Part shown: in pieces, positions 1-64,000 of the stretch | Numbering within the stretch: position 1 is the first letter of the stretch | Layout: each line of letters starts with the position of its first letter | Origin: Lactiplantibacillus paraplantarum | Lineage (GTDB): Bacteria > Bacillota > Bacilli > Lactobacillales > Lactobacillaceae | DNA: 64,000 nucleotides | NCBI RefSeq assembly: GCF_003641145.1 | Contig: NZ_CP032744.1 | Span: forward strand, 1 to 64,000 | Direction of reading: 5' to 3' | Notes under the pieces: generated by a model | The model's input: the letters and a program-made list of their open reading frames with translations, nothing else | What the model was told of the DNA's origin: nothing | Database searches by the model: none | Made by a program: the position numbers and the translations under genes

Positions 1-254
1 GCTGTTATTTAGTTATCCACAAGTCGATTTTGACGTGTGCATAACCCTTCCAAAAGCTATCAATAAGGCTTTAGTTTTAAACTTGATTTTGTGGATAACT
101 CACATTTTTTCTAAAGTCTCCCATTTTTTCGACAAGCTGTGCATAATGAAATCCCAACCTGTGAATTCTCTCAACTTTAACTTGTCCACTTGTGGAAAAC
201 TCAATATGTTCATGCTAAAATAGAATTACGTTTTTTAAGAAAAGGGGTATCCAC
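1..254. other. oriC: oriC left part: DnaA-box cluster upstream of dnaA
   Basis: AT-rich intergenic region with DnaA boxes. Seen: TTATCCACA at 13-21, its reverse complement TGTGGATAA at 90-98, and variants TTGTCCACT at 182-190 and TGTGGAAAA at 191-199. Together with the boxes after dnaA this is the usual two-part Firmicutes origin. The last boxes overlap the dnaA promoter, which suggests DnaA autoregulation (inference). The window begins inside this region, so further boxes may lie to its left. Confidence 0.9.
193..221 (+). promoter_or_regulatory. dnaA promoter, extended -10
   Basis: TAAAAT at 216-221 is preceded by TGC (213-215), an extended -10. A weak -35 (TGGAAA, 193-198) lies 17 nt upstream and overlaps the DnaA box at 191-199. 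No transcription start is known from sequence alone. Confidence 0.5.
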
Positions 255-1622
255 GTGCTGGAACGTAATGACTTATGGAATCTCATTAAGTTCTCTATGG
301 AACAAGATCTTTCAAAGATCACGTTTCAAACGTTTGTCGAACCGGCAAAGCCGCTCCAACTCGATAAAGCCCAAATGACGATTGAAGTCCCCACACAACT
401 TCATCGTGATTATTGGGAGAAAAACTTGGCCGCAAAGTTCACGGACATTGCGATGCAAGCGACTAACGAGCAGATCCGGCCGGTAATGATAACGGAAGAA
501 GAACGTCAGCAGCTTACGAGAGATAACAACTCGCAAGCGACTACCGGTAACGTTGCGGGTAATCAACCATCAACCGCAACTACCCCCACATTTATGCGGG
601 AAACGAAACTCAACCCGAAATATACGTTTGACACTTTCGTGATTGGTAAGGGTAATCAAATGGCCCACGCCGCAGCGTTAGTTGTGTCAGAAGAACCTGG
701 CACGATGTATAATCCGTTGTTTTTCTATGGGGGCGTTGGTCTGGGAAAAACCCACCTAATGCACGCTATCGGTAACAAATTGTTAGAAACCGATCCAACT
801 AGTAACATCAAATATGTAACTAGCGAATCTTTTACGAATGAACTAATCAATGCCATTCAGACCAAGAAGCAAGAAGCCTTTCGCGAAGAATACCGAAATG
901 TCGACTTACTACTGGTTGATGATATTCAATTCTTTGCTAATAAAGAAGCCACACAAGAAGAGTTCTTTCATACGTTTAATGCTTTATATGAAGATGATAA
1001 GCAAATTGTCCTCACGTCAGATCGCTTACCTAACGAAATCCCACAGCTACAAGATCGTCTAGTATCGCGCTTCAAATGGGGCCTGTCCGTGGATATCACG
1101 CCGCCAGACCTAGAGACGCGTATTGCGATTTTGCGCAATAAAGCAGATCTTGAAGGGATTGAAATTCCCGATGATACGTTGAGTTATATTGCTGGACAAA
1201 TCGACTCGAATGTCCGTGAACTCGAAGGTGCCCTGGCGCGTGTTCAGGCATATTCCCGTTTGAACAACTCACCAATTACGACTAGTTTAGTAGCTGATGC
1301 GTTGAAGAGTCTGCACCTTAGCAGTAAACTATCAGAAGTTTCTATTCCCGTTATTCAGGAAAAGGTCGCTAAATATTTCCATGTAACCATGGCTGACCTC
1401 AAGGGAAAGAAACGCAACAAACAAATCGTGATTCCACGCCAAATCGCCATGTACTTATCACGGGAACTAACTGAAAGTTCACTGCCACGCATTGGTAATG
1501 AATTTGGCGGCAAAGATCATACGACTGTGATTCACGCTCACGACAAAATTACTAAGGCCCTTAAAACGGACTCTGAACTACAAAAAGCCGTGGGTGATCT
1601 CACTGGTCAGCTAAAAGCGTAG
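255..1622 (+). CDS. dnaA: Chromosomal replication initiator DnaA
   Basis: DnaA binds DnaA boxes at oriC, melts the origin and loads the DnaB helicase; it is also a transcription factor. The 455-aa protein has the standard layout: domain I (about 1-85), a Thr/Asn-rich linker (about 86-118), the AAA+ domain with Walker A GGVGLGKT (159-166) and Walker B LLLVDDIQ (218-225), and a C-terminal DNA-binding domain with the signature [11 protein letters not shown] near residue 415. The start is GTG at 255, chosen because AAGGGG lies just upstream and the N-terminus matches the family. It is the first gene of the window, flanked by DnaA boxes on both sides. Confidence 0.98.
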
Positions 1623-1714
1623 TGTGGATAAAAAAGAATAACTCAAAAAGTTTTCCACAACTTATACACATGTGGAAAACTCAATAGCACTTAGGGTTCA
1701 CCTTGTTTTCCACA
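1623..1714. other. oriC right part: DnaA boxes between dnaA and dnaN
   Basis: Five DnaA-box-like 9-mers in 92 bp: TGTGGATAA 1623-1631 (directly after the dnaA stop), TTTTCCACA 1651-1659, TTATACACA 1662-1670, TGTGGAAAA 1671-1679 and TTTTCCACA 1706-1714. An AT-rich stretch follows (1733-1765), a plausible unwinding element by analogy with the bipartite Bacillus subtilis origin. Confidence 0.85.
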
Positions 1715-1799
1715 GTACCCACCGCTCTACTATTACTACGAACTTTTATTATTAATATATATCTAGTGCCCGTCACTAGAAAAAGAGAGGGATTTACTT

Positions 1800-2939
1800 A
1801 TGAAGTTCACGATCAACCGATCTGCATTTATCAAAGAATTAAACAACGTCCAACGTGCAATTTCTTCAAAGACAACCATCCCGATTCTAACCGGGTTAAA
1901 GTTAGACGTTAACACCGATGCAATTACCTTAACGGGTAGTGATGCTGATATTTCTATCGAAACAACCATTCCAGCTAGTGATGACAACAATACGTTAGTT
2001 GTTGAAGATGCTGGCTCAATTGTGTTGCCAGCTCGTTTCTTTAGTGAAATTGTTAAAAAGTTGCCAGAAGATACGATGACGGTCAATGTTGTTGACGGTT
2101 TTCAAACGCAAATTACTTCGGGGGCAGCTTCCTTTACAATTAACGGCTTGGATCCTGAAAATTATCCGCACTTACCTGAAATTGACACTACTAATACCAT
2201 CACTTTAGCTGGTGATGTTCTTAAAGAATTGATCGGTCAAACCGTTATTGCTGTTTCTAATCAAGAAAGTCGGCCAATCTTAACGGGTGTCCATTTTATT
2301 TTGGCAAACGGGGAGTTCTTAGCTGTTGCAACCGATTCACATCGTCTAAGCCAACGCCGGATTAAATTACCTGAAGCCAACAATGCCGATTATGATGTGA
2401 TTATTCCCGGTAAAAGCTTAACCGAACTGTCGCGGATGATTGGTGATAACAATCCGGATGTTCAAATGCGGTTATCCGAAAATCAAGTCTTATTTGTACT
2501 AGGAAACACGTCATTTTATTCCCGCTTACTCGAAGGAAATTATCCAGACACATCGCGCTTAATTCCTAAAGAGTCTAATACGACCGTTGAGATTTCAGCG
2601 CCCGCATTGTCAGCCGCCATTGAACGGGCTTCCTTGCTATCACATGAAAGTCGCAATAATGTTGTTCGCTTTTCTGTCAATCCAACGGATAAAACCATTA
2701 CTATTTTTGGTAATTCACCAGATGTTGGTGAAGTTACAGAACAACTGCAACCAACTGATCTAGCCGGTGACGAGTTAGAAATTTCATTTAATCCGGATTA
2801 TATGAAAGAAGCGCTTCGTTCATTTGGTCAAGCGATGATCAAGATTTCCTTTACGATGGCCTTGCGACCATTTACATTAGTGCCAACTGAAGAGGGCGAA
2901 AACTTTATTCAGTTAATAACTCCAGTTCGAACTTTTTAA
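1800..2939 (+). CDS. dnaN: DNA polymerase III beta sliding clamp
   Basis: DnaN forms the ring-shaped processivity clamp that tethers DNA polymerase III to DNA. The 379-aa length and N-terminus (MKFTINRSAFIKELNNVQRAI) are typical, and the protein divides into three clamp folds of about 120-130 residues. The C-terminus FIQLITPVRTF carries the usual clamp ending. Its ATG follows a GAGAGGG ribosome binding site. It is followed by a strong terminator, so yaaA-recF-gyrB form a separate transcript. No anomaly is seen. Confidence 0.97.
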   Translation: MKFTINRSAFIKELNNVQRAISSKTTIPILTGLKLDVNTDAITLTGSDADISIETTIPASDDNNTLVVEDAGSIVLPARFFSEIVKKLPEDTMTVNVVDGFQTQITSGAASFTINGLDPENYPHLPEIDTTNTITLAGDVLKELIGQTVIAVSNQESRPILTGVHFILANGEFLAVATDSHRLSQRRIKLPEANNADYDVIIPGKSLTELSRMIGDNNPDVQMRLSENQVLFVLGNTSFYSRLLEGNYPDTSRLIPKESNTTVEISAPALSAAIERASLLSHESRNNVVRFSVNPTDKTITIFGNSPDVGEVTEQLQPTDLAGDELEISFNPDYMKEALRSFGQAMIKISFTMALRPFTLVPTEEGENFIQLITPVRTF

Positions 2940-2967
2940 CTAGCTGAATAAATATACATTTTTAAGC

Positions 2968-3005
2968 AAAAAGCGTGACGTTCACTTGGAACGTCACGCT
3001 TTTTG
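2968..3005 (+). terminator. Rho-independent terminator after dnaN
   Basis: A 16-bp perfect inverted repeat (2968-2983 with 2990-3005) with a 6-nt loop. The stem is AAAAAGCGTGACGTT on the left and ends in TTTTTG on the right. Because both arms are A/T-flanked it could work in both directions. From the terminator to 3343 no gene or clear signal is seen, only AT-rich DNA. Confidence 0.9.
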
Positions 3006-3343
3006 TTACTGATAATTAGCTCTGGAAAGCTGATGTATAAAGCTAAAACAAGGTGTAACTTTTGAAGTTATTAATATTGTATATTCAGAATAGTCGGCGA
3101 CTATCGCGATTGCCAGTTTTTGATAAATGCTAGTCATTGATGGCTACGGATCGGCTAACTTGAGTGTTGTGGAGAAAAAATGGCTTCTGAGTCGGATTTT
3201 TCAGCTGATTTCTGAGTAAAAAAATAAGATATTTTATTAAAATCCGCCAAATTAGGGAATTTCAGCAAATTTACCCCTAGGCTGGTATCCCGATATTAAA
3301 AAGACTTAAATCGGCTTAAAAAGGCTCTGAGTACGGTTATAAA

Positions 3344-3372
3344 TTGAATTTTCATTAAAAAACAAGTATAAT
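3344..3372 (+). promoter_or_regulatory. Promoter of yaaA-recF-gyrB(-gyrA)
   Basis: TTGAAT (3344-3349), a 17-nt spacer and a consensus TATAAT (3367-3372). The predicted leader is about 65 nt up to the yaaA GTG start. Confidence 0.7.
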
Positions 3373-3446
3373 ATAACCTGTTAGGAGTGTGTGTTGCACT
3401 CCAGACAGTCGTTTAATAGCTTGTAATCAGATAGGCAGGTGACATT

Positions 3447-3680
3447 GTGAAACAGCCAATAGATATCAGAACCCCATATATAACGTTGGGGCAACTTTTA
3501 AAAGAGACGGCCATCATTGGATCGGGTGGTCAAGCGAAATGGTTTCTAAAAGAAAATACCGTTTTAGTTAATGGTGAACCAGATGATCGGCGGGGTCGTA
3601 AACTTTATCCGGACGATACGATTGAAGTTGAAGACAACGGGTCATTTTTTATTCGCTCAAATCAAGAAACGACTGATTAA
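3447..3680 (+). CDS. yaaA: S4-domain RNA-binding protein YaaA
   Basis: A small (77-aa) protein that is almost entirely an S4-type RNA-binding fold: [46 protein letters not shown] is the classic S4 pattern. The B. subtilis homologue at the same locus is linked to 50S ribosome assembly; that role is from family knowledge. The start is GTG at 3447 after GGCAGGTGA. The stop is one base before the recF ATG, so translation is probably coupled. Confidence 0.9.
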
Positions 3681-3681
3681 G

Positions 3682-6749
<3,068 letters not shown>

Positions 6750-6929
6750 TGTGTCAGCTTAGTCGTTATGAACTAAGCACTGGTACGCTGCGGCGTTAAT
6801 CAGACTTAGCTTGATAATGATGCGTGATTAGTACGGTCGGCGATGTTGAAAGCTGTGCCGTACGGAAGACACCAAGAAGTTTTAGTAAAGCTTTAATAGC
6901 GGCAAAACGGATGAAGGAGGACGAATATT

Positions 6930-9512
6930 TTGGCTGATTCAGATTTATCGAACAATCGTATCTCGGATGTGAACCTATCCAAAACCATGCGGACGTCATT
7001 TTTAAGTTACGCCATGAGTGTGATTGTGGCCCGGGCGTTACCGGATGTGCGCGATGGTTTAAAACCAGTACACCGGCGGATCCTTTACGGTATGAGTGAA
7101 TTAGGGGTTACCCCTGATAAGCCGTATAAGAAATCGGCGCGGATCGTTGGGGATGTTATGGGGAAATATCATCCCCATGGTGACTCGGCGATTTATGAAT
7201 CAATGGTACGGATGGCCCAAGACTTTAGTTATCGGTATATGTTAGTCGACGGTCATGGGAACTTTGGCTCTGTCGATGGTGATGGGGCTGCTGCAATGCG
7301 GTATACCGAAGCTCGAATGAGCAAGATTGCGGTTGAAATGTTGCGCGATATTAACAAGGATACCGTTGATTGGCAACCGAACTATGATGATACGGAACGG
7401 GAACCAGCAGTCTTACCAGCACGCTTTCCTAACTTGTTAGTTAACGGGGCGACTGGGATTGCCGTTGGGATGACGACTAATATTCCACCGCATAACTTGG
7501 CAGAAGTTATTTCGGCAATTCATTTGTTGATGGATAATCCAGATGCAACGGTTGCTGACTTAATGGAAGTCTTACCGGGACCAGATTTTCCAACTGGTGG
7601 GATTGTGATGGGTAAGTCGGGAATTCGGAAGGCTTATCAGACTGGTCGTGGGAACATTATTGTTCGCGCTAAGGTTGATATTCAGGATCAAAAGAACGGT
7701 AAGCAACGGATTATCGTGACTGAATTACCATACATGGTCAATAAAGCTAAATTGATTGAACGAATCGCGGGCTTGGCACGTGATAAGGAAATCGAAGGTA
7801 TTACTGATATCAATGATGAAAGTGACCGTGAAGGGATGCGGATCGTCATTGATGTGCGCCGCGATGCTAGTGCTTCGGTCATTTTGAATAATCTGTACAA
7901 GATGACGTTGATGCAGACTAACTTTGGCTTTAATATGTTGGCCATTGTTAAGGGTGCTCCTAAAGTTTTGAGTTTGAAACAAATTTTAATTTATTACTTG
8001 GAACATCAAGAAAACGTAATTCGGCGGCGGACTGAATTTGACTTGAAGAAGGCCCAAGCGCGGGCCCATATTCTTGAAGGATTACGGATTGCACTAGATC
8101 ACATTGATGAAATTATTGCGATTATTCGTCAATCACAAACGAGTGAAATTGCCAAAAATCAATTAATGGATAACTATGGCTTATCTGATAAGCAGGCTCA
8201 GGCTATTCTTGATATGCGACTAGTTCGGTTAACTGGTTTGGAACGGGAAAAGATTGAGAGTGAATATCAAGATTTACTGAAGGCAATTACGGACTATAAA
8301 GCAATTTTGGCTAGTCGGGATCGTATTAACCAGATTATCTATGAAGAATTAATGGAAATTCAACGTAAATTTGGTGATAAGCGACGCACTGAATTGATGG
8401 TCGGCGAAGTCCTCAGTATCGAAGATGAAGATTTGATTGAGGAAGAAGAAGTTGCCGTTACCTTGACGCATAATGGTTACATCAAACGATTGCCAACGAC
8501 AGAATTTAAGTCGCAACATCGTGGTGGCCGTGGTATTCAAGGGATGGATGTTCATGATGACGACTTTATTGAGCATTTACTGACAACGTCAACTCATGAT
8601 GTCTTACTCTTCTTCACTAATGCGGGGAAAGTCTACCGGATGAAGGCCTACGAAATTCCTGAATATGGTCGAACTGCCAAAGGAATTCCAGTAATTAACT
8701 TACTAGGAGTCAATTCTGGCGAGAAAATTCAAGCGGTTGTTAATGTCACGGGTGACGCCAGCGCTTCTGATAACTACCTGTTCTTCACAACGGTCAACGG
8801 GGTTGTCAAACGGACGCCGGTCCAAGAATTCGCCAATATCCGCAGTAATGGTTTGAAGGCCATTACGCTGAAGGATGATGATGAATTGATTGGGGTAACC
8901 ATTACGGATGGCCACCAGAACGTGATAATTGGGACCCATGATGGTTATGCAGTTAGTTTCGATGAAACCACAGTTCGTTCGATGGGGCGGACAGCTTCTG
9001 GAGTTCGGGGGATTCGTTTACGTGATGACGACTTTGTCATTGGTTTCGATATTCTGAAGCCGGACAGTAACGTCTTTATCATTACGGAAAAAGGCTATGG
9101 TAAACAAACACCAGCAGCTGATTACCCAATCAAGGGTCGTGGTGGTAAAGGTATTAAGACGGCTAATGTGACTGAAAAGAATGGTCATTTAGCTGGCTTG
9201 ACGACGGTTAACGGGCAAGAAGATATTATGGTGATGACGAACCAGGGGGTTATGATTCGCTTTAATATTGCGACCGTCTCACAGACTGGTCGGGCGACGC
9301 TAGGTGTTCGTCTCATGCGCTTAGGTGCGGATGGACAGGTTGCAACTATGGCTAAGGTTGATCCAGAACCAGTAACTGACGATACGCCTACAACGGATGC
9401 TGCTAGCGCGACGCCAACTGCTGATGAAACAGTTAATACGGATGGCACGACTACAGAAACAACAACTTCAACTGATGAAACAACGACTGATTCCAATGAT
9501 TTAAACGAATAA
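6930..9512 (+). CDS. gyrA: DNA gyrase subunit A
   Basis: GyrA is the DNA breakage-rejoining subunit of gyrase. The 860-aa protein has the catalytic tyrosine in [11 protein letters not shown] (Tyr125) and a quinolone-pocket sequence [10 protein letters not shown] with Ser86 and Glu90, the usual sensitive state. The GyrA-box [11 protein letters not shown] and the beta-pinwheel C-terminal domain follow. The last 40-odd residues are an Asp/Glu/Thr-rich tail ([10 protein letters not shown]... [18 protein letters not shown]). The start is TTG at 6930 after AAGGAGG. The 180-bp gap to gyrB has only weak inverted repeats (GTACGGTCGGC / GCTGTGCCGTAC, about 6831-6872) and no clear terminator. Confidence 0.98.
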
Positions 9513-9520
9513 GTTGTTCG

Positions 9521-9559
9521 AAAGGCTCGGTAGACAATTTTTGTCTACCGAGCCTTTTT
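9521..9559 (+). terminator. Terminator after gyrA
   Basis: A 17-bp perfect stem (9521-9537 with 9541-9557) with a very short loop, ending in a T run. Confidence 0.92.
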
Positions 9560-9714
9560 ACGGGTCGCTGTCAACTGGTATTGATGAAGTTATAGTTAGA
9601 ATCCAGTTCAATCGTTCGATGTAACAATTTTTCGTGCTGATACTAATTAACAATGAGCATGTCCAAGTGACTAACTTACATGTAAATAAAAGTAAGTATT
9701 TCAGAAAAAAGAAA

Positions 9715-9730
9715 TATTTCCCGGGAAATA
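9715..9730. repeat. 16-bp palindrome upstream of rpsF (copy 1 of TTTCCCGGGAAA)
   Basis: A perfect palindrome TATTTCCCGGGAAATA. The same 14-bp core recurs at 38331-38344 upstream of walR. Its function is unknown; a protein binding site is the simplest reading. The rest of 9562-9811 shows nothing else recognisable. Confidence 0.6.
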
Positions 9731-9811
9731 AAATGAAATACGGCTCAATCAGCGTAATTGATTGATGTAACGGATTCCAGATCTTTTTGTGATAGTCGGC
9801 CGCTTCAACCC

Positions 9812-9840
9812 TTGCAACAAACTGATTTAGATGCTATACT
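9812..9840 (+). promoter_or_regulatory. Promoter of rpsF-ssb-rpsR
   Basis: TTGCAA (9812-9817), a 17-nt spacer and TATACT (9835-9840). The roughly 80-nt leader before rpsF has complementary CTCTTC/GAAGGGCCTGAAG segments (about 9884-9907). Firmicutes S6 leaders often bind the S6:S18 complex; whether this one does cannot be decided here. Confidence 0.7.
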
Positions 9841-9929
9841 TTAAATTCGTGAGTATCTAACATTAGCTAGATTACTTTCCTTGCTCTTCAAAAAGAAGGG
9901 CCTGAAGTCCATAAGGAGGTGCAAATTTC

Positions 9930-10229
9930 ATGAGTGAATCAAAGAAATATGAAATTACTTACATCGTACGTCCCGACATCGACGATGCTGCCAAGACAGC
10001 TTTAGTTGATCGTTTCGACAAAATCTTAACTGATAACGGTGCACAAGTAATTGATTCAAAAGATTGGTCAAAGCGTCGTTTCGCATACGAAATCGGTGGC
10101 TTTAACGAAGGTACTTACCATATCGTTAACTTAACAGCTACTGATGACGCTGCTTTAAACGAATTCGACCGTCTTTCAAAGATCAATGATGACATTTTAC
10201 GTCACATGATCGTTAAACGCGAAGACTAA
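9930..10229 (+). CDS. rpsF: 30S ribosomal protein S6
   Basis: S6 pairs with S18 on the platform of the 30S subunit. The 99-aa protein has the family N-terminus ([14 protein letters not shown]) and the [10 protein letters not shown] and [11 protein letters not shown] motifs. ATG follows TAAGGAGG. It is the first gene of the conserved rpsF-ssb-rpsR operon. Codon use is that of a highly expressed gene. Confidence 0.98.
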
Positions 10230-10265
10230 TAGACAAAATTAATTTCAAGAGAGGAGCGCTTCTGC

Positions 10266-10847
10266 ATGATTAACCGTACAATTCTTGTTGGCCGACTAAC
10301 AAGAGATCCGGAATTACGTTACACGAATGGTGGTGCCGCCGTCGCGACGTTCACTATTGCCGTAAACCGTCAATTCACGAATCAAAATGGGGAACGTGAA
10401 GCAGACTTCATCAGCTGTGTCATTTGGCGTAAAGCTGCTGAAAACTTTGCTAACTTTACTCATAAAGGTTCACTTGTTGGTATCGATGGTCGGATTCAAA
10501 CCCGAAACTACGAAAATCAACAAGGGGTACGAGTTTACGTTACAGAAGTTGTCGTTGAAAACTTCTCATTATTAGAATCACGGGCAGAGTCTGAACGTCA
10601 TCAGTCTGCTAATGGTGGTAGTGGTAATAACAATTACAACAACAATAATAATGGGTATAGTAATCAAGGCCAAAATGCGGCTCCTCAACAATCATCAGCG
10701 AATAACAATAACCCATTTGGTAATGGTAATACTGGTAATGCTAGTAGTGCGGCACCATCAAGCAGTGCTAACAACAATAACCAGGCGGATCCATTCGCAA
10801 ATAATGGCGATCAAATTGATATCTCGGATGATGATTTACCATTCTAG
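10266..10847 (+). CDS. ssb: Single-stranded DNA-binding protein
   Basis: SSB coats single-stranded DNA during replication, repair and recombination. The OB fold spans about residues 1-105 ([49 protein letters not shown]). A long Asn/Gly/Ser/Gln-rich disordered linker follows, and the acidic tip DISDDDLPF recruits partner proteins. At 193 aa it is longer than many SSBs because of the linker. ATG follows GAGAGGAG. It lies between rpsF and rpsR, as is usual in Firmicutes. Confidence 0.97.
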
Positions 10848-10885
10848 TCTAACTAATTAGACAGATAACGAGGAGGGAAATATCA

Positions 10886-11122
10886 ATGGCACAACAAAGA
10901 AGAGGTGGCCGTCGTCGTCGTAAAGTCGACTTCATCGCCGCTAACCATATCGACTACATCGATTATAAAGATACTGACTTATTACGTCGTTTCATTTCAG
11001 AACGTGGGAAGATTTTGCCACGTCGTGTAACGGGGACTAGTGCTAAGAACCAACGTTCTTTAACTATCGCCATCAAGCGTGCACGGATCATGGGCTTATT
11101 AGCCTTTGTATCTGAAGACTAA
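10886..11122 (+). CDS. rpsR: 30S ribosomal protein S18
   Basis: S18 binds S6 on the 30S platform. The 78-aa protein is basic at the N-terminus ([16 protein letters not shown]) and has the family core [54 protein letters not shown] follows GAGGAGGG. It is the last gene of the operon, followed by a terminator. Confidence 0.98.
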
Positions 11123-11134
11123 TTATAGTCATTC

Positions 11135-11166
11135 AAAAACCACAGACTTCGGCTCTGTGGTTTTTA
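11135..11166 (+). terminator. Terminator after rpsR
   Basis: The stem AAAAACCACAGA pairs with TCTGTGGTTTTT around a TTCG-containing loop and ends in a T run. Confidence 0.92.
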
Positions 11167-11292
11167 TTTACTCTCGATAGATGAGAGTACCGTCTAGTTA
11201 AGCGTTTACGGGGTTTGAGATGAAACGCTGAAGCGGACGGTGGTTTGTGATAAAATATAGTCATTACTGAGAAGGCTTGAGGGATTTTTAAT

Positions 11293-13305
11293 ATGAAAAA
11301 GATCTTTTCGCGCGAAAAAATTCCATTTTTCTTACAAAATCAACAGTTACGGTTGTTAGCGTTAGTCATCATGGGCTTATCGTTAATCATGTTAGTGACT
11401 GGCTATTTAATGAACTGGATTTTTGGGACCATTATCCTCATTCTGATTGTGATGGCTGGGGTGATGTCTTATAATACGCTGATTGAGCTAAGTTCGAGTG
11501 CCAATGAATATATTTCGGACTTGTCCTACCGAATTAAGCGTGGTGAACAAGAAGCATTGATTCAGATGCCGATTGGCGTCATGATTTTTAATGACGATCA
11601 GACAATTGAGTGGGTCAATCCATATTTGCAGCGTTATTTTGGCGATAAGGACGTATTGGGTTACCGCTTGGAAGATATTGATCCCACCTTAGCGGCCACG
11701 TTAAATGCGCATATGGACGAGCCAACTACGATTAGATGGCAAGACTACCAATTTGATTTACGCGTCCAGCAAAGTACTAATACGGTCTATATGATGGATG
11801 TTACTAAGTATGCAGAGTTAACTGACCAATTTGAAGATGAAAAGCTTGTGATTGGTCAAATCTTCTTGGATAACTATGACGAAATCACCCAATCAATGAC
11901 TGATACCGATATCTCCAACTTGAATAATTATGTGACGAATGAATTATCCAAGTGGACGCAGATGTTTGGGATGTATTTAAAACGTTTGGATGATGATCAT
12001 TTCTTCCTACTTGGATATGCTAGTAGTTTACGGCGGGTCGAAGAAAATAAATTTCGCATTTTAGATCGTATTCGCGAGTCGACTTCTAAGCAAAATTTCC
12101 CGCTAACATTGAGTATCGGGATTGCTTACGGCGAGCGTAATATGAATAATTTAGCCGATCTAGCGCAAAGTAATATGGATCTTGCCTTAGGGCGAGGTGG
12201 TGACCAAGTTGTTGTTAAAGCCGAAGATGGTCCAGCTCGATTTTATGGTGGCAAGACGAATCCGATGGAGAAACGGACACGGGTTCGGGCACGGATGATC
12301 AGTCAGACACTGCAGGAATTAATGAATCAATCCGATCAAATCTTTGTTCAAGGTCACCGACAACCTGACATGGATGCTGTTGGGGCCTGTCTAGGGATTC
12401 GGCGAATTGCTGAAATGAACGGTAAGCAATGCTGGATTGTCTTAGATGAGCAAAATGTGCATTCTGATATCCAGCGGTTACTTGATCAGTTGAAGTCCGA
12501 TGAAAATATTGAATCGGCGATTATTTCGCCAGAAATGGCACTTGAAAAAGCGACTGACCAAAGTCTATTGATTATGGCAGACCATTCTAAGCCAAGCATT
12601 TCGATGTCACAAGCGCTCTATGAACGACTTGAGAATCGGGTCATGATTATTGACCATCATCGTCGGGGCGAAGAATTTCCAGAAAACCCAGTTTTGGTTT
12701 ATATTGAACCGTATGCGTCATCGACGTGTGAGCTGATTACTGAAATGTTTGAATATCAATCACATGATGCGGAGCCAATTAATAAGATTGAGGCTACGGC
12801 CATGCTGACCGGGATTGTTATTGATACGAAATCATTCTCACTGCGATCAGGATCGCGAACATTTGATGCAGCTAGTTATTTACGTTCTGCTGGGGCGGAT
12901 TCGTTGCTTGTTCAGCAGTTTATGAAGGAAAATGTTGATAGCTACTTACAACGCAATCATTTGATTGAAACGGTCGAGTTTGTTAATCAGGATATGGCAC
13001 TATGTGTCGGTGAGAATGATCAGGTCTATGATCCGGTCACTGCGGCGCAAGCAGCCGACTCATTGTTGTCAATGTCCGGTGTGGATGCGTCATTTGTGAT
13101 TACGCGACGTGAAGATGGTCGGGTCGGTATTTCTGCTAGGTCACTTGGAGAAATTAACGTCCAAGTTTATATGGAAAAATTGGGTGGTGGTGGTCATTTA
13201 TCGAACGCTGCAACGCAAATTGAGGGTCAGTCAGTTGACGAGGTTAAACAGTCATTAATTGATTTGTTGACAGGCGCTGACGATCCAACCTCAGAATCTA
13301 ATTAG
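11293..13305 (+). CDS. gdpP: Cyclic-di-AMP phosphodiesterase GdpP
   Basis: GdpP hydrolyses the second messenger c-di-AMP and so affects wall and osmotic homeostasis. The 670-aa membrane protein has two N-terminal transmembrane segments (about 14-58), a PAS-like domain (about 85-175), a degenerate GGDEF domain (about 175-320) and a DHH/DHHA1 phosphoesterase domain. The last has [10 protein letters not shown] (His355 and the following Asp residues), DHSKPS, and IIDHHRRG (Asp454-His456). [10 protein letters not shown] near the C-terminus is the DHHA1 glycine motif. It is followed 11 bp later by rplI and then dnaB, a conserved arrangement. Confidence 0.95.
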
Positions 13306-13316
13306 GAGTGAGTAAA

Positions 13317-13769
13317 ATGCAAGTTATTTTTTTGAATGATGTTCGTGGTAAGGGAAAACGTGGTCAAATTAAAAACGTTCCTGATGGTTACGCACAAAAC
13401 TTTTTAATTAAAAAAGGGTTAGCCAAAGAAGCAACTAAAGCAGCAATCAATACGTTGAAAGCTGAACAAAAGTCAGAAGCTGCCCGTGCTGCTGAAGAAT
13501 TAGCTGAAGCTAAGCAAGTTAAAACGGCCCTTGAAGCTGATGAAACAGTGGTTGAACTCCAGGCTAAGGCGGGAACTGATGGCCGGTTATTTGGTTCAAT
13601 TCCTAGTAAACAAATTGCGACGGCACTAGCTGACCAGTATCAAGTTAAGTTAGATAAACGTAAAATCGAATTGCCAGAGCCAATTCGGGTATTAGGCTAC
13701 ACAAACGTGCCCGTTAAGTTACACCCAGAAGTAACGGCGAAAATTCGCGTACACGTTGTCGAAAAGTAA
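13317..13769 (+). CDS. rplI: 50S ribosomal protein L9
   Basis: L9 sits at the base of the L1 stalk. The 150-aa protein starts [37 protein letters not shown], the typical L9 N-terminal domain, followed by a long central helix and a C-terminal RNA-binding domain ([11 protein letters not shown]). The ATG at 13317 is preferred to an in-frame GTG at 13308, because AGGAG at 13304-13308 is correctly spaced only for the ATG and the protein then matches the family start. Confidence 0.97.
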
Positions 13770-13784
13770 AAGGACGGATCATAA

Positions 13785-15212
13785 ATGAACAACGATGTGC
13801 TGGATCAAACCCCACCACAAAATATTGAAGCTGAAAAGGCGGTCTTGGGGGCCATTTTCTTAAATAGTGATGCCCTCGTGGAAGCGATGGAGTTTGTCGA
13901 AGCGCAAGATTTTTATCGACGTGCACATCAGATCATTTTTGCCAGCATGGTAACTTTGAATGACCGTGATGAAGCCATTGATGCGGTAACGGTTAGTGAT
14001 CTGCTAACGGCCCAAAATCAATTGGATGACGTCGGTGGAATGAGCTACATTGCGGAGTTAGCCGGTTCGGTTCCGACTGCAGCTAATGCTGGGTATTATG
14101 CGAAAATCGTGGCCCAAAAAGCGACGGTGCGCCGGTTAATTAAGACGGCTACTGAGATCACCCAAAAAGCGTACACGGAAAATGACGACGTTACGACGTT
14201 ATTGGATGACGCCGAACGTGACATTATGAATGTGTCTGAACAGCGTAATCAAAGTGGGTTTAAATCGATTTCGGACGTGTTAAATGCGTCGATTGAAGAA
14301 ATTGATCGTTTGTATCAAAATGATGATGACATTACCGGTTTACCAACGGGGTTTGCCGAATTAGATAAGATGACGGCTGGATTACAGCCAGATAATCTGA
14401 TAATTCTTGCGGCGCGGCCCGCGGTTGGGAAGACGGCTTTTGTATTGAATATTGCTCAAAATGTTGCTACGAAGACTGATACGACGGTTGCTATTTTTAG
14501 TTTGGAAATGGGAGCCGAATCGTTGGTTAACCGGATGCTATGTGCAGAGGGTAGTATTGATGCCGGGCATTTGCGGACGGGGCAGTTGAATGAGGAAGAG
14601 TGGGAGCATTTAGTGGTTGCCATGGGTAGCTTATCTAAGGCTAGTATCTTTATTGATGATACTCCTGGGATTAAGATGTCAGAGATTCGAGCGAAGAGCC
14701 GCCGGTTAGCGAAGGAACAAGGTAATCTTGGACTGATCGTTGTCGATTACCTACAATTGATCGAAGGCAGCAATACTGAAAGTCGACAACAGGAAGTTTC
14801 TGAAATTTCACGGCAAATGAAGAAATTGGCTAAGGAATTAGGCGTTCCGGTAATCGCATTATCGCAGCTTTCTCGTGGTGTTGAGCAACGACAAGACAAG
14901 CGACCAGTACTTTCTGATATTCGTGAATCGGGATCAATCGAACAAGATGCTGATATCGTAGCCTTCTTATACCGGGAAGATTATTATGACCGCGAAGGCG
15001 GCGACGATGATGATGGTGGTAATTTTGGCGGTGGCGGTGGTGACTTTAACGGTGGCGACCCACGGGATGCAGATGCTTCCGAGGATGTTGGTGAAGTTGA
15101 AGTGATTATCGAAAAGAACCGTGCTGGGGCGCGGGGAACTGTTAAGTTATTATTCGTTAAACCGTTTAATAAGTTCTCGTCGGTTTCATACGCGCAGGAC
15201 CCCCAAGCATAG
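13785..15212 (+). CDS. dnaB: Replicative DNA helicase DnaB (DnaC in B. subtilis naming)
   Basis: The hexameric helicase unwinds DNA at the replication fork. The 475-aa protein has the N-terminal DnaB domain (about 8-110) and a RecA-like domain: Walker A ARPAVGKTAF from 210, SLEMGAESLVNRM, Walker B VVDYLQLI, and the SQLSRGVEQR...SDIRESGSIEQDADIVAFLYRED region. An unusual Asp/Gly-rich stretch (GGDDDDGGNFGGGGGDFNGGDPRDADASED, given here only as its composition core) lies at about 405-435, just before the last conserved strand VEVIIEKNRAGARGTVKL. No intein is present. It ends the gdpP-rplI-dnaB cluster. Confidence 0.96.
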   Translation: MNNDVLDQTPPQNIEAEKAVLGAIFLNSDALVEAMEFVEAQDFYRRAHQIIFASMVTLNDRDEAIDAVTVSDLLTAQNQLDDVGGMSYIAELAGSVPTAANAGYYAKIVAQKATVRRLIKTATEITQKAYTENDDVTTLLDDAERDIMNVSEQRNQSGFKSISDVLNASIEEIDRLYQNDDDITGLPTGFAELDKMTAGLQPDNLIILAARPAVGKTAFVLNIAQNVATKTDTTVAIFSLEMGAESLVNRMLCAEGSIDAGHLRTGQLNEEEWEHLVVAMGSLSKASIFIDDTPGIKMSEIRAKSRRLAKEQGNLGLIVVDYLQLIEGSNTESRQQEVSEISRQMKKLAKELGVPVIALSQLSRGVEQRQDKRPVLSDIRESGSIEQDADIVAFLYREDYYDREGGDDDDGGNFGGGGGDFNGGDPRDADASEDVGEVEVIIEKNRAGARGTVKLLFVKPFNKFSSVSYAQDPQA

Positions 15213-15321
15213 ACTAGTTTATTAAAGCATGCATTGGGCTAGTTATTATTTAGTATGAATTATGATTAAAACGTGCCAATTAGTTGGATTACTATTCGTC
15301 AGTATACGTGCGCCCTATGCC

Positions 15322-15487
15322 GACCTCTGGGGCTGGGTGCCAATTGCTGGAACGTAGCCGACGTCGATTTGAGCTAACGCCCAACCCGCGTCATCTCAAA
15401 TACGAGTCTTATTCTAAGCCGGAAGAAATGCACTTCGAGCTAAGAATAATTTGGCTACTGAGCATTGTCACCCAGCCCCTCCGGTCT
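15322..15487. repeat. Multibranched, highly self-complementary intergenic element
   Basis: About 165 nt that fold into a cloverleaf-like shape on either strand. The outer arms are 15322-15348 and 15461-15487 (GGGGCTGGGTG pairs with CACCCAGCCCC, flanked by GACC/GGTC and CAATTGCT/AGCATTG). An inner GTAGCC/GGCTAC pair is at about 15354 and 15453. Two inner hairpins are ATTTGAG/CTCAAAT (15367-15401) and TTATTCTAAGC/GCTAAGAATAA (15409-15449). It lies in the 620-bp gap between dnaB and the MFS gene. A short overlapping reading frame exists but has no coding support. It could be a structured RNA or a folded repeat. Confidence 0.55.
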
Positions 15488-15554
15488 CAAGCCTGTGAGA
15501 GGCCATGACGTTAGTCTGAATCTGCTGTTTGAAACACTTAAATATTAGCATGGC

Positions 15555-15611
15555 AACTAAAAACGATCGAATTTCTTGATGTTTATATCGGAAATTCGAT
15601 CGTTTTTAGTT
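15555..15611. terminator. Bidirectional terminator-like hairpin
   Basis: A perfect 21-bp inverted repeat (15555-15575 and 15591-15611) with a 15-nt loop, containing CGATCGAATTTC, and with A- and T-rich outer ends. It would stop transcripts from either side. The rest of the gap up to the MFS gene shows only a weak promoter (TATGAT at 15792-15797). Confidence 0.8.
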
Positions 15612-15832
15612 ATTTTGGAGCAATCAACTGGTTGGGGTAGCGACAGTAATGCGCATAGTCTTAAGTAAGGCCGGTAACTCAAGCATTTAGAAGCTGGTTG
15701 ATAACAGATGATAGTGTGTCCGCTAATCAGGAATCAACATTAATTACGCTATCAAAGCATAAATGTCCCTGTTATTTTAAATAAACTTTGCTATGATGAA
15801 AAGTAGCATGATTTAATAATGGTGGTGATTGC

Positions 15833-17056
15833 GTGGCACAAAAACAACTGATTAAAACGCCTTGGCTAATTGCTGGGCAATTTATGAATAACATCGGTAT
15901 GAGCTTTATTTGGCCGTTGACGACGATTTACATGCACAATGTGTTGGGAAAGTCATTAACGGAAACTGGGATCGTCCTGATGTTTAATTCGGTAGCGAAT
16001 GTTTTAGCTAGTACCATCGGTGGTCGCGTGTTCGATCGTGGTAACCCTTATCATTTATTACTAATGGGGATTACCTTAAATGGTTTAGCGAACTTTGCCC
16101 TGATTTTTTTCCATGGCTGGCCGTGGTATCCATTATTATTAGTAGTAACGGGTTTTGCTAGTGGCTGGCTGAATACGATGTTCAATGCGTTAGCAGCCAG
16201 TGTTCCCCGCGATAAAGTACGGCGAACATTTACATTGATGTATCTAGCTGCTAATCTAGGCGTTGTCTTTGGGACCATGCTAGTGGGGATTGTTTACAGC
16301 ATGGGAATGGCATTGTTGTTTTCAATGACAACTGGACTCTTCGTGATTTTCTTGATTATTGCATTGTTCGAATATAATGTTGATTCATCAAATGTCACGG
16401 GTGTTGATCCTCGGCAGGGCCAGAATATTCACTTGCCACGAGCAAATTTTCATATTGTGTGGACGTTCTTTGTCAGCCTGTTTATTATTTGGCTATTATA
16501 TGAACAGTGGGTTAGCAATTTATCCGTCTATATGACCAATCTCGGCATGCCGTTGCGTAATTATAGCTTTTTATGGACAATTAATGCCGGCTTATTAGTA
16601 CTCATTCAAAGTATTTTGAGCTTACTTGGTGATCGGATTAAGAACTTATATTATCAATTCTTCTTTGGCATGTTATTTGTTGGTCTCTCTTTCTTATCAC
16701 TGGTCATCGCTCATGATTATCCGCACTTTATCTTCGCAATGGTATTACTGACAATTGGTGAAGCAACGTGGTCACCAGCGATGCCAACACTAGTAAGCCA
16801 GCTGTCGCCCGTTAGAGCTAAGGGACGTTACCAAGGGTTGGTTCAAGCATTCTGTGCACTGGGGCGTTCATTGGGGCCTTTATTTGGCGGGGTAATCATT
16901 GATAACTGGTCTTATAAAGTGCTATTCCTACTAGCCTTTGTTATTTTATTGTTGGTTTTGGCTATTAATGTCGGGGTTGTGCACGTAAACTTACGGCACG
17001 CGGTTGATTATATGAAAACAGATATTAAAACGAATGTTTCACGTGAAACAAAATAA
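15833..17056 (+). CDS. MFS transporter
   Basis: A 407-aa major facilitator superfamily protein with about 12 hydrophobic segments. The loop between segments 2 and 3 holds GGRVFDRGNPY, the MFS G-x-x-x-D-R motif, and the symmetrical LGDRIKNLYYQ loop lies in the second half. The subfamily resembles the drug/proton antiporters; the substrate is unknown. The start is GTG at 15833 after a modest GGTGGTGA. The 3' end encodes NVSRETK from a perfect parS sequence (see separate entry). proB starts 9-21 bp downstream. Confidence 0.85.
   Translation: MAQKQLIKTPWLIAGQFMNNIGMSFIWPLTTIYMHNVLGKSLTETGIVLMFNSVANVLASTIGGRVFDRGNPYHLLLMGITLNGLANFALIFFHGWPWYPLLLVVTGFASGWLNTMFNALAASVPRDKVRRTFTLMYLAANLGVVFGTMLVGIVYSMGMALLFSMTTGLFVIFLIIALFEYNVDSSNVTGVDPRQGQNIHLPRANFHIVWTFFVSLFIIWLLYEQWVSNLSVYMTNLGMPLRNYSFLWTINAGLLVLIQSILSLLGDRIKNLYYQFFFGMLFVGLSFLSLVIAHDYPHFIFAMVLLTIGEATWSPAMPTLVSQLSPVRAKGRYQGLVQAFCALGRSLGPLFGGVIIDNWSYKVLFLLAFVILLLVLAINVGVVHVNLRHAVDYMKTDIKTNVSRETK
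17035..17050. other. parS: parS centromere site (perfect 16-mer)
   Basis: TGTTTCACGTGAAACA matches the bacterial parS consensus at all 16 positions. It lies within the last codons of the MFS gene, about 17 kb from dnaA. ParB dimers nucleate on such sites near oriC and load SMC condensin. A second copy with one mismatch is at 55775-55790. Confidence 0.9.
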
Positions 17057-17077
17057 TTTGAGAAGTTGGTGGCAGTA

Positions 17078-17875
17078 GTGAAAGTGATGCGAAAACTAAA
17101 GGCCAAACGAGTTGTAATCAAGGTTGGCACGAGTACACTAGTTTATCCAGACGGATCAATTAACTTACGGGCAATTGACCAGTTAGCCTTTGTCATTAGT
17201 GCGATGCGGCATCGTGGTCGTGAAGTTGTCTTAGTCTCCTCTGGTGCGATCGGGGTAGGCTTAAATTATATGGGGTTAAAGCAACGTCCGAAAGCCATTC
17301 CTGAGCAACAGGCGATTGCAGCGATTGGTCAAACTGAATTGATTTCGATTTATAAAGAACGGTTTGCGATTTATGAACAGAAGATTGGGCAGTTATTGTT
17401 AACGCGTGATATCTTTGTCTACCCTAAGAGTCACCATAACGTTTTGAATACGTTTGAAGCTTTATTGAAGCAAAATGTGGTGCCAATTGTTAATGAAAAT
17501 GATACAGTGGCGGTTGATGAATTGGATCATGAAACCAAATTTGGAGATAATGACCAGTTATCAGCCATTGTTGCAACTAATATCGGTGCCGACTTGCTGA
17601 TTATGTTATCAGATATTGATGGCTTTTACGATGGTAATCCTAATGCCGATGCGCAAGCTCAATTATTGGCACATGTTGGTAAGGTTGATCAGCGCACCTA
17701 TGAATTAGCTGGTGGCAGTGGGAGTCGTTTTGGAACCGGTGGTATGGTCACTAAGTTGAAAGCTGCCGAACGAATGATTGATGCCCATGGACAGATGATC
17801 TTGGCCAATGGTGCTGATCCCACGATTATTTTCCAGATTTTAGCAGGCGAACCAGTTGGGACGTTATTTGGTTAA
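17078..17875 (+). CDS. proB: Glutamate 5-kinase
   Basis: ProB phosphorylates glutamate to gamma-glutamyl phosphate, the first step of proline synthesis. The protein (about 265 aa) is a single amino-acid-kinase domain: KVGTSTL, VSSGAIGVG, NENDTVAVDEL..FGDNDQLSAIVA and GTGGMVTKLKAA. It lacks the C-terminal PUA domain of the roughly 367-aa E. coli enzyme, as seen in related lactobacilli. The start is uncertain: TTG at 17066 has no spacing from GAGAAG, whereas GTG at 17078 lies 12 nt after it; an ATG at 17087 is also possible. proA follows 17 bp downstream. Confidence 0.93.
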   Translation: MKVMRKLKAKRVVIKVGTSTLVYPDGSINLRAIDQLAFVISAMRHRGREVVLVSSGAIGVGLNYMGLKQRPKAIPEQQAIAAIGQTELISIYKERFAIYEQKIGQLLLTRDIFVYPKSHHNVLNTFEALLKQNVVPIVNENDTVAVDELDHETKFGDNDQLSAIVATNIGADLLIMLSDIDGFYDGNPNADAQAQLLAHVGKVDQRTYELAGGSGSRFGTGGMVTKLKAAERMIDAHGQMILANGADPTIIFQILAGEPVGTLFG

Positions 17876-17892
17876 GCAAGGAGGTTATTAGT

Positions 17893-19131
17893 ATGACTGA
17901 TTTAGAACAGTTAGGAGAACGTGCACAGTCGGCAAGTTATACATTAGGACTGTTGGCAACAACTCAAAAAAACCAGGTGTTAGCCGCAATGGCAACGGCA
18001 TTAATTGCACATCAAGATGAAATCTTGGCAGCTAATGCACAAGATTTAGAAAATCCACAAGTACCTACGAAATTTATTGATCGGTTAAGGTTGACGTCTG
18101 AACGGATTCAGGATATGGCGACTGGATTAACGCAAGTTGCGACTTTAGCGGATCCGATTGGTAACGTTGATCGGGCTTGGCGTAATGAAGCAGGGTTAAT
18201 GATTGCCAAGGAACGGGTTCCATTGGGTGTCATTGGCATGATTTTTGAAGCGCGGCCCAATGTGACGGTTGACGCTTCTGCGTTATGTTTCAAAACCGGG
18301 AATGCCGTGATTTTACGTGGTGGTAAGGAAGCAATTCATTCTAATCAAGCATTAGTCAAAGTTCTACGGTCGACATTACGTGCGCACGAAATTGACGAAA
18401 ACGCGATTCAGTTAATTACCGATACGACGCACGCAACAGCTGAAAAGTTCATGCAGCTAACAGATTACGTGGATGTCCTCATTCCACGCGGTAGTGCGCG
18501 ACTAATTCAGACGGTTTTAGCTAAGGCAACGGTCCCGGTTATTGAAACGGGTGCGGGAAATTGTCACGTATATGTGGATAAGGATGCTCAGTTAAAAATG
18601 GCAACGGATATAGTGATTAACGGAAAAGTGCAACGCCCGTCTGTCTGCAACGCCACTGAAAAACTGTTGATCCATCAAGATATTGCGGCCGACTATTTAC
18701 CGTCGATGATCCAAGCGCTTCGTGATCAAGGCGTCGAGGTTCGGGGTGATGCGGCCACACAAGCAATTGTTGCTGATGTGGTTCCAACCACGGATGAAGA
18801 CTGGGGAACGGAGTATAACGACCTAATTATTGCTGTCAAGGTGGTTCCTTCAGAAGCAGCCGCAATTGCGCATATTAACCGTTATAATACACAACATTCG
18901 GAAGCGATTGTCACAGACAATTATCGTGCCGGTAAGGTCTTCCAACAACGGGTAAATGCCGCATGTGTTTATATTAATGCCTCGACGCGGTTTACGGATG
19001 GCTTTGAGTTTGGCTTTGGTGCTGAAATCGGCATTTCAACACAGAAACTACATGCTCGTGGTCCGATGGGACTGGCAGAATTAACCTCTTATAAATATAT
19101 CATTGATGGTGATGGTCAGATTCGCCAGTAA
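17893..19131 (+). CDS. proA: Gamma-glutamyl phosphate reductase
   Basis: ProA reduces gamma-glutamyl phosphate with NADPH to glutamate semialdehyde, the second step of proline synthesis. The 412-aa protein is a typical ALDH-superfamily member: PLGVIGMIFEARPNVTVDASALCFKTGNAVILRGGKEA, and the catalytic cysteine in QRPSVCNATEKLL (Cys252). Its ATG follows AAGGAGG. It forms the proBA operon with the gene upstream and ends at a strong terminator. Confidence 0.96.
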   Translation: MTDLEQLGERAQSASYTLGLLATTQKNQVLAAMATALIAHQDEILAANAQDLENPQVPTKFIDRLRLTSERIQDMATGLTQVATLADPIGNVDRAWRNEAGLMIAKERVPLGVIGMIFEARPNVTVDASALCFKTGNAVILRGGKEAIHSNQALVKVLRSTLRAHEIDENAIQLITDTTHATAEKFMQLTDYVDVLIPRGSARLIQTVLAKATVPVIETGAGNCHVYVDKDAQLKMATDIVINGKVQRPSVCNATEKLLIHQDIAADYLPSMIQALRDQGVEVRGDAATQAIVADVVPTTDEDWGTEYNDLIIAVKVVPSEAAAIAHINRYNTQHSEAIVTDNYRAGKVFQQRVNAACVYINASTRFTDGFEFGFGAEIGISTQKLHARGPMGLAELTSYKYIIDGDGQIRQ

Positions 19132-19154
19132 TACTCATAAGAATAACTAAGATT

Positions 19155-19194
19155 GGCGTGATAAAGTCGTTACCGACTTTATCACGCCTTTTTT
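19155..19194 (+). terminator. Terminator after proA
   Basis: The stem GGCGTGATAAAGTCG pairs with CGACTTTATCACGCC over a 4-nt TTAC loop and is followed by TTTTTT. Confidence 0.95.
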
Positions 19195-19318
19195 ATCAAA
19201 CATTAGAAGTGTACGTTTAGGATTGACGTTGCCTAGAAGCGAGCTAAAATAATTAAAATGTTGATTGGCGCTGAATTAACTAAAATTTCGTTGATCAATC
19301 GATAATTAAAGATTTTAG

Positions 19319-19347
19319 TTGACAGATGTAAACTCAAGAATTAATCT
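19319..19347 (+). promoter_or_regulatory. Promoter of the Cys-rich ORF / peptide-binding lipoprotein
   Basis: A consensus TTGACA (19319-19324), 17 nt, TAATCT (19342-19347). A 9-bp inverted repeat, AACTAAAAT (19278-19286) with ATTTTAGTT (19312-19320), abuts and overlaps the -35 and could be an operator. Confidence 0.55.
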
Positions 19348-19382
19348 TATCTTAATCAGTTTTTAATTTTAAAGGAGGAATT

Positions 19383-19511
19383 ATGATGATGGACTTGGGA
19401 TCGCAGAATGATAAGTTAACCGTGAATGTCGATAAAATGCGGCTCACTACGGATAATGGCGGCTTACCATTGATGTGTTGTCAGCATCAATATGGTTATT
19501 GTTGTCGTTAA
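19383..19511 (+). CDS. Small Cys-rich ORF, possible leader peptide
   Basis: A 42-codon ORF with a textbook ribosome binding site (AAAGGAGG at 19371-19378) before three consecutive in-frame ATG codons (19383, 19386, 19389). The peptide begins MMMDLGSQNDKLTVN and ends MCCQHQYGYCCR, with all four Cys codons (TGT) within the last 12 codons. The stop is 33 nt before the ATG of the peptide-binding lipoprotein gene. No signal peptide or known domain is seen. A short hairpin, TTGATG/CATCAA (19480-19500), encloses the first Cys pair. A cysteine-sensing leader is plausible but inferred; a small secreted or metal-binding peptide is the alternative. Confidence 0.6.
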   Translation: MMMDLGSQNDKLTVNVDKMRLTTDNGGLPLMCCQHQYGYCCR

Positions 19512-19544
19512 TCATGATCATTACTAAGATTGGGAGTCATCATA

Positions 19545-21161
19545 ATGAAAATCAAAATATGGGTCAGTGGTATTAGTATTGCGTTATTAGGTTTAGGATT
19601 GGCGGGGTGCGGTAGTCAAACGAAAAGCAAGCAGAAAACGTTGAACGTAACGGCTACGCAGGCGATTGCGACGGCTGATCCTGATAAGGCTGATGATATT
19701 GTCAGTCAAGCAGCGATTGCACAATTCATGGAAGGCTTGTACACGACTAATCAGCAGGGAAAGATTATCCCAGCAATTGCTAAAAAGGTGGTTAAGCCAA
19801 CGAATGGTGGTAAAACGTACACGTTTGAATTGCGACACAATGCCAAGTGGGCCAATGGTCGTAAAGTGACGGCCGCAGATTTTGTCTATTCATTACAGCG
19901 ACAAGTCGATCCTAAGACTAAGTCGCAAGAAGTGGGCCACGTCGCAGAAATTAAAAATGCAACGGCGATTACAGCCGGAAAAAAAGCGGTCAAAACTTTA
20001 GGCGTCAAGGCGCTTGGTAAGTATAAGTTAAAAATCACCTTGGCACAGCGGGTGCCATACTTTAATTATCGACTGGCAACAGAAATTTATCCGCTGAATA
20101 AACAGTTTACGACGAGGTATGGTAACAAGTATGGCACCACTGCGAATAAGACCTTGTCGAATGGTCCGTACGTTCTAAAAGGGTGGAACGGGACAAATGA
20201 TACCTGGAAGTATGTGAAGAATCCATACTATTATGGTCATAAGCAAGTGCATATCAAGCAAGTTAAGGTGCAGACTGTTAAGAATAACAGTACCGCCGAG
20301 AACCTGTTTGAAAGTAATGCGGTTCAAGTGACCCAAATTACCGGAACGCAGGTCGCTAGTGCGCAACAGGGGAGCCTAAAAAATCAATTAAAAATAACAA
20401 AGCTGAATCAACTTTACTTCATGTTATGGAACCAGAAACGGTCGGCTCTCAAGAATGCTGACTTGCGGCGAGCGGTCAGCTATTCACTCAATCGACAATC
20501 CTTGGTCAAGAACGTGTTGAAAGATGGTTCAACTGCGGCGACATCTTTAGTCCCAACTGGTAATACGACTAATCCAACGACTGGCAAAGACTTTAATACG
20601 GATACAGGTAACTTGTATCCGTATAGCCCTGCTAAGGCCAAACAGTATTGGAAAAAAGCCCAGGCTAGTTTAGGAACGCAAAAGCGGACGTTGCAGTTAT
20701 TGACCAATGATAATGATATTAATAAGTCAGTGGCTGAATATATTCAGGCAGCGATTGAGAAGAATCTTAACGGGGTAACTGTAAACGTTAAATCAGTGCC
20801 GTTAACGAATGAGATTTCAACGTTAAGTAAAGGTAATTTTGACTTTGCCACCTTATCATGGTCAAGTGACTTCCAAGATCCAGTTGATTTTCTAAATAAG
20901 GCGTCCTTAACTAATTCCGTCAACTTTGGGAAATTTCATAATGCTCAGTATGAAAAGTTGATTGCAACGATTACAGCAGGAAATCAGACGACTAAAGCGC
21001 GGTATCAAACGATGCAACAAGCAGCACAACTAGTTGCTAAAGAACAAGGAGTGACACCAATTTATCAAACGGCAGCAGCGCATTTGATCAGCAAACAAGT
21101 TGGCGGTGTCCACTTCACGCTGCTGCGGGATACGTTGTATCGTTACGCCTATTGGAAATAA
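19545..21161 (+). CDS. Peptide-binding lipoprotein of ABC transporter (OppA family)
   Basis: A 538-aa extracellular substrate-binding protein (SBP_bac_5 family). It starts with a lipoprotein signal (MKIKIWVSGISIALLGLGLAGCGS, lipobox LAGC), so the mature protein is anchored through Cys. Family features include FELRHNAKWANGRKVTAADFVYSLQRQVDP, NGPYVLKGW and LRRAVSYSLNRQSLVKNVL. ATG at 19545 follows GGGAG; an in-frame TTG at 19530 has no ribosome binding site. No ABC permease or ATPase genes are adjacent, so it probably serves a transporter encoded elsewhere. The Cys-rich ORF directly upstream suggests control by cysteine supply. Confidence 0.92.
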   Translation: MKIKIWVSGISIALLGLGLAGCGSQTKSKQKTLNVTATQAIATADPDKADDIVSQAAIAQFMEGLYTTNQQGKIIPAIAKKVVKPTNGGKTYTFELRHNAKWANGRKVTAADFVYSLQRQVDPKTKSQEVGHVAEIKNATAITAGKKAVKTLGVKALGKYKLKITLAQRVPYFNYRLATEIYPLNKQFTTRYGNKYGTTANKTLSNGPYVLKGWNGTNDTWKYVKNPYYYGHKQVHIKQVKVQTVKNNSTAENLFESNAVQVTQITGTQVASAQQGSLKNQLKITKLNQLYFMLWNQKRSALKNADLRRAVSYSLNRQSLVKNVLKDGSTAATSLVPTGNTTNPTTGKDFNTDTGNLYPYSPAKAKQYWKKAQASLGTQKRTLQLLTNDNDINKSVAEYIQAAIEKNLNGVTVNVKSVPLTNEISTLSKGNFDFATLSWSSDFQDPVDFLNKASLTNSVNFGKFHNAQYEKLIATITAGNQTTKARYQTMQQAAQLVAKEQGVTPIYQTAAAHLISKQVGGVHFTLLRDTLYRYAYWK

Positions 21162-21213
21162 GTAATGGCGTAAATATAAATAATTTGATAGAAATGTAAT
21201 TGAATAAATCAAC

Positions 21214-21249
21214 TGACCCGAAAAAACTTGTTTTTTCGGGTCTTTTTTT
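21214..21249 (+). terminator. Terminator after the peptide-binding protein
   Basis: The stem GACCCGAAAAAA pairs with TTTTTTCGGGTC and is followed by TTTTTTT. The gap up to glgB otherwise holds only a consensus TATAAT (21435-21440) with a poor -35. Confidence 0.95.
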
Positions 21250-21491
21250 GTACAAGGCGCTTTGTGAGGACAAAGTGAGTTACAACGGGCTTAGCCGCAA
21301 ATAGTTGTGGTGAGTCAGTTTGCAGCGTTTAGTGATGTTCAGCACGATAACCTTATATTCTAGGCGTTTTTTGCGACTTGGCCGATTAAGTAAGGCAACC
21401 TTATCAAGGATAGTCAAAAATACGATTATCTTCTTATAATAAGATTAATTTTATATAACTGTTCAATTAATCACATAGGGGGTGTGATGCT

Positions 21492-23384
21492 TTGGTTAAA
21501 CAATCTGCTGATAGCAATGATGCAAGTTACTTATTCAATACGGGTGTTGGCTTCAATAGTCAGGATTATCTAGGTTGTCACTTGGCGACAAATGGTCGGG
21601 CAACGTTTCGCGTATGGGCGCCCCATGCCAAAGCAGTTGCCGTTGTCGGTGATTTTAATGACTGGCAACCTGGAGCGTTAAAACTAATGGGTACGACGGG
21701 AATTTGGCAAGGACAAGTGGCGGCGGTCCACGTTGGCGATCTATATAAATTTCAGGTCACAACAGCGGCCGGACAAGTTCAGTTGAAAATTGATCCATTT
21801 GCACAGCAATTTGAACGTAAGCCAGGTGATGCTAGCCAGGTTGTTCAACCCGTGGCGATGCGGTGGCACGATAGTTTATGGTTAGCGCGTCGTAAAAAAT
21901 CGCACGCGGCCAATCGCCCCATTAATATTTATGAAGTACATTTAGGTTCATGGCAGCGACATTCAGATGGCCGTTATGAGACTTACTCAGAGCTGGCCAC
22001 AGCCTTAATTCCATATGTCAAGCAGTTAGGATATACCCATATTGAGTTAATGCCTGTGATGGAACATCTATTAGACGCCTCCTGGGGGTATCAACAAATG
22101 GGCTATTTTGCACCCACTAGTCGTTTTGGCAATCGGGAGGCTTTTTTAAGTTTCGTTGATCAATGTCATCAAGCTAATATTGGCGTATTAGTTGACTGGG
22201 TACCAGGACACTTTATTCGCAATTATGACGCGCTATATCAGTATGACGGGACGCCCACATTTGAGTATGCTGATCCTGAGCGGGCGAACAACCGCCGCTG
22301 GGGTGCGTGGAACTTTGATCTTGGTAAAGCTCAGGTCCAAAGCTTTCTGATTTCAAGCGCACTGTATTGGCTTGAACAATGTCACTTAGATGGATTGCGA
22401 GTGGATGCCGTCTCTAACATGTTGTACTGCGATTATGACGAAGGGCGTGAAGGGCAGGTTAATCAATATGGGGATAATCGTAACTTAGAAGGTATCACTT
22501 TTTTGAAAAAACTGAATACCACTATTTTAGCCCGGCATCCAGATGTCCTAATGATTGCAGAGGAATCATCCGCCTATCCACAAGTTACGGGGCCCGTTAC
22601 TAATGGGGGGCTTGGTTTTAATTACAAATGGAATATGGGATGGATGCACGATACACTTGATTTTTTCATGATGGACCCGCTATACCGGCATGCTCACTTT
22701 GATTTATTGACGTTTGCCTTTGTCTACATGTTTGATGAACGATTCATCTTGCCGTTTTCACATGATGAAGTTGTCCATGGCAAAAGGTCGTTAATGCATA
22801 AAATGCCTGGCGATCGGTACAACCAGTTTGCTAACCTCCGAACGATGTTGGCTTACATGGTGGCCTTTCCCGGGAAGCAATTGAATTTTATGGGCTCAGA
22901 ATGGGGCCAATTCTTAGAATGGCGCGATTGGAGTGCGCTGGAATGGAACGATCTGGACGATTCATTGAACTATCGCATGCAACAGTTTACGAGCCAATTG
23001 AACCTGGTGTATCGCCACAATCGACCACTGTGGGAGCAAGATCATGATCCTGCCGGTATTATTTATACCCACACTGATGACCCGGAAAGTTCGACGATGA
23101 GTTTTATTCGGCAAGCGAAGCGTAAATACAGTTTTGTCGTGGCGGCTTTTAATTTTGTGCCGGTAGAACGGCAACAGTATCGCATTGGCGTTCCTTATCA
23201 GGGTCAATATGAACTGTTACTTAATACGGAAGCTCAAGCTTTCGGTGGGACGTGGACTAAGTTAGAAACGAAATTTACGGCCATTGATGAGCCTTATCGC
23301 GGACAACCAGCGAGCTTCACGGTGACTTTACCCGCAATGGGCGCGTTATTAATTCGACCAGTCAAAGTGATGAGGGGGCATTAA
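21492..23384 (+). CDS. glgB: 1,4-alpha-glucan branching enzyme
   Basis: GlgB makes the alpha-1,6 branches of glycogen. The 630-aa protein has a CBM48 domain (about 30-115; [21 protein letters not shown]) and a GH13 catalytic domain with the nucleophile in [10 protein letters not shown] (Asp305), the acid in [10 protein letters not shown] (Glu357) and [13 protein letters not shown]-terminal beta domain follows. The start is TTG at 21492 after a GGGGGTG. It is the first gene of a six-gene operon; glgC starts 2 bp after its stop. A TATAAT at 21435-21440 is the likely -10. Confidence 0.96.
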
Positions 23385-23386
23385 GG

Positions 23387-24526
23387 ATGCAAGATGACAT
23401 GTTAGGCATTATTTTAGCGGGTGGTCAGGGAACCCGTTTAGGTAAACTAACCAAGGATACGGCCAAACCCGCTGTACCGTTTGGCGGTCGTTACCGAATT
23501 ATTGATTTTACACTCAGTAATTGTGCCAATTCAGGGATTAACACTGTTGGCGTGATTACCCAATATCAGCCACTGGAACTCAATGCACATATTGGCAGTG
23601 GTGCCAGCTGGGGATTTGATAGTTTGAATGGTGGCGTCACGGTGTTACAACCCTATTCATCTAGTGAGGGTGAAAAATTTTTTCAAGGAACTGCGCACGC
23701 CATCTATCAGAATATTGAATATATCGATCAACAGGATCCCAAGTATCTGCTAGTCCTGTCGGGAGATCATATCTATAAGATGGACTATGATGCGATGCTG
23801 AAATACCATCAGGAGAAGAAAGCCTCGTTGACCGTGGGTGTGATTCACGTGACTAATGAAGAAGCGAAGCGGTTTGGCATGATGAATACTGACGCCACCG
23901 ATCGAATCATTGAATTTGAAGAAAAGCCGGCGCACCCGAAGAGTGATAAAGCCTCAATGGGTATCTATATTTTTAATTGGCCGACCCTGCGTGCGTACTT
24001 AGTTAAGAGCTATGCTACCGATAAGTCACTTGAAGATTTTGGCAAGAATGTTATTCCATCTTATCTAGCGAACAATGAATCCGTCTACGCCTATGCGTTT
24101 AAAGGCTATTGGCGAGATGTGGGAACAATCAAGAGTTTATGGCAGGCGAATATGGAGTTTTTGTCGCCCCATAATCGACTAAATATTGGTGATCGCTATT
24201 GGCGAATCTATTCAAAGGCAGAAGTGTTGCCACCGATGTTCTTAACGGAAACGAGTCAGGTCAATAATGCGATGGTGGTGGATAGTTGTTACGTTGCGGG
24301 TGAAATTGATCATTCAATCTTATCGCAACGAGTGTCAGTCGGAATGGGGAGCCGCGTGATCGATAGTATGATTATGCCGGGAGCCACGGTTGGTAAGAAT
24401 GTCGTGATCGATCACGCACTGATTGGTGAGGACGCCGTGATTGGTGATGATGCTCAGATTATTGGAACGGCCGATAAGATTGCAGTGGTCGGTTATCACG
24501 AAACGATGGGAGTGGAGCAACCATGA
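23387..24526 (+). CDS. glgC: Glucose-1-phosphate adenylyltransferase, catalytic subunit
   Basis: GlgC makes ADP-glucose from glucose-1-phosphate and ATP, the committed step of bacterial glycogen synthesis. The 379-aa protein has the nucleotidyltransferase motifs [69 protein letters not shown] and YWRDVGTI, plus a C-terminal left-handed beta-helix. Its stop overlaps the glgD start (ATGA), so the two subunits are likely translated together. Regulatory residues cannot be judged from sequence alone. Confidence 0.96.
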
Positions 24527-25695
24527 AGCGTGAACGCGTTAGTGCGATTATCAATTTACTAGAACCAAGTGAAGCATTACAGCCGTTAACTGCGATTCGG
24601 CCAGTAGGTATGTTGCCATTCGGCGGTCGGTATCGACTAGTGGACTTCCAATTATCTAGTGTGATCAATGCGGGAATTCAAAATGTAATGGTCACGGTGC
24701 CTCGTTCAGGACGGTCGGTTGCGGATCATTTGCGCAGTGGTCGTGATTGGAGCTTAAACACTATTCGGGGCGGCTTGTTCCTATCACCTTATAATGATTT
24801 GCAGCTAGTAGCACCCGAAAAGAAGGCCGCACTCTTGCATCATTATTATGATGATTCGATTCAGTTTTTAAAGTGTAGTCAAAGTGAGTATTCAGTGGTG
24901 ATGAGTACGCGTAACGTTGGTAACATTGATTTGAAAGCGTTACTCCGTTATCACGAAGAACGTAACAGTCCGGTCACCGCGGTGTATAAGCGAGTCGACC
25001 CGGCCACTTTAACGCCTGAAAATACGATTTTACAACTAACGGCTAAAGGCGATGCAACCGCGGTCGTACCACTTAGTAAGGCTAAAATTGGTTCGCAAAC
25101 TAAGCAAGTTGCTAAGAGTATGGCAATCTATCTGATGAGTACGATTGACTTAATTGAATTGTTACAGTCAGCTAATCAGCGTGGCGATATGATTAGGTTA
25201 GAAGAGCTCATGCGCCAGGCGGTTATTCAACATAATGCGAATGCATTTGAATATACTGGTTTTCAGGCTAATATTCACGATATTCAAAGTTACTTTGCCG
25301 CTAATATGGCTATTTTGGACGAAGCTAACTTTCGGGCGCTATTCTACAGTTCGCGTCGTATTTATACCAAGGTCAAGAATGAAATTCCTACCTTCTTTGC
25401 GACTGGTTCACAATGTCGGGATAGTTTGTGTGGGACTGGTGGTTACATTGAAGGACAACTTGAGCATTCCGTGATTTTCCGAGATGTCTTGATTAATCGT
25501 GATAGTCAGATCAAAAATGCGATTATTATGCAAGGTGCACGCATCGGGGCGGGGTGTAAGTTGGAAAATGTCATCATTGATAAGGATGCAGTCATTGGAC
25601 CGAACTTGGTACTTAAGGGGACACTAACAGCACCATTAGTGATTGGTAAGGGTCAGCGTGTCTTTCAACAAGCGGAGGTGGCCGTACATGACTAA
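24523..25695 (+). CDS. glgD: Glucose-1-phosphate adenylyltransferase subunit GlgD
   Basis: GlgD is the non-catalytic or modulatory partner of GlgC in Firmicutes. The 390-aa protein keeps the fold ([24 protein letters not shown]) but lacks the GGxGTRL nucleotide-binding loop seen in GlgC (here [13 protein letters not shown]). This supports a structural/regulatory role. It overlaps glgC by 4 nt and glgA by 8 nt. Confidence 0.95.
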
Positions 25696-27127
25696 GGTCT
25701 TATTTGCAGCGGCGGAAGCAGCCCCTTTTTATAAAACAGGGGGGTTAGGGGATGTCAGTATGGCTTTACCCCGCGCACTGCAAGCAGAAGGTGTTGACGT
25801 GCGGGTGGTTATTCCTTACTATTCGCGGCGTATGCCCGCCGAGTATCAGCAACAATTAACAACGCTGACTCATTTCACCGTCCAAGTGGGGCCCCGTTCA
25901 ATGTACTGTGGGATTAAGACAGTAACGGTCGGACATATTCAGTATTACTTGGTTGATAACTTGGATTATTTTGGCCGGGATGGGTTATACGGTTATTGGG
26001 ATGACGGTGAACGCTTCGCCTTTTTTCAGATGGCCATTTGTGAAATGATGGAACGCTTGAATTATATTCCAGATGTTTTACAGCTGAATGACTGGCATAC
26101 GGCCTTTATCCCGGTGTTGTTAGCTGAAAAGTATTATTGGATTGAAGCTTATCGCGACATTAAAACGTTACTGACTATTCATAATATTCAGTTTCAAGGC
26201 ATCTATGATCCAGTCATCCTTGACTCTTTATTTCGTATTGGCACTGAAACGTATACGGAGGCGGGCGTAGCTTTTTATGATCGGGTGAATTGGTTAAAAG
26301 GTGGCCTTAATTTTGCAGATGCCGTCAACACTGTTTCACCGACTTATGCTAAAGAGATTCAAACACCGGCTTTTGGAGAGCACTTAGATGGTGTCTTACG
26401 CGCAAATCAACACAAATTGAGTGGTATTCTGAACGGCATTGACACACAGCTATATAATCCAGCAATTGATCCAGCCTTAGCAGTCAATTACACCGTCAAA
26501 GATCTGAAACCGAAGCGTCAAGATAAACACGCGTTGCAGCGCCGACTCGGGTTACCGGTTAAGAATGTGCCCGTGTTTTCGGTCGTATCACGGCTGACTA
26601 GGCAAAAAGGGATGGATCTATTGTTAAGTGCACTAGATCCTTTTCTGAAACGACAGGATGTTCAATTAGTTGTATTGGGGACGGGTGAGCCAGCCTTGGA
26701 AGCCGCTTTTCAGACGTATCAAGCCGCTTATCCTAGCAAAGTTGTCGCGGCGATTCAATTTGATACGCAACTGGCACAACAAATTTATGCGGGGAGTGAC
26801 TTGTTCTTAATGCCGTCTGCCTTTGAACCGTGCGGGCTATCTCAGATGATGGCAATGCATTACGGGACACTGCCAATCGTTCATGCAGTCGGCGGGTTAC
26901 GGGATACGGTCATACCGTATAACCAGTTTACCGGCCAAGGGACTGGGTTTAGTTTTGATGATTATCGACCAGAAGTACTCCGTAAAATAATGACACTCGC
27001 GGTGACACTGTACAGACACCAACCACGTATTTGGCGGCAATTACAACATCAAGCGATGACTTGTGATTTTGGATGGGAGCACTCGGCACAACAGTATCGA
27101 ATGATTTATCAACAGTTAGCGCGTTAG
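25688..27127 (+). CDS. glgA: Glycogen synthase (ADP-glucose dependent)
   Basis: GlgA transfers glucose from ADP-glucose to the growing alpha-1,4 chain (GT5). The 479-aa protein begins [23 protein letters not shown], with the K-T-G-G-L substrate loop, and has SRLTRQKGMDLL and the C-terminal FEPCGLSQMMAMHYGTLPIVHAVGGLRDTV motif. The ATG at 25688 follows GGAGG inside the end of glgD; an upstream in-frame reading has no such support. Confidence 0.96.
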   Translation: MTKVLFAAAEAAPFYKTGGLGDVSMALPRALQAEGVDVRVVIPYYSRRMPAEYQQQLTTLTHFTVQVGPRSMYCGIKTVTVGHIQYYLVDNLDYFGRDGLYGYWDDGERFAFFQMAICEMMERLNYIPDVLQLNDWHTAFIPVLLAEKYYWIEAYRDIKTLLTIHNIQFQGIYDPVILDSLFRIGTETYTEAGVAFYDRVNWLKGGLNFADAVNTVSPTYAKEIQTPAFGEHLDGVLRANQHKLSGILNGIDTQLYNPAIDPALAVNYTVKDLKPKRQDKHALQRRLGLPVKNVPVFSVVSRLTRQKGMDLLLSALDPFLKRQDVQLVVLGTGEPALEAAFQTYQAAYPSKVVAAIQFDTQLAQQIYAGSDLFLMPSAFEPCGLSQMMAMHYGTLPIVHAVGGLRDTVIPYNQFTGQGTGFSFDDYRPEVLRKIMTLAVTLYRHQPRIWRQLQHQAMTCDFGWEHSAQQYRMIYQQLAR

Positions 27128-27140
27128 GTTTGGTGGGGGT

Positions 27141-29549
27141 GTGAGTTTGAAATTAACAACGGCACAGTTTAAGAAGGATTTTTTAAGTGAGATTGAGACG
27201 CTCTATTCGACGTCTTTGGACGATACGACGACGATTGGCCAATTTATTGCACTAGGACAACTGGTACGACGGTATAACAGCCAAAGTTGGACTCGAACAG
27301 CGAAACTGTATCGGGAGCATCATCAAAAACAGGTGTATTATTTTTCAATCGAATTTTTGCCAGGACGCTTACTTGCTTCTAATTTGTTGAATCTCAATTT
27401 GTTATCGATTGTCAGAAAAGGGTTGAAGGAGTTAGGCTTAGATTTTGAGACGATTAGTCGGTCTGAGCCTGATCCAGCCCTTGGCAACGGTGGACTAGGT
27501 CGATTGGCAGCCTGTTACATGGACGCAATGGCTAGTTTGAAAATTGCGGGTAATGGTAATGGAATCCGGTATCGCTACGGGTTATTTAAACAAGTCTTTA
27601 TGGATGGGTACCAAGTGGAATTACCAGATGATTGGCTACACCACGGGAATGTCTGGGAGACTCGCCGAGATAATAAGAGTTGTATAGTGCGTTTTGGGGG
27701 TAACGTTTGGTTACAACCTCAGCCTGATGGTAGTCTACAGGCGCAATATGAAAATACGGATGACGTCTTAGCAGTTCCTTATGATGTTGGTATCGTAGGT
27801 TATCATAATGATATTACGAATACGCTACGCTTGTGGTCAGCTGAATTACCACCTAGTGTTACCCAGACGTACTATTCACAGGCACAACGGGACCGTATCA
27901 GCGAGATTAGCAAGGTCCTTTACCCAGACGATTCTAACTCGGCCGGTCAACAATTGCGGCTACGCCAAGAATATTTCTTTTCATCTGCTGGTGTGCAAAG
28001 CATTGTCCGTGATTTTTGTGCCACACATCATGGAATGCGTTCCTTAGGTAAAAAGATTGCCATCCATATTAATGACACCCATCCGACACTAGTGATTCCT
28101 GAAATGATGCGGCTATTAATGGATGAGCACCATTGCTCGTGGGATGTTGCCTGGACGCTAACGACGCAGGTAATGAGCTATACGAACCACACCATTTTAC
28201 AAGAAGCACTGGAGACCTGGCCGATTGGGATGTTCCAGGGCCTGTTACCTCGAATCTATCAAATTATTGTCGAAATCGACCGACGTTATCGGGCTCAGCA
28301 AACGCCGATTTTTGGTAAGGCGCTGGTAGATCTGACGGCTCCCCTAGGTAATGGGCAAGTTCGAATGGCCCACTTAGCGGTGATTGGCAGTCATAGTGTG
28401 AATGGCGTCGCGCCCTTACACACAGAATTATTGAAAACAGATGTATTACGCGGTTTGTATCAAGTTTATCCTGAACGTTTTAATAATAAAACGAATGGTA
28501 TTGCCACGCGTCGCTGGGTGCAACTAGCAAACCAGCCATTGTCCCAACTTATTGACCAGACGATCGGGTCGAGTTGGCGACGACAGCCAGACTTGTTGCA
28601 GACGTTACTCCCATATCAGCAGGACGATCACTTTCTACATCAATTGGCGCAAGTCAAGTTGACTAATAAGCAGGCCTTGGCTGCGTATGTGCAGCGAACG
28701 ATGGGAATCAAGTTGCGTACGGATGCCATCTATGATGTCCAGATCAAGCGACTACATGCTTATAAGCGCCAATTATTACATGTTTTTGAAATTTTACGGG
28801 AATACTTCGTTATTAAAGATCATCCGGATCAGCCGGTAGTACCACGCGTGCATATTTTTGGTGCGAAAGCCGCCCCCAGCTACCACTACGCAAAGGCAAT
28901 TATTAAGCTGATCAACGTGGTGGCCGATATGGTCAATCAAGATCCAGTGATTGGGGATCGACTAAAAGTGGTGTTTATTCCTAATTATGGTGTCTCAATT
29001 GCAGAGTTAATTATTCCAGCGGCTGATGTTAGTGAGCAGATTTCAACGGCCTCGAAAGAAGCTTCTGGAACTAGCAATATGAAGTTAATGGCTAATGGGG
29101 CGTTATCACTGGCGACGTATGATGGTGCAAATATTGATATTATGCAGGCTGCGGGTGCTGAAAACGAGTATCCGTTTGGGCTCAGAGTGCATGAGGTTTA
29201 CGATTATTATCAGCGTGGTAATTATCGTGCCGCGGCGTTTTATAATGGTAATCCGGAGTTGAAACGTATCCTGGATAGTTTAATTAATGGTACGATCCCT
29301 GGAATTCCGACGGTTGGTCGTGAAATCTATGATTCATTGATTCGCTATAATGATGAGTTCTTTGTGCTGGCCGATTATCAGGCGTACGTCAAGCAACAGC
29401 AACAGATCAGTCAGGATTTTCAAGACCAGCCAACTTGGCAACAACGGGCGTTAGCTAATATCGCTGCATCCGGGCATTTCGCCGCTGACTTAGCAGTAGC
29501 ACGTTACGCTGACGATATTTGGCAAGTGCCTCATGACCGGTTGAATTAG
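27141..29549 (+). CDS. glgP: Glycogen phosphorylase
   Basis: GlgP removes glucose-1-phosphate from the non-reducing ends of glycogen (GT35, pyridoxal-phosphate dependent). The 802-aa protein carries the PLP-lysine motif EASGTSNMKLMANGALS (Lys648), LGNGGLGRLAACYMDAM and RIHLKRLHAYKRQLL-type sequence (VQIKRLHAYKRQ). The start is GTG at 27141 after GGTGGGGG. It lies between glgA and the debranching-type amylopullulanase, so synthesis and breakdown enzymes are made together. Confidence 0.96.
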   Translation: MSLKLTTAQFKKDFLSEIETLYSTSLDDTTTIGQFIALGQLVRRYNSQSWTRTAKLYREHHQKQVYYFSIEFLPGRLLASNLLNLNLLSIVRKGLKELGLDFETISRSEPDPALGNGGLGRLAACYMDAMASLKIAGNGNGIRYRYGLFKQVFMDGYQVELPDDWLHHGNVWETRRDNKSCIVRFGGNVWLQPQPDGSLQAQYENTDDVLAVPYDVGIVGYHNDITNTLRLWSAELPPSVTQTYYSQAQRDRISEISKVLYPDDSNSAGQQLRLRQEYFFSSAGVQSIVRDFCATHHGMRSLGKKIAIHINDTHPTLVIPEMMRLLMDEHHCSWDVAWTLTTQVMSYTNHTILQEALETWPIGMFQGLLPRIYQIIVEIDRRYRAQQTPIFGKALVDLTAPLGNGQVRMAHLAVIGSHSVNGVAPLHTELLKTDVLRGLYQVYPERFNNKTNGIATRRWVQLANQPLSQLIDQTIGSSWRRQPDLLQTLLPYQQDDHFLHQLAQVKLTNKQALAAYVQRTMGIKLRTDAIYDVQIKRLHAYKRQLLHVFEILREYFVIKDHPDQPVVPRVHIFGAKAAPSYHYAKAIIKLINVVADMVNQDPVIGDRLKVVFIPNYGVSIAELIIPAADVSEQISTASKEASGTSNMKLMANGALSLATYDGANIDIMQAAGAENEYPFGLRVHEVYDYYQRGNYRAAAFYNGNPELKRILDSLINGTIPGIPTVGREIYDSLIRYNDEFFVLADYQAYVKQQQQISQDFQDQPTWQQRALANIAASGHFAADLAVARYADDIWQVPHDRLN

Positions 29550-29567
29550 TGAAAGGAGGGGTAACGG

Positions 29568-31385
29568 ATGCAGGTAACGTATAATTCATTTTTACCGACA
29601 TATAAGACCCCTTTTGGGGCGGTGACACGGCAAACGCCCGTACGTTTCACGGTGGGAGTCCAGACTGTTACGCCAGTCAAACAGATTGAGCTGTGTGTGG
29701 CCCATGATGGTCAATGGGATGAGGAACAGGCGCTACCGCTGCGACCGATTAGTCCAACGACATATACGGTGACCTTTGTCCCCACTCAAGTCGGTCTGTA
29801 CTTTTATTATTTTCGTATTCAAACGATGACCGCAACGGTATATTATGGTTGTGTTGATGGTGGCTACGGTGGTCCAGGAATCCAGTACGTGTTGCGCGAA
29901 CACGTTCAGATGTATCAATTGACGATTTTAAAATCAATTGAGACACTGCCGCAATGGTACCGTGACGGGATAGCTTATCAAATCTTTGTTGATCGGTTTA
30001 ATAACGGAAATGCGGATGGTCATGTTAATGCGCCTAAAGCGAACAGTTTTATTTACGGTCAGCTGGAAGACCGACCATTGTATGTTCGCGATGCCCAGCG
30101 TGCAATCTTACGTTGGGATTTTTATGGTGGCAATTTGCGCGGCATTATGGCAAAAATTCCGTATCTACAACGACTTGGCGTGACAATTGTATATTTGACC
30201 CCGATTTTTGAAGCTAGCAGTAATCATCGTTACGATACGAGCGATTATTTGAAAATTGATCCGGTCGTAGGCACCCTGGCTGATTTTGATAACTTGGTAA
30301 CTGCCCTGCATCAAGCGGGGATGCACTTGATTCTGGATGGCGTCTTTAACCACGTCGGCGTTGATTCCAAGTACTTTAATCAAGCGGGGCACTATGAAAC
30401 GCTGGGCGCGGCTCAATCGACTACTAGTCCATATTATCCGTGGTTTACGTTTATTCATTATCCCAATGATTATGACAGCTGGTGGGGTATTCATGATTTA
30501 CCAACGGTGGATAAAGAAGCACCCACCTATCGTGATTTTATCTTTGGTAAACCAGATTCGGTCATTGATTATTGGACCCAGCGCGGTGTGGATGGTTGGC
30601 GACTAGATGTTGCGGATGAGCTTCCTGATGATTTTATTGCTGGTATTCGACGAGCGCTTGATCGTTATCCTGATAAGGTTTTGATTGGAGAAGTCTGGGA
30701 GGATGCATCACACAAACTGGCTTATGGCATGCGGCGGCATTACTTAGAAGGTGGTGGCTTACAAGCAGTGATGAATTATCCGCTACGGCGGTTGATTATC
30801 CATATCTTGAATGGAACTTTAACGCCAGCAGAGTGGTGGCGCGAGCTAATGACATTGAAGGAAAATTACCCGGCATCAACCTTTCAATTTAACTTCAATA
30901 ATATTGGTAGTCACGATACCCCGCGGATCTTAACTATGTTGGAAGAAAATCAACAGCGGTTACGGCTGGCGGTACAGTTGTTACTGACCTTGCCAGGTGT
31001 GCCGTGCTTATATTATGGTGATGAAGCGATAATGTTAGGTGGTAAGGATCCGGATAATCGTGCCTTTTATCCGTGGGCGACTGCTGATCAAGCACAGATT
31101 CAGTTTGTGGCTCAGTGGTCGCTGTGGCGGCAGCGGCATGCTTGGTTGAATCAGGCTAACTTTGTGCCATTCTATGTGGCAGATTATGGGATTGGTTATC
31201 TATACTGGCGAGCTGCGCAGACCATCCTAGTAGTTGTTAATATAACATCTGAGCCACGAACGGTGACGACACATGATTTAAAGCTAAGTGGGATACCTCT
31301 CAGGTTGGCACAAGCGATCCAACAGTGCCTGGTGGGGAGGACTTTCAGTGGCGAGCAACTGCGACTTATTGAAAACTTTACCTGA
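29568..31385 (+). CDS. apu: GH13 amylopullulanase/neopullulanase-type alpha-glucan hydrolase
   Basis: A 605-aa cytoplasmic GH13 enzyme with an N-terminal beta-domain (about 1-125) and a (beta/alpha)8 barrel: LGVTIVYLTPIFEASSNHRYDTSDY, the nucleophile in GWRLDVADE (Asp347), the acid in LIGEVWED (Glu375) and NIGSHDTPRI. No signal peptide is present, so it acts on intracellular glycogen or maltodextrins. As the last gene of the glg operon it probably provides the debranching activity; exact bond specificity cannot be read from sequence. ATG follows AAAGGAGGGG. Confidence 0.88.
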   Translation: MQVTYNSFLPTYKTPFGAVTRQTPVRFTVGVQTVTPVKQIELCVAHDGQWDEEQALPLRPISPTTYTVTFVPTQVGLYFYYFRIQTMTATVYYGCVDGGYGGPGIQYVLREHVQMYQLTILKSIETLPQWYRDGIAYQIFVDRFNNGNADGHVNAPKANSFIYGQLEDRPLYVRDAQRAILRWDFYGGNLRGIMAKIPYLQRLGVTIVYLTPIFEASSNHRYDTSDYLKIDPVVGTLADFDNLVTALHQAGMHLILDGVFNHVGVDSKYFNQAGHYETLGAAQSTTSPYYPWFTFIHYPNDYDSWWGIHDLPTVDKEAPTYRDFIFGKPDSVIDYWTQRGVDGWRLDVADELPDDFIAGIRRALDRYPDKVLIGEVWEDASHKLAYGMRRHYLEGGGLQAVMNYPLRRLIIHILNGTLTPAEWWRELMTLKENYPASTFQFNFNNIGSHDTPRILTMLEENQQRLRLAVQLLLTLPGVPCLYYGDEAIMLGGKDPDNRAFYPWATADQAQIQFVAQWSLWRQRHAWLNQANFVPFYVADYGIGYLYWRAAQTILVVVNITSEPRTVTTHDLKLSGIPLRLAQAIQQCLVGRTFSGEQLRLIENFT

Positions 31386-31515
31386 ATTTTACAAGAACTT
31401 GATGGTTGCACTGATACGCACGCGGTATATTATAAGGGTACTTTTTAATAGCACCCCGCTATTGATACAGTATTAAGAGATACTCCGTCGATCCTTCTGA
31501 AGGCGCGAGTAACGG

Positions 31516-31551
31516 GTGGGCGACCTTCCTTGATGGGTTCGCCCACTTTTT
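31516..31551 (+). terminator. Terminator of the glg operon
   Basis: The stem GTGGGCGA (31516-31523) pairs with TCGCCCAC (31539-31546) and is followed by TTTTT. A second small hairpin, TGCTCAC/GTGAGCA, lies at 31554-31571. Confidence 0.8.
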
Positions 31552-31600
31552 GGTGCTCACAAGTGTGAGCAGAATTTCTGCGGTGAGTGAAAACGACGCC

Positions 31601-31686
31601 TATAATAGAAATGAACACTAAGTAGTGTGAGGAGCTGACGGGACGAAGCAGTCCCACGGTAAATTCTAATTATAGGGGGTAATTAG
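31601..31686 (+). promoter_or_regulatory. Probable promoter and leader of the HAD gene
   Basis: A consensus TATAAT at 31601-31606 without a convincing -35. A small hairpin GGGAC/GTCCC (31640-31655) lies in the leader, and AGGGGGT precedes the TTG start. Confidence 0.4.
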
Positions 31687-32454
31687 TTGTACCAAGCGGT
31701 TGTCTTTTTTGATTTAGATGGAACGTTGATGCAAAATGACAAGACAGTTGCGGCTAGTAGTATTGAAGCGATACAACGGTTAAAGGCGAACCACGTTTTG
31801 CCGGTGATTGCAACGGGGCGTAATGTGTTTGAAGTCCGCGATATTATGAAAGCGACCGGCATTGATTCAATCGTCAGTGCTAACGGAAGTTATGTTGCTT
31901 ACCAGGGCCAGTTTTTGAGCGCTCATGAGCTTGATAAAGCTGTTTTAACGGATATTACGCACTTTGCTAATCGTCACCACCATGCACTGGCCTATTATAA
32001 TAACGCCGGTTTTGTGTTGAGTCACCGTGATGCATTGACGACTAGTAATTATCAGGAGCTAAAACAACTAGCGAATGTTAAGCCACAATTTTATCAACAT
32101 CAACACGTTAACTTTTTACTGACATTCGATCCGTTAGATGCAGTTCAATATCGGCGCCGTTATCGCGGCCACTTGCACTTTGTCCGTAATAATCCCCGGG
32201 CATTGGATACCATGCAGTGGGGCGTGACTAAGGCTGTTGGAATTCAGGATATTTTAACGAAGGCGCAGTTAACGACTGTTCCGACCTATGCTTTTGGTGA
32301 TCAACTGAATGACATTGAAATGTTTCAGATGGTCAAGACGCCAATTGCTATGGGGAATGGGCATCCCCGAGTCAAACAACTCGCAGCTTACGTCACGGCT
32401 GATAATATGCATAACGGTATTGCGCAAGGCTTGAAGCACTATGACTTAATTTAG
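31687..32454 (+). CDS. HAD-superfamily sugar-phosphatase (Cof type)
   Basis: A 255-aa HAD hydrolase of the Cof/IIB class. Motif I is FFDLDGTL (Asp9 and Asp11), motif II is VIATGR, and motif III/IV is FGDQLNDIEMFQMV with a conserved Asp pair, then IAMGNGHPRVKQLA. Such enzymes dephosphorylate sugar phosphates, flavin or pyridoxal phosphates; the substrate here is unknown. The start is TTG at 31687 after TATAGGGGGT. It sits between the glg operon and the maltose-phosphorylase genes, which makes a sugar phosphate plausible. Confidence 0.9.
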   Translation: MYQAVVFFDLDGTLMQNDKTVAASSIEAIQRLKANHVLPVIATGRNVFEVRDIMKATGIDSIVSANGSYVAYQGQFLSAHELDKAVLTDITHFANRHHHALAYYNNAGFVLSHRDALTTSNYQELKQLANVKPQFYQHQHVNFLLTFDPLDAVQYRRRYRGHLHFVRNNPRALDTMQWGVTKAVGIQDILTKAQLTTVPTYAFGDQLNDIEMFQMVKTPIAMGNGHPRVKQLAAYVTADNMHNGIAQGLKHYDLI

Positions 32455-32557
32455 AACTAATTATTGGTACACATGGAGCTTGAAAGCCGAGTCACTGTTG
32501 CGTTGGGTGGCTCAACCAGACGTTGATACTTTGGTGATTGTCTAGATAATAAGAGTT

Positions 32558-32690
32558 CAGACCAAAACTAAATGTGCTCAGTTGCTTAAGATTCTTTCTT
32601 AAGCAACTGAGCACAATTTTTCTATCAATATTGTCGAAACGTGCGCCAAAAGGTTGTTTGCAAACAGTCTCTTTTTGTCTCACTCTCGCT
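32558..32690 (+). repeat. Dispersed palindromic element, copy 1
   Basis: Begins GACCAAAACTAA, then an 18-bp perfect stem (TGTGCTCAGTTGCTTAAG, 32573-32590, with its complement at 32597-32614), a T run, and the conserved tail TCAATATTGTCGAAACGTGC. Copies 2 and 3 are at 36431-36640 and 37926-38035. The hairpin can also terminate the HAD gene and the convergent pgmB transcript. Confidence 0.75.
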
Positions 32691-32705
32691 AGCATAGTAT
32701 GAGAA

Positions 32706-33392
32706 TTAATTACTAGTAACACCGGTTAGTTGAGCTTTAATGTTGGCAAGTGTGAGCTGTGTCGTATCCGTAAAGTTGATGTCAGCGGCTGCGAGTATGG
32801 TTGGATCACCAATGCCGATCGATGTTTCACCCGCACCATTAATGGATTGAACGCCGGCGGCAGCATCTTCGACGCCAATACATGCGGCCGGTGCTAAGTC
32901 TAAAATTTCAGCACCCCGCAGAAAAATCTCAGGATCAGGCTTCCCGTGGGCTAAGGTAGCTGGATCAACCGTTTTTGTGAAGTAGTCATTAAGACTGAGC
33001 TTGCTGAGTACTAGTGGTGCGTTCTTGGAAGCAGAAGCGAGTGATAGTGCGTAGCCAGCTGCCCGTAGTTCGGCTAAGAAGGCTTTGATACCCGGTAAGA
33101 TATTTGCTGGTGACATTTGATTAACTAACTTTAGATAGTTCGTATTTTTCTCCGCCGCCAAAGCTTGCTTTTGTGCGTCCGTAAAGTCATGCTCGCGGTG
33201 CCCGCGGGCAAGAATCAAATTGAGCGAGTCCATCCGACTAATCCCTTTGAGCGCATCGGCGAGTTGCTCATCCCAAGTGACACCGACTTTATCTGCAATT
33301 TGGTGCCAAGCTTGACTGTGAAAAATAGCGGTATCTGTAATAACGCCGTCAAGGTCAAAAATAAAGCCTTTGATTGTTGCAAATTTAACCAT
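32706..33392 (-). CDS. pgmB: Beta-phosphoglucomutase
   Basis: PgmB converts beta-glucose-1-phosphate to glucose-6-phosphate. The 228-aa HAD protein has the family signature GFIFDLDGVITDTA (Asp13 and Asp15), HSQAWHQIADKVG, the substrate loop GISRMDSLNLIL, LASASKNA and the C-terminal GVEDAAAGVQSINGAG. It is downstream of, and co-directional with, the GH65 phosphorylase (16-bp gap), whose product it would process. Confidence 0.95.
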   Translation of the reverse strand: MVKFATIKGFIFDLDGVITDTAIFHSQAWHQIADKVGVTWDEQLADALKGISRMDSLNLILARGHREHDFTDAQKQALAAEKNTNYLKLVNQMSPANILPGIKAFLAELRAAGYALSLASASKNAPLVLSKLSLNDYFTKTVDPATLAHGKPDPEIFLRGAEILDLAPAACIGVEDAAAGVQSINGAGETSIGIGDPTILAAADINFTDTTQLTLANIKAQLTGVTSN

Positions 33393-33408
33393 CGTAAGGA
33401 CCTCCTAG

Positions 33409-36129
33409 TTAATCGTTATAAGTGATAGTACGAGGCTTTTTAGCCTGCAGTTGATATTGTTGATTGCCAATTTGAACAGTACTTGGTTGATCTGCCGTGA
33501 CGGTCACCCGGTGATGGTCAATCACAAAGACATAGTGAACACCGCGAAAGAGTTGTTTGAATTTCAATGTTTGCCAATGATCCGGTAATTGGGGGTTCAC
33601 TTGCAAATGGGTCCCTAGTGGACTAACGCCACCAAAGTTGCGGGTCACTAGATTGAGTGTGGCTCCCATGACGCCTAAATGAATACCTTCGGCGGTCGTG
33701 CCACCTTGAATATCATAGTAGTCTGATGCTAGCGCCTCTGAAAAGAGCTTCCAGGCATCATCATCATTGTCGTCTAGTTGGTTTAAAACTGCATAGACAA
33801 TTCGTGATAGGGTCGAACCGTGAGTTGTCCGGGCCAAATAATATTGAATGTTGTGCGTCAAATACTCACTCGGAAGTTGATAACCCATTTTTTCAATAAT
33901 GGCTTGGACGGTGGGAACATCAAAATTATAAAAAGCCATCAAAGCATCGGCTTGTTTGGCTACCTGATAGGCATCTGGCGTTTTATCTTCGGCCTTTAAG
34001 ATGCGATCCATTCGGGAAATGTCGCCGTATTTCTGCCGGTAAGCTTGAAAATCGAGGGTCGGTAAGTTGAAGTAACCTTCAAACTGGGCAATAATTCCCC
34101 GGCGATTGATTTCAAGTGTCAGCTTATGACCAATAGTGGTCATTTTGTGACTAGTATCGGCATCAAAGTGGGCTGCTTGGGCCGCTTTCTGAAACACGGC
34201 TTGTGGCATTTGTGCTTTGAAGGTTGTAATAATGTCGAAGAGCCAAGCAACCATGATATTGGTGTATGCATTATTTTTCAAGCCAGCTTTAGTACTATTG
34301 GGATAATTTTCATGAAATTCATCTGGTCCCATAACGCCACTGATGTTGTAGCGACCTGTCTGTTGGTCATAGGTTGCCTTACTGATCCAGAAGGCAGCAA
34401 TTGAAAGTAACATTTCCATTCCGTATTGATTGAGAAAATCACGGTCTTGCGTCACGTGGTAGTAGAACCAGACATTATAAGCAATGTCTAAAGAAACGTG
34501 CCGTTGCAGTCGACTATTATCGGGATCCCACGTTTTGGTTATTGGGTTTAGGTGCGTAAATTGGGCCTGTTCATCCCCTTTTGAAGCTGATTGCCACGGA
34601 TACATGGCGCCGGCATAGCCTTCTGCTTGGGCGTTTTTTCTAGCTGCAGGTAGTCGCCGGTAACGATAAAGCAAAAGTTGCTTGGCTAACTCCGGACGGT
34701 GCATTGTGTAGAAGGGTAGAATAAACATTTCATCCCAAAAAACGTGGCCCCGGTAGGCTTCACCATGTAACCCGCGGGCCCCCACCGAGGCGTCCAATTG
34801 ACCGCTTTCGAGAGCAGCTGCTGAAACAAAGCTATGATAGATATTGACACGGAGCAATCGTTGGCTCGTAATATCACCGCGAACTTTAATATCCGTGGTG
34901 CGCCAGGTATGTTCCCAGTAGTCCTTGCTGACACTAGCCGTGTTGTCGAAACTGGACTGGCTGAGCTCAGCTTGGACATGCGTTAATTGCGGATCATCGT
35001 GGGCATTGCTAGTCGCGATGACCACATCTTTATCAAATGTGTAAGTTTTACCAGCTTCAACAGCCAACGAAACGGTTTGCTGGACACCTTGTGGCTGTTG
35101 CGTACTATTGAAATTCTTGATTACTGGAACATCAGGACTAGTTAGTTTGGCACCAATCGTGTAATTGATCCGGGAAGATTTAGTTTGGCCAGAAAGGTAG
35201 ACGGTATTGGCCGCTGTTTCGATCCCCATTGTGTTTAAATGGTGCTGATCGAAGACATTATATCGACTGACGTTCCCATTAATGACACTACCGTCGATCT
35301 CACTATAAATTTGTAAGCTACCCGTAAAGTTGAGTGGTGTGACTTGGTAACGAATACTGTAACGATGCCAATCACGCATATTAGCGACTTTTTGCGAACG
35401 AATTCTTAACTGGTGTCCAGAGGCTAACTGAATTAGCTTGGTAGTCGTCAACATGCCAGTTCGTAAATCAAGGCTGCGATAGACGTCTTGAAGATCGTGT
35501 TCATTAAGCTGAAATGGCGGTTGCTGATCAATACCGAATGTGATGAATTGAGCATTTGGCAAATTGACTAAATCTTCGTTAGTAACTTGGTGATTGTGAA
35601 GTGTGGTCGTCTCCTGATCAAAGACACCGGCAACGTAGGTTCCAGGGTAATTGTCTTTGTCGGCGTGGCTTTCTAGAAATGCGCCGCGCAATCCCAAGTA
35701 ACCATTACCAATAGTCAGCATTGCCTCTTGACCGTTGTTGCGCACACCATGATATTGGCCATAATAATCAAGGTGCCACTTCAAATAAGCACTTTTCGCT
35801 TTAATCGCTGCGGTCAACCCGAGTTGGTCAACAGCTGCTTGGCTAACGACTGGGATGTTGAGTAGGTTAGTCAAAGCCAAACCCACGTCGATTCGGTCAT
35901 AGTTGACCCCTACGATGGTGTCGGAAAACGGGTAAGACAATCCATTTTCAAGAATAGCAGCATCAAACTGGAGACCAGCTAGGCGGATCTTGATGTTTTC
36001 CAGGTTTTCACTAATTGCTTGGTTGGGATTATAGGCAATAAGGTAGTTGGCGGTTGCTGCTTGTCCTGATACCGGATGATAGGCAATCGCCATCGTGTCA
36101 TTTTCAATTCGCAATCTAATAAGTTTCAT
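33409..36129 (-). CDS. GH65 disaccharide phosphorylase (maltose phosphorylase-like)
   Basis: Cleaves maltose or a related alpha-glucobiose with phosphate to glucose and beta-glucose-1-phosphate. The 906-aa protein has the GH65 catalytic motif VMGPDEFHENYPNS with the acid Glu near residue 603, and the phosphate-binding THGSTLSRIVYA. Lactobacillus brevis maltose phosphorylase (about 754 aa, catalytic Glu487 from family knowledge) implies an N-terminal extension here of about 115 residues. The ATG at 36129 follows AGGAGTG. No signal peptide is seen. Kojibiose or trehalose specificity cannot be excluded. pgmB follows directly, as usual for this pathway. Confidence 0.9.
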   Translation of the reverse strand: MKLIRLRIENDTMAIAYHPVSGQAATANYLIAYNPNQAISENLENIKIRLAGLQFDAAILENGLSYPFSDTIVGVNYDRIDVGLALTNLLNIPVVSQAAVDQLGLTAAIKAKSAYLKWHLDYYGQYHGVRNNGQEAMLTIGNGYLGLRGAFLESHADKDNYPGTYVAGVFDQETTTLHNHQVTNEDLVNLPNAQFITFGIDQQPPFQLNEHDLQDVYRSLDLRTGMLTTTKLIQLASGHQLRIRSQKVANMRDWHRYSIRYQVTPLNFTGSLQIYSEIDGSVINGNVSRYNVFDQHHLNTMGIETAANTVYLSGQTKSSRINYTIGAKLTSPDVPVIKNFNSTQQPQGVQQTVSLAVEAGKTYTFDKDVVIATSNAHDDPQLTHVQAELSQSSFDNTASVSKDYWEHTWRTTDIKVRGDITSQRLLRVNIYHSFVSAAALESGQLDASVGARGLHGEAYRGHVFWDEMFILPFYTMHRPELAKQLLLYRYRRLPAARKNAQAEGYAGAMYPWQSASKGDEQAQFTHLNPITKTWDPDNSRLQRHVSLDIAYNVWFYYHVTQDRDFLNQYGMEMLLSIAAFWISKATYDQQTGRYNISGVMGPDEFHENYPNSTKAGLKNNAYTNIMVAWLFDIITTFKAQMPQAVFQKAAQAAHFDADTSHKMTTIGHKLTLEINRRGIIAQFEGYFNLPTLDFQAYRQKYGDISRMDRILKAEDKTPDAYQVAKQADALMAFYNFDVPTVQAIIEKMGYQLPSEYLTHNIQYYLARTTHGSTLSRIVYAVLNQLDDNDDDAWKLFSEALASDYYDIQGGTTAEGIHLGVMGATLNLVTRNFGGVSPLGTHLQVNPQLPDHWQTLKFKQLFRGVHYVFVIDHHRVTVTADQPSTVQIGNQQYQLQAKKPRTITYND

Positions 36130-36430
36130 TAGTTCACACTCCTTAGTTCGGTCATTAAAAATTGCAATAAAAGTGATAAATATCAAATATACTACTTACA
36201 TATATAGCCTAGTCTCTTTTTGATAAGCTCGCAAATATTGTTGCCGGAGCCTGTTAACTATGGGATTAAACGGTAGGTTGCTTTTAAAAGTGAATGAACT
36301 AAAGGCAAATGCTTGCACTAGCTAACGATGATTAACGTTACTGTATGAAATGTTTTATGTAGAATGCTGTTTATCGATGCATGGTCGATGATAACGTTGT
36401 GACCATTTGATTGGCATGTAGGCAGACAAA

Positions 36431-36640
36431 GATTGGGACAAAACTAAAAGTGTTCAGTCTCTTAAGAAAAGACTTCTTCTCAAGCAACCAAACACAATTT
36501 TTCTGTCAATATTGTCGAAACGTGCGCCCAAAGGTGGCTTTGTTCCGCTTAACGTAAATTCGGTGACGATTCCAAGTCCAGGAATCATTGCCGAATTTAC
36601 GTTAATGCTCGCAAGCAGACCACCTTTCGTCCCACGATCT
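36431..36640 (+). repeat. Dispersed palindromic element, copy 2 (long form)
   Basis: Begins GGGACAAAACTAA and ends TTCGTCCCACGATC. It holds an imperfect version of the copy-1 hairpin (36450-36497), the shared core TCAATATTGTCGAAACGTGC (36505-36524), and an additional inverted repeat TTAACGTAAATTCGG / CCGAATTTACGTTAA (about 36549-36605), itself nested in AAAGGTGG/CCACCTTT. The rest of the 36130-36668 gap shows nothing clear. Confidence 0.75.
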
Positions 36641-36668
36641 TGCTGAAGATTTAATTATGATGGTGAGC

Positions 36669-37112
36669 CTAGGTTAGGTGGTCATTGGTCGGATGATCTA
36701 CAAGCTCTAGGTGGTCGATTGTCATCATTTGGCGTATCTTGATAGAACTCGTTTGAAAACGGAGGATGACGGGGTCCTTATAGTTAAGTCGTTGCTGAAA
36801 TTCGGTTAGTTCAGCACGCCAATCTTGATCAAAGACGTTATTACCGACCAATGTTAATGTGCCGCGTAGCATGATGGAAGCATAGTCGGATAATTGATAA
36901 TAAAATAAACTGGCTTGACGCCAATTTTGGATATTCTGCGTTGTGGATGTCTGCCGACTAGTATAGAAATACAGCGTTTCAAGGCTACGTCTTACAGGTA
37001 AAGGACTTAATGCGACCATGGTTGGATAGCCATCCGCATCAACAGTTGCCAACGTGAAAACGGGGGCAGTCTGAATCATATTTAGGGCTGCCTGTCGTGT
37101 CGTATGCTGCAT
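36669..37112 (-). CDS. Pyridoxamine 5'-phosphate oxidase-like flavin-binding protein
   Basis: A 147-aa split-barrel protein: TAPVFTLATVDADGYPTMVALSPLPVRRSLETLYFYTSRQTSTTQNIQNW, typical of the PNPOx-like FMN-binding family. The activity is unknown; such proteins are usually small FMN- or heme-binding oxidoreductases. The ATG at 37112 is preferred because GGGAG lies 7-8 nt upstream on the minus strand; an earlier GTG overlaps that ribosome binding site. Confidence 0.75.
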   Translation of the reverse strand: MQHTTRQAALNMIQTAPVFTLATVDADGYPTMVALSPLPVRRSLETLYFYTSRQTSTTQNIQNWRQASLFYYQLSDYASIMLRGTLTLVGNNVFDQDWRAELTEFQQRLNYKDPVILRFQTSSIKIRQMMTIDHLELVDHPTNDHLT

Positions 37113-37208
37113 ATTTAGCACTCCCTTTTCCTATCAGTATGCCGGAATGATAGTAGAAAGTCATGTGTTATGCATAGCGTTATTAGCGATTAAAATACGG
37201 GAATATGT

Positions 37209-37309
37209 TATACTTGGAGCACTTAGCAAGTGGGACGTTTTTAATCAATGACACGTTCCTAAGGTTAACGTTGTCGTTACTTCAGTCAGTTCTGAGAGGA
37301 ATTATATTA
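37209..37309 (+). promoter_or_regulatory. cspL promoter and 5' leader
   Basis: An extended -10 (TG-T-TATACT at 37206-37214) without a clear -35, followed by a roughly 95-nt untranslated leader. Long leaders act as cold-sensing RNA in cspA-type genes; here that is inference from length. Confidence 0.5.
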
Positions 37310-37510
37310 ATGAAAAATGGTACAGTAAAATGGTTTAATGCGGATAAGGGTTTTGGTTTTATTACGGGTGAAGACGGGACGGATGTCTTTGTTCATTTCT
37401 CAGCAATCCAGACTGATGGGTTCAAGACTTTAGACGAAGGTCAAAAAGTAACCTATGATGAAGAACAAGGTGATCGTGGGCCACAAGCTACGAATGTTAA
37501 ACCTCAATAG
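37310..37510 (+). CDS. cspL: Cold-shock protein (CspL type)
   Basis: A 66-aa single-stranded nucleic-acid-binding OB-fold protein. RNP motifs are visible: KGFGFI (RNP1) and VFVHF (RNP2) in [34 protein letters not shown]. The ATG at 37310 follows GAGAGG; a longer in-frame reading upstream covers the leader and has no ribosome binding site. It is monocistronic, with a terminator 12 bp downstream. Confidence 0.96.
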
Positions 37511-37521
37511 TTGATTTTATG

Positions 37522-37553
37522 CCGAACCGTTGTTGCCGACTGGTTCGGTTTTT
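37522..37553 (+). terminator. Terminator after cspL
   Basis: The stem CCGAACC (37522-37528) pairs with GGTTCGG (37542-37548) and is followed by TTTTT. Confidence 0.85.
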
Positions 37554-37591
37554 ATTTAGGTGACGGTCCGTCAGACAAATAAGAAAGCCAA

Positions 37592-37828
37592 GTGGTCAGG
37601 ATGGATTTTGTAGATGTTTACGGTATTAAGCATGAGAATTGTACATTAGTTGCCCCAGCACGTGAATATCAGCGGGTTGTTATTTTTATGGATGCGGTGG
37701 GTCGTCGATTTGTTGCCATGGGACCAGATCCGCAACCAACTAAGTATGGGAGTAGTAGTCAGCATTGGCATCAGGCACAGCCAAGTGCAGCCCCCGAAGG
37801 TTATTTTCATATTGACCAAGCTGATTGA
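37592..37828 (+). CDS. Small hypothetical protein
   Basis: A 75-78-aa protein with no recognised domain (VDVYGIKHENCTLVAPAREYQRVVIFMDAVGRRFVAMGPDPQPTKYGSSSQHWHQAQPSAAPEGYFHIDQAD). It contains a short hydrophobic segment, and its C-terminal half is rich in Pro/Ser/Gln/His. GTG at 37592 and ATG at 37601 are both possible starts; the ribosome binding site is weak. It sits in a gap between cspL and tRNA-Lys, so it may be a real small gene but this is uncertain. Confidence 0.5.
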   Translation: MVRMDFVDVYGIKHENCTLVAPAREYQRVVIFMDAVGRRFVAMGPDPQPTKYGSSSQHWHQAQPSAAPEGYFHIDQAD

Positions 37829-37925
37829 TCAATCTTGAATAGGGTGAGAGATGTCGCTAATTTCTCAGGATATTGTTTTGGGAGGATAGTCCGTCTTGTG
37901 ACTTTATGAAGATTGACGACCAAGA

Positions 37926-38035
37926 GTGTGGGACAAGCAACCTATTGGCGCGCGCGTCGACAATATTGACAGAAAAATGGTGCTCATTTGCTTGAGAAGT
38001 CTTTTCTTAAGCAAATGAGCACCATTAGTTTTGGT
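37926..38035 (-). repeat. Dispersed palindromic element, copy 3 (reverse orientation)
   Basis: Read on the minus strand it begins CGACCAAAACTAA, has the stem GGTGCTCATTTGCTTAAG with its partner, then TTTTTCTGTCAATATTGTCGA and ends with GTCCCACACTCTTG. Against copy 1, matched changes in both stem arms (CAGTTG/CAACTG versus CATTTG/CAAATG) keep the pairing, which points to selection on structure. Confidence 0.75.
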
Positions 38036-38074
38036 CGCTTCGCCTTTAAGTGATTAAATTGAAAACATAAAAAA

Positions 38075-38114
38075 ATCAGTTTTCACGGTGGATTATCACG
38101 GCGTGAAAACTGAT
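38075..38114 (-). terminator. Terminator of tRNA-Lys
   Basis: The arms 38075-38087 and 38102-38114 (ATCAGTTTTCACG) are perfectly complementary. On the minus strand the stem is followed by a T run (38066-38074 complement). Confidence 0.9.
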
Positions 38115-38130
38115 TAGTGTGGTTATATGA

Positions 38131-38203
38131 TGGGCAGTCAGGGGATCGAACCCTGGACCCACGGATTAAGAGTCCGTTGCTCTGCCAGCTGAGCTAACTG
38201 CCC
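38131..38203 (-). tRNA. tRNA-Lys (anticodon CTT)
   Basis: A full cloverleaf on the minus strand. The 7-bp acceptor GGGCAGT pairs with ACTGCCC, the D arm contains GCTCAGCTGGCAGAGC, and the anticodon arm ACGGA-CTCTTAA-TCCGT has anticodon CTT. The T arm is CAGGG-TTCGATC-CCTG and the discriminator base is A. CCA is not encoded. Length 73 nt. Confidence 0.95.
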
Positions 38204-38330
38204 ATAACTCAACAAAAAATATAATATCATGAATTTTAGGTTCTGACAATACTATTTCGCAAGTTTTTTCAAAAAAAGTGTTCTTTTTTAGTGATTTGTT
38301 GATGAAAGCGATTGCTAAAACGGACAAATG

Positions 38331-38344
38331 ATTTCCCGGGAAAT
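38331..38344. repeat. 14-bp palindrome upstream of walR (copy 2 of ATTTCCCGGGAAAT)
   Basis: An exact repeat of the core palindrome at 9716-9729. It lies about 50 bp upstream of the predicted walR -10, a position suited to an operator. Confidence 0.6.
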
Positions 38345-38390
38345 ACTACGGCCACGCGGATTAGCAATCAAAGAAAGCCAACTACATTTG

Positions 38391-38399
38391 TGATATACT
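38391..38399 (+). promoter_or_regulatory. walR promoter (extended -10)
   Basis: TG-A-TATACT with no good -35. The leader of about 120 nt contains a 9-bp stem, ACGAGAAAA/TTTTCTCGT (38436-38444 with 38452-38460), without a T run, so it is a leader structure rather than a terminator. Confidence 0.5.
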
Positions 38400-38526
38400 A
38401 AAACCAGTGTTGAATTTAATATCAACCCACCTGACACGAGAAAATAACTGCTTTTCTCGTAATTTATCGCGTATCACCTTAAAATTGAAATGTAAACCTG
38501 TTTTCCCCTAAGGAGGAAGAATCGTT

Positions 38527-39234
38527 ATGAAAAAAATCTTAGTAGTTGATGATGAAAAACCAATCTCCGATATTATGAAATTTAATTTGACCAAAGAAGG
38601 TTATGAAGTTCACGTGGCGGCTGATGGTGAGGAAGCCTTACAAAAAGTTGACGAAGTTCACCCTGATTTAATCTTATTAGATTTAATGCTACCGAAAATG
38701 GATGGCCTAGAAGTTGCGCGGCAGGTTCGGAAGAACTATGACATGCCGATTATCATGGTTACGGCCAAGGACTCTGAATTAGATAAAGTTTTGGGCTTGG
38801 AACTCGGTGCTGATGATTATGTCACGAAGCCGTTTTCTAACCGGGAACTTGTTGCACGAGTCAAAGCAAACTTGCGTCGTCAAGGGACTCCAAGTGCTCA
38901 ACCAGCAGAAGTTGAAGAGAACTCTGATATTGAGATCGGCGATTTAGTAATTCATCCAGAAGCCTATATGGTCTCAAAACGTGGGGACAATATTGAATTA
39001 ACGCACCGGGAATTTGAGCTATTACACTACTTGGCACAACACATTGGGCAGGTAATGACGCGGGAACATTTACTACAGACGGTCTGGGGCTACGACTACT
39101 TTGGTGATGTTCGGACCGTTGATGTCACGGTGCGCCGGTTACGTGAAAAAGTTGAAGATAATCCGAGTCATCCCAAGTGGTTGGTGACGCGGCGGGGCGT
39201 GGGATACTACCTCCGCAATCCTGAAAATGAGTAG
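38527..39234 (+). CDS. walR: Response regulator WalR
   Basis: The essential OmpR-family regulator of cell-wall metabolism. The 235-aa protein has a receiver domain (1-120) with phospho-acceptor Asp52 ([11 protein letters not shown]), Thr and Lys switch residues ([13 protein letters not shown]), and a winged-helix domain (about 135-232; [53 protein letters not shown]). ATG follows AAGGAGGA. It is the first gene of the walRKHI operon. Confidence 0.97.
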
Positions 39235-39247
39235 AGGTTGCTAGACC

Positions 39248-41122
39248 GTGTTGAGATTTAAACGGAAAAATTTTTTTAAAACGATTAATTTTAAAATTGC
39301 ACTAGTATTTGCGTTGTTATTATTGATTACGTTGGAAATTGTTGGGGCGATTTTTGTTAAGCAGTTGGAATCGAAGAACATCCAAGATTTTAAGCAAGCC
39401 GTTCAAATTCCAACTTATATTGATAATTCGTTGGCTGAGCAACTGACTGTAAGTAGTACCCGTAAAGCCAATGGCCAGATCAAAACGATTTTATCAAATT
39501 ATAACAATACCAATATTGATGAAATCCGAGTAGTCGATAGTAAGGGAACCATTCGGGGGACTAGTGACGTTAATGATCAATCTGTGGTTGGTCAAAAGAC
39601 AACGGACCGGAATGTGAAAAATGCGATTTATAATAATCGAACTTACACGAAGAGTACCTATGATACGCAAAATAATGGTCGTTATTATATCTCAATTGTG
39701 CCATTGTACAGTTCCAACTCAACTGGGAATAGCAGCCAGTTAGTTGGGGTACTGTACGTACGGGCGAATATGAAATCGGTATATAGTACCATCAACAATA
39801 TTATGGGGATTTTTGTGATTGCGTCACTGGTTGCCATGGTCTTGGGCTTGGGAATTGCCATTATTATTGCCCGGGCAATAACGCGTCCGATTGAGGAAAT
39901 GAAGCAACAAACACAGCGGATTGCACGCGGCGACTATGCCGGTCAAGTCCGGGTCTATAGTGATGATGAGTTGGGTCAACTGGCTAAAGCGATTAATAAC
40001 TTGTCCATTCGCGTTGAAGAATCGCAAGAGTCGACGGAAGCAGAACGGCGGCGGTTAGATAGTGTGCTCTCACATATGAGTGACGGTGTGATTGCTACGG
40101 ATCGGCGCGGCAATATTACGATTATTAATGAAACGGCGTCGGATTTTATGGATGTGACGGCGGAAAAAGCCATTGGTAATTCGATTCTGGATATTTTGAA
40201 GATCCGTGATGACTATTCATTACGTGACTTAATCGAGAATCAGGATGAATTGATGCTCGATTTCTCATCTAATGAACGTGACTTGATCTTAAATGCTTAC
40301 TTTTCACTTATTCAACGTGAATCTGGATTTATTAGTGGCTTAGTCTGTGTGTTACATGATGTTACGGAACAACAGAAGATTGATAATGACCGTAAGCAAT
40401 TCGTTTCTAATGTGTCGCACGAATTACGGACACCGTTAACGAGTTTGCGGAGTTACATTGAAGCATTGAGCGATGGTGCTTGGAAAGATCCAGAAGTGGC
40501 ACCAGGCTTTTTAAAGGTCACTCAGGAAGAAACTGACCGGATGATTCGGATGATTAATGAGCTGTTAAGCTTATCTCGGATGGATTCAGGGACGACCCGC
40601 GTTGATATGGAACTAGTGAATATTAACGAAATGTTTAATTATGTGTTGGATCGGTTCGACATGATCCTGAAAAAAGATGATAACCCGGCTAAGTACTATA
40701 CGATTAAGCGTGAGTTTACTAAGCGCGACTTATGGGTTGAAATTGACACTGACAAGTTTACGCAAGTGCTCGATAATATTATGAATAATGCGATTAAGTA
40801 CTCCCCAGATGGTGGGGTGGTCACTTGTCGACTATTAGAAACGCATAATCAGGTTATTATCAGTATTAGTGACCAAGGCTTAGGAATTCCACGAGCTGAT
40901 TTAGCGCATGTTTTTGACCGCTTTTTCCGGGTCGATAAGGCGCGTTCACGGGCCCAAGGCGGTACCGGACTTGGTCTGGCGATTTCAAAAGAAGTTGTCC
41001 AGATGCTAGGCGGTCGAATTTGGGTTGATAGTGTTGAAGGTAAGGGGTCCACGTTCTATATTTCCTTGCCATATGAACCTTATGAGGAGGAGGACCTTTG
41101 GGATGACGACTCACAAGCTTAG
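39248..41122 (+). CDS. walK: Sensor histidine kinase WalK
   Basis: The 624-aa membrane kinase partner of WalR. It has an N-terminal transmembrane segment (about 14-37), an extracytoplasmic sensor region (about 38-180), a second segment (about 181-207), HAMP (about 208-260), PAS (about 265-375), HisKA with the phospho-accepting His391 (SNVSHELRTPLTSL), and HATPase_c with NIMNNAIKYSPDGG and GTGLGLAISKEV. The start is GTG at 39248 after AGAGGTTG. Its 3' end overlaps walH by 20 nt. Confidence 0.97.
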   Translation: MLRFKRKNFFKTINFKIALVFALLLLITLEIVGAIFVKQLESKNIQDFKQAVQIPTYIDNSLAEQLTVSSTRKANGQIKTILSNYNNTNIDEIRVVDSKGTIRGTSDVNDQSVVGQKTTDRNVKNAIYNNRTYTKSTYDTQNNGRYYISIVPLYSSNSTGNSSQLVGVLYVRANMKSVYSTINNIMGIFVIASLVAMVLGLGIAIIIARAITRPIEEMKQQTQRIARGDYAGQVRVYSDDELGQLAKAINNLSIRVEESQESTEAERRRLDSVLSHMSDGVIATDRRGNITIINETASDFMDVTAEKAIGNSILDILKIRDDYSLRDLIENQDELMLDFSSNERDLILNAYFSLIQRESGFISGLVCVLHDVTEQQKIDNDRKQFVSNVSHELRTPLTSLRSYIEALSDGAWKDPEVAPGFLKVTQEETDRMIRMINELLSLSRMDSGTTRVDMELVNINEMFNYVLDRFDMILKKDDNPAKYYTIKREFTKRDLWVEIDTDKFTQVLDNIMNNAIKYSPDGGVVTCRLLETHNQVIISISDQGLGIPRADLAHVFDRFFRVDKARSRAQGGTGLGLAISKEVVQMLGGRIWVDSVEGKGSTFYISLPYEPYEEEDLWDDDSQA

Positions 41123-42428
41123 ACGCTTTATCTTACCCATATTGTTGACCATACTGATTTTATTGAGCGTGGTACTGTCGATGTATATTTGGTTAAACCC
41201 ATCGCGGTATGAACATGAAAGTAAGGTTAGTACCACGTCATCAAATTCCTCGTTAACGACCCGGACGATTGATGACATTTATTTGCCGACTCAGTTGATT
41301 TATACGAATAGTCAGGGCAATCAGTCCCTGTTGATCAATAAGAATGTTAGTTTAGTCAGTCAATTTAGTGAACAGTTGCGTAAGTGGGATGCCCGTAGTA
41401 TCTCTAAGGTGCGAATTACGTCGGCTAAGAGTTATCAGGCGCTGTTGAATGGGGAAGATAGTTATGTTTTAAACTTTCCTGATAGTATTACAGTCAGCCT
41501 GTTTAACACCATTTTTAAGCAACAGCTCAATAGTTTTCGTTCTTCCGAGTTTAGTCGCATTGTGATTCCAGTCAATGATACTAATCACATGTACTTTTTA
41601 AATGATAACCACCATGAGATTTATAGTGTCAGGTTAAAGAAAAAGTCACTAACTTCACTAAAACGCGTTTTAGCAGCAGATAAAGTTAAACAAATTGCTG
41701 TTAAGATGACCTATGAAGATAATACGACTTATATTGATTATCCTAAGCAGGTGACCATGCAACACTATAGCTACCTCATGAGTAAGGCGGCGGCTAGTGA
41801 AATTGCCAATCGATTGTTAGATGCGGATGGGAACTCAACGGTATCGGTGCATAATCGGAGTGGGAAGCAAGAGTATACGACTGGGAGTTATAAACGGATG
41901 ACGGTCGACTCTAAGCTGGGAACAGTCTATTTCGAAGATTATAGTGATTCAGGCACGACGCGAAATCTATCGCTAACGAGTCAGTTAAAGAAGAGTTTTA
42001 ATCAACTGACGAGTCTCGGCGTACCCATGGATAATATTCGGTACTACGGGTTTGATGCAACTAGTAACAGTGTGATTTATCGAAGCTACGTTGAAGGATT
42101 TCCTATCTTTAATCAAACAGAAAACGGTGATGTGCGTATCCAGTTAACTTCGAATGGGTTAGACCGCTACTACTTCTCGTTATACAGCTTACAAGTACCA
42201 GTCCCAACCACTGGCCAAAAACAGGCGGTGACCTTACCAAGTTCGACGAGCGTGCTAAAACGTTTGAAGGCGGCTGGTTATAAGGATGATAAGATTGGTA
42301 GTATCGAACTGGGCTACGAATGGTCGCAGAATAAGTCGTCCAAACTCGTGATTGACCTGACGCCAACGTATTATGTCTACTATAACGGAACTTGGCGGAC
42401 GTATACGTCGATGTTAAGTGGATCTTAG
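41103..42428 (+). CDS. walH: WalK accessory protein WalH (YycH)
   Basis: YycH is an extracytoplasmic, membrane-anchored protein that modulates WalK activity with YycI. The 441-aa protein has one N-terminal transmembrane helix (RRFILPILLTILILLSVVLSMYIWL) and a Ser/Thr-rich extracellular region. ATG at 41103 is chosen because AGGAGGAGG lies upstream within walK; the longer in-frame reading would run deep into walK. It lies 11 bp before walI. Confidence 0.92.
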   Translation: MTTHKLRRFILPILLTILILLSVVLSMYIWLNPSRYEHESKVSTTSSNSSLTTRTIDDIYLPTQLIYTNSQGNQSLLINKNVSLVSQFSEQLRKWDARSISKVRITSAKSYQALLNGEDSYVLNFPDSITVSLFNTIFKQQLNSFRSSEFSRIVIPVNDTNHMYFLNDNHHEIYSVRLKKKSLTSLKRVLAADKVKQIAVKMTYEDNTTYIDYPKQVTMQHYSYLMSKAAASEIANRLLDADGNSTVSVHNRSGKQEYTTGSYKRMTVDSKLGTVYFEDYSDSGTTRNLSLTSQLKKSFNQLTSLGVPMDNIRYYGFDATSNSVIYRSYVEGFPIFNQTENGDVRIQLTSNGLDRYYFSLYSLQVPVPTTGQKQAVTLPSSTSVLKRLKAAGYKDDKIGSIELGYEWSQNKSSKLVIDLTPTYYVYYNGTWRTYTSMLSGS

Positions 42429-42439
42429 GAGGTGGCCGC

Positions 42440-43291
42440 ATGAATTTTCGGAGAATTGAGTGGATTTTCTTACTAGCATTTGTTGTTTTGGATATCTTCT
42501 TAGGCTTTATGTTCGTCCAGACGAGTTCTAAATCAACGAAAACGACCGGTGACACGGCAACGACGGTAATTCGTGAAATGCGGGCCGATAATATTAGTTT
42601 TAAGAATCCAGATACTCATGAAGGTACGGGCTACTACATTGCTGGGAGCAATGAAAGTGGTTTGAAACAACAATTAAGTCAGTTAACTGAACAGTCAGCG
42701 CGGGTTCAAAGTAGTGGTAAGTTAGTCAGTACGTTGCGAGCGACGACAACGATTGATACCCAGAGTCCGAAAGCGGATCTAACGACATTTATGAGTCAGC
42801 GAACTAACGTGATTCATGGTACCGAGTACGTATATGATGCCGATTTGTCGACAAGCGGGGACTATGTCTTTGTTCAAAAAGTTGCGGATGGCGAAATTCT
42901 TACCGGTGCCGGACAAGTGCACTTATTTGTCAATAAGGATAAGCAGTTAACGAGTTATACGCAAACATACGTTGCTAATGTTAAAACGTTACGTGAAAAA
43001 GCGGTAACTATCAGTGAAAAAAAAGCATTGGTGGCCTTGTATCAATACAATCAAGTATCGAGTAGCTCGCGGGTCGTGTGGGCCAAACTTGGCTATTCAC
43101 GGTTATTGAAGCTGAAAGATAGTAGTGTTTATGTGCCAACTTGGATTTTTGCCGTTCGTGGCAAGAATAGTTCTAACATTAGTTTGCACCGTATTAATGC
43201 CTTTACGAGTGCATCAATGAAGAATAGTAATGCAACCACAACGGGTAGTTTAGATACGACGGTCGGCATGGTATGGAATACGTTCGATTAG
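42440..43291 (+). CDS. walI: WalK accessory protein WalI (YycI)
   Basis: The 283-aa partner of YycH, with one N-terminal transmembrane segment (RRIEWIFLLAFVVLDIFLGFMFV) and an extracytoplasmic YycI fold. ATG at 42440 follows TTAGGAGG. It is the last gene of the walRKHI transcript, because a terminator follows about 35 bp downstream. Confidence 0.92.
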   Translation: MNFRRIEWIFLLAFVVLDIFLGFMFVQTSSKSTKTTGDTATTVIREMRADNISFKNPDTHEGTGYYIAGSNESGLKQQLSQLTEQSARVQSSGKLVSTLRATTTIDTQSPKADLTTFMSQRTNVIHGTEYVYDADLSTSGDYVFVQKVADGEILTGAGQVHLFVNKDKQLTSYTQTYVANVKTLREKAVTISEKKALVALYQYNQVSSSSRVVWAKLGYSRLLKLKDSSVYVPTWIFAVRGKNSSNISLHRINAFTSASMKNSNATTTGSLDTTVGMVWNTFD

Positions 43292-43325
43292 TCGGTTATT
43301 AACGCTAATGGTTGTGTGGTAGTGT

Positions 43326-43365
43326 GTGGGCTCCATCAGGACTTGTGATGGGGCCCACTTTTTAG
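43326..43365 (+). terminator. Terminator after walI
   Basis: The stem GTGGGCTCCATCA pairs with TGATGGGGCCCAC (one wobble/mismatch) and is followed by TTTTT. From here to 43630 no other feature is clear. Confidence 0.85.
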
Positions 43366-43630
43366 TATCTTGCGTTGGATCGGCTGATGATTAATTGTGC
43401 GATGGCCTGTCAGTCAGGTTGGCGCTAGGGCTTTAATTTTGTGCTGACTAAAAAATCTAGCCAACACTTGTTGTACGCGATGGCGTTTTAACACGGCTGG
43501 TCCTCGACGATCATTAGTCGTTGAAGCGAGGGGATACTTCATGTTGTGGGTTGCTTACTTTTCAACCCTGCTAAAAGCGTGTATCATGTAAAGATAGTAA
43601 TGGATTTCAGAGATGGGAAGAGCCTAAATA

Positions 43631-44446
43631 ATGGTATTAAAATTAGCAACGGATGATATGAAAGTAAGCATACTGGCATCGGGAAGTACGGGTAATGTCA
43701 CGTATATTGAAACGCCAGAGCACAAGGTATTGGTCGATGCAGGGCTAAGTGGTAAAAAAATTGCTAACCTGATGACATCGATTGGCCGTGACATTAATGA
43801 AGTCGATAGTTTGTTTATTAGTCATGAACATACTGATCATTGTCATTCTGCGGGAATTCTGGCGCGGAAATATGGCTTAGATGTTTATGCTAATCAGGGA
43901 ACCTGGGATGCGATGGCCCATAAAATTGGAAATGTGCCGGCCGAGCTGTGCCACGTTTTTGATCCAGATACGACCTTGGGCTTAGGCGATCTTGATGTGG
44001 AATCGTTTAGTGTATCGCACGATGCGGCGGAACCGCAGTTTTATGAACTACATCATGCGGGCAAGTCGTTCGTGATTATCACAGATACGGGCTACGTTTC
44101 GGAGCACGTTGAAGGGGTGATTCGCGATGCTGATGGCTACTTATTTGAATGTAATCATGACTTAGAGATGTTGCGGATGGGCCGTTATCCATGGCCACTT
44201 AAGCAGCGGATCATTGGTGATGAAGGCCACCTGTCCAATGAGGATGGCGCCAACGCGTTGATGGATGTTATCGGCCGCCATACTAAGCGGATTTATCTGG
44301 GGCATCGTAGCCAGGATAATAATCTGAAGTCCTTGGCACACTTGACGGTGGCATCTATGATGACTGAACATGATTTTGGTGTGGAACATGATTTTCAACT
44401 ATATGATACGGAGCCTGAACAAGCGACTAAGTTAATCACGCTATAG
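43631..44446 (+). CDS. walJ: MBL-fold hydrolase WalJ (YycJ/VicX)
   Basis: A metallo-beta-lactamase-fold protein of the YycJ family, implicated in DNA processing and cell-wall/replication coordination. The metal motif FISHEHTDHCHSAG is intact and is followed by SHDAAEPQFY, TDTGYV and GHRSQDNN. The start is uncertain: ATG at 43631 (271 aa) has a GGAAGAG about 10 nt upstream; the family usually starts at MKVSILASGSTGN (43658). It is separated from walI by a terminator, unlike the single operon of many relatives. Confidence 0.93.
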   Translation: MVLKLATDDMKVSILASGSTGNVTYIETPEHKVLVDAGLSGKKIANLMTSIGRDINEVDSLFISHEHTDHCHSAGILARKYGLDVYANQGTWDAMAHKIGNVPAELCHVFDPDTTLGLGDLDVESFSVSHDAAEPQFYELHHAGKSFVIITDTGYVSEHVEGVIRDADGYLFECNHDLEMLRMGRYPWPLKQRIIGDEGHLSNEDGANALMDVIGRHTKRIYLGHRSQDNNLKSLAHLTVASMMTEHDFGVEHDFQLYDTEPEQATKLITL

Positions 44447-44529
44447 GCTAGCTTTAATGTTTCGCAATGCTTCAGTCATAAAAAAATCACACTTTTTCGC
44501 TAAAATAAACTTAAAATCAGCATTAGTAG

Positions 44530-44556
44530 GGAGGGATCGCGTTTCGACGCGCAATT
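44530..44556 (+). promoter_or_regulatory. Structured ribosome binding site of htrA
   Basis: GGGAGGG (44529-44535) is 21 nt from the ATG, too far for normal initiation. Between them CGCGT-TTCG-ACGCG (44538-44551) forms a perfect 5-bp stem with a TTCG tetraloop; looping it out leaves a spacing of about 7 nt. No alternative in-frame start exists nearer. Confidence 0.6.
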
Positions 44557-45819
44557 ATGGCTAATAAATCATTAATCAAGGTTGCAGTAACCGCACTGGT
44601 AGCCGGACTAATCGGTGGTGGTGTCGCTTACGGTGGAATTAACTATTTTCAGGATAATAACATCGCTACGTCATCGACCAGTGTGCCAACCGGTTCTAAT
44701 AAGTCGGGGTCAACGTCAACGACGAACGTTAAGGTCAATGTCAGTTCACAGGCGACCAAGGTATTTGAAAATAACAAGGCGGCCGTGGTGTCTGTCATTA
44801 ATCTCCAAAAGAAGAGCTCTTCAAGTAGTTGGAGCGGTATTTTGGGCGGCGATGATTCGTCTGGCAGCGATAGTTCTTCGAGTTCGGATTCGAGTTCAAG
44901 CAAGTTAGAAGAATATAGTGAAGGTTCTGGGCTCATCTATAAGAAGAGTGGCGACGCAGCTTATATTGTGACCAATAATCACGTGGTTAGCGGCTCAAAC
45001 GCGATTCGAGTGATTATGAGTGACGGAACAAAATTATCAGCTAAAATCGTCGGAACCGATTCTGTTACCGACCTAGCCGTTCTGAAGATTAATTCTTCTA
45101 AGGTAACGAAGACAGCTAGCTTTGGGAATTCAGATAGTATCAAAGTTGGTGAAACGGCCTTAGCGATTGGGTCACCGATGGGATCTAATTACGCAACGAC
45201 TTTGACGCAAGGGATTATATCGGCGAAGAAGCGGACGGTTGCAACGACTAATACGTCGGGGCAAACGACGGGTTACGCGACAGTTATCCAAACAGATGCC
45301 GCAATTAACTCTGGGAACTCTGGTGGGCCACTATTTAACATTGCTGGCCAAGTGATTGGGATCAATTCCATGAAGTTAGCATCAGATAACTCTGGGACGA
45401 GTGTTGAAGGGATGGGCTTTGCAATTCCAAGTAATGAAGTTGTGAAGATCATCAATGAACTGGTTCAAAAGGGTGAGGTGGTCCGGCCAGCCTTAGGGGT
45501 GGCAACTTATGACCTAGCCAATATTTCCGCTAGTGATCAGAAGTCCGTGCTGAAGTTACCAACGAGTGTTACGAAGGGTGTCGTCATCATGAAGACGTAC
45601 TCAGGGTCACCAGCCAAGGCTGCTGGATTGACGAAGTACGATGTCATTACGGAACTGGGTGGCAAGAAAGTAACTAGCCTGGCAACGTTGCGGAGTGCCT
45701 TATACGCCCATTCAGTTAATGATACGGTCACCGTTAAGTATTATCATGATGGCAAGCTGAAGACGGCCAACATGAAGTTAACCGAAACTACCAAAACGTT
45801 AACTAAGCAAAGCAACTAA
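44557..45819 (+). CDS. htrA: Serine protease HtrA (DegP/DegQ family)
   Basis: A membrane-anchored extracytoplasmic quality-control protease. The 420-aa protein has an N-terminal transmembrane segment (about 7-30), a Ser/Gly/Asp-rich linker (about 86-117), a trypsin-like domain with triad His142 (TNNHVV), Asp172 (TDLAV) and Ser256 (NSGNSGGPLF), and a C-terminal PDZ domain (about 310-410). It follows walJ by 110 bp, the conserved lactobacillus arrangement. A TAAAAT box at 44500-44506 may belong to its promoter. Confidence 0.96.
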   Translation: MANKSLIKVAVTALVAGLIGGGVAYGGINYFQDNNIATSSTSVPTGSNKSGSTSTTNVKVNVSSQATKVFENNKAAVVSVINLQKKSSSSSWSGILGGDDSSGSDSSSSSDSSSSKLEEYSEGSGLIYKKSGDAAYIVTNNHVVSGSNAIRVIMSDGTKLSAKIVGTDSVTDLAVLKINSSKVTKTASFGNSDSIKVGETALAIGSPMGSNYATTLTQGIISAKKRTVATTNTSGQTTGYATVIQTDAAINSGNSGGPLFNIAGQVIGINSMKLASDNSGTSVEGMGFAIPSNEVVKIINELVQKGEVVRPALGVATYDLANISASDQKSVLKLPTSVTKGVVIMKTYSGSPAKAAGLTKYDVITELGGKKVTSLATLRSALYAHSVNDTVTVKYYHDGKLKTANMKLTETTKTLTKQSN

Positions 45820-45837
45820 TAAATGAGAATTTCATAA

Positions 45838-45876
45838 GCGTCCCTGACTGGATAAAGCAGTCGGGGGCGTTTTTTA
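45838..45876 (+). terminator. Terminator after htrA
   Basis: The stem GCGTCCCTGACTG pairs with CAGTCGGGGGCG (two wobble pairs) and is followed by TTTTTT. Confidence 0.88.
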
Positions 45877-46025
45877 GGTTGAGGGTCGAAATCATGAAAA
45901 AACGAAGAATCGATTTTCAATAATCGGCGAAATTTGCGAAAATTGACGGTAGTTGTGACAAAAACCGAACAAACTAGATAAAATAACGAAAAGCATTTAT
46001 TGTGAGATTTGGAGGTGTGTAAAAA

Positions 46026-46339
46026 TGTGGATAACTTTGGTGATAAATTTTAGGCGGATCAGTCGAAATTTATGAACAGCCGGAACCACGGGGCTGAAGA
46101 TTGTTTAAAAGTTATCCACAGGCACTGGACGAGCCTGTGGATTTAATTTTAAAAAGTTATTTTAATAGGCTTCGGTTCTTGATATAATAGGATTTGTAAC
46201 CGGAATCCACGAACAAGTGTTGCTGTGTAAAACTGTGGATAAGTCGGAAAGGGCTTGACAAAATAAGGCTAAATAAATATTGTGGCGAACTGGTGTTCAA
46301 CACAATATATTGATTATTGAGTTATGCACCTGTGGATAA
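46026..46339. other. DnaA-box cluster upstream of rlmH
   Basis: Perfect DnaA boxes are TGTGGATAA at 46026-46034, TTATCCACA at 46112-46120, TGTGGATAA at 46234-46242 and TGTGGATAA at 46331-46339; TTATGCACC (46322-46330) and TGTGGATTT (46136-46144) are variants. The boxes at 46112 and 46136 form the arms of a 10-bp hairpin (ATCCACAGGC/GCCTGTGGAT). An extended -10 promoter (TGATATAATA, TATAAT at 46183-46188) lies within. The locus is 46 kb from dnaA, so it is not part of the main origin. Confidence 0.8.
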
Positions 46340-46372
46340 CTATGTTAATAACTTGTGTAAAGGCGGTCAATT

Positions 46373-46852
46373 ATGAACATCAAAATTATCTGTGTCGGGA
46401 AGTTAAAAGAGAAATACTTCAAACAAGGGATTGCGGAATATGCGAAAAGAATGAGTAAATTCGCAAAATTTCAGATTATCGAGGTGCCGGATGAAAAGGC
46501 ACCAGAGTCATTAAGTAACGCAGAGATGGAAAATGTGAAACAAAAAGAGGGCCAACGGATCCTGGAAAAAATTAAGGATCGCGATTACGTGTACGCACTA
46601 GCAATTTTGGGTAAGGAACGCTCGAGTGAAGAATTTGCCGCGGAAATTGATAAGTTAACGACGTATGGTCATAGCGATATTGATTTCGTGATTGGTGGTT
46701 CGCTGGGGTTATCACCGGAAGTGCTGAAGCGCGCGGATACTCAGATTTCGTTTGGGCGTTTTACGTTACCCCACCAGTTGATGCGGCTGGTGCTGTCGGA
46801 GCAGGTTTATCGGGCGTTTATGATTAATGTGGGAAGTCCGTATCATAAGTGA
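46373..46852 (+). CDS. rlmH: 23S rRNA (pseudouridine-1915-N3)-methyltransferase
   Basis: RlmH methylates pseudouridine 1915 in helix 69 of 23S rRNA. The 159-aa SPOUT protein begins [23 protein letters not shown] and has the knotted SAM-binding region ([29 protein letters not shown]) and ends NVGSPYHK, the universally conserved tail. ATG follows AAAGGCGG. Its 3' end is the integration site of SCC elements in staphylococci, and a diverged copy of it lies at 48593-48613 here. Confidence 0.97.
46832..46852 (+). other. Attachment-like site in rlmH 3' end (left copy)
   Basis: GAAGTCCGTATCATAAGTGA, which encodes the SPYHK-stop tail of RlmH. It matches 18 of 21 positions of the copy at 48593-48613, in the same orientation, 1761 bp downstream. 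Confidence 0.5.
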
Positions 46853-46934
46853 TGCGGTTTTTTAAAAGTAGAATCCGCCTGGGCGAATACTACAAGAGTG
46901 CAGTTCATAAATAAATTACGGTTATTAAAAAATA

Positions 46935-46974
46935 AAGGAAATATTGGCCATTTTAATGGTCAATGTTTCCTTTT
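46935..46974. terminator. Terminator after rlmH
   Basis: An inverted repeat AAAGGAAATATTGGCCAT / ATGGTCAATGTTTCCTTTT with a short loop and two internal mismatches; A- and T-rich ends allow both directions. Confidence 0.75.
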
Positions 46975-47029
46975 ACTTGGTACATATTGATTGTTACTGT
47001 GGTGACATTCGGCTAAAGCCCATCTTATC

Positions 47030-47210
47030 TGTACTTTGAATCTGAACGTCGTGCCCCGCTATTAGACCTGTAAATTGGTGTTAAAATCAGTGCTGGTCGC
47101 GGTCAGGATATCATTACAACGTCAACGTTAGCTAGTATGTAAGCGGCCCATTTGACTCCGGCATTAAGCCAGTTAGTTTCCCAACAGTTTGGACCGGTAA
47201 CTGGGTAAGT
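47030..47210 (+). pseudogene. Possible decayed coding remnant
   Basis: One frame reads as protein-like stretches (LYFESERRAPLLDL, IGVKISAGRGQDIITTSTLASM, AAHLTPALSQLVSQQFGPVTG), broken by three stops. No intact start or ribosome binding site exists. I do not recognise the parent family. The rest of 46975-47505 shows no gene. Confidence 0.25.
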
Positions 47211-47505
47211 GTATTTCAGGATTATAGTTAAAAATCGTTGATGTTTGACGAGTATTGCCGATTTTTTTGCAGTGGTTTGATGGCGGTTGGTCATAAGGAG
47301 CAGATGAACGTTCTACGTGAAACATTAGAAAAAGATAAATGCTCGTATTTTTTGTTTAGATGTTGGTAAAGCTTGATATATTGGTGATAGGGCTTACCTA
47401 TGATCCGGCTGTGGTGCTTGCGCTTGGTTGTCTTATGTTCATTGATTATAGGATGATCCTAGTCATACTTTCTTTTTGTAGAAATTGAAAATAATCAATC
47501 TAAAT

Positions 47506-47534
47506 TTGACTTGATAAGTATATGTATATACAAT
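47506..47534 (+). promoter_or_regulatory. Promoter of the TauE/SafE gene
   Basis: TTGACT (47506-47511), 17 nt, TACAAT (47529-47534). The inverted repeat GTATAT-GT-ATATAC (about 47518-47531) overlaps the -10 and may be an operator. Confidence 0.6.
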
Positions 47535-47608
47535 GAATACAATTGAAAACTAATCGGTATGTGCAGGCGTATCCGAAACAAAATTGTGCCGTTGAGAAGG
47601 GATTTATT

Positions 47609-48355
47609 ATGCTTTCAACGGTTTATTTATTGTTTATGAGTTTACTTGCGGGTATTCTAACAGGAATTATTGGTATGGCCTCATTAACACTTTATCCAGT
47701 TCTATTATCCATTGGAATTGCACCGATTTCTGCTAATGCGACCATTACAGTGGCAACTGTAGGTGCTGGTGTAGGAACAGTAACTTCTTCACTGAAAGAG
47801 TTAAAGAACCATTGGAAAATGGCTTTTATTGTGGCCTGTTTAAGTACAGTCGGTAGTATTATTGGAGCTTTTATTTTAATTCATAGTTCTAATTCAGGGT
47901 TTAAACGAGTGGTACCTTTTTTTATTCTGTTAGCTGGAGCTATGCTACTTTGGCCAAGCGAAAATTCTAGTCATCATAACGAGTTAAGTCTGTGGCGGAA
48001 TGTCGTTGGTTGGCTTAGCGTTGTATTAATTGGATTATATAACGGTTATTTTGGGGCTGCTTCGGGACTACTAATGATTGCGGTATTGTCTAAAGTAATT
48101 GGTGGTGAATATGCAACCTATAATGCAATTCGTAACTTTGAATCCTTTATTAATAATATTGTGTCAGCCATCATGTTAATTATTATGCTGAAGATTCAGT
48201 GGAAAGTTATTATTCCGCTAGTTTTAGGACTTTTAATAGGTGGCTATATTGGGCCAATCATTGTTCGGTTTATCCCATCAAAAATCATAAAAAAAACTGT
48301 CGGTATTGTTGCATTAATTTTAGCTAGTATTCTAATGTATCAAGCGTATTTTTAA
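47609..48355 (+). CDS. TauE/SafE-family permease
   Basis: A 248-aa integral membrane protein with about 8 hydrophobic segments and the family's duplicated glycine-rich motif (LAGILTGIIGMASLTLYPVLLSIGIAPISANATITVATVG; GLYNGYFGAASGLLMIAVLSK). TauE/SafE proteins are anion exporters or permeases for sulfite, sulfoacetate and similar compounds; the substrate here is unknown. The ATG at 47609 follows GAAGGGA; an upstream in-frame ATG at 47543 lacks such a site. It is the only intact gene between the two rlmH-like attachment copies, and is AT-richer than its neighbours, which suggests acquisition. Confidence 0.88.
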   Translation: MLSTVYLLFMSLLAGILTGIIGMASLTLYPVLLSIGIAPISANATITVATVGAGVGTVTSSLKELKNHWKMAFIVACLSTVGSIIGAFILIHSSNSGFKRVVPFFILLAGAMLLWPSENSSHHNELSLWRNVVGWLSVVLIGLYNGYFGAASGLLMIAVLSKVIGGEYATYNAIRNFESFINNIVSAIMLIIMLKIQWKVIIPLVLGLLIGGYIGPIIVRFIPSKIIKKTVGIVALILASILMYQAYF

Positions 48356-48390
48356 GGAAAATTGGCTCAAAGGATAAGTAATATTCAACG

Positions 48391-48430
48391 AAAAAACGTG
48401 AAACTTTTTTAAGAAAGTTCCACGTTTTTG
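48391..48430 (+). terminator. Terminator after the permease gene
   Basis: The stem AAAAACGTGAAACTTT pairs with AAAGTTCCACGTTTTT with one mismatch. Confidence 0.8.
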
Positions 48431-48587
48431 TGTCTGATAATAAAGTTATGATTAGTTAAAGAAAAATCTATTTACAAAATGAATACTGTAATTTGGTTAG
48501 CTGTCAACATTGAACGGGGAAATGGGTTGGTGCTTCACGAAAAACATTTGAAAGAAGATTGATATATCAGTAATAGTACCTATATAT

Positions 48588-48613
48588 GATACGGATCTCC
48601 GTATCACAAGTGA
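48588..48613 (+). other. Attachment-like copy of the rlmH 3' end (right copy)
   Basis: GATCTCCGTATCACAAGTGA (48594-48613) still encodes GSPYHK-stop (GGA TCT CCG TAT CAC AAG TGA). Outside it there is no similarity to rlmH. The left part overlaps an 8-bp-arm palindrome GATACGGA-TC-TCCGTATC (48588-48605). Confidence 0.5.
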
Positions 48614-48736
48614 AGCACTGTTAACAGCTAAATAGATGACTAAATAATGGGAATACCTTAATTAGGTACTCCCATTATTTAGTAAGGGTATATATCTTGA
48701 TATAAAAGTGGTTAAACGGAGTAATGCCCCTTAATT

Positions 48737-49561
48737 TTAATTTGTGAGTATTCGTTGTGAAATTCCAATTATTTGATCCATTATGTGATAGGAGAATTTA
48801 CGGGCAGCAATTACCATTAGTTTATCAATGAATTTAACTTGATAACGTGACTTTGGCTTTTTAATAGTGGTGACTTTTAACATTAATTGTCCCAGCTCAT
48901 CGGCAGTTGACATGCCTTTAATGGTAGTTTTTACCACACGTTCTGCCATTGAGCGGTAAGGGGAAGATTTTGGCGTCGCTCTTAGTAAGTGTTCATTGGT
49001 GATTTGTTGCCAATTCGTGTCAGTGCCACCGGGCTCAATAATAATAACATCAATTCCAAAAGATTTTACCTCCAATCGTAATGAATCACTTAAGGCTTCT
49101 AACGCATGTTTTGAAGCGTAGTACCAACCGCCAAGTGGGGAGTATAATTGACCGCCTGTTGATGAGTTATTAATGATTTTACCGTAATGTTGTTTGCGCA
49201 TGGTAGGTAAAACAAGCTGAATTAAATTAAAGGCACCGAATACATTAACTTCAAATTGGCGTTTAGCCTCAGTAGAAGTTACATCTTCTAGCGCACCGAA
49301 CGATCCGTAACCAGCATTGTTGATCAAGACGTCGATGCGGCCGGTATCGGCTAGAACCCGATCCACAAAAGCTTGGTTAGATTCAGCATTAGTAACATCC
49401 AAATGAAGTGTGTGAATTCCCAGTCTTGTTAAATGAGACATTTTTTCAACACGACGTGCACCGGCATAAACTTCATAACCTGCTTGTGAAAAGTGACGTG
49501 CGGCAGCTTCACCCATGCCAGCAGAGGCACCGGTAATTAATGCAACGGGTTTAGTAATCAT
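48737..49561 (-). CDS. Short-chain dehydrogenase/reductase
   Basis: A 274-aa classical SDR with the NAD(P) motif TGASAGMGEAAARH, NNAGYG, the catalytic Ser (NNSSTGGQ), and YYASKHALE (Tyr-x3-Lys). The Tyr/Lys region and the SFGIDVIIIEPGGTDTNW ending resemble the YbbO/Slr-type oxidoreductases. The substrate is unknown. ATG at 49561 follows AAAGGAG on the minus strand. It is divergent from a TetR gene with shared operators (see below). Confidence 0.9.
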   Translation of the reverse strand: MITKPVALITGASAGMGEAAARHFSQAGYEVYAGARRVEKMSHLTRLGIHTLHLDVTNAESNQAFVDRVLADTGRIDVLINNAGYGSFGALEDVTSTEAKRQFEVNVFGAFNLIQLVLPTMRKQHYGKIINNSSTGGQLYSPLGGWYYASKHALEALSDSLRLEVKSFGIDVIIIEPGGTDTNWQQITNEHLLRATPKSSPYRSMAERVVKTTIKGMSTADELGQLMLKVTTIKKPKSRYQVKFIDKLMVIAARKFSYHIMDQIIGISQRILTN

Positions 49562-49580
49562 AAATGGAAATCTCCTTTAG

Positions 49581-49594
49581 AGAATATATATTCT
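49581..49594. promoter_or_regulatory. TetR operator 1 (AGAAT-N4-ATTCT)
   Basis: AGAATATATATTCT, a perfect palindrome in the 5' leader of the SDR gene, upstream of its ribosome binding site. Confidence 0.65.
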
Positions 49595-49638
49595 TTTTGA
49601 GTTTAAAAAGTAGTCACTCATTATTAATCGATAAAACA

Positions 49639-49667
49639 ATCATAAAAGAATATTCATTCTTTGTCAA
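49639..49667 (-). promoter_or_regulatory. SDR promoter with TetR operator 2 in its spacer
   Basis: On the minus strand, TTGACA (49667-49662), 17 nt, TATGAT (49644-49639). The operator AGAATATTCATTCT (49647-49660) fills the spacer. Confidence 0.75.
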
Positions 49668-49693
49668 TAGAAAACAAACCGAATATTTATGGT

Positions 49694-49722
49694 TTGACAC
49701 AGAATTAAAATTCTTTTATAGT
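49694..49722 (+). promoter_or_regulatory. tetR promoter with TetR operator 3 in its spacer
   Basis: TTGACA (49694-49699), 17 nt, TATAGT (49717-49722). The operator AGAATTAAAATTCT (49701-49714) fills the spacer. The expected transcription start falls at about 49728-49730, the ATG itself, so the mRNA may be leaderless. Confidence 0.75.
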
Positions 49723-49729
49723 GCTTATT

Positions 49730-50308
49730 ATGAAAGAAAAAAACGAGCAAAGATGGCAAGATATTCTGGATGCTACGGTTCAAATGATCAATGCAGAGGG
49801 ATTAGGCGGCATTACCATGACTAAAGTTGCCAAAAAAGCGGCAATTTCACAATCTAATATATATATTTATTTTGAGAATAAGGAGGATTTAGTTAAACAA
49901 GCGTTTTTAAGTCGGAAACAAAAAATGTCAGATTACTTGTTTGCACACTTTAATGCTCAAGCTAGTGCTCTTGATAATTTGGCTCTGTTTGCACGTGCGC
50001 TCTATCAATTTGCGGCTGATAACCCAGAGGATGCAGATTTGATTCAGCAATTTCAAGCGGCACCAATTATGGCGACATTGGATTTGTCCCAAGATGAAGC
50101 TGGCATGCGATTTGATGATATTGTAGCGGCATTGGATAAGGGAATTGAAAGTGGGGAAATACGTTCGATTGATCCAAGGGTCATCTTAGCGATGGGCACC
50201 AACACATTGTTGAGTTATGAACGCATGGTCCGGTTACATCAAGTTGATCCGGTAACGACACCGTTAAGTGTGGTTATTGAAATGATTCTTACGGGCTGTG
50301 CTAATTAG
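49730..50308 (+). CDS. TetR-family transcriptional regulator
   Basis: A 192-aa repressor with an N-terminal helix-turn-helix (WQDILDATVQMINAEGLGGITMTKVAKKAAISQSNIYIYFENKEDLVKQAF, about 8-58), then an all-helical ligand-binding domain. ATG at 49730 is preferred; there is no ribosome binding site, which fits leaderless translation from the promoter ending at 49722. It is divergent from the SDR gene and probably represses both through the three AGAAT-N4-ATTCT sites. Confidence 0.92.
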   Translation: MKEKNEQRWQDILDATVQMINAEGLGGITMTKVAKKAAISQSNIYIYFENKEDLVKQAFLSRKQKMSDYLFAHFNAQASALDNLALFARALYQFAADNPEDADLIQQFQAAPIMATLDLSQDEAGMRFDDIVAALDKGIESGEIRSIDPRVILAMGTNTLLSYERMVRLHQVDPVTTPLSVVIEMILTGCAN

Positions 50309-50490
50309 TAGATTTACGTAATAAAAGATATTTTATATAAGCGATGAGTGATCGTACAGTGTATATATTTAGCTTGCTTATCTATAAAAATTTTTGCTGG
50401 GATGATAATGCTTGTCGAACGATGTAAAATATTAATATAAGTATAGATGCCAATTAGGAGTTACCATGGATCTTTATAAAATAAATAAAA

Positions 50491-50498
50491 GTCAAAAT
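50491..50498 (+). repeat. Target-site duplication, left (GTCAAAAT)
   Basis: The octamer GTCAAAAT directly before the IS left end; its twin is at 51851-51858. Confidence 0.85.
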
Positions 50499-51850
50499 GA
50501 GAGCGTAAAATATCTTGTGTAAACGCATAAAAGATTTCTAAATTGTATAGAAATAGGGAATGCCTTCCCTTATGATATTTAGTAACCACAGAAAACATCA
50601 CAGGAGGCATTCCCCATGAATGAACTTACCACAGAAATTATCGCTGCACTAGCCCAAAAACAAGATTTGGACGAAGTTTTTCGTCACCACCTTGAAATCG
50701 CCATCAACCAGCTGCTTCAAACTGAATTGGCAGAGTTTTTGGGTTACGAACGCTACTCATACGCTGGGATTAACACTGGTAATAACCGCAACGGCAGTTA
50801 TGAGCGCTCGTTTGATACGAAGTACGGCCAACTTAACTTAACCATTCCTCGAGATCGCAATGGCCGGTTTGAAAATCATACCTTGCCAGCCTACGGTCGG
50901 CACAGTGATAATTTAGAAACAACGGTTATTCAGTTGTATACCAAGGGAATTACCACTGCTGAAATTGCCGAACTCATTGAGAAAATGTACGGTGCTCACT
51001 ACTCCAAAGCCACGGTTTCCAACATGACTAAAGCCGTCAATGAACAGGTTCAAGCTTTCCAGCAACGTCGACTGGCTTCACAATATGCGGCTATCTTCTT
51101 AGATGCCACTTACTTGCCGTTAAAGCGGGATACCGTTCAAAAAGAAGCGGTTCATATTGCGATTGGCATTCGTCCAGATGGTACGAAAGAAGTGCTGAAC
51201 TACCAAGTGGCACCGACGGAATCAACTGGGATCTGGACTGAATTACTGGGAACCCTGATTAAGCAAGGTGTCAAAGATGTGCTGTTGTTTGTGGCCGATG
51301 GGTTAGTTGGTTTGGATGAAGGCTTAAATCGGCATTTTCCCAAAGCTAAACGACAACGTTGCCTGGTTCATGTTGGGCGTAATTTGATAAACAAAGTTCG
51401 GGTGAAAGACCGTAAGGCCGTGATCAATGACTTTAAACAAGTTCATTGGGCTGCCAATCGTGAAGCAGCCGAACTGAAACTGAATGAGTTCGCCAACAAC
51501 TGGCATCGTACCTATCCCAAGTTAATCAAAGATCTGCTTAAAATGCCGAATCTGCTCACTTTCATGGACTTTCCACCAGCCATTCGGCAATCACTCTACT
51601 CCACTAACTTGATTGAGAACTTTAACAAGCATCTCAAGCGCACCACCCACCGCAAAGAACAATTTCCAACGGAAGATTCACTGGATCGATTCCTGGTTTC
51701 TCAGTTTAATGCTTATAACGAGAAGTCTCTGAAGCGGATCCACCGAGGCTTTAAAGGACTCCAGGACACCTTGGAAGCATCATTTATTTGAGTTAGTTAC
51801 ATATTATATGTACGAAGGCATTTCATTTACACAAGATTCTTGACGCTACC
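50499..51850 (+). mobile_element. IS256-family insertion sequence
   Basis: A 1352-bp element with imperfect terminal inverted repeats (21 of 27 positions; 50499-50525 against 51824-51850, sharing ATCTTGTGTAAA), one transposase gene, and an 8-bp target duplication. Size, duplication length and transposase all fit IS256. Exact duplicates of the target site indicate a recent insertion. Confidence 0.92.
50616..51791 (+). CDS. IS256-family transposase
   Basis: A 391-aa mutator-type DDE transposase. Features are LLQTELAEFLGYERYSY, NRNGSYERSFDTKYGQLNLTIPRDRNGRFENH, the first Asp in IFLDATYLPLKR, the second in LLFVADGLVGLDEGL, and Glu in STNLIENFNKHLKR, plus RCLVHVGRNL with the family C/H pattern. 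The gene is intact with ATG after AGGAGG, so the element may be active. Confidence 0.96.
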   Translation: MNELTTEIIAALAQKQDLDEVFRHHLEIAINQLLQTELAEFLGYERYSYAGINTGNNRNGSYERSFDTKYGQLNLTIPRDRNGRFENHTLPAYGRHSDNLETTVIQLYTKGITTAEIAELIEKMYGAHYSKATVSNMTKAVNEQVQAFQQRRLASQYAAIFLDATYLPLKRDTVQKEAVHIAIGIRPDGTKEVLNYQVAPTESTGIWTELLGTLIKQGVKDVLLFVADGLVGLDEGLNRHFPKAKRQRCLVHVGRNLINKVRVKDRKAVINDFKQVHWAANREAAELKLNEFANNWHRTYPKLIKDLLKMPNLLTFMDFPPAIRQSLYSTNLIENFNKHLKRTTHRKEQFPTEDSLDRFLVSQFNAYNEKSLKRIHRGFKGLQDTLEASFI

Positions 51851-51858
51851 GTCAAAAT
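51851..51858 (+). repeat. Target-site duplication, right (GTCAAAAT)
   Basis: Identical to 50491-50498; lies directly after the IS right end. Confidence 0.85.
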
Positions 51859-52757
51859 AGTCTAAGTAAAGTAAGTGTTTCAAGTTTTAATATTGAACGT
51901 GAACTACAAAATTTGATTGAAAATAACCTGGAATTAGTCCTAGGAGTTCAATTTATTGTCAGTGAATTTACAGTGGGGCATTATCGGTTAGATACAGTGG
52001 CGTATGATAGCGAAGTCCGAGCTTTCGTAATCATTGAATATAAACGAACGTCTAAGGATAGCGTGGTTGATCAGGGCACTGCCTATTTAAACACACTTTT
52101 GCAACATAAAGCTGATTTTACGTTAGCCTACAATGAAAAGCTTGGTGCACGGGCGCGAGTGGCTGACTTTGACTGGACACAAACACGGGTTGTTTTTATC
52201 GCTGGTAGTTATACTAATTATCAAAAAGATGCTATCGATAACCCCAACTTGCCAATTGAGTTATATGAGGCTAGGAAAACTGAGAATGGCTATTTGACGC
52301 TGCTTCAGATTATAAATAATAGTGAAAATAGTCGTTTTGCAAATAACGTTAATACGTCATTGTCACAGTCCAAAACAATTCCGAAAGCGGCGGATGTTGA
52401 TCAAGTAAGTGATTTGAAGCCCTATACTGAGGCAATGTTCATGGATAGAGCAGCTGCTAATATTTGTGACTTGTATGATGAGCTTAAAGCCGCCATTTTG
52501 CTGTGGGATTCAGAATTTGAAGTTAAACCGACCAAAGTTTACATCGGACTACGTATCAAACATCATAATGTGGTTGACTTGTTACCGCAGAAAAACCAAT
52601 TAAAAATCTGGATCAATTTATCTAAGGGGGAGTTAAACGATCCCAACGATTTGTTGAGAGATGTTAGCAGTATCGGCCATTGGGGCAATGGAGACTATGA
52701 AGTGATTATAAAAGATGATACTCAGATTGAATACATTCTGAGTTTAATCAAACAGGC

Positions 52758-53390
52758 ATGGGAAAAGTATCGCCAATAAAACTACCAACGAATCGCAGGT
52801 GCATCCATATCACAACAATCAAAGAGATTACCGAAGCAATCAAAGCTGATCCCGATAACGCTGAATATACAGCAAAAGGTTGGGATCCGCTATTTCACGT
52901 ATTACCGACAGCTACTATTTTAGTAATCAGCCAGGCACCGGGACGCATTGCTCAAAATACCAAGACGTACTTTAATGATGCGAGCGGCGACCGACTGCGA
53001 GACTGGATGGGCGTGACGCGGGAGCAATTCTATCAGAGCGACCGCATTGCGGTTATGCCGCTAGATTTCTATTATCCTGGTAAGGGCAAAAGCGGTGACT
53101 TACCACCGCGCAAAGACTTCATGGATAAGTGGCACGAACCGTTATTGGCAATGATGCCTAATGTTCAACTGACGTTACTTGTGGGCCAATATGCAATCAA
53201 GGCTTATTTAGGCCGTTCTCGACAAAAGACGTTGACTGCAACGGTTCAAAATTATCAGGATTACTTGCCCGATTATTTCCCATTAGTGCATCCATCGCCC
53301 CTAAATTATGGCTGGCAAAAGAAAAATCCATGGTTCCAAACGACCGTGATACCAGATCTCCAACGGCGGGTAAAGATTGCATTAAAATAA
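52758..53390 (+). CDS. Uracil-DNA glycosylase-superfamily protein
   Basis: A 210-aa protein with UDG-fold motifs: TILVISQAPGRIAQNTKTYFNDASGDRLRDWMGVTREQFYQSDRIAVMPLDFYYPGKGKSGDLPPRKDF, VGQYAIKAYLG and LVHPSPLN. Conserved families of this type remove damaged bases or act in unknown DNA transactions. The start at ATG 52758 overlaps the nuclease-like gene by 22 nt with no strong ribosome binding site; translational coupling is likely. Co-localisation with a predicted nuclease hints at a DNA repair or defence pair (inference). Confidence 0.8.
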   Translation: MGKVSPIKLPTNRRCIHITTIKEITEAIKADPDNAEYTAKGWDPLFHVLPTATILVISQAPGRIAQNTKTYFNDASGDRLRDWMGVTREQFYQSDRIAVMPLDFYYPGKGKSGDLPPRKDFMDKWHEPLLAMMPNVQLTLLVGQYAIKAYLGRSRQKTLTATVQNYQDYLPDYFPLVHPSPLNYGWQKKNPWFQTTVIPDLQRRVKIALK

Positions 53391-53461
53391 AGTCTACAAC
53401 AGCCTTGTTAAAGCTGGTGTTCATGACTTATTGACTATAACTTTAAGGGCCTGATTTGGTT

Positions 53462-53511
53462 AAAAACGTGGTAATACTGAGCATGAATGGCTCGGTATTG
53501 CCACGTTTTTA
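53462..53511. terminator. Bidirectional terminator after the UDG-like gene
   Basis: A 21-bp stem with a single wobble, starting AAAAACGTGGTAATACTGAGC (first 20 bases AAAAACGTGGTAATACTGAG) with its complement ending in TTTTTAG; the loop is 7 nt. Confidence 0.92.
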
Positions 53512-53557
53512 GTTTACCAGTTTATGACGATGAGCCTGGCTAACCGAGTTTTATCGC

Positions 53558-53586
53558 TTGAAAAAGATATCCCTATCTCTTATAAT
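53558..53586 (+). promoter_or_regulatory. Promoter of the nitroreductase gene
   Basis: TTGAAA (53558-53563), 17 nt, consensus TATAAT (53581-53586). Confidence 0.8.
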
Positions 53587-53638
53587 GATGCTTATTCTCT
53601 TTGATCATCATTAGTTAAAATATAGGAGCTAAAAATTC

Positions 53639-54289
53639 ATGGAAACAATTAAAGCGATTCACACCCGGCATTCAGTCCGGGCGTTTAAAGATGCCCCTAT
53701 TGAGCCACAGCTATTAACAACGATTGTTACGGATGCTCAGCAAACCCCATCGTGGGGCAATTCACAACCATGGCAAGTCTATATTGCAACGGGGCACGCA
53801 CTGACTAATATTAAGCAACACTATGCTACTGCCGCTGAGCAAGGGATTACGGAAGACGCTGATCTCGCCAAAGTACACCGGGGTGATTTTTCGGCGGTTG
53901 CTAGCCAAAATATGGGGCACTGGGTCGGAACTTTTCGGCCCGTGATTGACTCAGACCCGACCACTTATTGGGATAGTCGTGGTAATCTTTATCGCGCACC
54001 GGCGATTGCTTATCTCGTGCTTGATGCTAACCCTAATAGTTGGTCAATCTATGATCTAGGCGCTTTTTCGCAGACATTAATGTTAGCCGCAACTGCTCGT
54101 GGAGTACAGTCAGTACCATCTTATGAACTGGTTAAATATCCGGCCATTGTACGAAACGAACTCGAAATGCCTGCGGATAAAGTAGTGGCGATGGGGATTG
54201 CTTTAGGCTATGAGAAGCCTGAAAAATTGTTAAATCAATTTCGAACTGACCGAGTTGCTACGCCGAAAATTTTGCACATTATCAATTAG
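53639..54289 (+). CDS. Nitroreductase-family flavoprotein
   Basis: A 216-aa FMN-dependent NAD(P)H oxidoreductase of the nitroreductase fold: IHTRHSVRAFKDAPIEPQLL, QQTPSWGNSQPWQVYIATG, LGAFSQTLMLAATARGVQSVPSYELVKYP and VVAMGIALGYEKPE. The physiological substrate is unknown. ATG follows TATAGGAG. It has its own strong promoter and is not obviously part of a larger operon. Confidence 0.9.
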   Translation: METIKAIHTRHSVRAFKDAPIEPQLLTTIVTDAQQTPSWGNSQPWQVYIATGHALTNIKQHYATAAEQGITEDADLAKVHRGDFSAVASQNMGHWVGTFRPVIDSDPTTYWDSRGNLYRAPAIAYLVLDANPNSWSIYDLGAFSQTLMLAATARGVQSVPSYELVKYPAIVRNELEMPADKVVAMGIALGYEKPEKLLNQFRTDRVATPKILHIIN

Positions 54290-54399
54290 TACTCACTTTT
54301 GCGGCAGAAACCAACTGCTTACCAGCGGACACTATTGCCAACCGACGCCGTTTCATCTAAGATGGAGGGTAACTTAAACCTAATAGAGGAGGCCGGGCA

Positions 54400-54768
54400 A
54401 TGACGACTAAACAACGAACGTACAAAATTAAATCCTATGTCAACGCTAGCCATGCGGTGCGGTGGGCAACGGGCTCCGGAAAAAAGCACACGCACACGTG
54501 GGAAATTGTCTGTGAACTGCACACGGTTGATGCGATGGTTGCTTTTTACGATATTGAAAAAAACTTGCATCAAGCGTTGGATGAATTGTCAGGTAAATTT
54601 TTGAACGGCTTACCTGAATTTAAAACCGTTAATCCGACTGTTGAAAATGTCACGGAGTACCTGTTTACCAAGATTGATAAGACATTGCGAGACAATGGGG
54701 CGCAACTCATGCGAATTGAGGTCAGCGACTCGCCAACACGCGCTTATTGTATCAGCGTCACCGAATAA
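54400..54768 (+). CDS. 6-pyruvoyl-tetrahydropterin synthase/QueD-like protein
   Basis: A 122-aa protein of the PTPS/QueD family (SYVNASHAVRW, a KKHTHTWEIV zinc-His motif, PTVENVTEYLFTKIDKTL, VSDSPTRAYCIS). Zinc ligands are likely the His of SAHx and the HTH pair. In the family's C-x3-HGH pattern, the catalytic cysteine position is Ser (GSGKKHTH), so preQ0-type activity is doubtful. ATG follows AGAGGAGG. It is convergent with the fusB-like gene, sharing a terminator. Confidence 0.75.
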   Translation: MTTKQRTYKIKSYVNASHAVRWATGSGKKHTHTWEIVCELHTVDAMVAFYDIEKNLHQALDELSGKFLNGLPEFKTVNPTVENVTEYLFTKIDKTLRDNGAQLMRIEVSDSPTRAYCISVTE

Positions 54769-54780
54769 GATTAATGAAAG

Positions 54781-54830
54781 GGGCCACCAAGAACGGCAGT
54801 TGCAACTGTTCTTGGTGGCCCTGATTTTTA
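54781..54830. terminator. Shared terminator between convergent genes
   Basis: A long stem GGGCCACCAAGAAC pairs with GTTCTTGGTGGCCC and is followed by TTTTT on the plus strand, A-rich on the minus strand. Confidence 0.95.
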
Positions 54831-54835
54831 TTTAA

Positions 54836-55483
54836 TTATCGTTTTGGACGGACAACTGCTAAAAAGTCAGCTAAAGCCTGCGGGTCGGACAATTGTCGAT
54901 TACACTGATTACTGTCACGACAAATGTAATTGCCGTTACGTGTGTAAGGTCCGAGACCAGATGACTTGGTTGTCGACATAAAGAGTGCGACGTTGCCAAT
55001 TGTTTGGCAAATGGCACAGACGCCCTTGACGGTTTGTGGTGCTAAATCTCCCTGGATGCCAATGAGGCGATCATGATCCGGGATTACTAAATACTTTTTC
55101 TGGTTACCACCATCATTCCAACCCAGATAAGTCAATTCGTGTAATGCCAATTGTGACCATACAGGCTGTTTCAACTTTTTGACCTTGCGAAACAACTTGC
55201 TCAGTTGCTTTGTCGTCAAGGATGGAAACGGAATAACTAACGGAATTAGCGTTTCTAGTAGTTGAGGAGCCTTGGCACGGGTTAGCCGGTCCGTTTGCAA
55301 ATGGGACAAGAAATTATCAGCGATTGGATCGTCACTGGGAAGCAGTGGCGTAATCCGCTCGAAGGCTTGCGCACGCACGACGGTTCTAATTTGAAGGTCG
55401 TTTACGGCTAGCTCGGCGCTAATTAATTGATTGACTTGCTGAGTAATATAACTGTATTGATAGGTGGTAATTGTCGGTTGCAT
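54836..55483 (-). CDS. FusB/FusC-family EF-G-binding protein
   Basis: A 215-aa protein similar in layout to staphylococcal FusB/FusC, which bind EF-G and release it from the ribosome in the presence of fusidic acid. The N-terminal helical half (ITTYQYSYITQQVNQLISAELAVNDLQIRTVVRAQAFERITPLLP) is followed by a C-terminal treble-clef zinc finger with four Cys (CAIC and CRDSNQC). ATG at 55483 follows AAAGGAA. Its 5' leader has a leader ORF and hairpins typical of translational attenuation. An in-frame upstream reading runs through the leader but is not the likely gene start. Confidence 0.85.
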   Translation of the reverse strand: MQPTITTYQYSYITQQVNQLISAELAVNDLQIRTVVRAQAFERITPLLPSDDPIADNFLSHLQTDRLTRAKAPQLLETLIPLVIPFPSLTTKQLSKLFRKVKKLKQPVWSQLALHELTYLGWNDGGNQKKYLVIPDHDRLIGIQGDLAPQTVKGVCAICQTIGNVALFMSTTKSSGLGPYTRNGNYICRDSNQCNRQLSDPQALADFLAVVRPKR

Positions 55484-55492
55484 AATATAATT

Positions 55493-55563
55493 CCTTTCAG
55501 ATTCAAACCAGACACTTCTCTGAAAGGTTCTGTCGAAAAGTGTCGCTAACGAGCAGCACTTTT
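55493..55563 (-). promoter_or_regulatory. Translational attenuator of the fusB-like gene
   Basis: Segments, minus strand 5'->3': segment 1 AAAAGTG (55563-55557), segment 2 GACACTTTT (55544-55536), segment 3 CCTTTCAG (55527-55520), segment 4 AAGTGTC (55517-55511) and segment 5 CTGAAAGG (55500-55493, including the fusB Shine-Dalgarno). 1:2 and 3:5 can form together, hiding the Shine-Dalgarno; 2:4 is the alternative and would free it. The arrangement is like erm/fusB leaders. Stability was not computed. Confidence 0.75.
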
Positions 55564-55590
55564 GCGTACAGATAATGATGCCATCATCAT
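55546..55590 (-). CDS. Leader peptide of the fusB-like gene
   Basis: A 14-codon ORF, MMMASLSVRKSAAR, with AAGGAG (55603-55598) 7 nt before its first ATG. The stop TAG lies between segment 1 and segment 2 of the attenuator, so a ribosome stalled near its 3' end would cover segment 1. The frame differs from that of the fusB-like gene. Confidence 0.65.
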   Translation of the reverse strand: MMMASLSVRKSAAR

Positions 55591-55634
55591 TAATCATCTC
55601 CTTATTGCGGCCGATTATAGCCACAGCGATAAAC

Positions 55635-55663
55635 AGTATAACGGATGCTGCTGATTTTGGCAA
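55635..55663 (-). promoter_or_regulatory. Promoter of the fusB-like gene
   Basis: Minus strand: TTGCCA (55663-55658), 17 nt, TATACT (55640-55635). The leader would start near 55628, placing leader ORF and attenuator in the mRNA. Confidence 0.7.
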
Positions 55664-55774
55664 TAGTATGGTGTTTATGAGGGTTATGCCATGATACTTG
55701 TCTTACACATACAATTCCTGGCTAATTTGGTATCTTTATTTTTAAAATTCACTTGGCAAAGCTTCGATTAAAAA

Positions 55775-55790
55775 TGTTTCACGTGAAACT
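55775..55790. other. parS: parS-like site (15 of 16)
   Basis: TGTTTCACGTGAAACT differs from the perfect site at 17035-17050 only at the last base. It is intergenic, between the fusB-like gene and the flavoprotein gene. Confidence 0.75.
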
Positions 55791-55805
55791 TTCGCCACGG
55801 GACAC

Positions 55806-55846
55806 TAAAACATCACGCAACTCGTTTGAGTTACGTGATGTTTTTA
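55806..55846. terminator. Terminator of the flavoprotein gene
   Basis: An inverted repeat AACATCACGCAACTC / GAGTTACGTGATGTT with a 4-nt GTTT loop; on the minus strand it ends in a T-rich run. Confidence 0.9.
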
Positions 55847-55871
55847 AATACATATTTGCTTTGAATTGTAC

Positions 55872-58241
55872 TTAATTCGTGACTGAAGCTTTGACTTGTT
55901 TCAACGCATCTTGAACCGCTTCTTTAATGGCTCGGCTAGATGCAGAGGCACCTGAGACGGCATCAACGCTAGTGGAGTTGGCTGCCACAATCTCTTGTGG
56001 AATTTGATCGATAGCGGTTAAACCAACATCTTCACTTTCATGGTGTTGAATAACATCGACTGCTTGAATTTTATGGTCGTTGTAAGTCACACGCACAATA
56101 ACTTTGCCACCTAGCCCGGCATTAGAACTGCCGAGATATTGATCAGCGGCCAGTTTAACATTGGATGCTGTTTCGCCATCAACAAGATCATTAATTCCGT
56201 TGGCTTCGTTGGCGGTGACAGATTCACTATCTACCTTTGGACGAGCAGCGTTTTCACCAGCTAACTTACCAAAAATCAAACATTCGGCCAAATTACCGCC
56301 GCCTTGATAGCAGTTCGCAACGATACCGCCTAATTCACCAGCGCCGAATAAGTGGGGAATCGGTTCGTCGTTGACATTGAGAATTTGGGCGTTTTCATTA
56401 CGCTGTGGTCCGCCCTGTGTGTTGAGAACGTCATTTGCCGCGGCAATGGCATAGTAAGGGCCACCGTCCAGCTGCCGCATCGTTTGTGGATCACGGCCAA
56501 ATTCAAAATCACGACCCACTTCTGTATAGTGATTAAAATCGGTGACGGTCTGTTGCAGATTGTTAGCAGGAACGTCTAATTTGTCTGCCAATTGTGCAAT
56601 CGTTGGCGCGGAAACGAGCTTGGTCATGAATTTCGGATAAGGTAACTGACCAGCCTGACTTTCTTCTTGTTTGAAGGCATCGTACTGGGTTTGATCAAAG
56701 ATCAAGTAGGGGTGCTGGTTCTTCATTGGAATCAACCAAGAACCGTGCGTATAAACGTGTCCATGCCGGTGCTTAGCATCTTCTTGGAAATAACGTGTCC
56801 CGTCGTCAGCGATAACGAAAATACTGCCGTTCTTCAGTAATGGCCAATGCTCAATTTGCCGGCCCCGCTCGTTGGCGTCTTCTTTGAAGGTGATTCCAGG
56901 TAAGATACCGTGAGATTCATAATTGGTCATGTGCCACATTTTGGCATCAACTTCTTGGGCCATTTTGACGCCATCACCACGGTTATAAAGGGTGCCCAAT
57001 GGGGTCAAGTGATTGCTATGAAGGTAAGTTTGTGTTAACTCAGGATTATTTTCAAAGCCCCCCATTGCAAGGACGACGCCATTGTTGGCGTGAATGTTAA
57101 GTAAGCGTTCACCGCGTTTGATCTGGACACCTTGAATGATTTTGGTGCTGGGGTCTTGAATCAAGTGTTGTGCTCGTGAGTCTAACCAGACGTCAATATT
57201 GTCGGCCCGTTCGAGCACTTTTTGCCGGAGGAGTTTCCATAATGCGGCGTCTTTATCGCGTTTATGAACGAGGGCGAAATCGACAGTCTCGCTCCCAGCT
57301 AATTCTGGATATTCCGCCATGGTTTTCTTGATGGCAACAGCATCACCAGGTTTAATGTCATGTTTCCAACTGACTGCTTTAATTCCTAGGTACTTTTCAA
57401 AGTATGTTGGAATTTTGTTCATGCCGCTTAAATAAGCGTTGAGCGTCTTAGTAGGAGTACTAAAGGGTGCGCCCAGTGCTTGATAATAAGCGGTTAGTTT
57501 ATCTAGGCTTTCACCCGTAACGACATGTTGGGCAGAGTAGCGGGTGTTGCCGCCTTCACGGCCAAATGGCGCCGCATCCACTAGTAGAACTTTTGCGCCA
57601 TTATCAGCGGCAAAGCGAGCTGCCGATGCACCCGCACCACCAAAGCCTAAAACGATAACGTCGTAATTACCGTGCCAGTTCACATTGAGCGCGGGGGTGC
57701 CGTTGAGTGCTTTAACGTATTTTTCAAAATTATCGAAGCACCGTTCCAAGAATTTGATAGAAGGGGCATCGACCATTTGACCATTCTGATCAAAGGCTTT
57801 AGCAGCGTAGCTTAACATGTATTCATTGCCGGGAAGTACCTGAGCATCAACTCCGGGCGCATTGAGAATATTGCGCAAGTCACCTTGAGCACGGCATGTC
57901 CCCTGTACGCCAAGGGAAGTACCAACTAACATGACTGGTTTATTAGCAAACGGATGGAGTTGGTATGAGAGCCATTCGATGACGTTCTTGAGTGCGGCTG
58001 GAATGGCATGATCGTATTCGGGTACACCAATAATAACCCCGTCTGCCTGGCTAATTTTATCATTTAAGATTTGAACGGTGGCTGGAATATCATCTTGATC
58101 AGGCTCATTGAATAGTGGGATTCCGGTAATCTCATTGACGTCAATCGTAGCCCGCTGACTAAAGTGGTGATTCATAAATTGTAATAGTTCACGATTGTAA
58201 GATTGTTGTGCAGTCGTACCAATCAAGGCGACATATTTCAT
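55872..58241 (-). CDS. Fumarate reductase-type flavoprotein with FMN reductase and FMN-binding domains
   Basis: A 789-aa cytoplasmic protein of three flavin domains: NADPH-dependent FMN-reductase fold (about 1-175; IGVPEYDHAIPAALKNVIEWLS), FAD-binding fumarate-reductase/succinate-dehydrogenase domain (about 190-665; VIVLGFGGAGASAARFAADNGAKVLLVDAAPFGREGGNTRYSAQHVV, GAGELGGIVANCYQGGGNLAECLIFG), and a C-terminal FMN_bind domain with the covalent-FMN motif DAVSGAS. It can thus move electrons from NAD(P)H to an enoate acceptor alone. The natural acceptor (fumarate, urocanate or a cinnamate) is unknown. The Met at 58241 is favoured by AAAGGAA spacing over one 3 codons upstream. Confidence 0.9.
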   Translation of the reverse strand: MKYVALIGTTAQQSYNRELLQFMNHHFSQRATIDVNEITGIPLFNEPDQDDIPATVQILNDKISQADGVIIGVPEYDHAIPAALKNVIEWLSYQLHPFANKPVMLVGTSLGVQGTCRAQGDLRNILNAPGVDAQVLPGNEYMLSYAAKAFDQNGQMVDAPSIKFLERCFDNFEKYVKALNGTPALNVNWHGNYDVIVLGFGGAGASAARFAADNGAKVLLVDAAPFGREGGNTRYSAQHVVTGESLDKLTAYYQALGAPFSTPTKTLNAYLSGMNKIPTYFEKYLGIKAVSWKHDIKPGDAVAIKKTMAEYPELAGSETVDFALVHKRDKDAALWKLLRQKVLERADNIDVWLDSRAQHLIQDPSTKIIQGVQIKRGERLLNIHANNGVVLAMGGFENNPELTQTYLHSNHLTPLGTLYNRGDGVKMAQEVDAKMWHMTNYESHGILPGITFKEDANERGRQIEHWPLLKNGSIFVIADDGTRYFQEDAKHRHGHVYTHGSWLIPMKNQHPYLIFDQTQYDAFKQEESQAGQLPYPKFMTKLVSAPTIAQLADKLDVPANNLQQTVTDFNHYTEVGRDFEFGRDPQTMRQLDGGPYYAIAAANDVLNTQGGPQRNENAQILNVNDEPIPHLFGAGELGGIVANCYQGGGNLAECLIFGKLAGENAARPKVDSESVTANEANGINDLVDGETASNVKLAADQYLGSSNAGLGGKVIVRVTYNDHKIQAVDVIQHHESEDVGLTAIDQIPQEIVAANSTSVDAVSGASASSRAIKEAVQDALKQVKASVTN

Positions 58242-58592
58242 AATCAACATTCCTTTATTATTTTTTAGTTTGATAAGTACATCGATTGTTTACGCTTTCA
58301 ATATAATTAATCGTATAGAAAAAACAACCTTTAATTTTGACCAGTTTCGCAAAACACTATTGTGACAACGATAACAAGCGAAAGTTGTTTTATTCGATCA
58401 ACGATTATTAAGTAGGAACTAAGCGAGCAGCAAACTTTATTTTAGTTTTTTATAAATTATATTTATAAAAAGGAAGCCAGTGATTGTCGTTGATTAAAAT
58501 AAAATCTAATATATGAACAAAAGAGACGTCGTCTTAAGCCCTAGTACAGCTGATTTCATTACATTCACGGGTTAAGTATTGCTAAATTTTGA

Positions 58593-58620
58593 TTGACAGA
58601 CTTATAAATTAAGTTATGGT
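58593..58620 (+). promoter_or_regulatory. Promoter of the DASS transporter gene
   Basis: TTGACA (58593-58598), 16 nt, TATGGT (58615-58620). The 58251-58592 region is AT-rich and shows no other signal. Confidence 0.5.
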
Positions 58621-58703
58621 GATACTGAAAAAAGGAATACAGCTGTTGATGTCAGCTTATGTGAAAAAATTAACAATCAAGAAATCATTAGGAGGAATTG
58701 CAA

Positions 58704-60119
58704 ATGTTGAGTCAAGTAAAATGGAAGGGCTTTCTTTTGCCGTTAGTCTTTGGAATTGGTCTCTGGTTACTTACACCACTACGACCGTTAGCGATTAGTA
58801 TTATCGCGTGGCATCTCTTTGCTATTTTTGTAGCAACGATTATTGCTTGTATCACCAAGCCGTTGCCGATGATGGCCGTCACGCTGATTGGGATTGTTGT
58901 CGCGACGTTAACGGGTGTTTTTACGATGGACGAAGTCGCGACCGGTTTTGGTAATTCGACAGCGTGGATGGTTGCCATGTGCATGTTCATGGCTGCTGGT
59001 TTTATCAAATCGGGACTTGGCAAGCGGATTGCTTATTTATTTGTCAGCTTATTTGGTAAACGCACGTTGAGTTTAGCGTACGCCCTATCCTTTGTTGATG
59101 CCGTGTTGGCGATTGGTATTCCCAGCAATAATGCGCGGGTCAATGGCATCATGTACCCAATCATTGATAATCTTTCTCGTGAAATGGGCTCTGACCCAAA
59201 ACAGGGGACCCAACGGAAATTAGGCTCATTTTTAGTTTTTACTGAGTATGAAGTTAATAATATTACATCAGGCCTATTTTTGACTGGCTTGGCTGGTAAC
59301 ATGGTTGCGATCGGCTTAGCCAAAATGCAGGGAATCACAGTGACCTGGATGCAGTGGTTCATGGCTGCCTGTGTTCCGGGAGTTTTATCGCTACTAATTA
59401 TTCCGTGGGTATTATATAAAGTTTATCCACCCGAAGTTAAGGAAACCCCCGATGCGCATCGCTGGGCAACGACACGGCTGACGGCTCTCGGAAAAATGAC
59501 CGCTAGTGAAAAAATTATGTCGGTAACATTTGTTTTAGCCATCATTTTATGGTTAGTTGGGACTAAGATTGGCATTGATGCTACCGAGGTTAGTTTTATT
59601 GCGGTCGTTATTTTACTAATTACCGGCGTATTAACCACCAAAGATTTGCTTAATGAAAATTTTGCTTGGAATATTTTAGTCTGGCTGTCAATCATTATGA
59701 TGATGTCCAAGAAGTTAATGACGTTAGGATTTTTCCCTTGGTTTTCAAAAACGTTGGGGCATTTACTGAACGGGATGAACTGGATTAGTGTTCTAATTAT
59801 TTTGTTTTTAGCCTATTTCTACTTACATTATATGTTTCCAAGTGTTTCAACGCAGATTTCAGCACTATACGCCGGCTTTTTATCCATCGCTATTGGTGCT
59901 GGCGTGCCCCACGTCTTGGCGGCTCTATTGTTGGCATTTGCTGGCTCAATCAACTTGTCTACGACGCCATATTCGGCAGGCCCTGCTGCATTACTATCAA
60001 GTACGGGTTATGTGACGAGTGCGGAGTGGTGGAAACTAAGCGCAATTGTGGGTGTCATTTTTAATATTATTTGGTTAGGTGGAGGGCTACTCTGGACGAA
60101 GTTATTAGGTTTGTGGTAA
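58704..60119 (+). CDS. DASS-family dicarboxylate/citrate transporter
   Basis: A 471-aa integral membrane protein (about 12 helices) of the divalent anion:sodium symporter family, with the signature SNNARVNGIMYPI and the symmetrical AGSINLSTTPYSAGPAALL. Typical substrates are C4-dicarboxylates, citrate or 2-oxoglutarate. ATG at 58704 follows GGAGGA. It is divergent from the reductase gene and could bring in its acceptor; a LysR gene lies directly downstream. Confidence 0.9.
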   Translation: MLSQVKWKGFLLPLVFGIGLWLLTPLRPLAISIIAWHLFAIFVATIIACITKPLPMMAVTLIGIVVATLTGVFTMDEVATGFGNSTAWMVAMCMFMAAGFIKSGLGKRIAYLFVSLFGKRTLSLAYALSFVDAVLAIGIPSNNARVNGIMYPIIDNLSREMGSDPKQGTQRKLGSFLVFTEYEVNNITSGLFLTGLAGNMVAIGLAKMQGITVTWMQWFMAACVPGVLSLLIIPWVLYKVYPPEVKETPDAHRWATTRLTALGKMTASEKIMSVTFVLAIILWLVGTKIGIDATEVSFIAVVILLITGVLTTKDLLNENFAWNILVWLSIIMMMSKKLMTLGFFPWFSKTLGHLLNGMNWISVLIILFLAYFYLHYMFPSVSTQISALYAGFLSIAIGAGVPHVLAALLLAFAGSINLSTTPYSAGPAALLSSTGYVTSAEWWKLSAIVGVIFNIIWLGGGLLWTKLLGLW

Positions 60120-60133
60120 ATACTTAATTATAA

Positions 60134-60176
60134 GCGGCAATTCGTGATCAGTACTGACTGCGAATTGCCGTTTATT
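60134..60176 (+). terminator. Terminator after the DASS gene
   Basis: The stem CGGCAATTCG pairs with CGAATTGCCG with a 14-nt loop and is followed by TTTATTT. Confidence 0.8.
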
Positions 60177-60224
60177 TAGTGTTAAAATTAGTCAGCAAGT
60201 AAAACTGAGCGTGGAGGTATTAAT

Positions 60225-61115
60225 GTGAATGAACGTGATTTGAAGTATTTCTGCTCATTAGTTGAGACGGGAAATTATACAGCCACAGCTACCCAGTTTC
60301 AGGTTACGCAACCCGCTATTTCGGCTGCTTTGAGACGTTTAGAGTCTGAATACCATGCGATCTTGTTAACACAGGCCAATCATCGAGCACAATTAGTAAC
60401 GACTGCGGCCGGGCGTACCTTGTATATTAAGGCTAGCCAACTTTTAAAGGCTTTTTCTCAAATGGCGTTAGAAGTTCAGCACGCTAATGAACGGCAGGTC
60501 CGATTGGGTTTTTCAAACGTAGCGGGTGGAATCTGGCTCCCACGGGTGATTAAAAAATTTATATCAGTTCACTTATTGGATCAAGTAACGACGACGATAG
60601 CTGATTCTGAAAAGTTATTAGTTGATTTGCGGAATGGTAAGTTAGATGCGGCCGTGTTTTCAACACTGCTGCCAGAACACTCGACTGATTTACGGGTGAG
60701 CATCTTAGAGGAGCATCAGTTGCAGGTTTTGGTTAATGTCAATAGTCCGCTAAGCCAGCTAGAGACAATTCGCGCAACTGATTTACAAGGCATACCAATT
60801 ATTGCTCGGCCCAAACACGCCTTGCCCCGGCTAGCGCTGGAACAGTATTGTCAGCGCGGTCGGATTAGCCCTAAGATTATTTATGAGGCGGCGACAAATG
60901 CGTTAGTTGAGGGACTGGTTGCCCAAAATATCGGTGTAGGGATGGTTATTGCAGGTTCCATCGTGTTAAGTGATCAGGTTGTGGGGATTCCATTGGCCCC
61001 TAAGGAACAATTACATTGCTACATGCAGCTGGCAGTCCGGAAGTCCTTTTTACCCAATACTAACCAGCAACAGTGCATAGATGTTTTGCGCCAAATTAGA
61101 CAAACATTCGTGTGA
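60225..61115 (+). CDS. LysR-family transcriptional regulator
   Basis: A 296-aa regulator with an N-terminal winged HTH (LKYFCSLVETGNYTATATQFQVTQPAISAALRRLESEYHAILLTQANHR) and a C-terminal periplasmic-binding-type effector domain. The GTG start at 60225 follows GGAGG. Position suggests control of the DASS transporter and/or flavoprotein reductase, inferred from neighbourhood only. Confidence 0.92.
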   Translation: MNERDLKYFCSLVETGNYTATATQFQVTQPAISAALRRLESEYHAILLTQANHRAQLVTTAAGRTLYIKASQLLKAFSQMALEVQHANERQVRLGFSNVAGGIWLPRVIKKFISVHLLDQVTTTIADSEKLLVDLRNGKLDAAVFSTLLPEHSTDLRVSILEEHQLQVLVNVNSPLSQLETIRATDLQGIPIIARPKHALPRLALEQYCQRGRISPKIIYEAATNALVEGLVAQNIGVGMVIAGSIVLSDQVVGIPLAPKEQLHCYMQLAVRKSFLPNTNQQQCIDVLRQIRQTFV

Positions 61116-61141
61116 CTGCCGTGTAAATGTTAAGACAGAAA

Positions 61142-61183
61142 AATAGCGTTCAGACCGGCAATCGTCAATCTAAACGCTATTAG
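61142..61183. terminator. Terminator between convergent lysR and flavodoxin genes
   Basis: AATAGCGTTCAGA pairs with TCTAAACGCTATT (one mismatch), A-rich on the left and T-flanked on the minus strand. Confidence 0.75.
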
Positions 61184-61188
61184 CTCAC

Positions 61189-61614
61189 TTATTGCGCCAA
61201 CATCTTCTGTGCAAATTCTTTAACGAGTTCAATCTGTTCAGCTTTGAGTTTACCCCCAGCACTGCCGATGATTTTCATGCCCTTGCCACCCATAACTTGA
61301 TGAAAATGGCCAATTACGGGGATGCCCTTTTCAGTTGCGATCTTTGTGAGGGCCTTGTCCGAAACCATTTCGGGTCCTCCTGAGGTGGTAAATAATGCGA
61401 TTTGCTTAACTTTCGTAGCATCTAAGCTTTTCATGAAAGCAGATGCCGATTTGTCGGGTTTTATAAAATAAGTTCCCCCGCCAAAGAAGAGCGTATCAGC
61501 TTGTTCAACGGGCGTGTCGATTGATTCTGCGGGGACGCCAGCCACGGTTGCGATTTGTTCGGCAAATGCCTGAGTATTACCATTACGAGTTTGATAACGA
61601 ATTGCTACTGTCAT
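61189..61614 (-). CDS. Flavodoxin-like protein
   Basis: A 141-aa FMN-binding electron carrier with the fold TVAIRYQTRNGNTQAFAEQIA, which carries the phosphate-binding T/S-x-N-G-N-T loop, then LFFGGGTYFIKPDKSASAFMKSL and IALFTTSGGPEMVSDKALTKIA. ATG at 61614 follows GGAGG with 8-nt spacing; a longer in-frame start at 61629 has no such support. Partner unknown. Confidence 0.85.
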   Translation of the reverse strand: MTVAIRYQTRNGNTQAFAEQIATVAGVPAESIDTPVEQADTLFFGGGTYFIKPDKSASAFMKSLDATKVKQIALFTTSGGPEMVSDKALTKIATEKGIPVIGHFHQVMGGKGMKIIGSAGGKLKAEQIELVKEFAQKMLAQ

Positions 61615-61829
61615 GGAAAAAACCTCCAATAAATAAATTAATGTAAATTAGGTGCTTATAATTAGTATGACAGTCATAGGCACGGACTGCCTAAGTTGGT
61701 ATACTATTGGTAACATCAATTCTAGTATAAATCGTTTTGAAATCGATTACAAAAATACTGGTGAAGTCAGTAATGGACTGTGAATCAGTGGCCACATGCC
61801 GGGTTACTGTTAATAGCATGATTGGTTAG

Positions 61830-62070
61830 ATAATGGAAATCGCTGATTATCCGAAAGATAATGAGTGGTGGCGAACCAATTACATCATTGATCATCGGGT
61901 TGTCGTGCTCAAACGATCGATTTTTATCCGGTAATTGATGGCGAAACACATTGAAGCACCGGCGTCGCGTTGGGTATTCAGCATCTTAATTACTTTGCTG
62001 AGGCTAATGGCGATGATTGAGGTTGGGGAGCGTCAGCAAGTTGGGGTCCACCCGGTATTAGTTGGGCCAG
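61830..62070 (+). pseudogene. Possible decayed coding remnant upstream of arsC
   Basis: Protein-like readings such as MEIADYPKDNEWWRTNYIIDHRVVVLKRSIFIR and STGVALGIQHLNYFAEANGDD are separated by stops and frame breaks. No family was recognised. The rest of 61630-61829 shows nothing. Confidence 0.25.
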
Positions 62071-62087
62071 AGAAAGGATGAGCGATC

Positions 62088-62507
62088 ATGCCTAAAATTT
62101 ATTTTTTATGTACGGGCAATGCTTGCCGTAGTCAAATGGCCGAGGGTTTTGCGCGACAATTATTAGGGTCAGCCTGGGAAGTTGCGAGTGCGGGCGTGGA
62201 AATTCACGGACTGAATCCGTTAGCTGTCCAGACAATGGCCGAAGTTGGCATTGATATTAGTGACCATACTTCTAAACTAATTGATGTGGCTTACCTTAAT
62301 CAGTGTCAGGTTGTTGTCACACTCTGTGGTGATGCACGTGATCGCTGTCCGGTGACCCCGCCTACAGTGATTAAGTACCATTGGCCACTGCCTGATCCTG
62401 CACGGGCTACTGGCGCGACTAATGAACGATTACAAGTCTTTCGGCAGGTACGTGATCAAATTAAGCTGAACGTGACGACCCTAGCGCAAACGTTAAGTCA
62501 GAACTAA
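62088..62507 (+). CDS. arsC: Arsenate reductase, thioredoxin-dependent (ArsC)
   Basis: A 139-aa low-molecular-weight-phosphatase-type ArsC. P-loop C-TGNAC-R at Cys8-Arg14, and the resolving Cys pair in [15 protein letters not shown] (Cys80 and Cys87), match the pI258-type triple-Cys mechanism (Cys10, Cys82, Cys89). WPLPDPA carries the phosphatase Asp. ATG at 62088 follows AAAGGATG. It stands alone here without arsB/arsR, so a housekeeping phosphatase role is also possible. Confidence 0.88.
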
Positions 62508-62594
62508 GTTTCAAGTGCGGCCTCTGTTTATAAACAGGTGAGTTAGAGACGTTCAGTAATCGTTTGAAATTAAAATTGTGATATTTAAAATTCG

Positions 62595-62632
62595 AAGCTT
62601 CCAAGCTACTCAAGCTTGGAGGCTTTTTTGCT
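62595..62632 (+). terminator. Terminator after arsC region
   Basis: AAGCTTCCAAGCT pairs with AGCTTGGAGGCTT (one wobble) and is followed by TTTTTT. It lies about 90 bp beyond arsC. Confidence 0.85.
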
Positions 62633-62801
62633 GTCTGGATACGCGCTACTAGTAGTTCAGTGACTGGAGTAGCCAAGTTAGTTATATTTGTGAACGAAGA
62701 CACATGTATAAAACCTACATTTAATAGTGGTAAAAAGTAGTGTTTTTACCCATTACCTCGAAGAGACTGACGCGTTAATATGAAAGCGTAGTCAAGATGA
62801 A

Positions 62802-62813
62802 TGACCGGTCATC
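62802..62813. promoter_or_regulatory. 12-bp palindrome upstream of SDR/ADC operon
   Basis: ATGACCGGTCAT, a perfect palindrome about 64 bp before the SDR start, in a position suited to an operator. The regulator is unknown. Function is not established. Confidence 0.4.
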
Positions 62814-62876
62814 AGTTCAATAGGACTGTTCAAGTTAAAAAAATCACAATTTAGTTGGAGGAGGAATCAACGAATC

Positions 62877-63737
62877 ATGAAAGATTTTAAAGATAAGGTC
62901 ATGTTTATTACGGGTGCTGCACACGGATTTGGGCAAGTGATTGCTGAGGGTGCCGCCGATCGTGGTATGAAATTAGCCATGGTTGATATTGATGAACCGG
63001 CTTTGAAAGAGAGTTATCAGCACGTTCTCGACAAAGGTGCCGAGGCGTTGATGATTACAGCCGATGTTACTAAGGAAGCGAGTGTGGATGACGCTGTCGA
63101 ACAGGCAATGGAAAAATTTGGTCGCATTGACTTGCTGATCAATAATGCGGGAATCGCATTACCCGGCCGGATTTGGGAATTGCCGACTCGTGATTGGGAA
63201 TGGATCATGCATATCAATCTAATGAGTCAAGTCTATGCGATGAAGCGCATTATTCCCATTATGATTCAACAGAAAACCCACGCGGATATTCTTAACGTGG
63301 CTTCAATTGCCGGTTTGGTGGATACACCCGGAATGCCATCGTACCATGCCAGCAAGTTTGCTTCCGTAGGGATGACTGAGGCGACGGCTTATGATTTACA
63401 GCGTGCCGATATTGACATTGACATGCACGTGATGTGTCCAGGATTCGTGCAGACGGATCTCTATCACACTGAGAATCACCGACCAGCGCAATACAGTGAT
63501 CCAACGGACCCATATTATCAAAGTGAAGCGTACTTAAAGGGGCAACAGTTTGCGAAGTATGTTATTACCAATGGGAAACCGATTGATACGATTGCCGATA
63601 CCGTTTTTAAAGCCTTAGAGGATAACCGGTTTTATATTTTGACTCATCCCGAATATAACCCATTGATTGAAGATCGAGTTAAACGGATCGTCACGGATGG
63701 TGCACCAGACGTTCACATTATGGACGGGATTATGTAA
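62877..63737 (+). CDS. Short-chain dehydrogenase/reductase
   Basis: A 286-aa classical SDR with TGAAHGFGQ (NAD(P) loop), DI (VDIDEPA, suggesting NAD), NNAGIA, the catalytic Ser in NVASIAGLVDTPGMPSYHASKF (Tyr-x3-Lys). ATG follows GGAGGAGG. A 32-bp gap separates it from an acetoacetate decarboxylase-like gene, so they are probably co-transcribed and may handle related keto/alcohol substrates. Confidence 0.9.
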   Translation: MKDFKDKVMFITGAAHGFGQVIAEGAADRGMKLAMVDIDEPALKESYQHVLDKGAEALMITADVTKEASVDDAVEQAMEKFGRIDLLINNAGIALPGRIWELPTRDWEWIMHINLMSQVYAMKRIIPIMIQQKTHADILNVASIAGLVDTPGMPSYHASKFASVGMTEATAYDLQRADIDIDMHVMCPGFVQTDLYHTENHRPAQYSDPTDPYYQSEAYLKGQQFAKYVITNGKPIDTIADTVFKALEDNRFYILTHPEYNPLIEDRVKRIVTDGAPDVHIMDGIM

Positions 63738-63769
63738 CAATCGTCACGCAGACAAAGGAGTGTTTTACC

Positions 63770-64000
63770 ATGGCAAGTTTTATTGCAAGTGATCAGGATG
63801 TTAAGAACTTTTTGACGGCACCAAGCATGAATGACCAAGAAGGCATTGGGTTTGCTTATGCCACTGACGAAGCGGTGCTTAAGGCTTTAATTCCAGCTCC
63901 ATTAAAATTAATGGCACCGGTAGTTTGCGGCTATGTCGTTCATATGGGCAAACCAACCTTCAGTGCCCCATACCTTGAAGAAAGTCTATTTGCTCTCGTT
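63770..64000 (+). CDS. Acetoacetate decarboxylase-like protein (partial)
   Basis: ATG at 63770 after AAAGGAG starts an open frame that runs off the window end (77 codons seen). MASFIASDQDVKNFLTAPSMNDQEGIGFAYATDEAVLKALIPAPLKLMAPVVCGYVVHMGKPTFSAPYLEESLFALV fits the N-terminal half of the acetoacetate-decarboxylase fold (pattern LP.PL......A.V....M..P.FS.PY.E). The catalytic lysine lies beyond the window edge. Confidence 0.7.
   Translation, partial: MASFIASDQDVKNFLTAPSMNDQEGIGFAYATDEAVLKALIPAPLKLMAPVVCGYVVHMGKPTFSAPYLEESLFALV

Follow-up and report, generated by a model that had tools for sequence, protein, structure and literature searches.

Macrolide attenuators of the erm type, such as that of ermC, consist of a leader ORF, alternative helices and a Shine-Dalgarno sequence (SD) that is released by a stalled ribosome. 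The switch proposed here shares these elements with them, whereas the gene and the drug are different and arrest on the erm leaders takes place at peptide motifs specific to the drug. For fusB of the Staphylococcus aureus plasmid pUB101, two papers report translational attenuation with ribosomes stalled on the leader (PMC12008383, PMC3352095), and a third gives an aj1-leader peptide-fusB structure for staphylococcal islands (PMC12561750). PMC3352095 also aligns proteins of L. plantarum, enterococci and Listeria as homologues for which there is evidence either of a role in fusidic acid resistance or of inherent resistance of the species to this drug. In a 2025 review, the regulation of FusB homologues is called unknown (PMC12493156). 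A literature survey of titles and the beginnings of abstracts, with most subscription papers outside its coverage, returned no such leaders outside staphylococcal fusB. Attenuation of staphylococcal fusB is already known and the new element is the wide distribution of the leaders. For many of the chromosomal homologues the comparison suggests an answer that can be tested, namely leader-peptide attenuation that travels with the gene.

The window, a stretch of 64,000 nucleotides from Lactiplantibacillus paraplantarum (NZ_CP032744.1, positions 1 to 64,000), carries a FusB-type gene, and the leader of this gene is probably a translational attenuator like that of staphylococcal fusB, located here on the chromosome. 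The elements, from the promoter to the gene, are as follows.

55663-55635, minus strand: promoter, TTGCCA (-35), 17 nt, TATACT (-10), matching 10 of 12 consensus positions
55606-55625, minus strand: hairpin at the 5' end of the transcript (TGTGGCTATAATCGGCCGCA), from predictions in 36 of 37 relatives
55603-55598, minus strand: SD of the leader ORF, AAGGAG, from the sequence
55590-55546, minus strand: leader ORF of 14 codons (MMMASLSVRKSAAR) with stop codon TAG, from the sequence, with related leaders in the 37 aligned sequences
55573-55592, minus strand: hairpin 0, enclosing the start codon of the leader (TAATGATG/CATCATTA), from the fold and a synonymous-codon null
55563-55557, minus strand: segment 1, AAAAGTG, within the leader ORF, partner of segment 2, from the fold and the alignment
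55544-55536, minus strand: segment 2, GACACTTTT, partner of segment 1 (off) or segment 4 (on), from the fold and the alignment
55527-55520, minus strand: segment 3, CCTTTCAG, anti-SD, partner of segment 5, from the fold and the alignment
55517-55511, minus strand: segment 4, AAGTGTC, possible partner of segment 2 once segment 1 is occupied, from the SD profile and the alignment
55500-55493, minus strand: segment 5, CTGAAAGG, overlapping the fusB SD, partner of segment 3, from the fold and the alignment
55483, minus strand: fusB start codon ATG, from the sequence
54836-55483, minus strand: FusB-type EF-G-binding protein of 215 aa, from Pfam and the match to S. aureus FusB/Far1

Protein searches with the translation of 54836-55480, the first Met omitted, showed that both domains of the window protein pass the curated cut-offs of the FusB/FusC type (Pfam PF07299 and PF16571; EF-G-binding_N 85.9 bits, FBP_C 35.6 bits). 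The match to S. aureus FusB/Far1 (E 1.7e-36) spans query residues 4-207. Both cysteines of VKGVCAIC and both of YICRDSNQC, the residues of the putative zinc site, align with cysteines of FusB. None of the NCBIfam alleles fusB, fusC, fusD and fusF reached its exception-level cut-off, the best being fusF with 160.2 bits against 435. The closest genome, G015, shows a protein identity of 97%. Next to the gene are a long ORF on the same strand (55872-58250) and, on the plus strand, a convergent ORF (54400-54768). Terminator-like hairpins lie after fusB (54783-54797, from the scan) and before its promoter (55808-55841, by eye), which suggests that fusB is transcribed alone.

As the sequence-only reading had claimed, a promoter and a 14-codon leader ORF with its SD are present on the minus strand upstream of fusB. 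The promoter is the top minus-strand match in a promoter scan, which returned 5 sites compared with 2.6 +/- 1.8 in shuffled sequences; taken alone, the scan is thus weak evidence. Among 37 relatives, counted as the best of three spacings and without a null, a -10 element of the sought pattern occurs in all 37 and a TTG-type -35 element at 17-18 nt in 34. Transcription is predicted to start near 55628. A comparison with Rfam gave four matches (E 0.22 to 5), each with less than half of its gathering score, and assignment of the leader to a known RNA family was dropped on these scores.

Folding of the leader RNA gave a minimum energy of -43.3 kcal/mol (z -3.26), and none of 200 shuffled sequences was equally stable. 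The minimum-energy structure contains helices 1:2 and 3:5, and the sequence has the five segments with two exclusive pairings that were proposed earlier. Helix 1:2 has in addition an outer part, UCUGU/ACAGA, and exceeds the length first given for it. The strong hairpin directly before fusB could also be read as a terminator, in which case the leader would act by transcription attenuation through helix 3:5. However, a U run is absent after 3:5, segment 5 overlaps the fusB SD, and a terminator scan found no terminator-like site on the minus strand in the interval between the leader and fusB. Transcription attenuation, which we rate as highly improbable, was dropped on the absence of such a site.

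Accessibility of the fusB SD was computed for a ribosome at each leader codon, with the RNA folded only beyond the front edge of the ribosome (first P-site base + 16). Without a ribosome, opening of the SD costs 5.6 kcal/mol and its mean unpaired probability is 0.16, in agreement with the earlier proposal that helix 3:5 hides it. The opening cost is 3.4 kcal/mol with the P site at codon 4, falls to 1.2-2.2 kcal/mol at codons 5-12 and returns to 4.2-4.4 kcal/mol at codons 13-15. Similarly, the unpaired probability is 0.17-0.19 at codons 1-4, 0.31 at codon 5, 0.56-0.66 at codons 6-11, 0.30 at codon 12 and 0.17 at codons 13-15. The comparison of free and covered leaders that had been suggested thus shows low SD access in the free RNA and raised access with a ribosome at codons 6-11. 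Helix 2:4 had been expected to free the SD; access indeed rises at codons 6-11, but at 0.56-0.66 the computed stalled state frees the SD only in part.

The contrast in opening cost is 2.9 kcal/mol, a value matched by none of 60 dinucleotide shuffles. When the same geometry was applied to 203 mechanically called ORFs (150 aa or longer, ATG start, SD of 5 or more) from the window and from 400 kb of its genome, the window gene ranked second, exceeded by one of the 202 others. That ORF lies in L273, on the minus strand, at offset 13161 on the reverse complement. The locus as a whole has a short leader ORF with an SD upstream of fusB on the same predicted transcript, a computed default fold that shuts the downstream SD, and an SD opened in the computation by a ribosome inside the leader, not at its end.

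In the proposed mechanism, an mRNA starting near 55628 would carry the leader ORF and fusB. In the default state, pairing of segment 1 with segment 2 and of segment 3 with segment 5 would shut the fusB SD, and uninterrupted translation of the leader would keep or restore this state. A ribosome held with leader codons ~6-11 in its P site, for example by EF-G trapped by fusidic acid as the putative inducer, would melt helix 1:2 while leaving segment 2 uncovered. Segment 2 could then pair with segment 4, breaking helix 3:5 and opening the fusB SD, so that FusB would be made and EF-G released. We infer the stalling at codons ~6-11, fusidic acid as inducer and an effect on the level of FusB. What the analysis shows is the presence of the elements, their linkage to fusB and the computed closed-open-closed profile. 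If the mechanism is true, such bacteria would have an inducible, not a constant, tolerance of fusidic acid, and their leader could serve as a natural reporter of EF-G trapping.

The same switch could serve as a more general sensor, opened by any slow ribosome at codons 6-11, whether from amino-acid shortage or from other ribosome drugs, with fusidic acid as one cue. The computed opening depends on the position of the ribosome alone and extends over a broad codon range, as would be expected of such a sensor, and the E. coli topAI uORF is reported to sense several classes of ribosome drugs (PMC12121999). However, the leaders show by eye no shared run of one amino acid, and the controlled gene is specific for EF-G. 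We regard this broader role as a real possibility, albeit a tentative one.

The pUB101 fusB leader, treated by the same computation, resembles that of the window in having a leader ORF with a strong SD, a predicted hairpin at the start codon and an SD that opens when the ribosome stands at codons 5-10. The products of the two genes belong to the same family. In contrast, the sequences of the leaders are unlike, and the pUB101 leader has 20 codons as read here and is plasmid-borne, compared with 14 codons on the chromosome in the window. The pUB101 profile is weaker, being matched by 5 of 60 shuffles, because the SD reopens with the ribosome at the last codons.

Comparisons within the genus showed that fusB is present in 13 of 21 sampled genomes, the window's own included, and that a covariance model of the leader matches in the same 13. 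The gene and the leader are both absent from the other 8 genomes, a pattern of gain or loss of the unit within the genus. In the family sample, searched with stricter filters by which weak matches could be lost, the model matched in 32 of 397 genomes, from three of 40 genera. All 30 of these 32 matches that were examined lie beside a fusB homologue. Together, the anatomy of the leader, its exclusive pairings, the computed stall window and this co-occurrence with the gene support translational attenuation.

The alignment of 37 leaders covers Lactiplantibacillus, Levilactobacillus, Secundilactobacillus oryzae and close relatives, some of them uncultured. Outside it stand Furfurilactobacillus L050, which has a different leader sequence and whose profile contrast was matched by none of 60 shuffles, and the fusB homologue of S. 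kimchicus (L052/L174), upstream of which no leader was found. All pairs of helices 3:5 and 2:4 are standard or wobble in 37 of 37 leaders, and of the seven pairs of helix 1:2 three are mismatched, in 2, 1 and 1 sequences. Of the conservation and covariation that the sequence-only reading had asked for, the first was found and the second was not: RNAalifold on the 37 leaders gave 26 pairs, with no two-sided pair-keeping change in the switching helices. The switch is too conserved among these leaders to covary, and here it is thus conservation that supports the helices, without covariation.

The clearest structural signal among the Lactobacillaceae leaders is the 5' hairpin after the promoter, whose form is kept while its letters change. 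The 36 sequences in which it is predicted comprise 28 different stem-loop sequences. For 29 of the 37, no more than 10 of 200 shuffles fold better, a level that the other 8 do not reach. This hairpin may protect the end of the mRNA. Conserved hairpins outside the switch would also suit an RNA element to which a protein, perhaps FusB itself, binds and beside which the small ORF would be incidental; PMC3352095 raises nucleic-acid binding by FusB as possibly regulatory. However, the leader ORF and its SD recur in several families with other sequences, and the SD profile follows the position of the ribosome inside the leader ORF. Regulation by a bound protein is considered very unlikely.

Searches across the Lactobacillales matched the Pfam domain in 114 of 395 genomes, in 111 of them above the cut-off. 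Upstream regions were examined for 108 matches, leaving out G274, which lies near a contig end, and the five weakest. In the f3 group (Enterococcaceae by inference), mechanical criteria gave a leader ORF upstream of 46 of 54 loci. The one at L153 was subsequently taken to be spurious, and among the 8 leaderless f3 loci 3 have a leader by eye. Such an ORF was likewise found in 13 of 14 f9 loci, Vagococcus among them, leaving one without, and in 5 of 7 f1 loci, with a leader seen by eye in one of the other two. In the f8 group, 15 of 33 loci have a leader ORF, all 15 resembling that of Listeria L064, and 18 have none. Examples of leader peptides outside the Lactobacillaceae are MQNVSYLKESGIFR, MILSSLSRVQGFNIN and MQTKLHCSRLSNNGFRIV. 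Overall, the mechanical criteria gave no leader in 36 of 167 loci, among which at least L041/L119, L066, L135, L142 and L146 have one by eye. Leaders were set by hand where the criteria had chosen wrong ORFs (L006, L008, L023, L043) or missed one (L041), and four peptides judged spurious, including L153, were dropped.

The resulting 79 distinct leaders were reduced to 45 non-redundant ones by 60% identity at equal length, with the window and pUB101 included. For 29 of these, no more than 3 of 60 shuffles reached the closed-open-closed contrast, and for 25 of the 29 none did; the combined p of 1e-18 over the 45 leaders assumes an independence that the leaders lack. The other 16, for example L046, L049, L126, L131 and L141, do not beat their shuffles. 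Together with the one ORF of 202 that scores higher than the window, these failures are what might be expected from chance folding before an ordinary constitutive gene. Against this stand the absence of any equal among the 60 profile shuffles and the 200 fold shuffles of the window leader and the conservation of the leader together with the gene, and chance folding is judged extremely improbable.

At the class level, the fusF model matched in 158 of 398 genomes at E 1e-10, none of them above the cut-off. The f17 loci score 346-385 bits to fusF and are staphylococcal by inference; by eye, 7 of the 15 have leaders such as MLQTNATLLIQSSRLN and 8 have none. Profiles were computed for seven further leaders, six of the seven f17 leaders and L222 (f11), and 5 of the 7 were matched by none of 60 shuffles. 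In four of these five (L209, L210, L213 and L214, all f17), the SD opens at codon 6 and later closes, and L222 has the same profile. L212 (f17) opens at codons 6-9 and reopens at the end, with shuffles matching in 38 of 60, and in L208 (f17) the SD is already open without a ribosome, with shuffles matching in 15 of 60. Inspection by eye showed no such leader in the 10 f30 loci or in another 20 loci at the class level; one of these 20, L250, gave no gene start. Structural support thus comes from unlike leader sequences with a similar computed profile, in Enterococcus, Vagococcus, Listeria and some staphylococcal relatives. The sequences suggest that the same kind of switch precedes many, not all, FusB-type genes in other bacteria.

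Many of the 45 leaders, that of pUB101 fusB included, are predicted to form a hairpin around their start codon. Compared with synonymous-codon variants, hairpin 0 gave a combined p of 1.6e-4 over the 45 leaders; singly, only 4 of the 45 fall in the lowest 5% and several fold worse than the null. In 31 leaders chosen from 49, a common leader-peptide motif scores higher than in any of the 60 shuffled sets. The motif is taken as a lead only, because of its overlap with the 3' arm of hairpin 0, by which it is partly explained, and because the leaders share ancestry. Many FusB-type genes of Lactobacillales and staphylococci might share a sensor of EF-G function, consisting of a short leader peptide with the weak motif (~V/A-S-S/Y-L-K/I, from residues 3-9), the start-codon hairpin and an opening at codons ~5-12. 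The EF-G-releasing factor would then be called for by slowed translocation as such, whether or not fusidic acid is present. We consider this extension unlikely.

The open frame of fusB in the window continues upstream across the leader to a TTG at 55663 (275 aa), and automatic start calls may therefore swallow the leader. In L066, a plasmid record of E. raffinosus, at ~482-720, the annotated EF-G-binding CDS begins at 482, ~60 codons ahead of its likely start, and overruns an apparent leader ORF in another frame, MIKSSCIVRSKKLIMCH, seen by eye after AAGGAGGAGAT. The leader region of L066 seems to have been annotated as an N-terminal extension.
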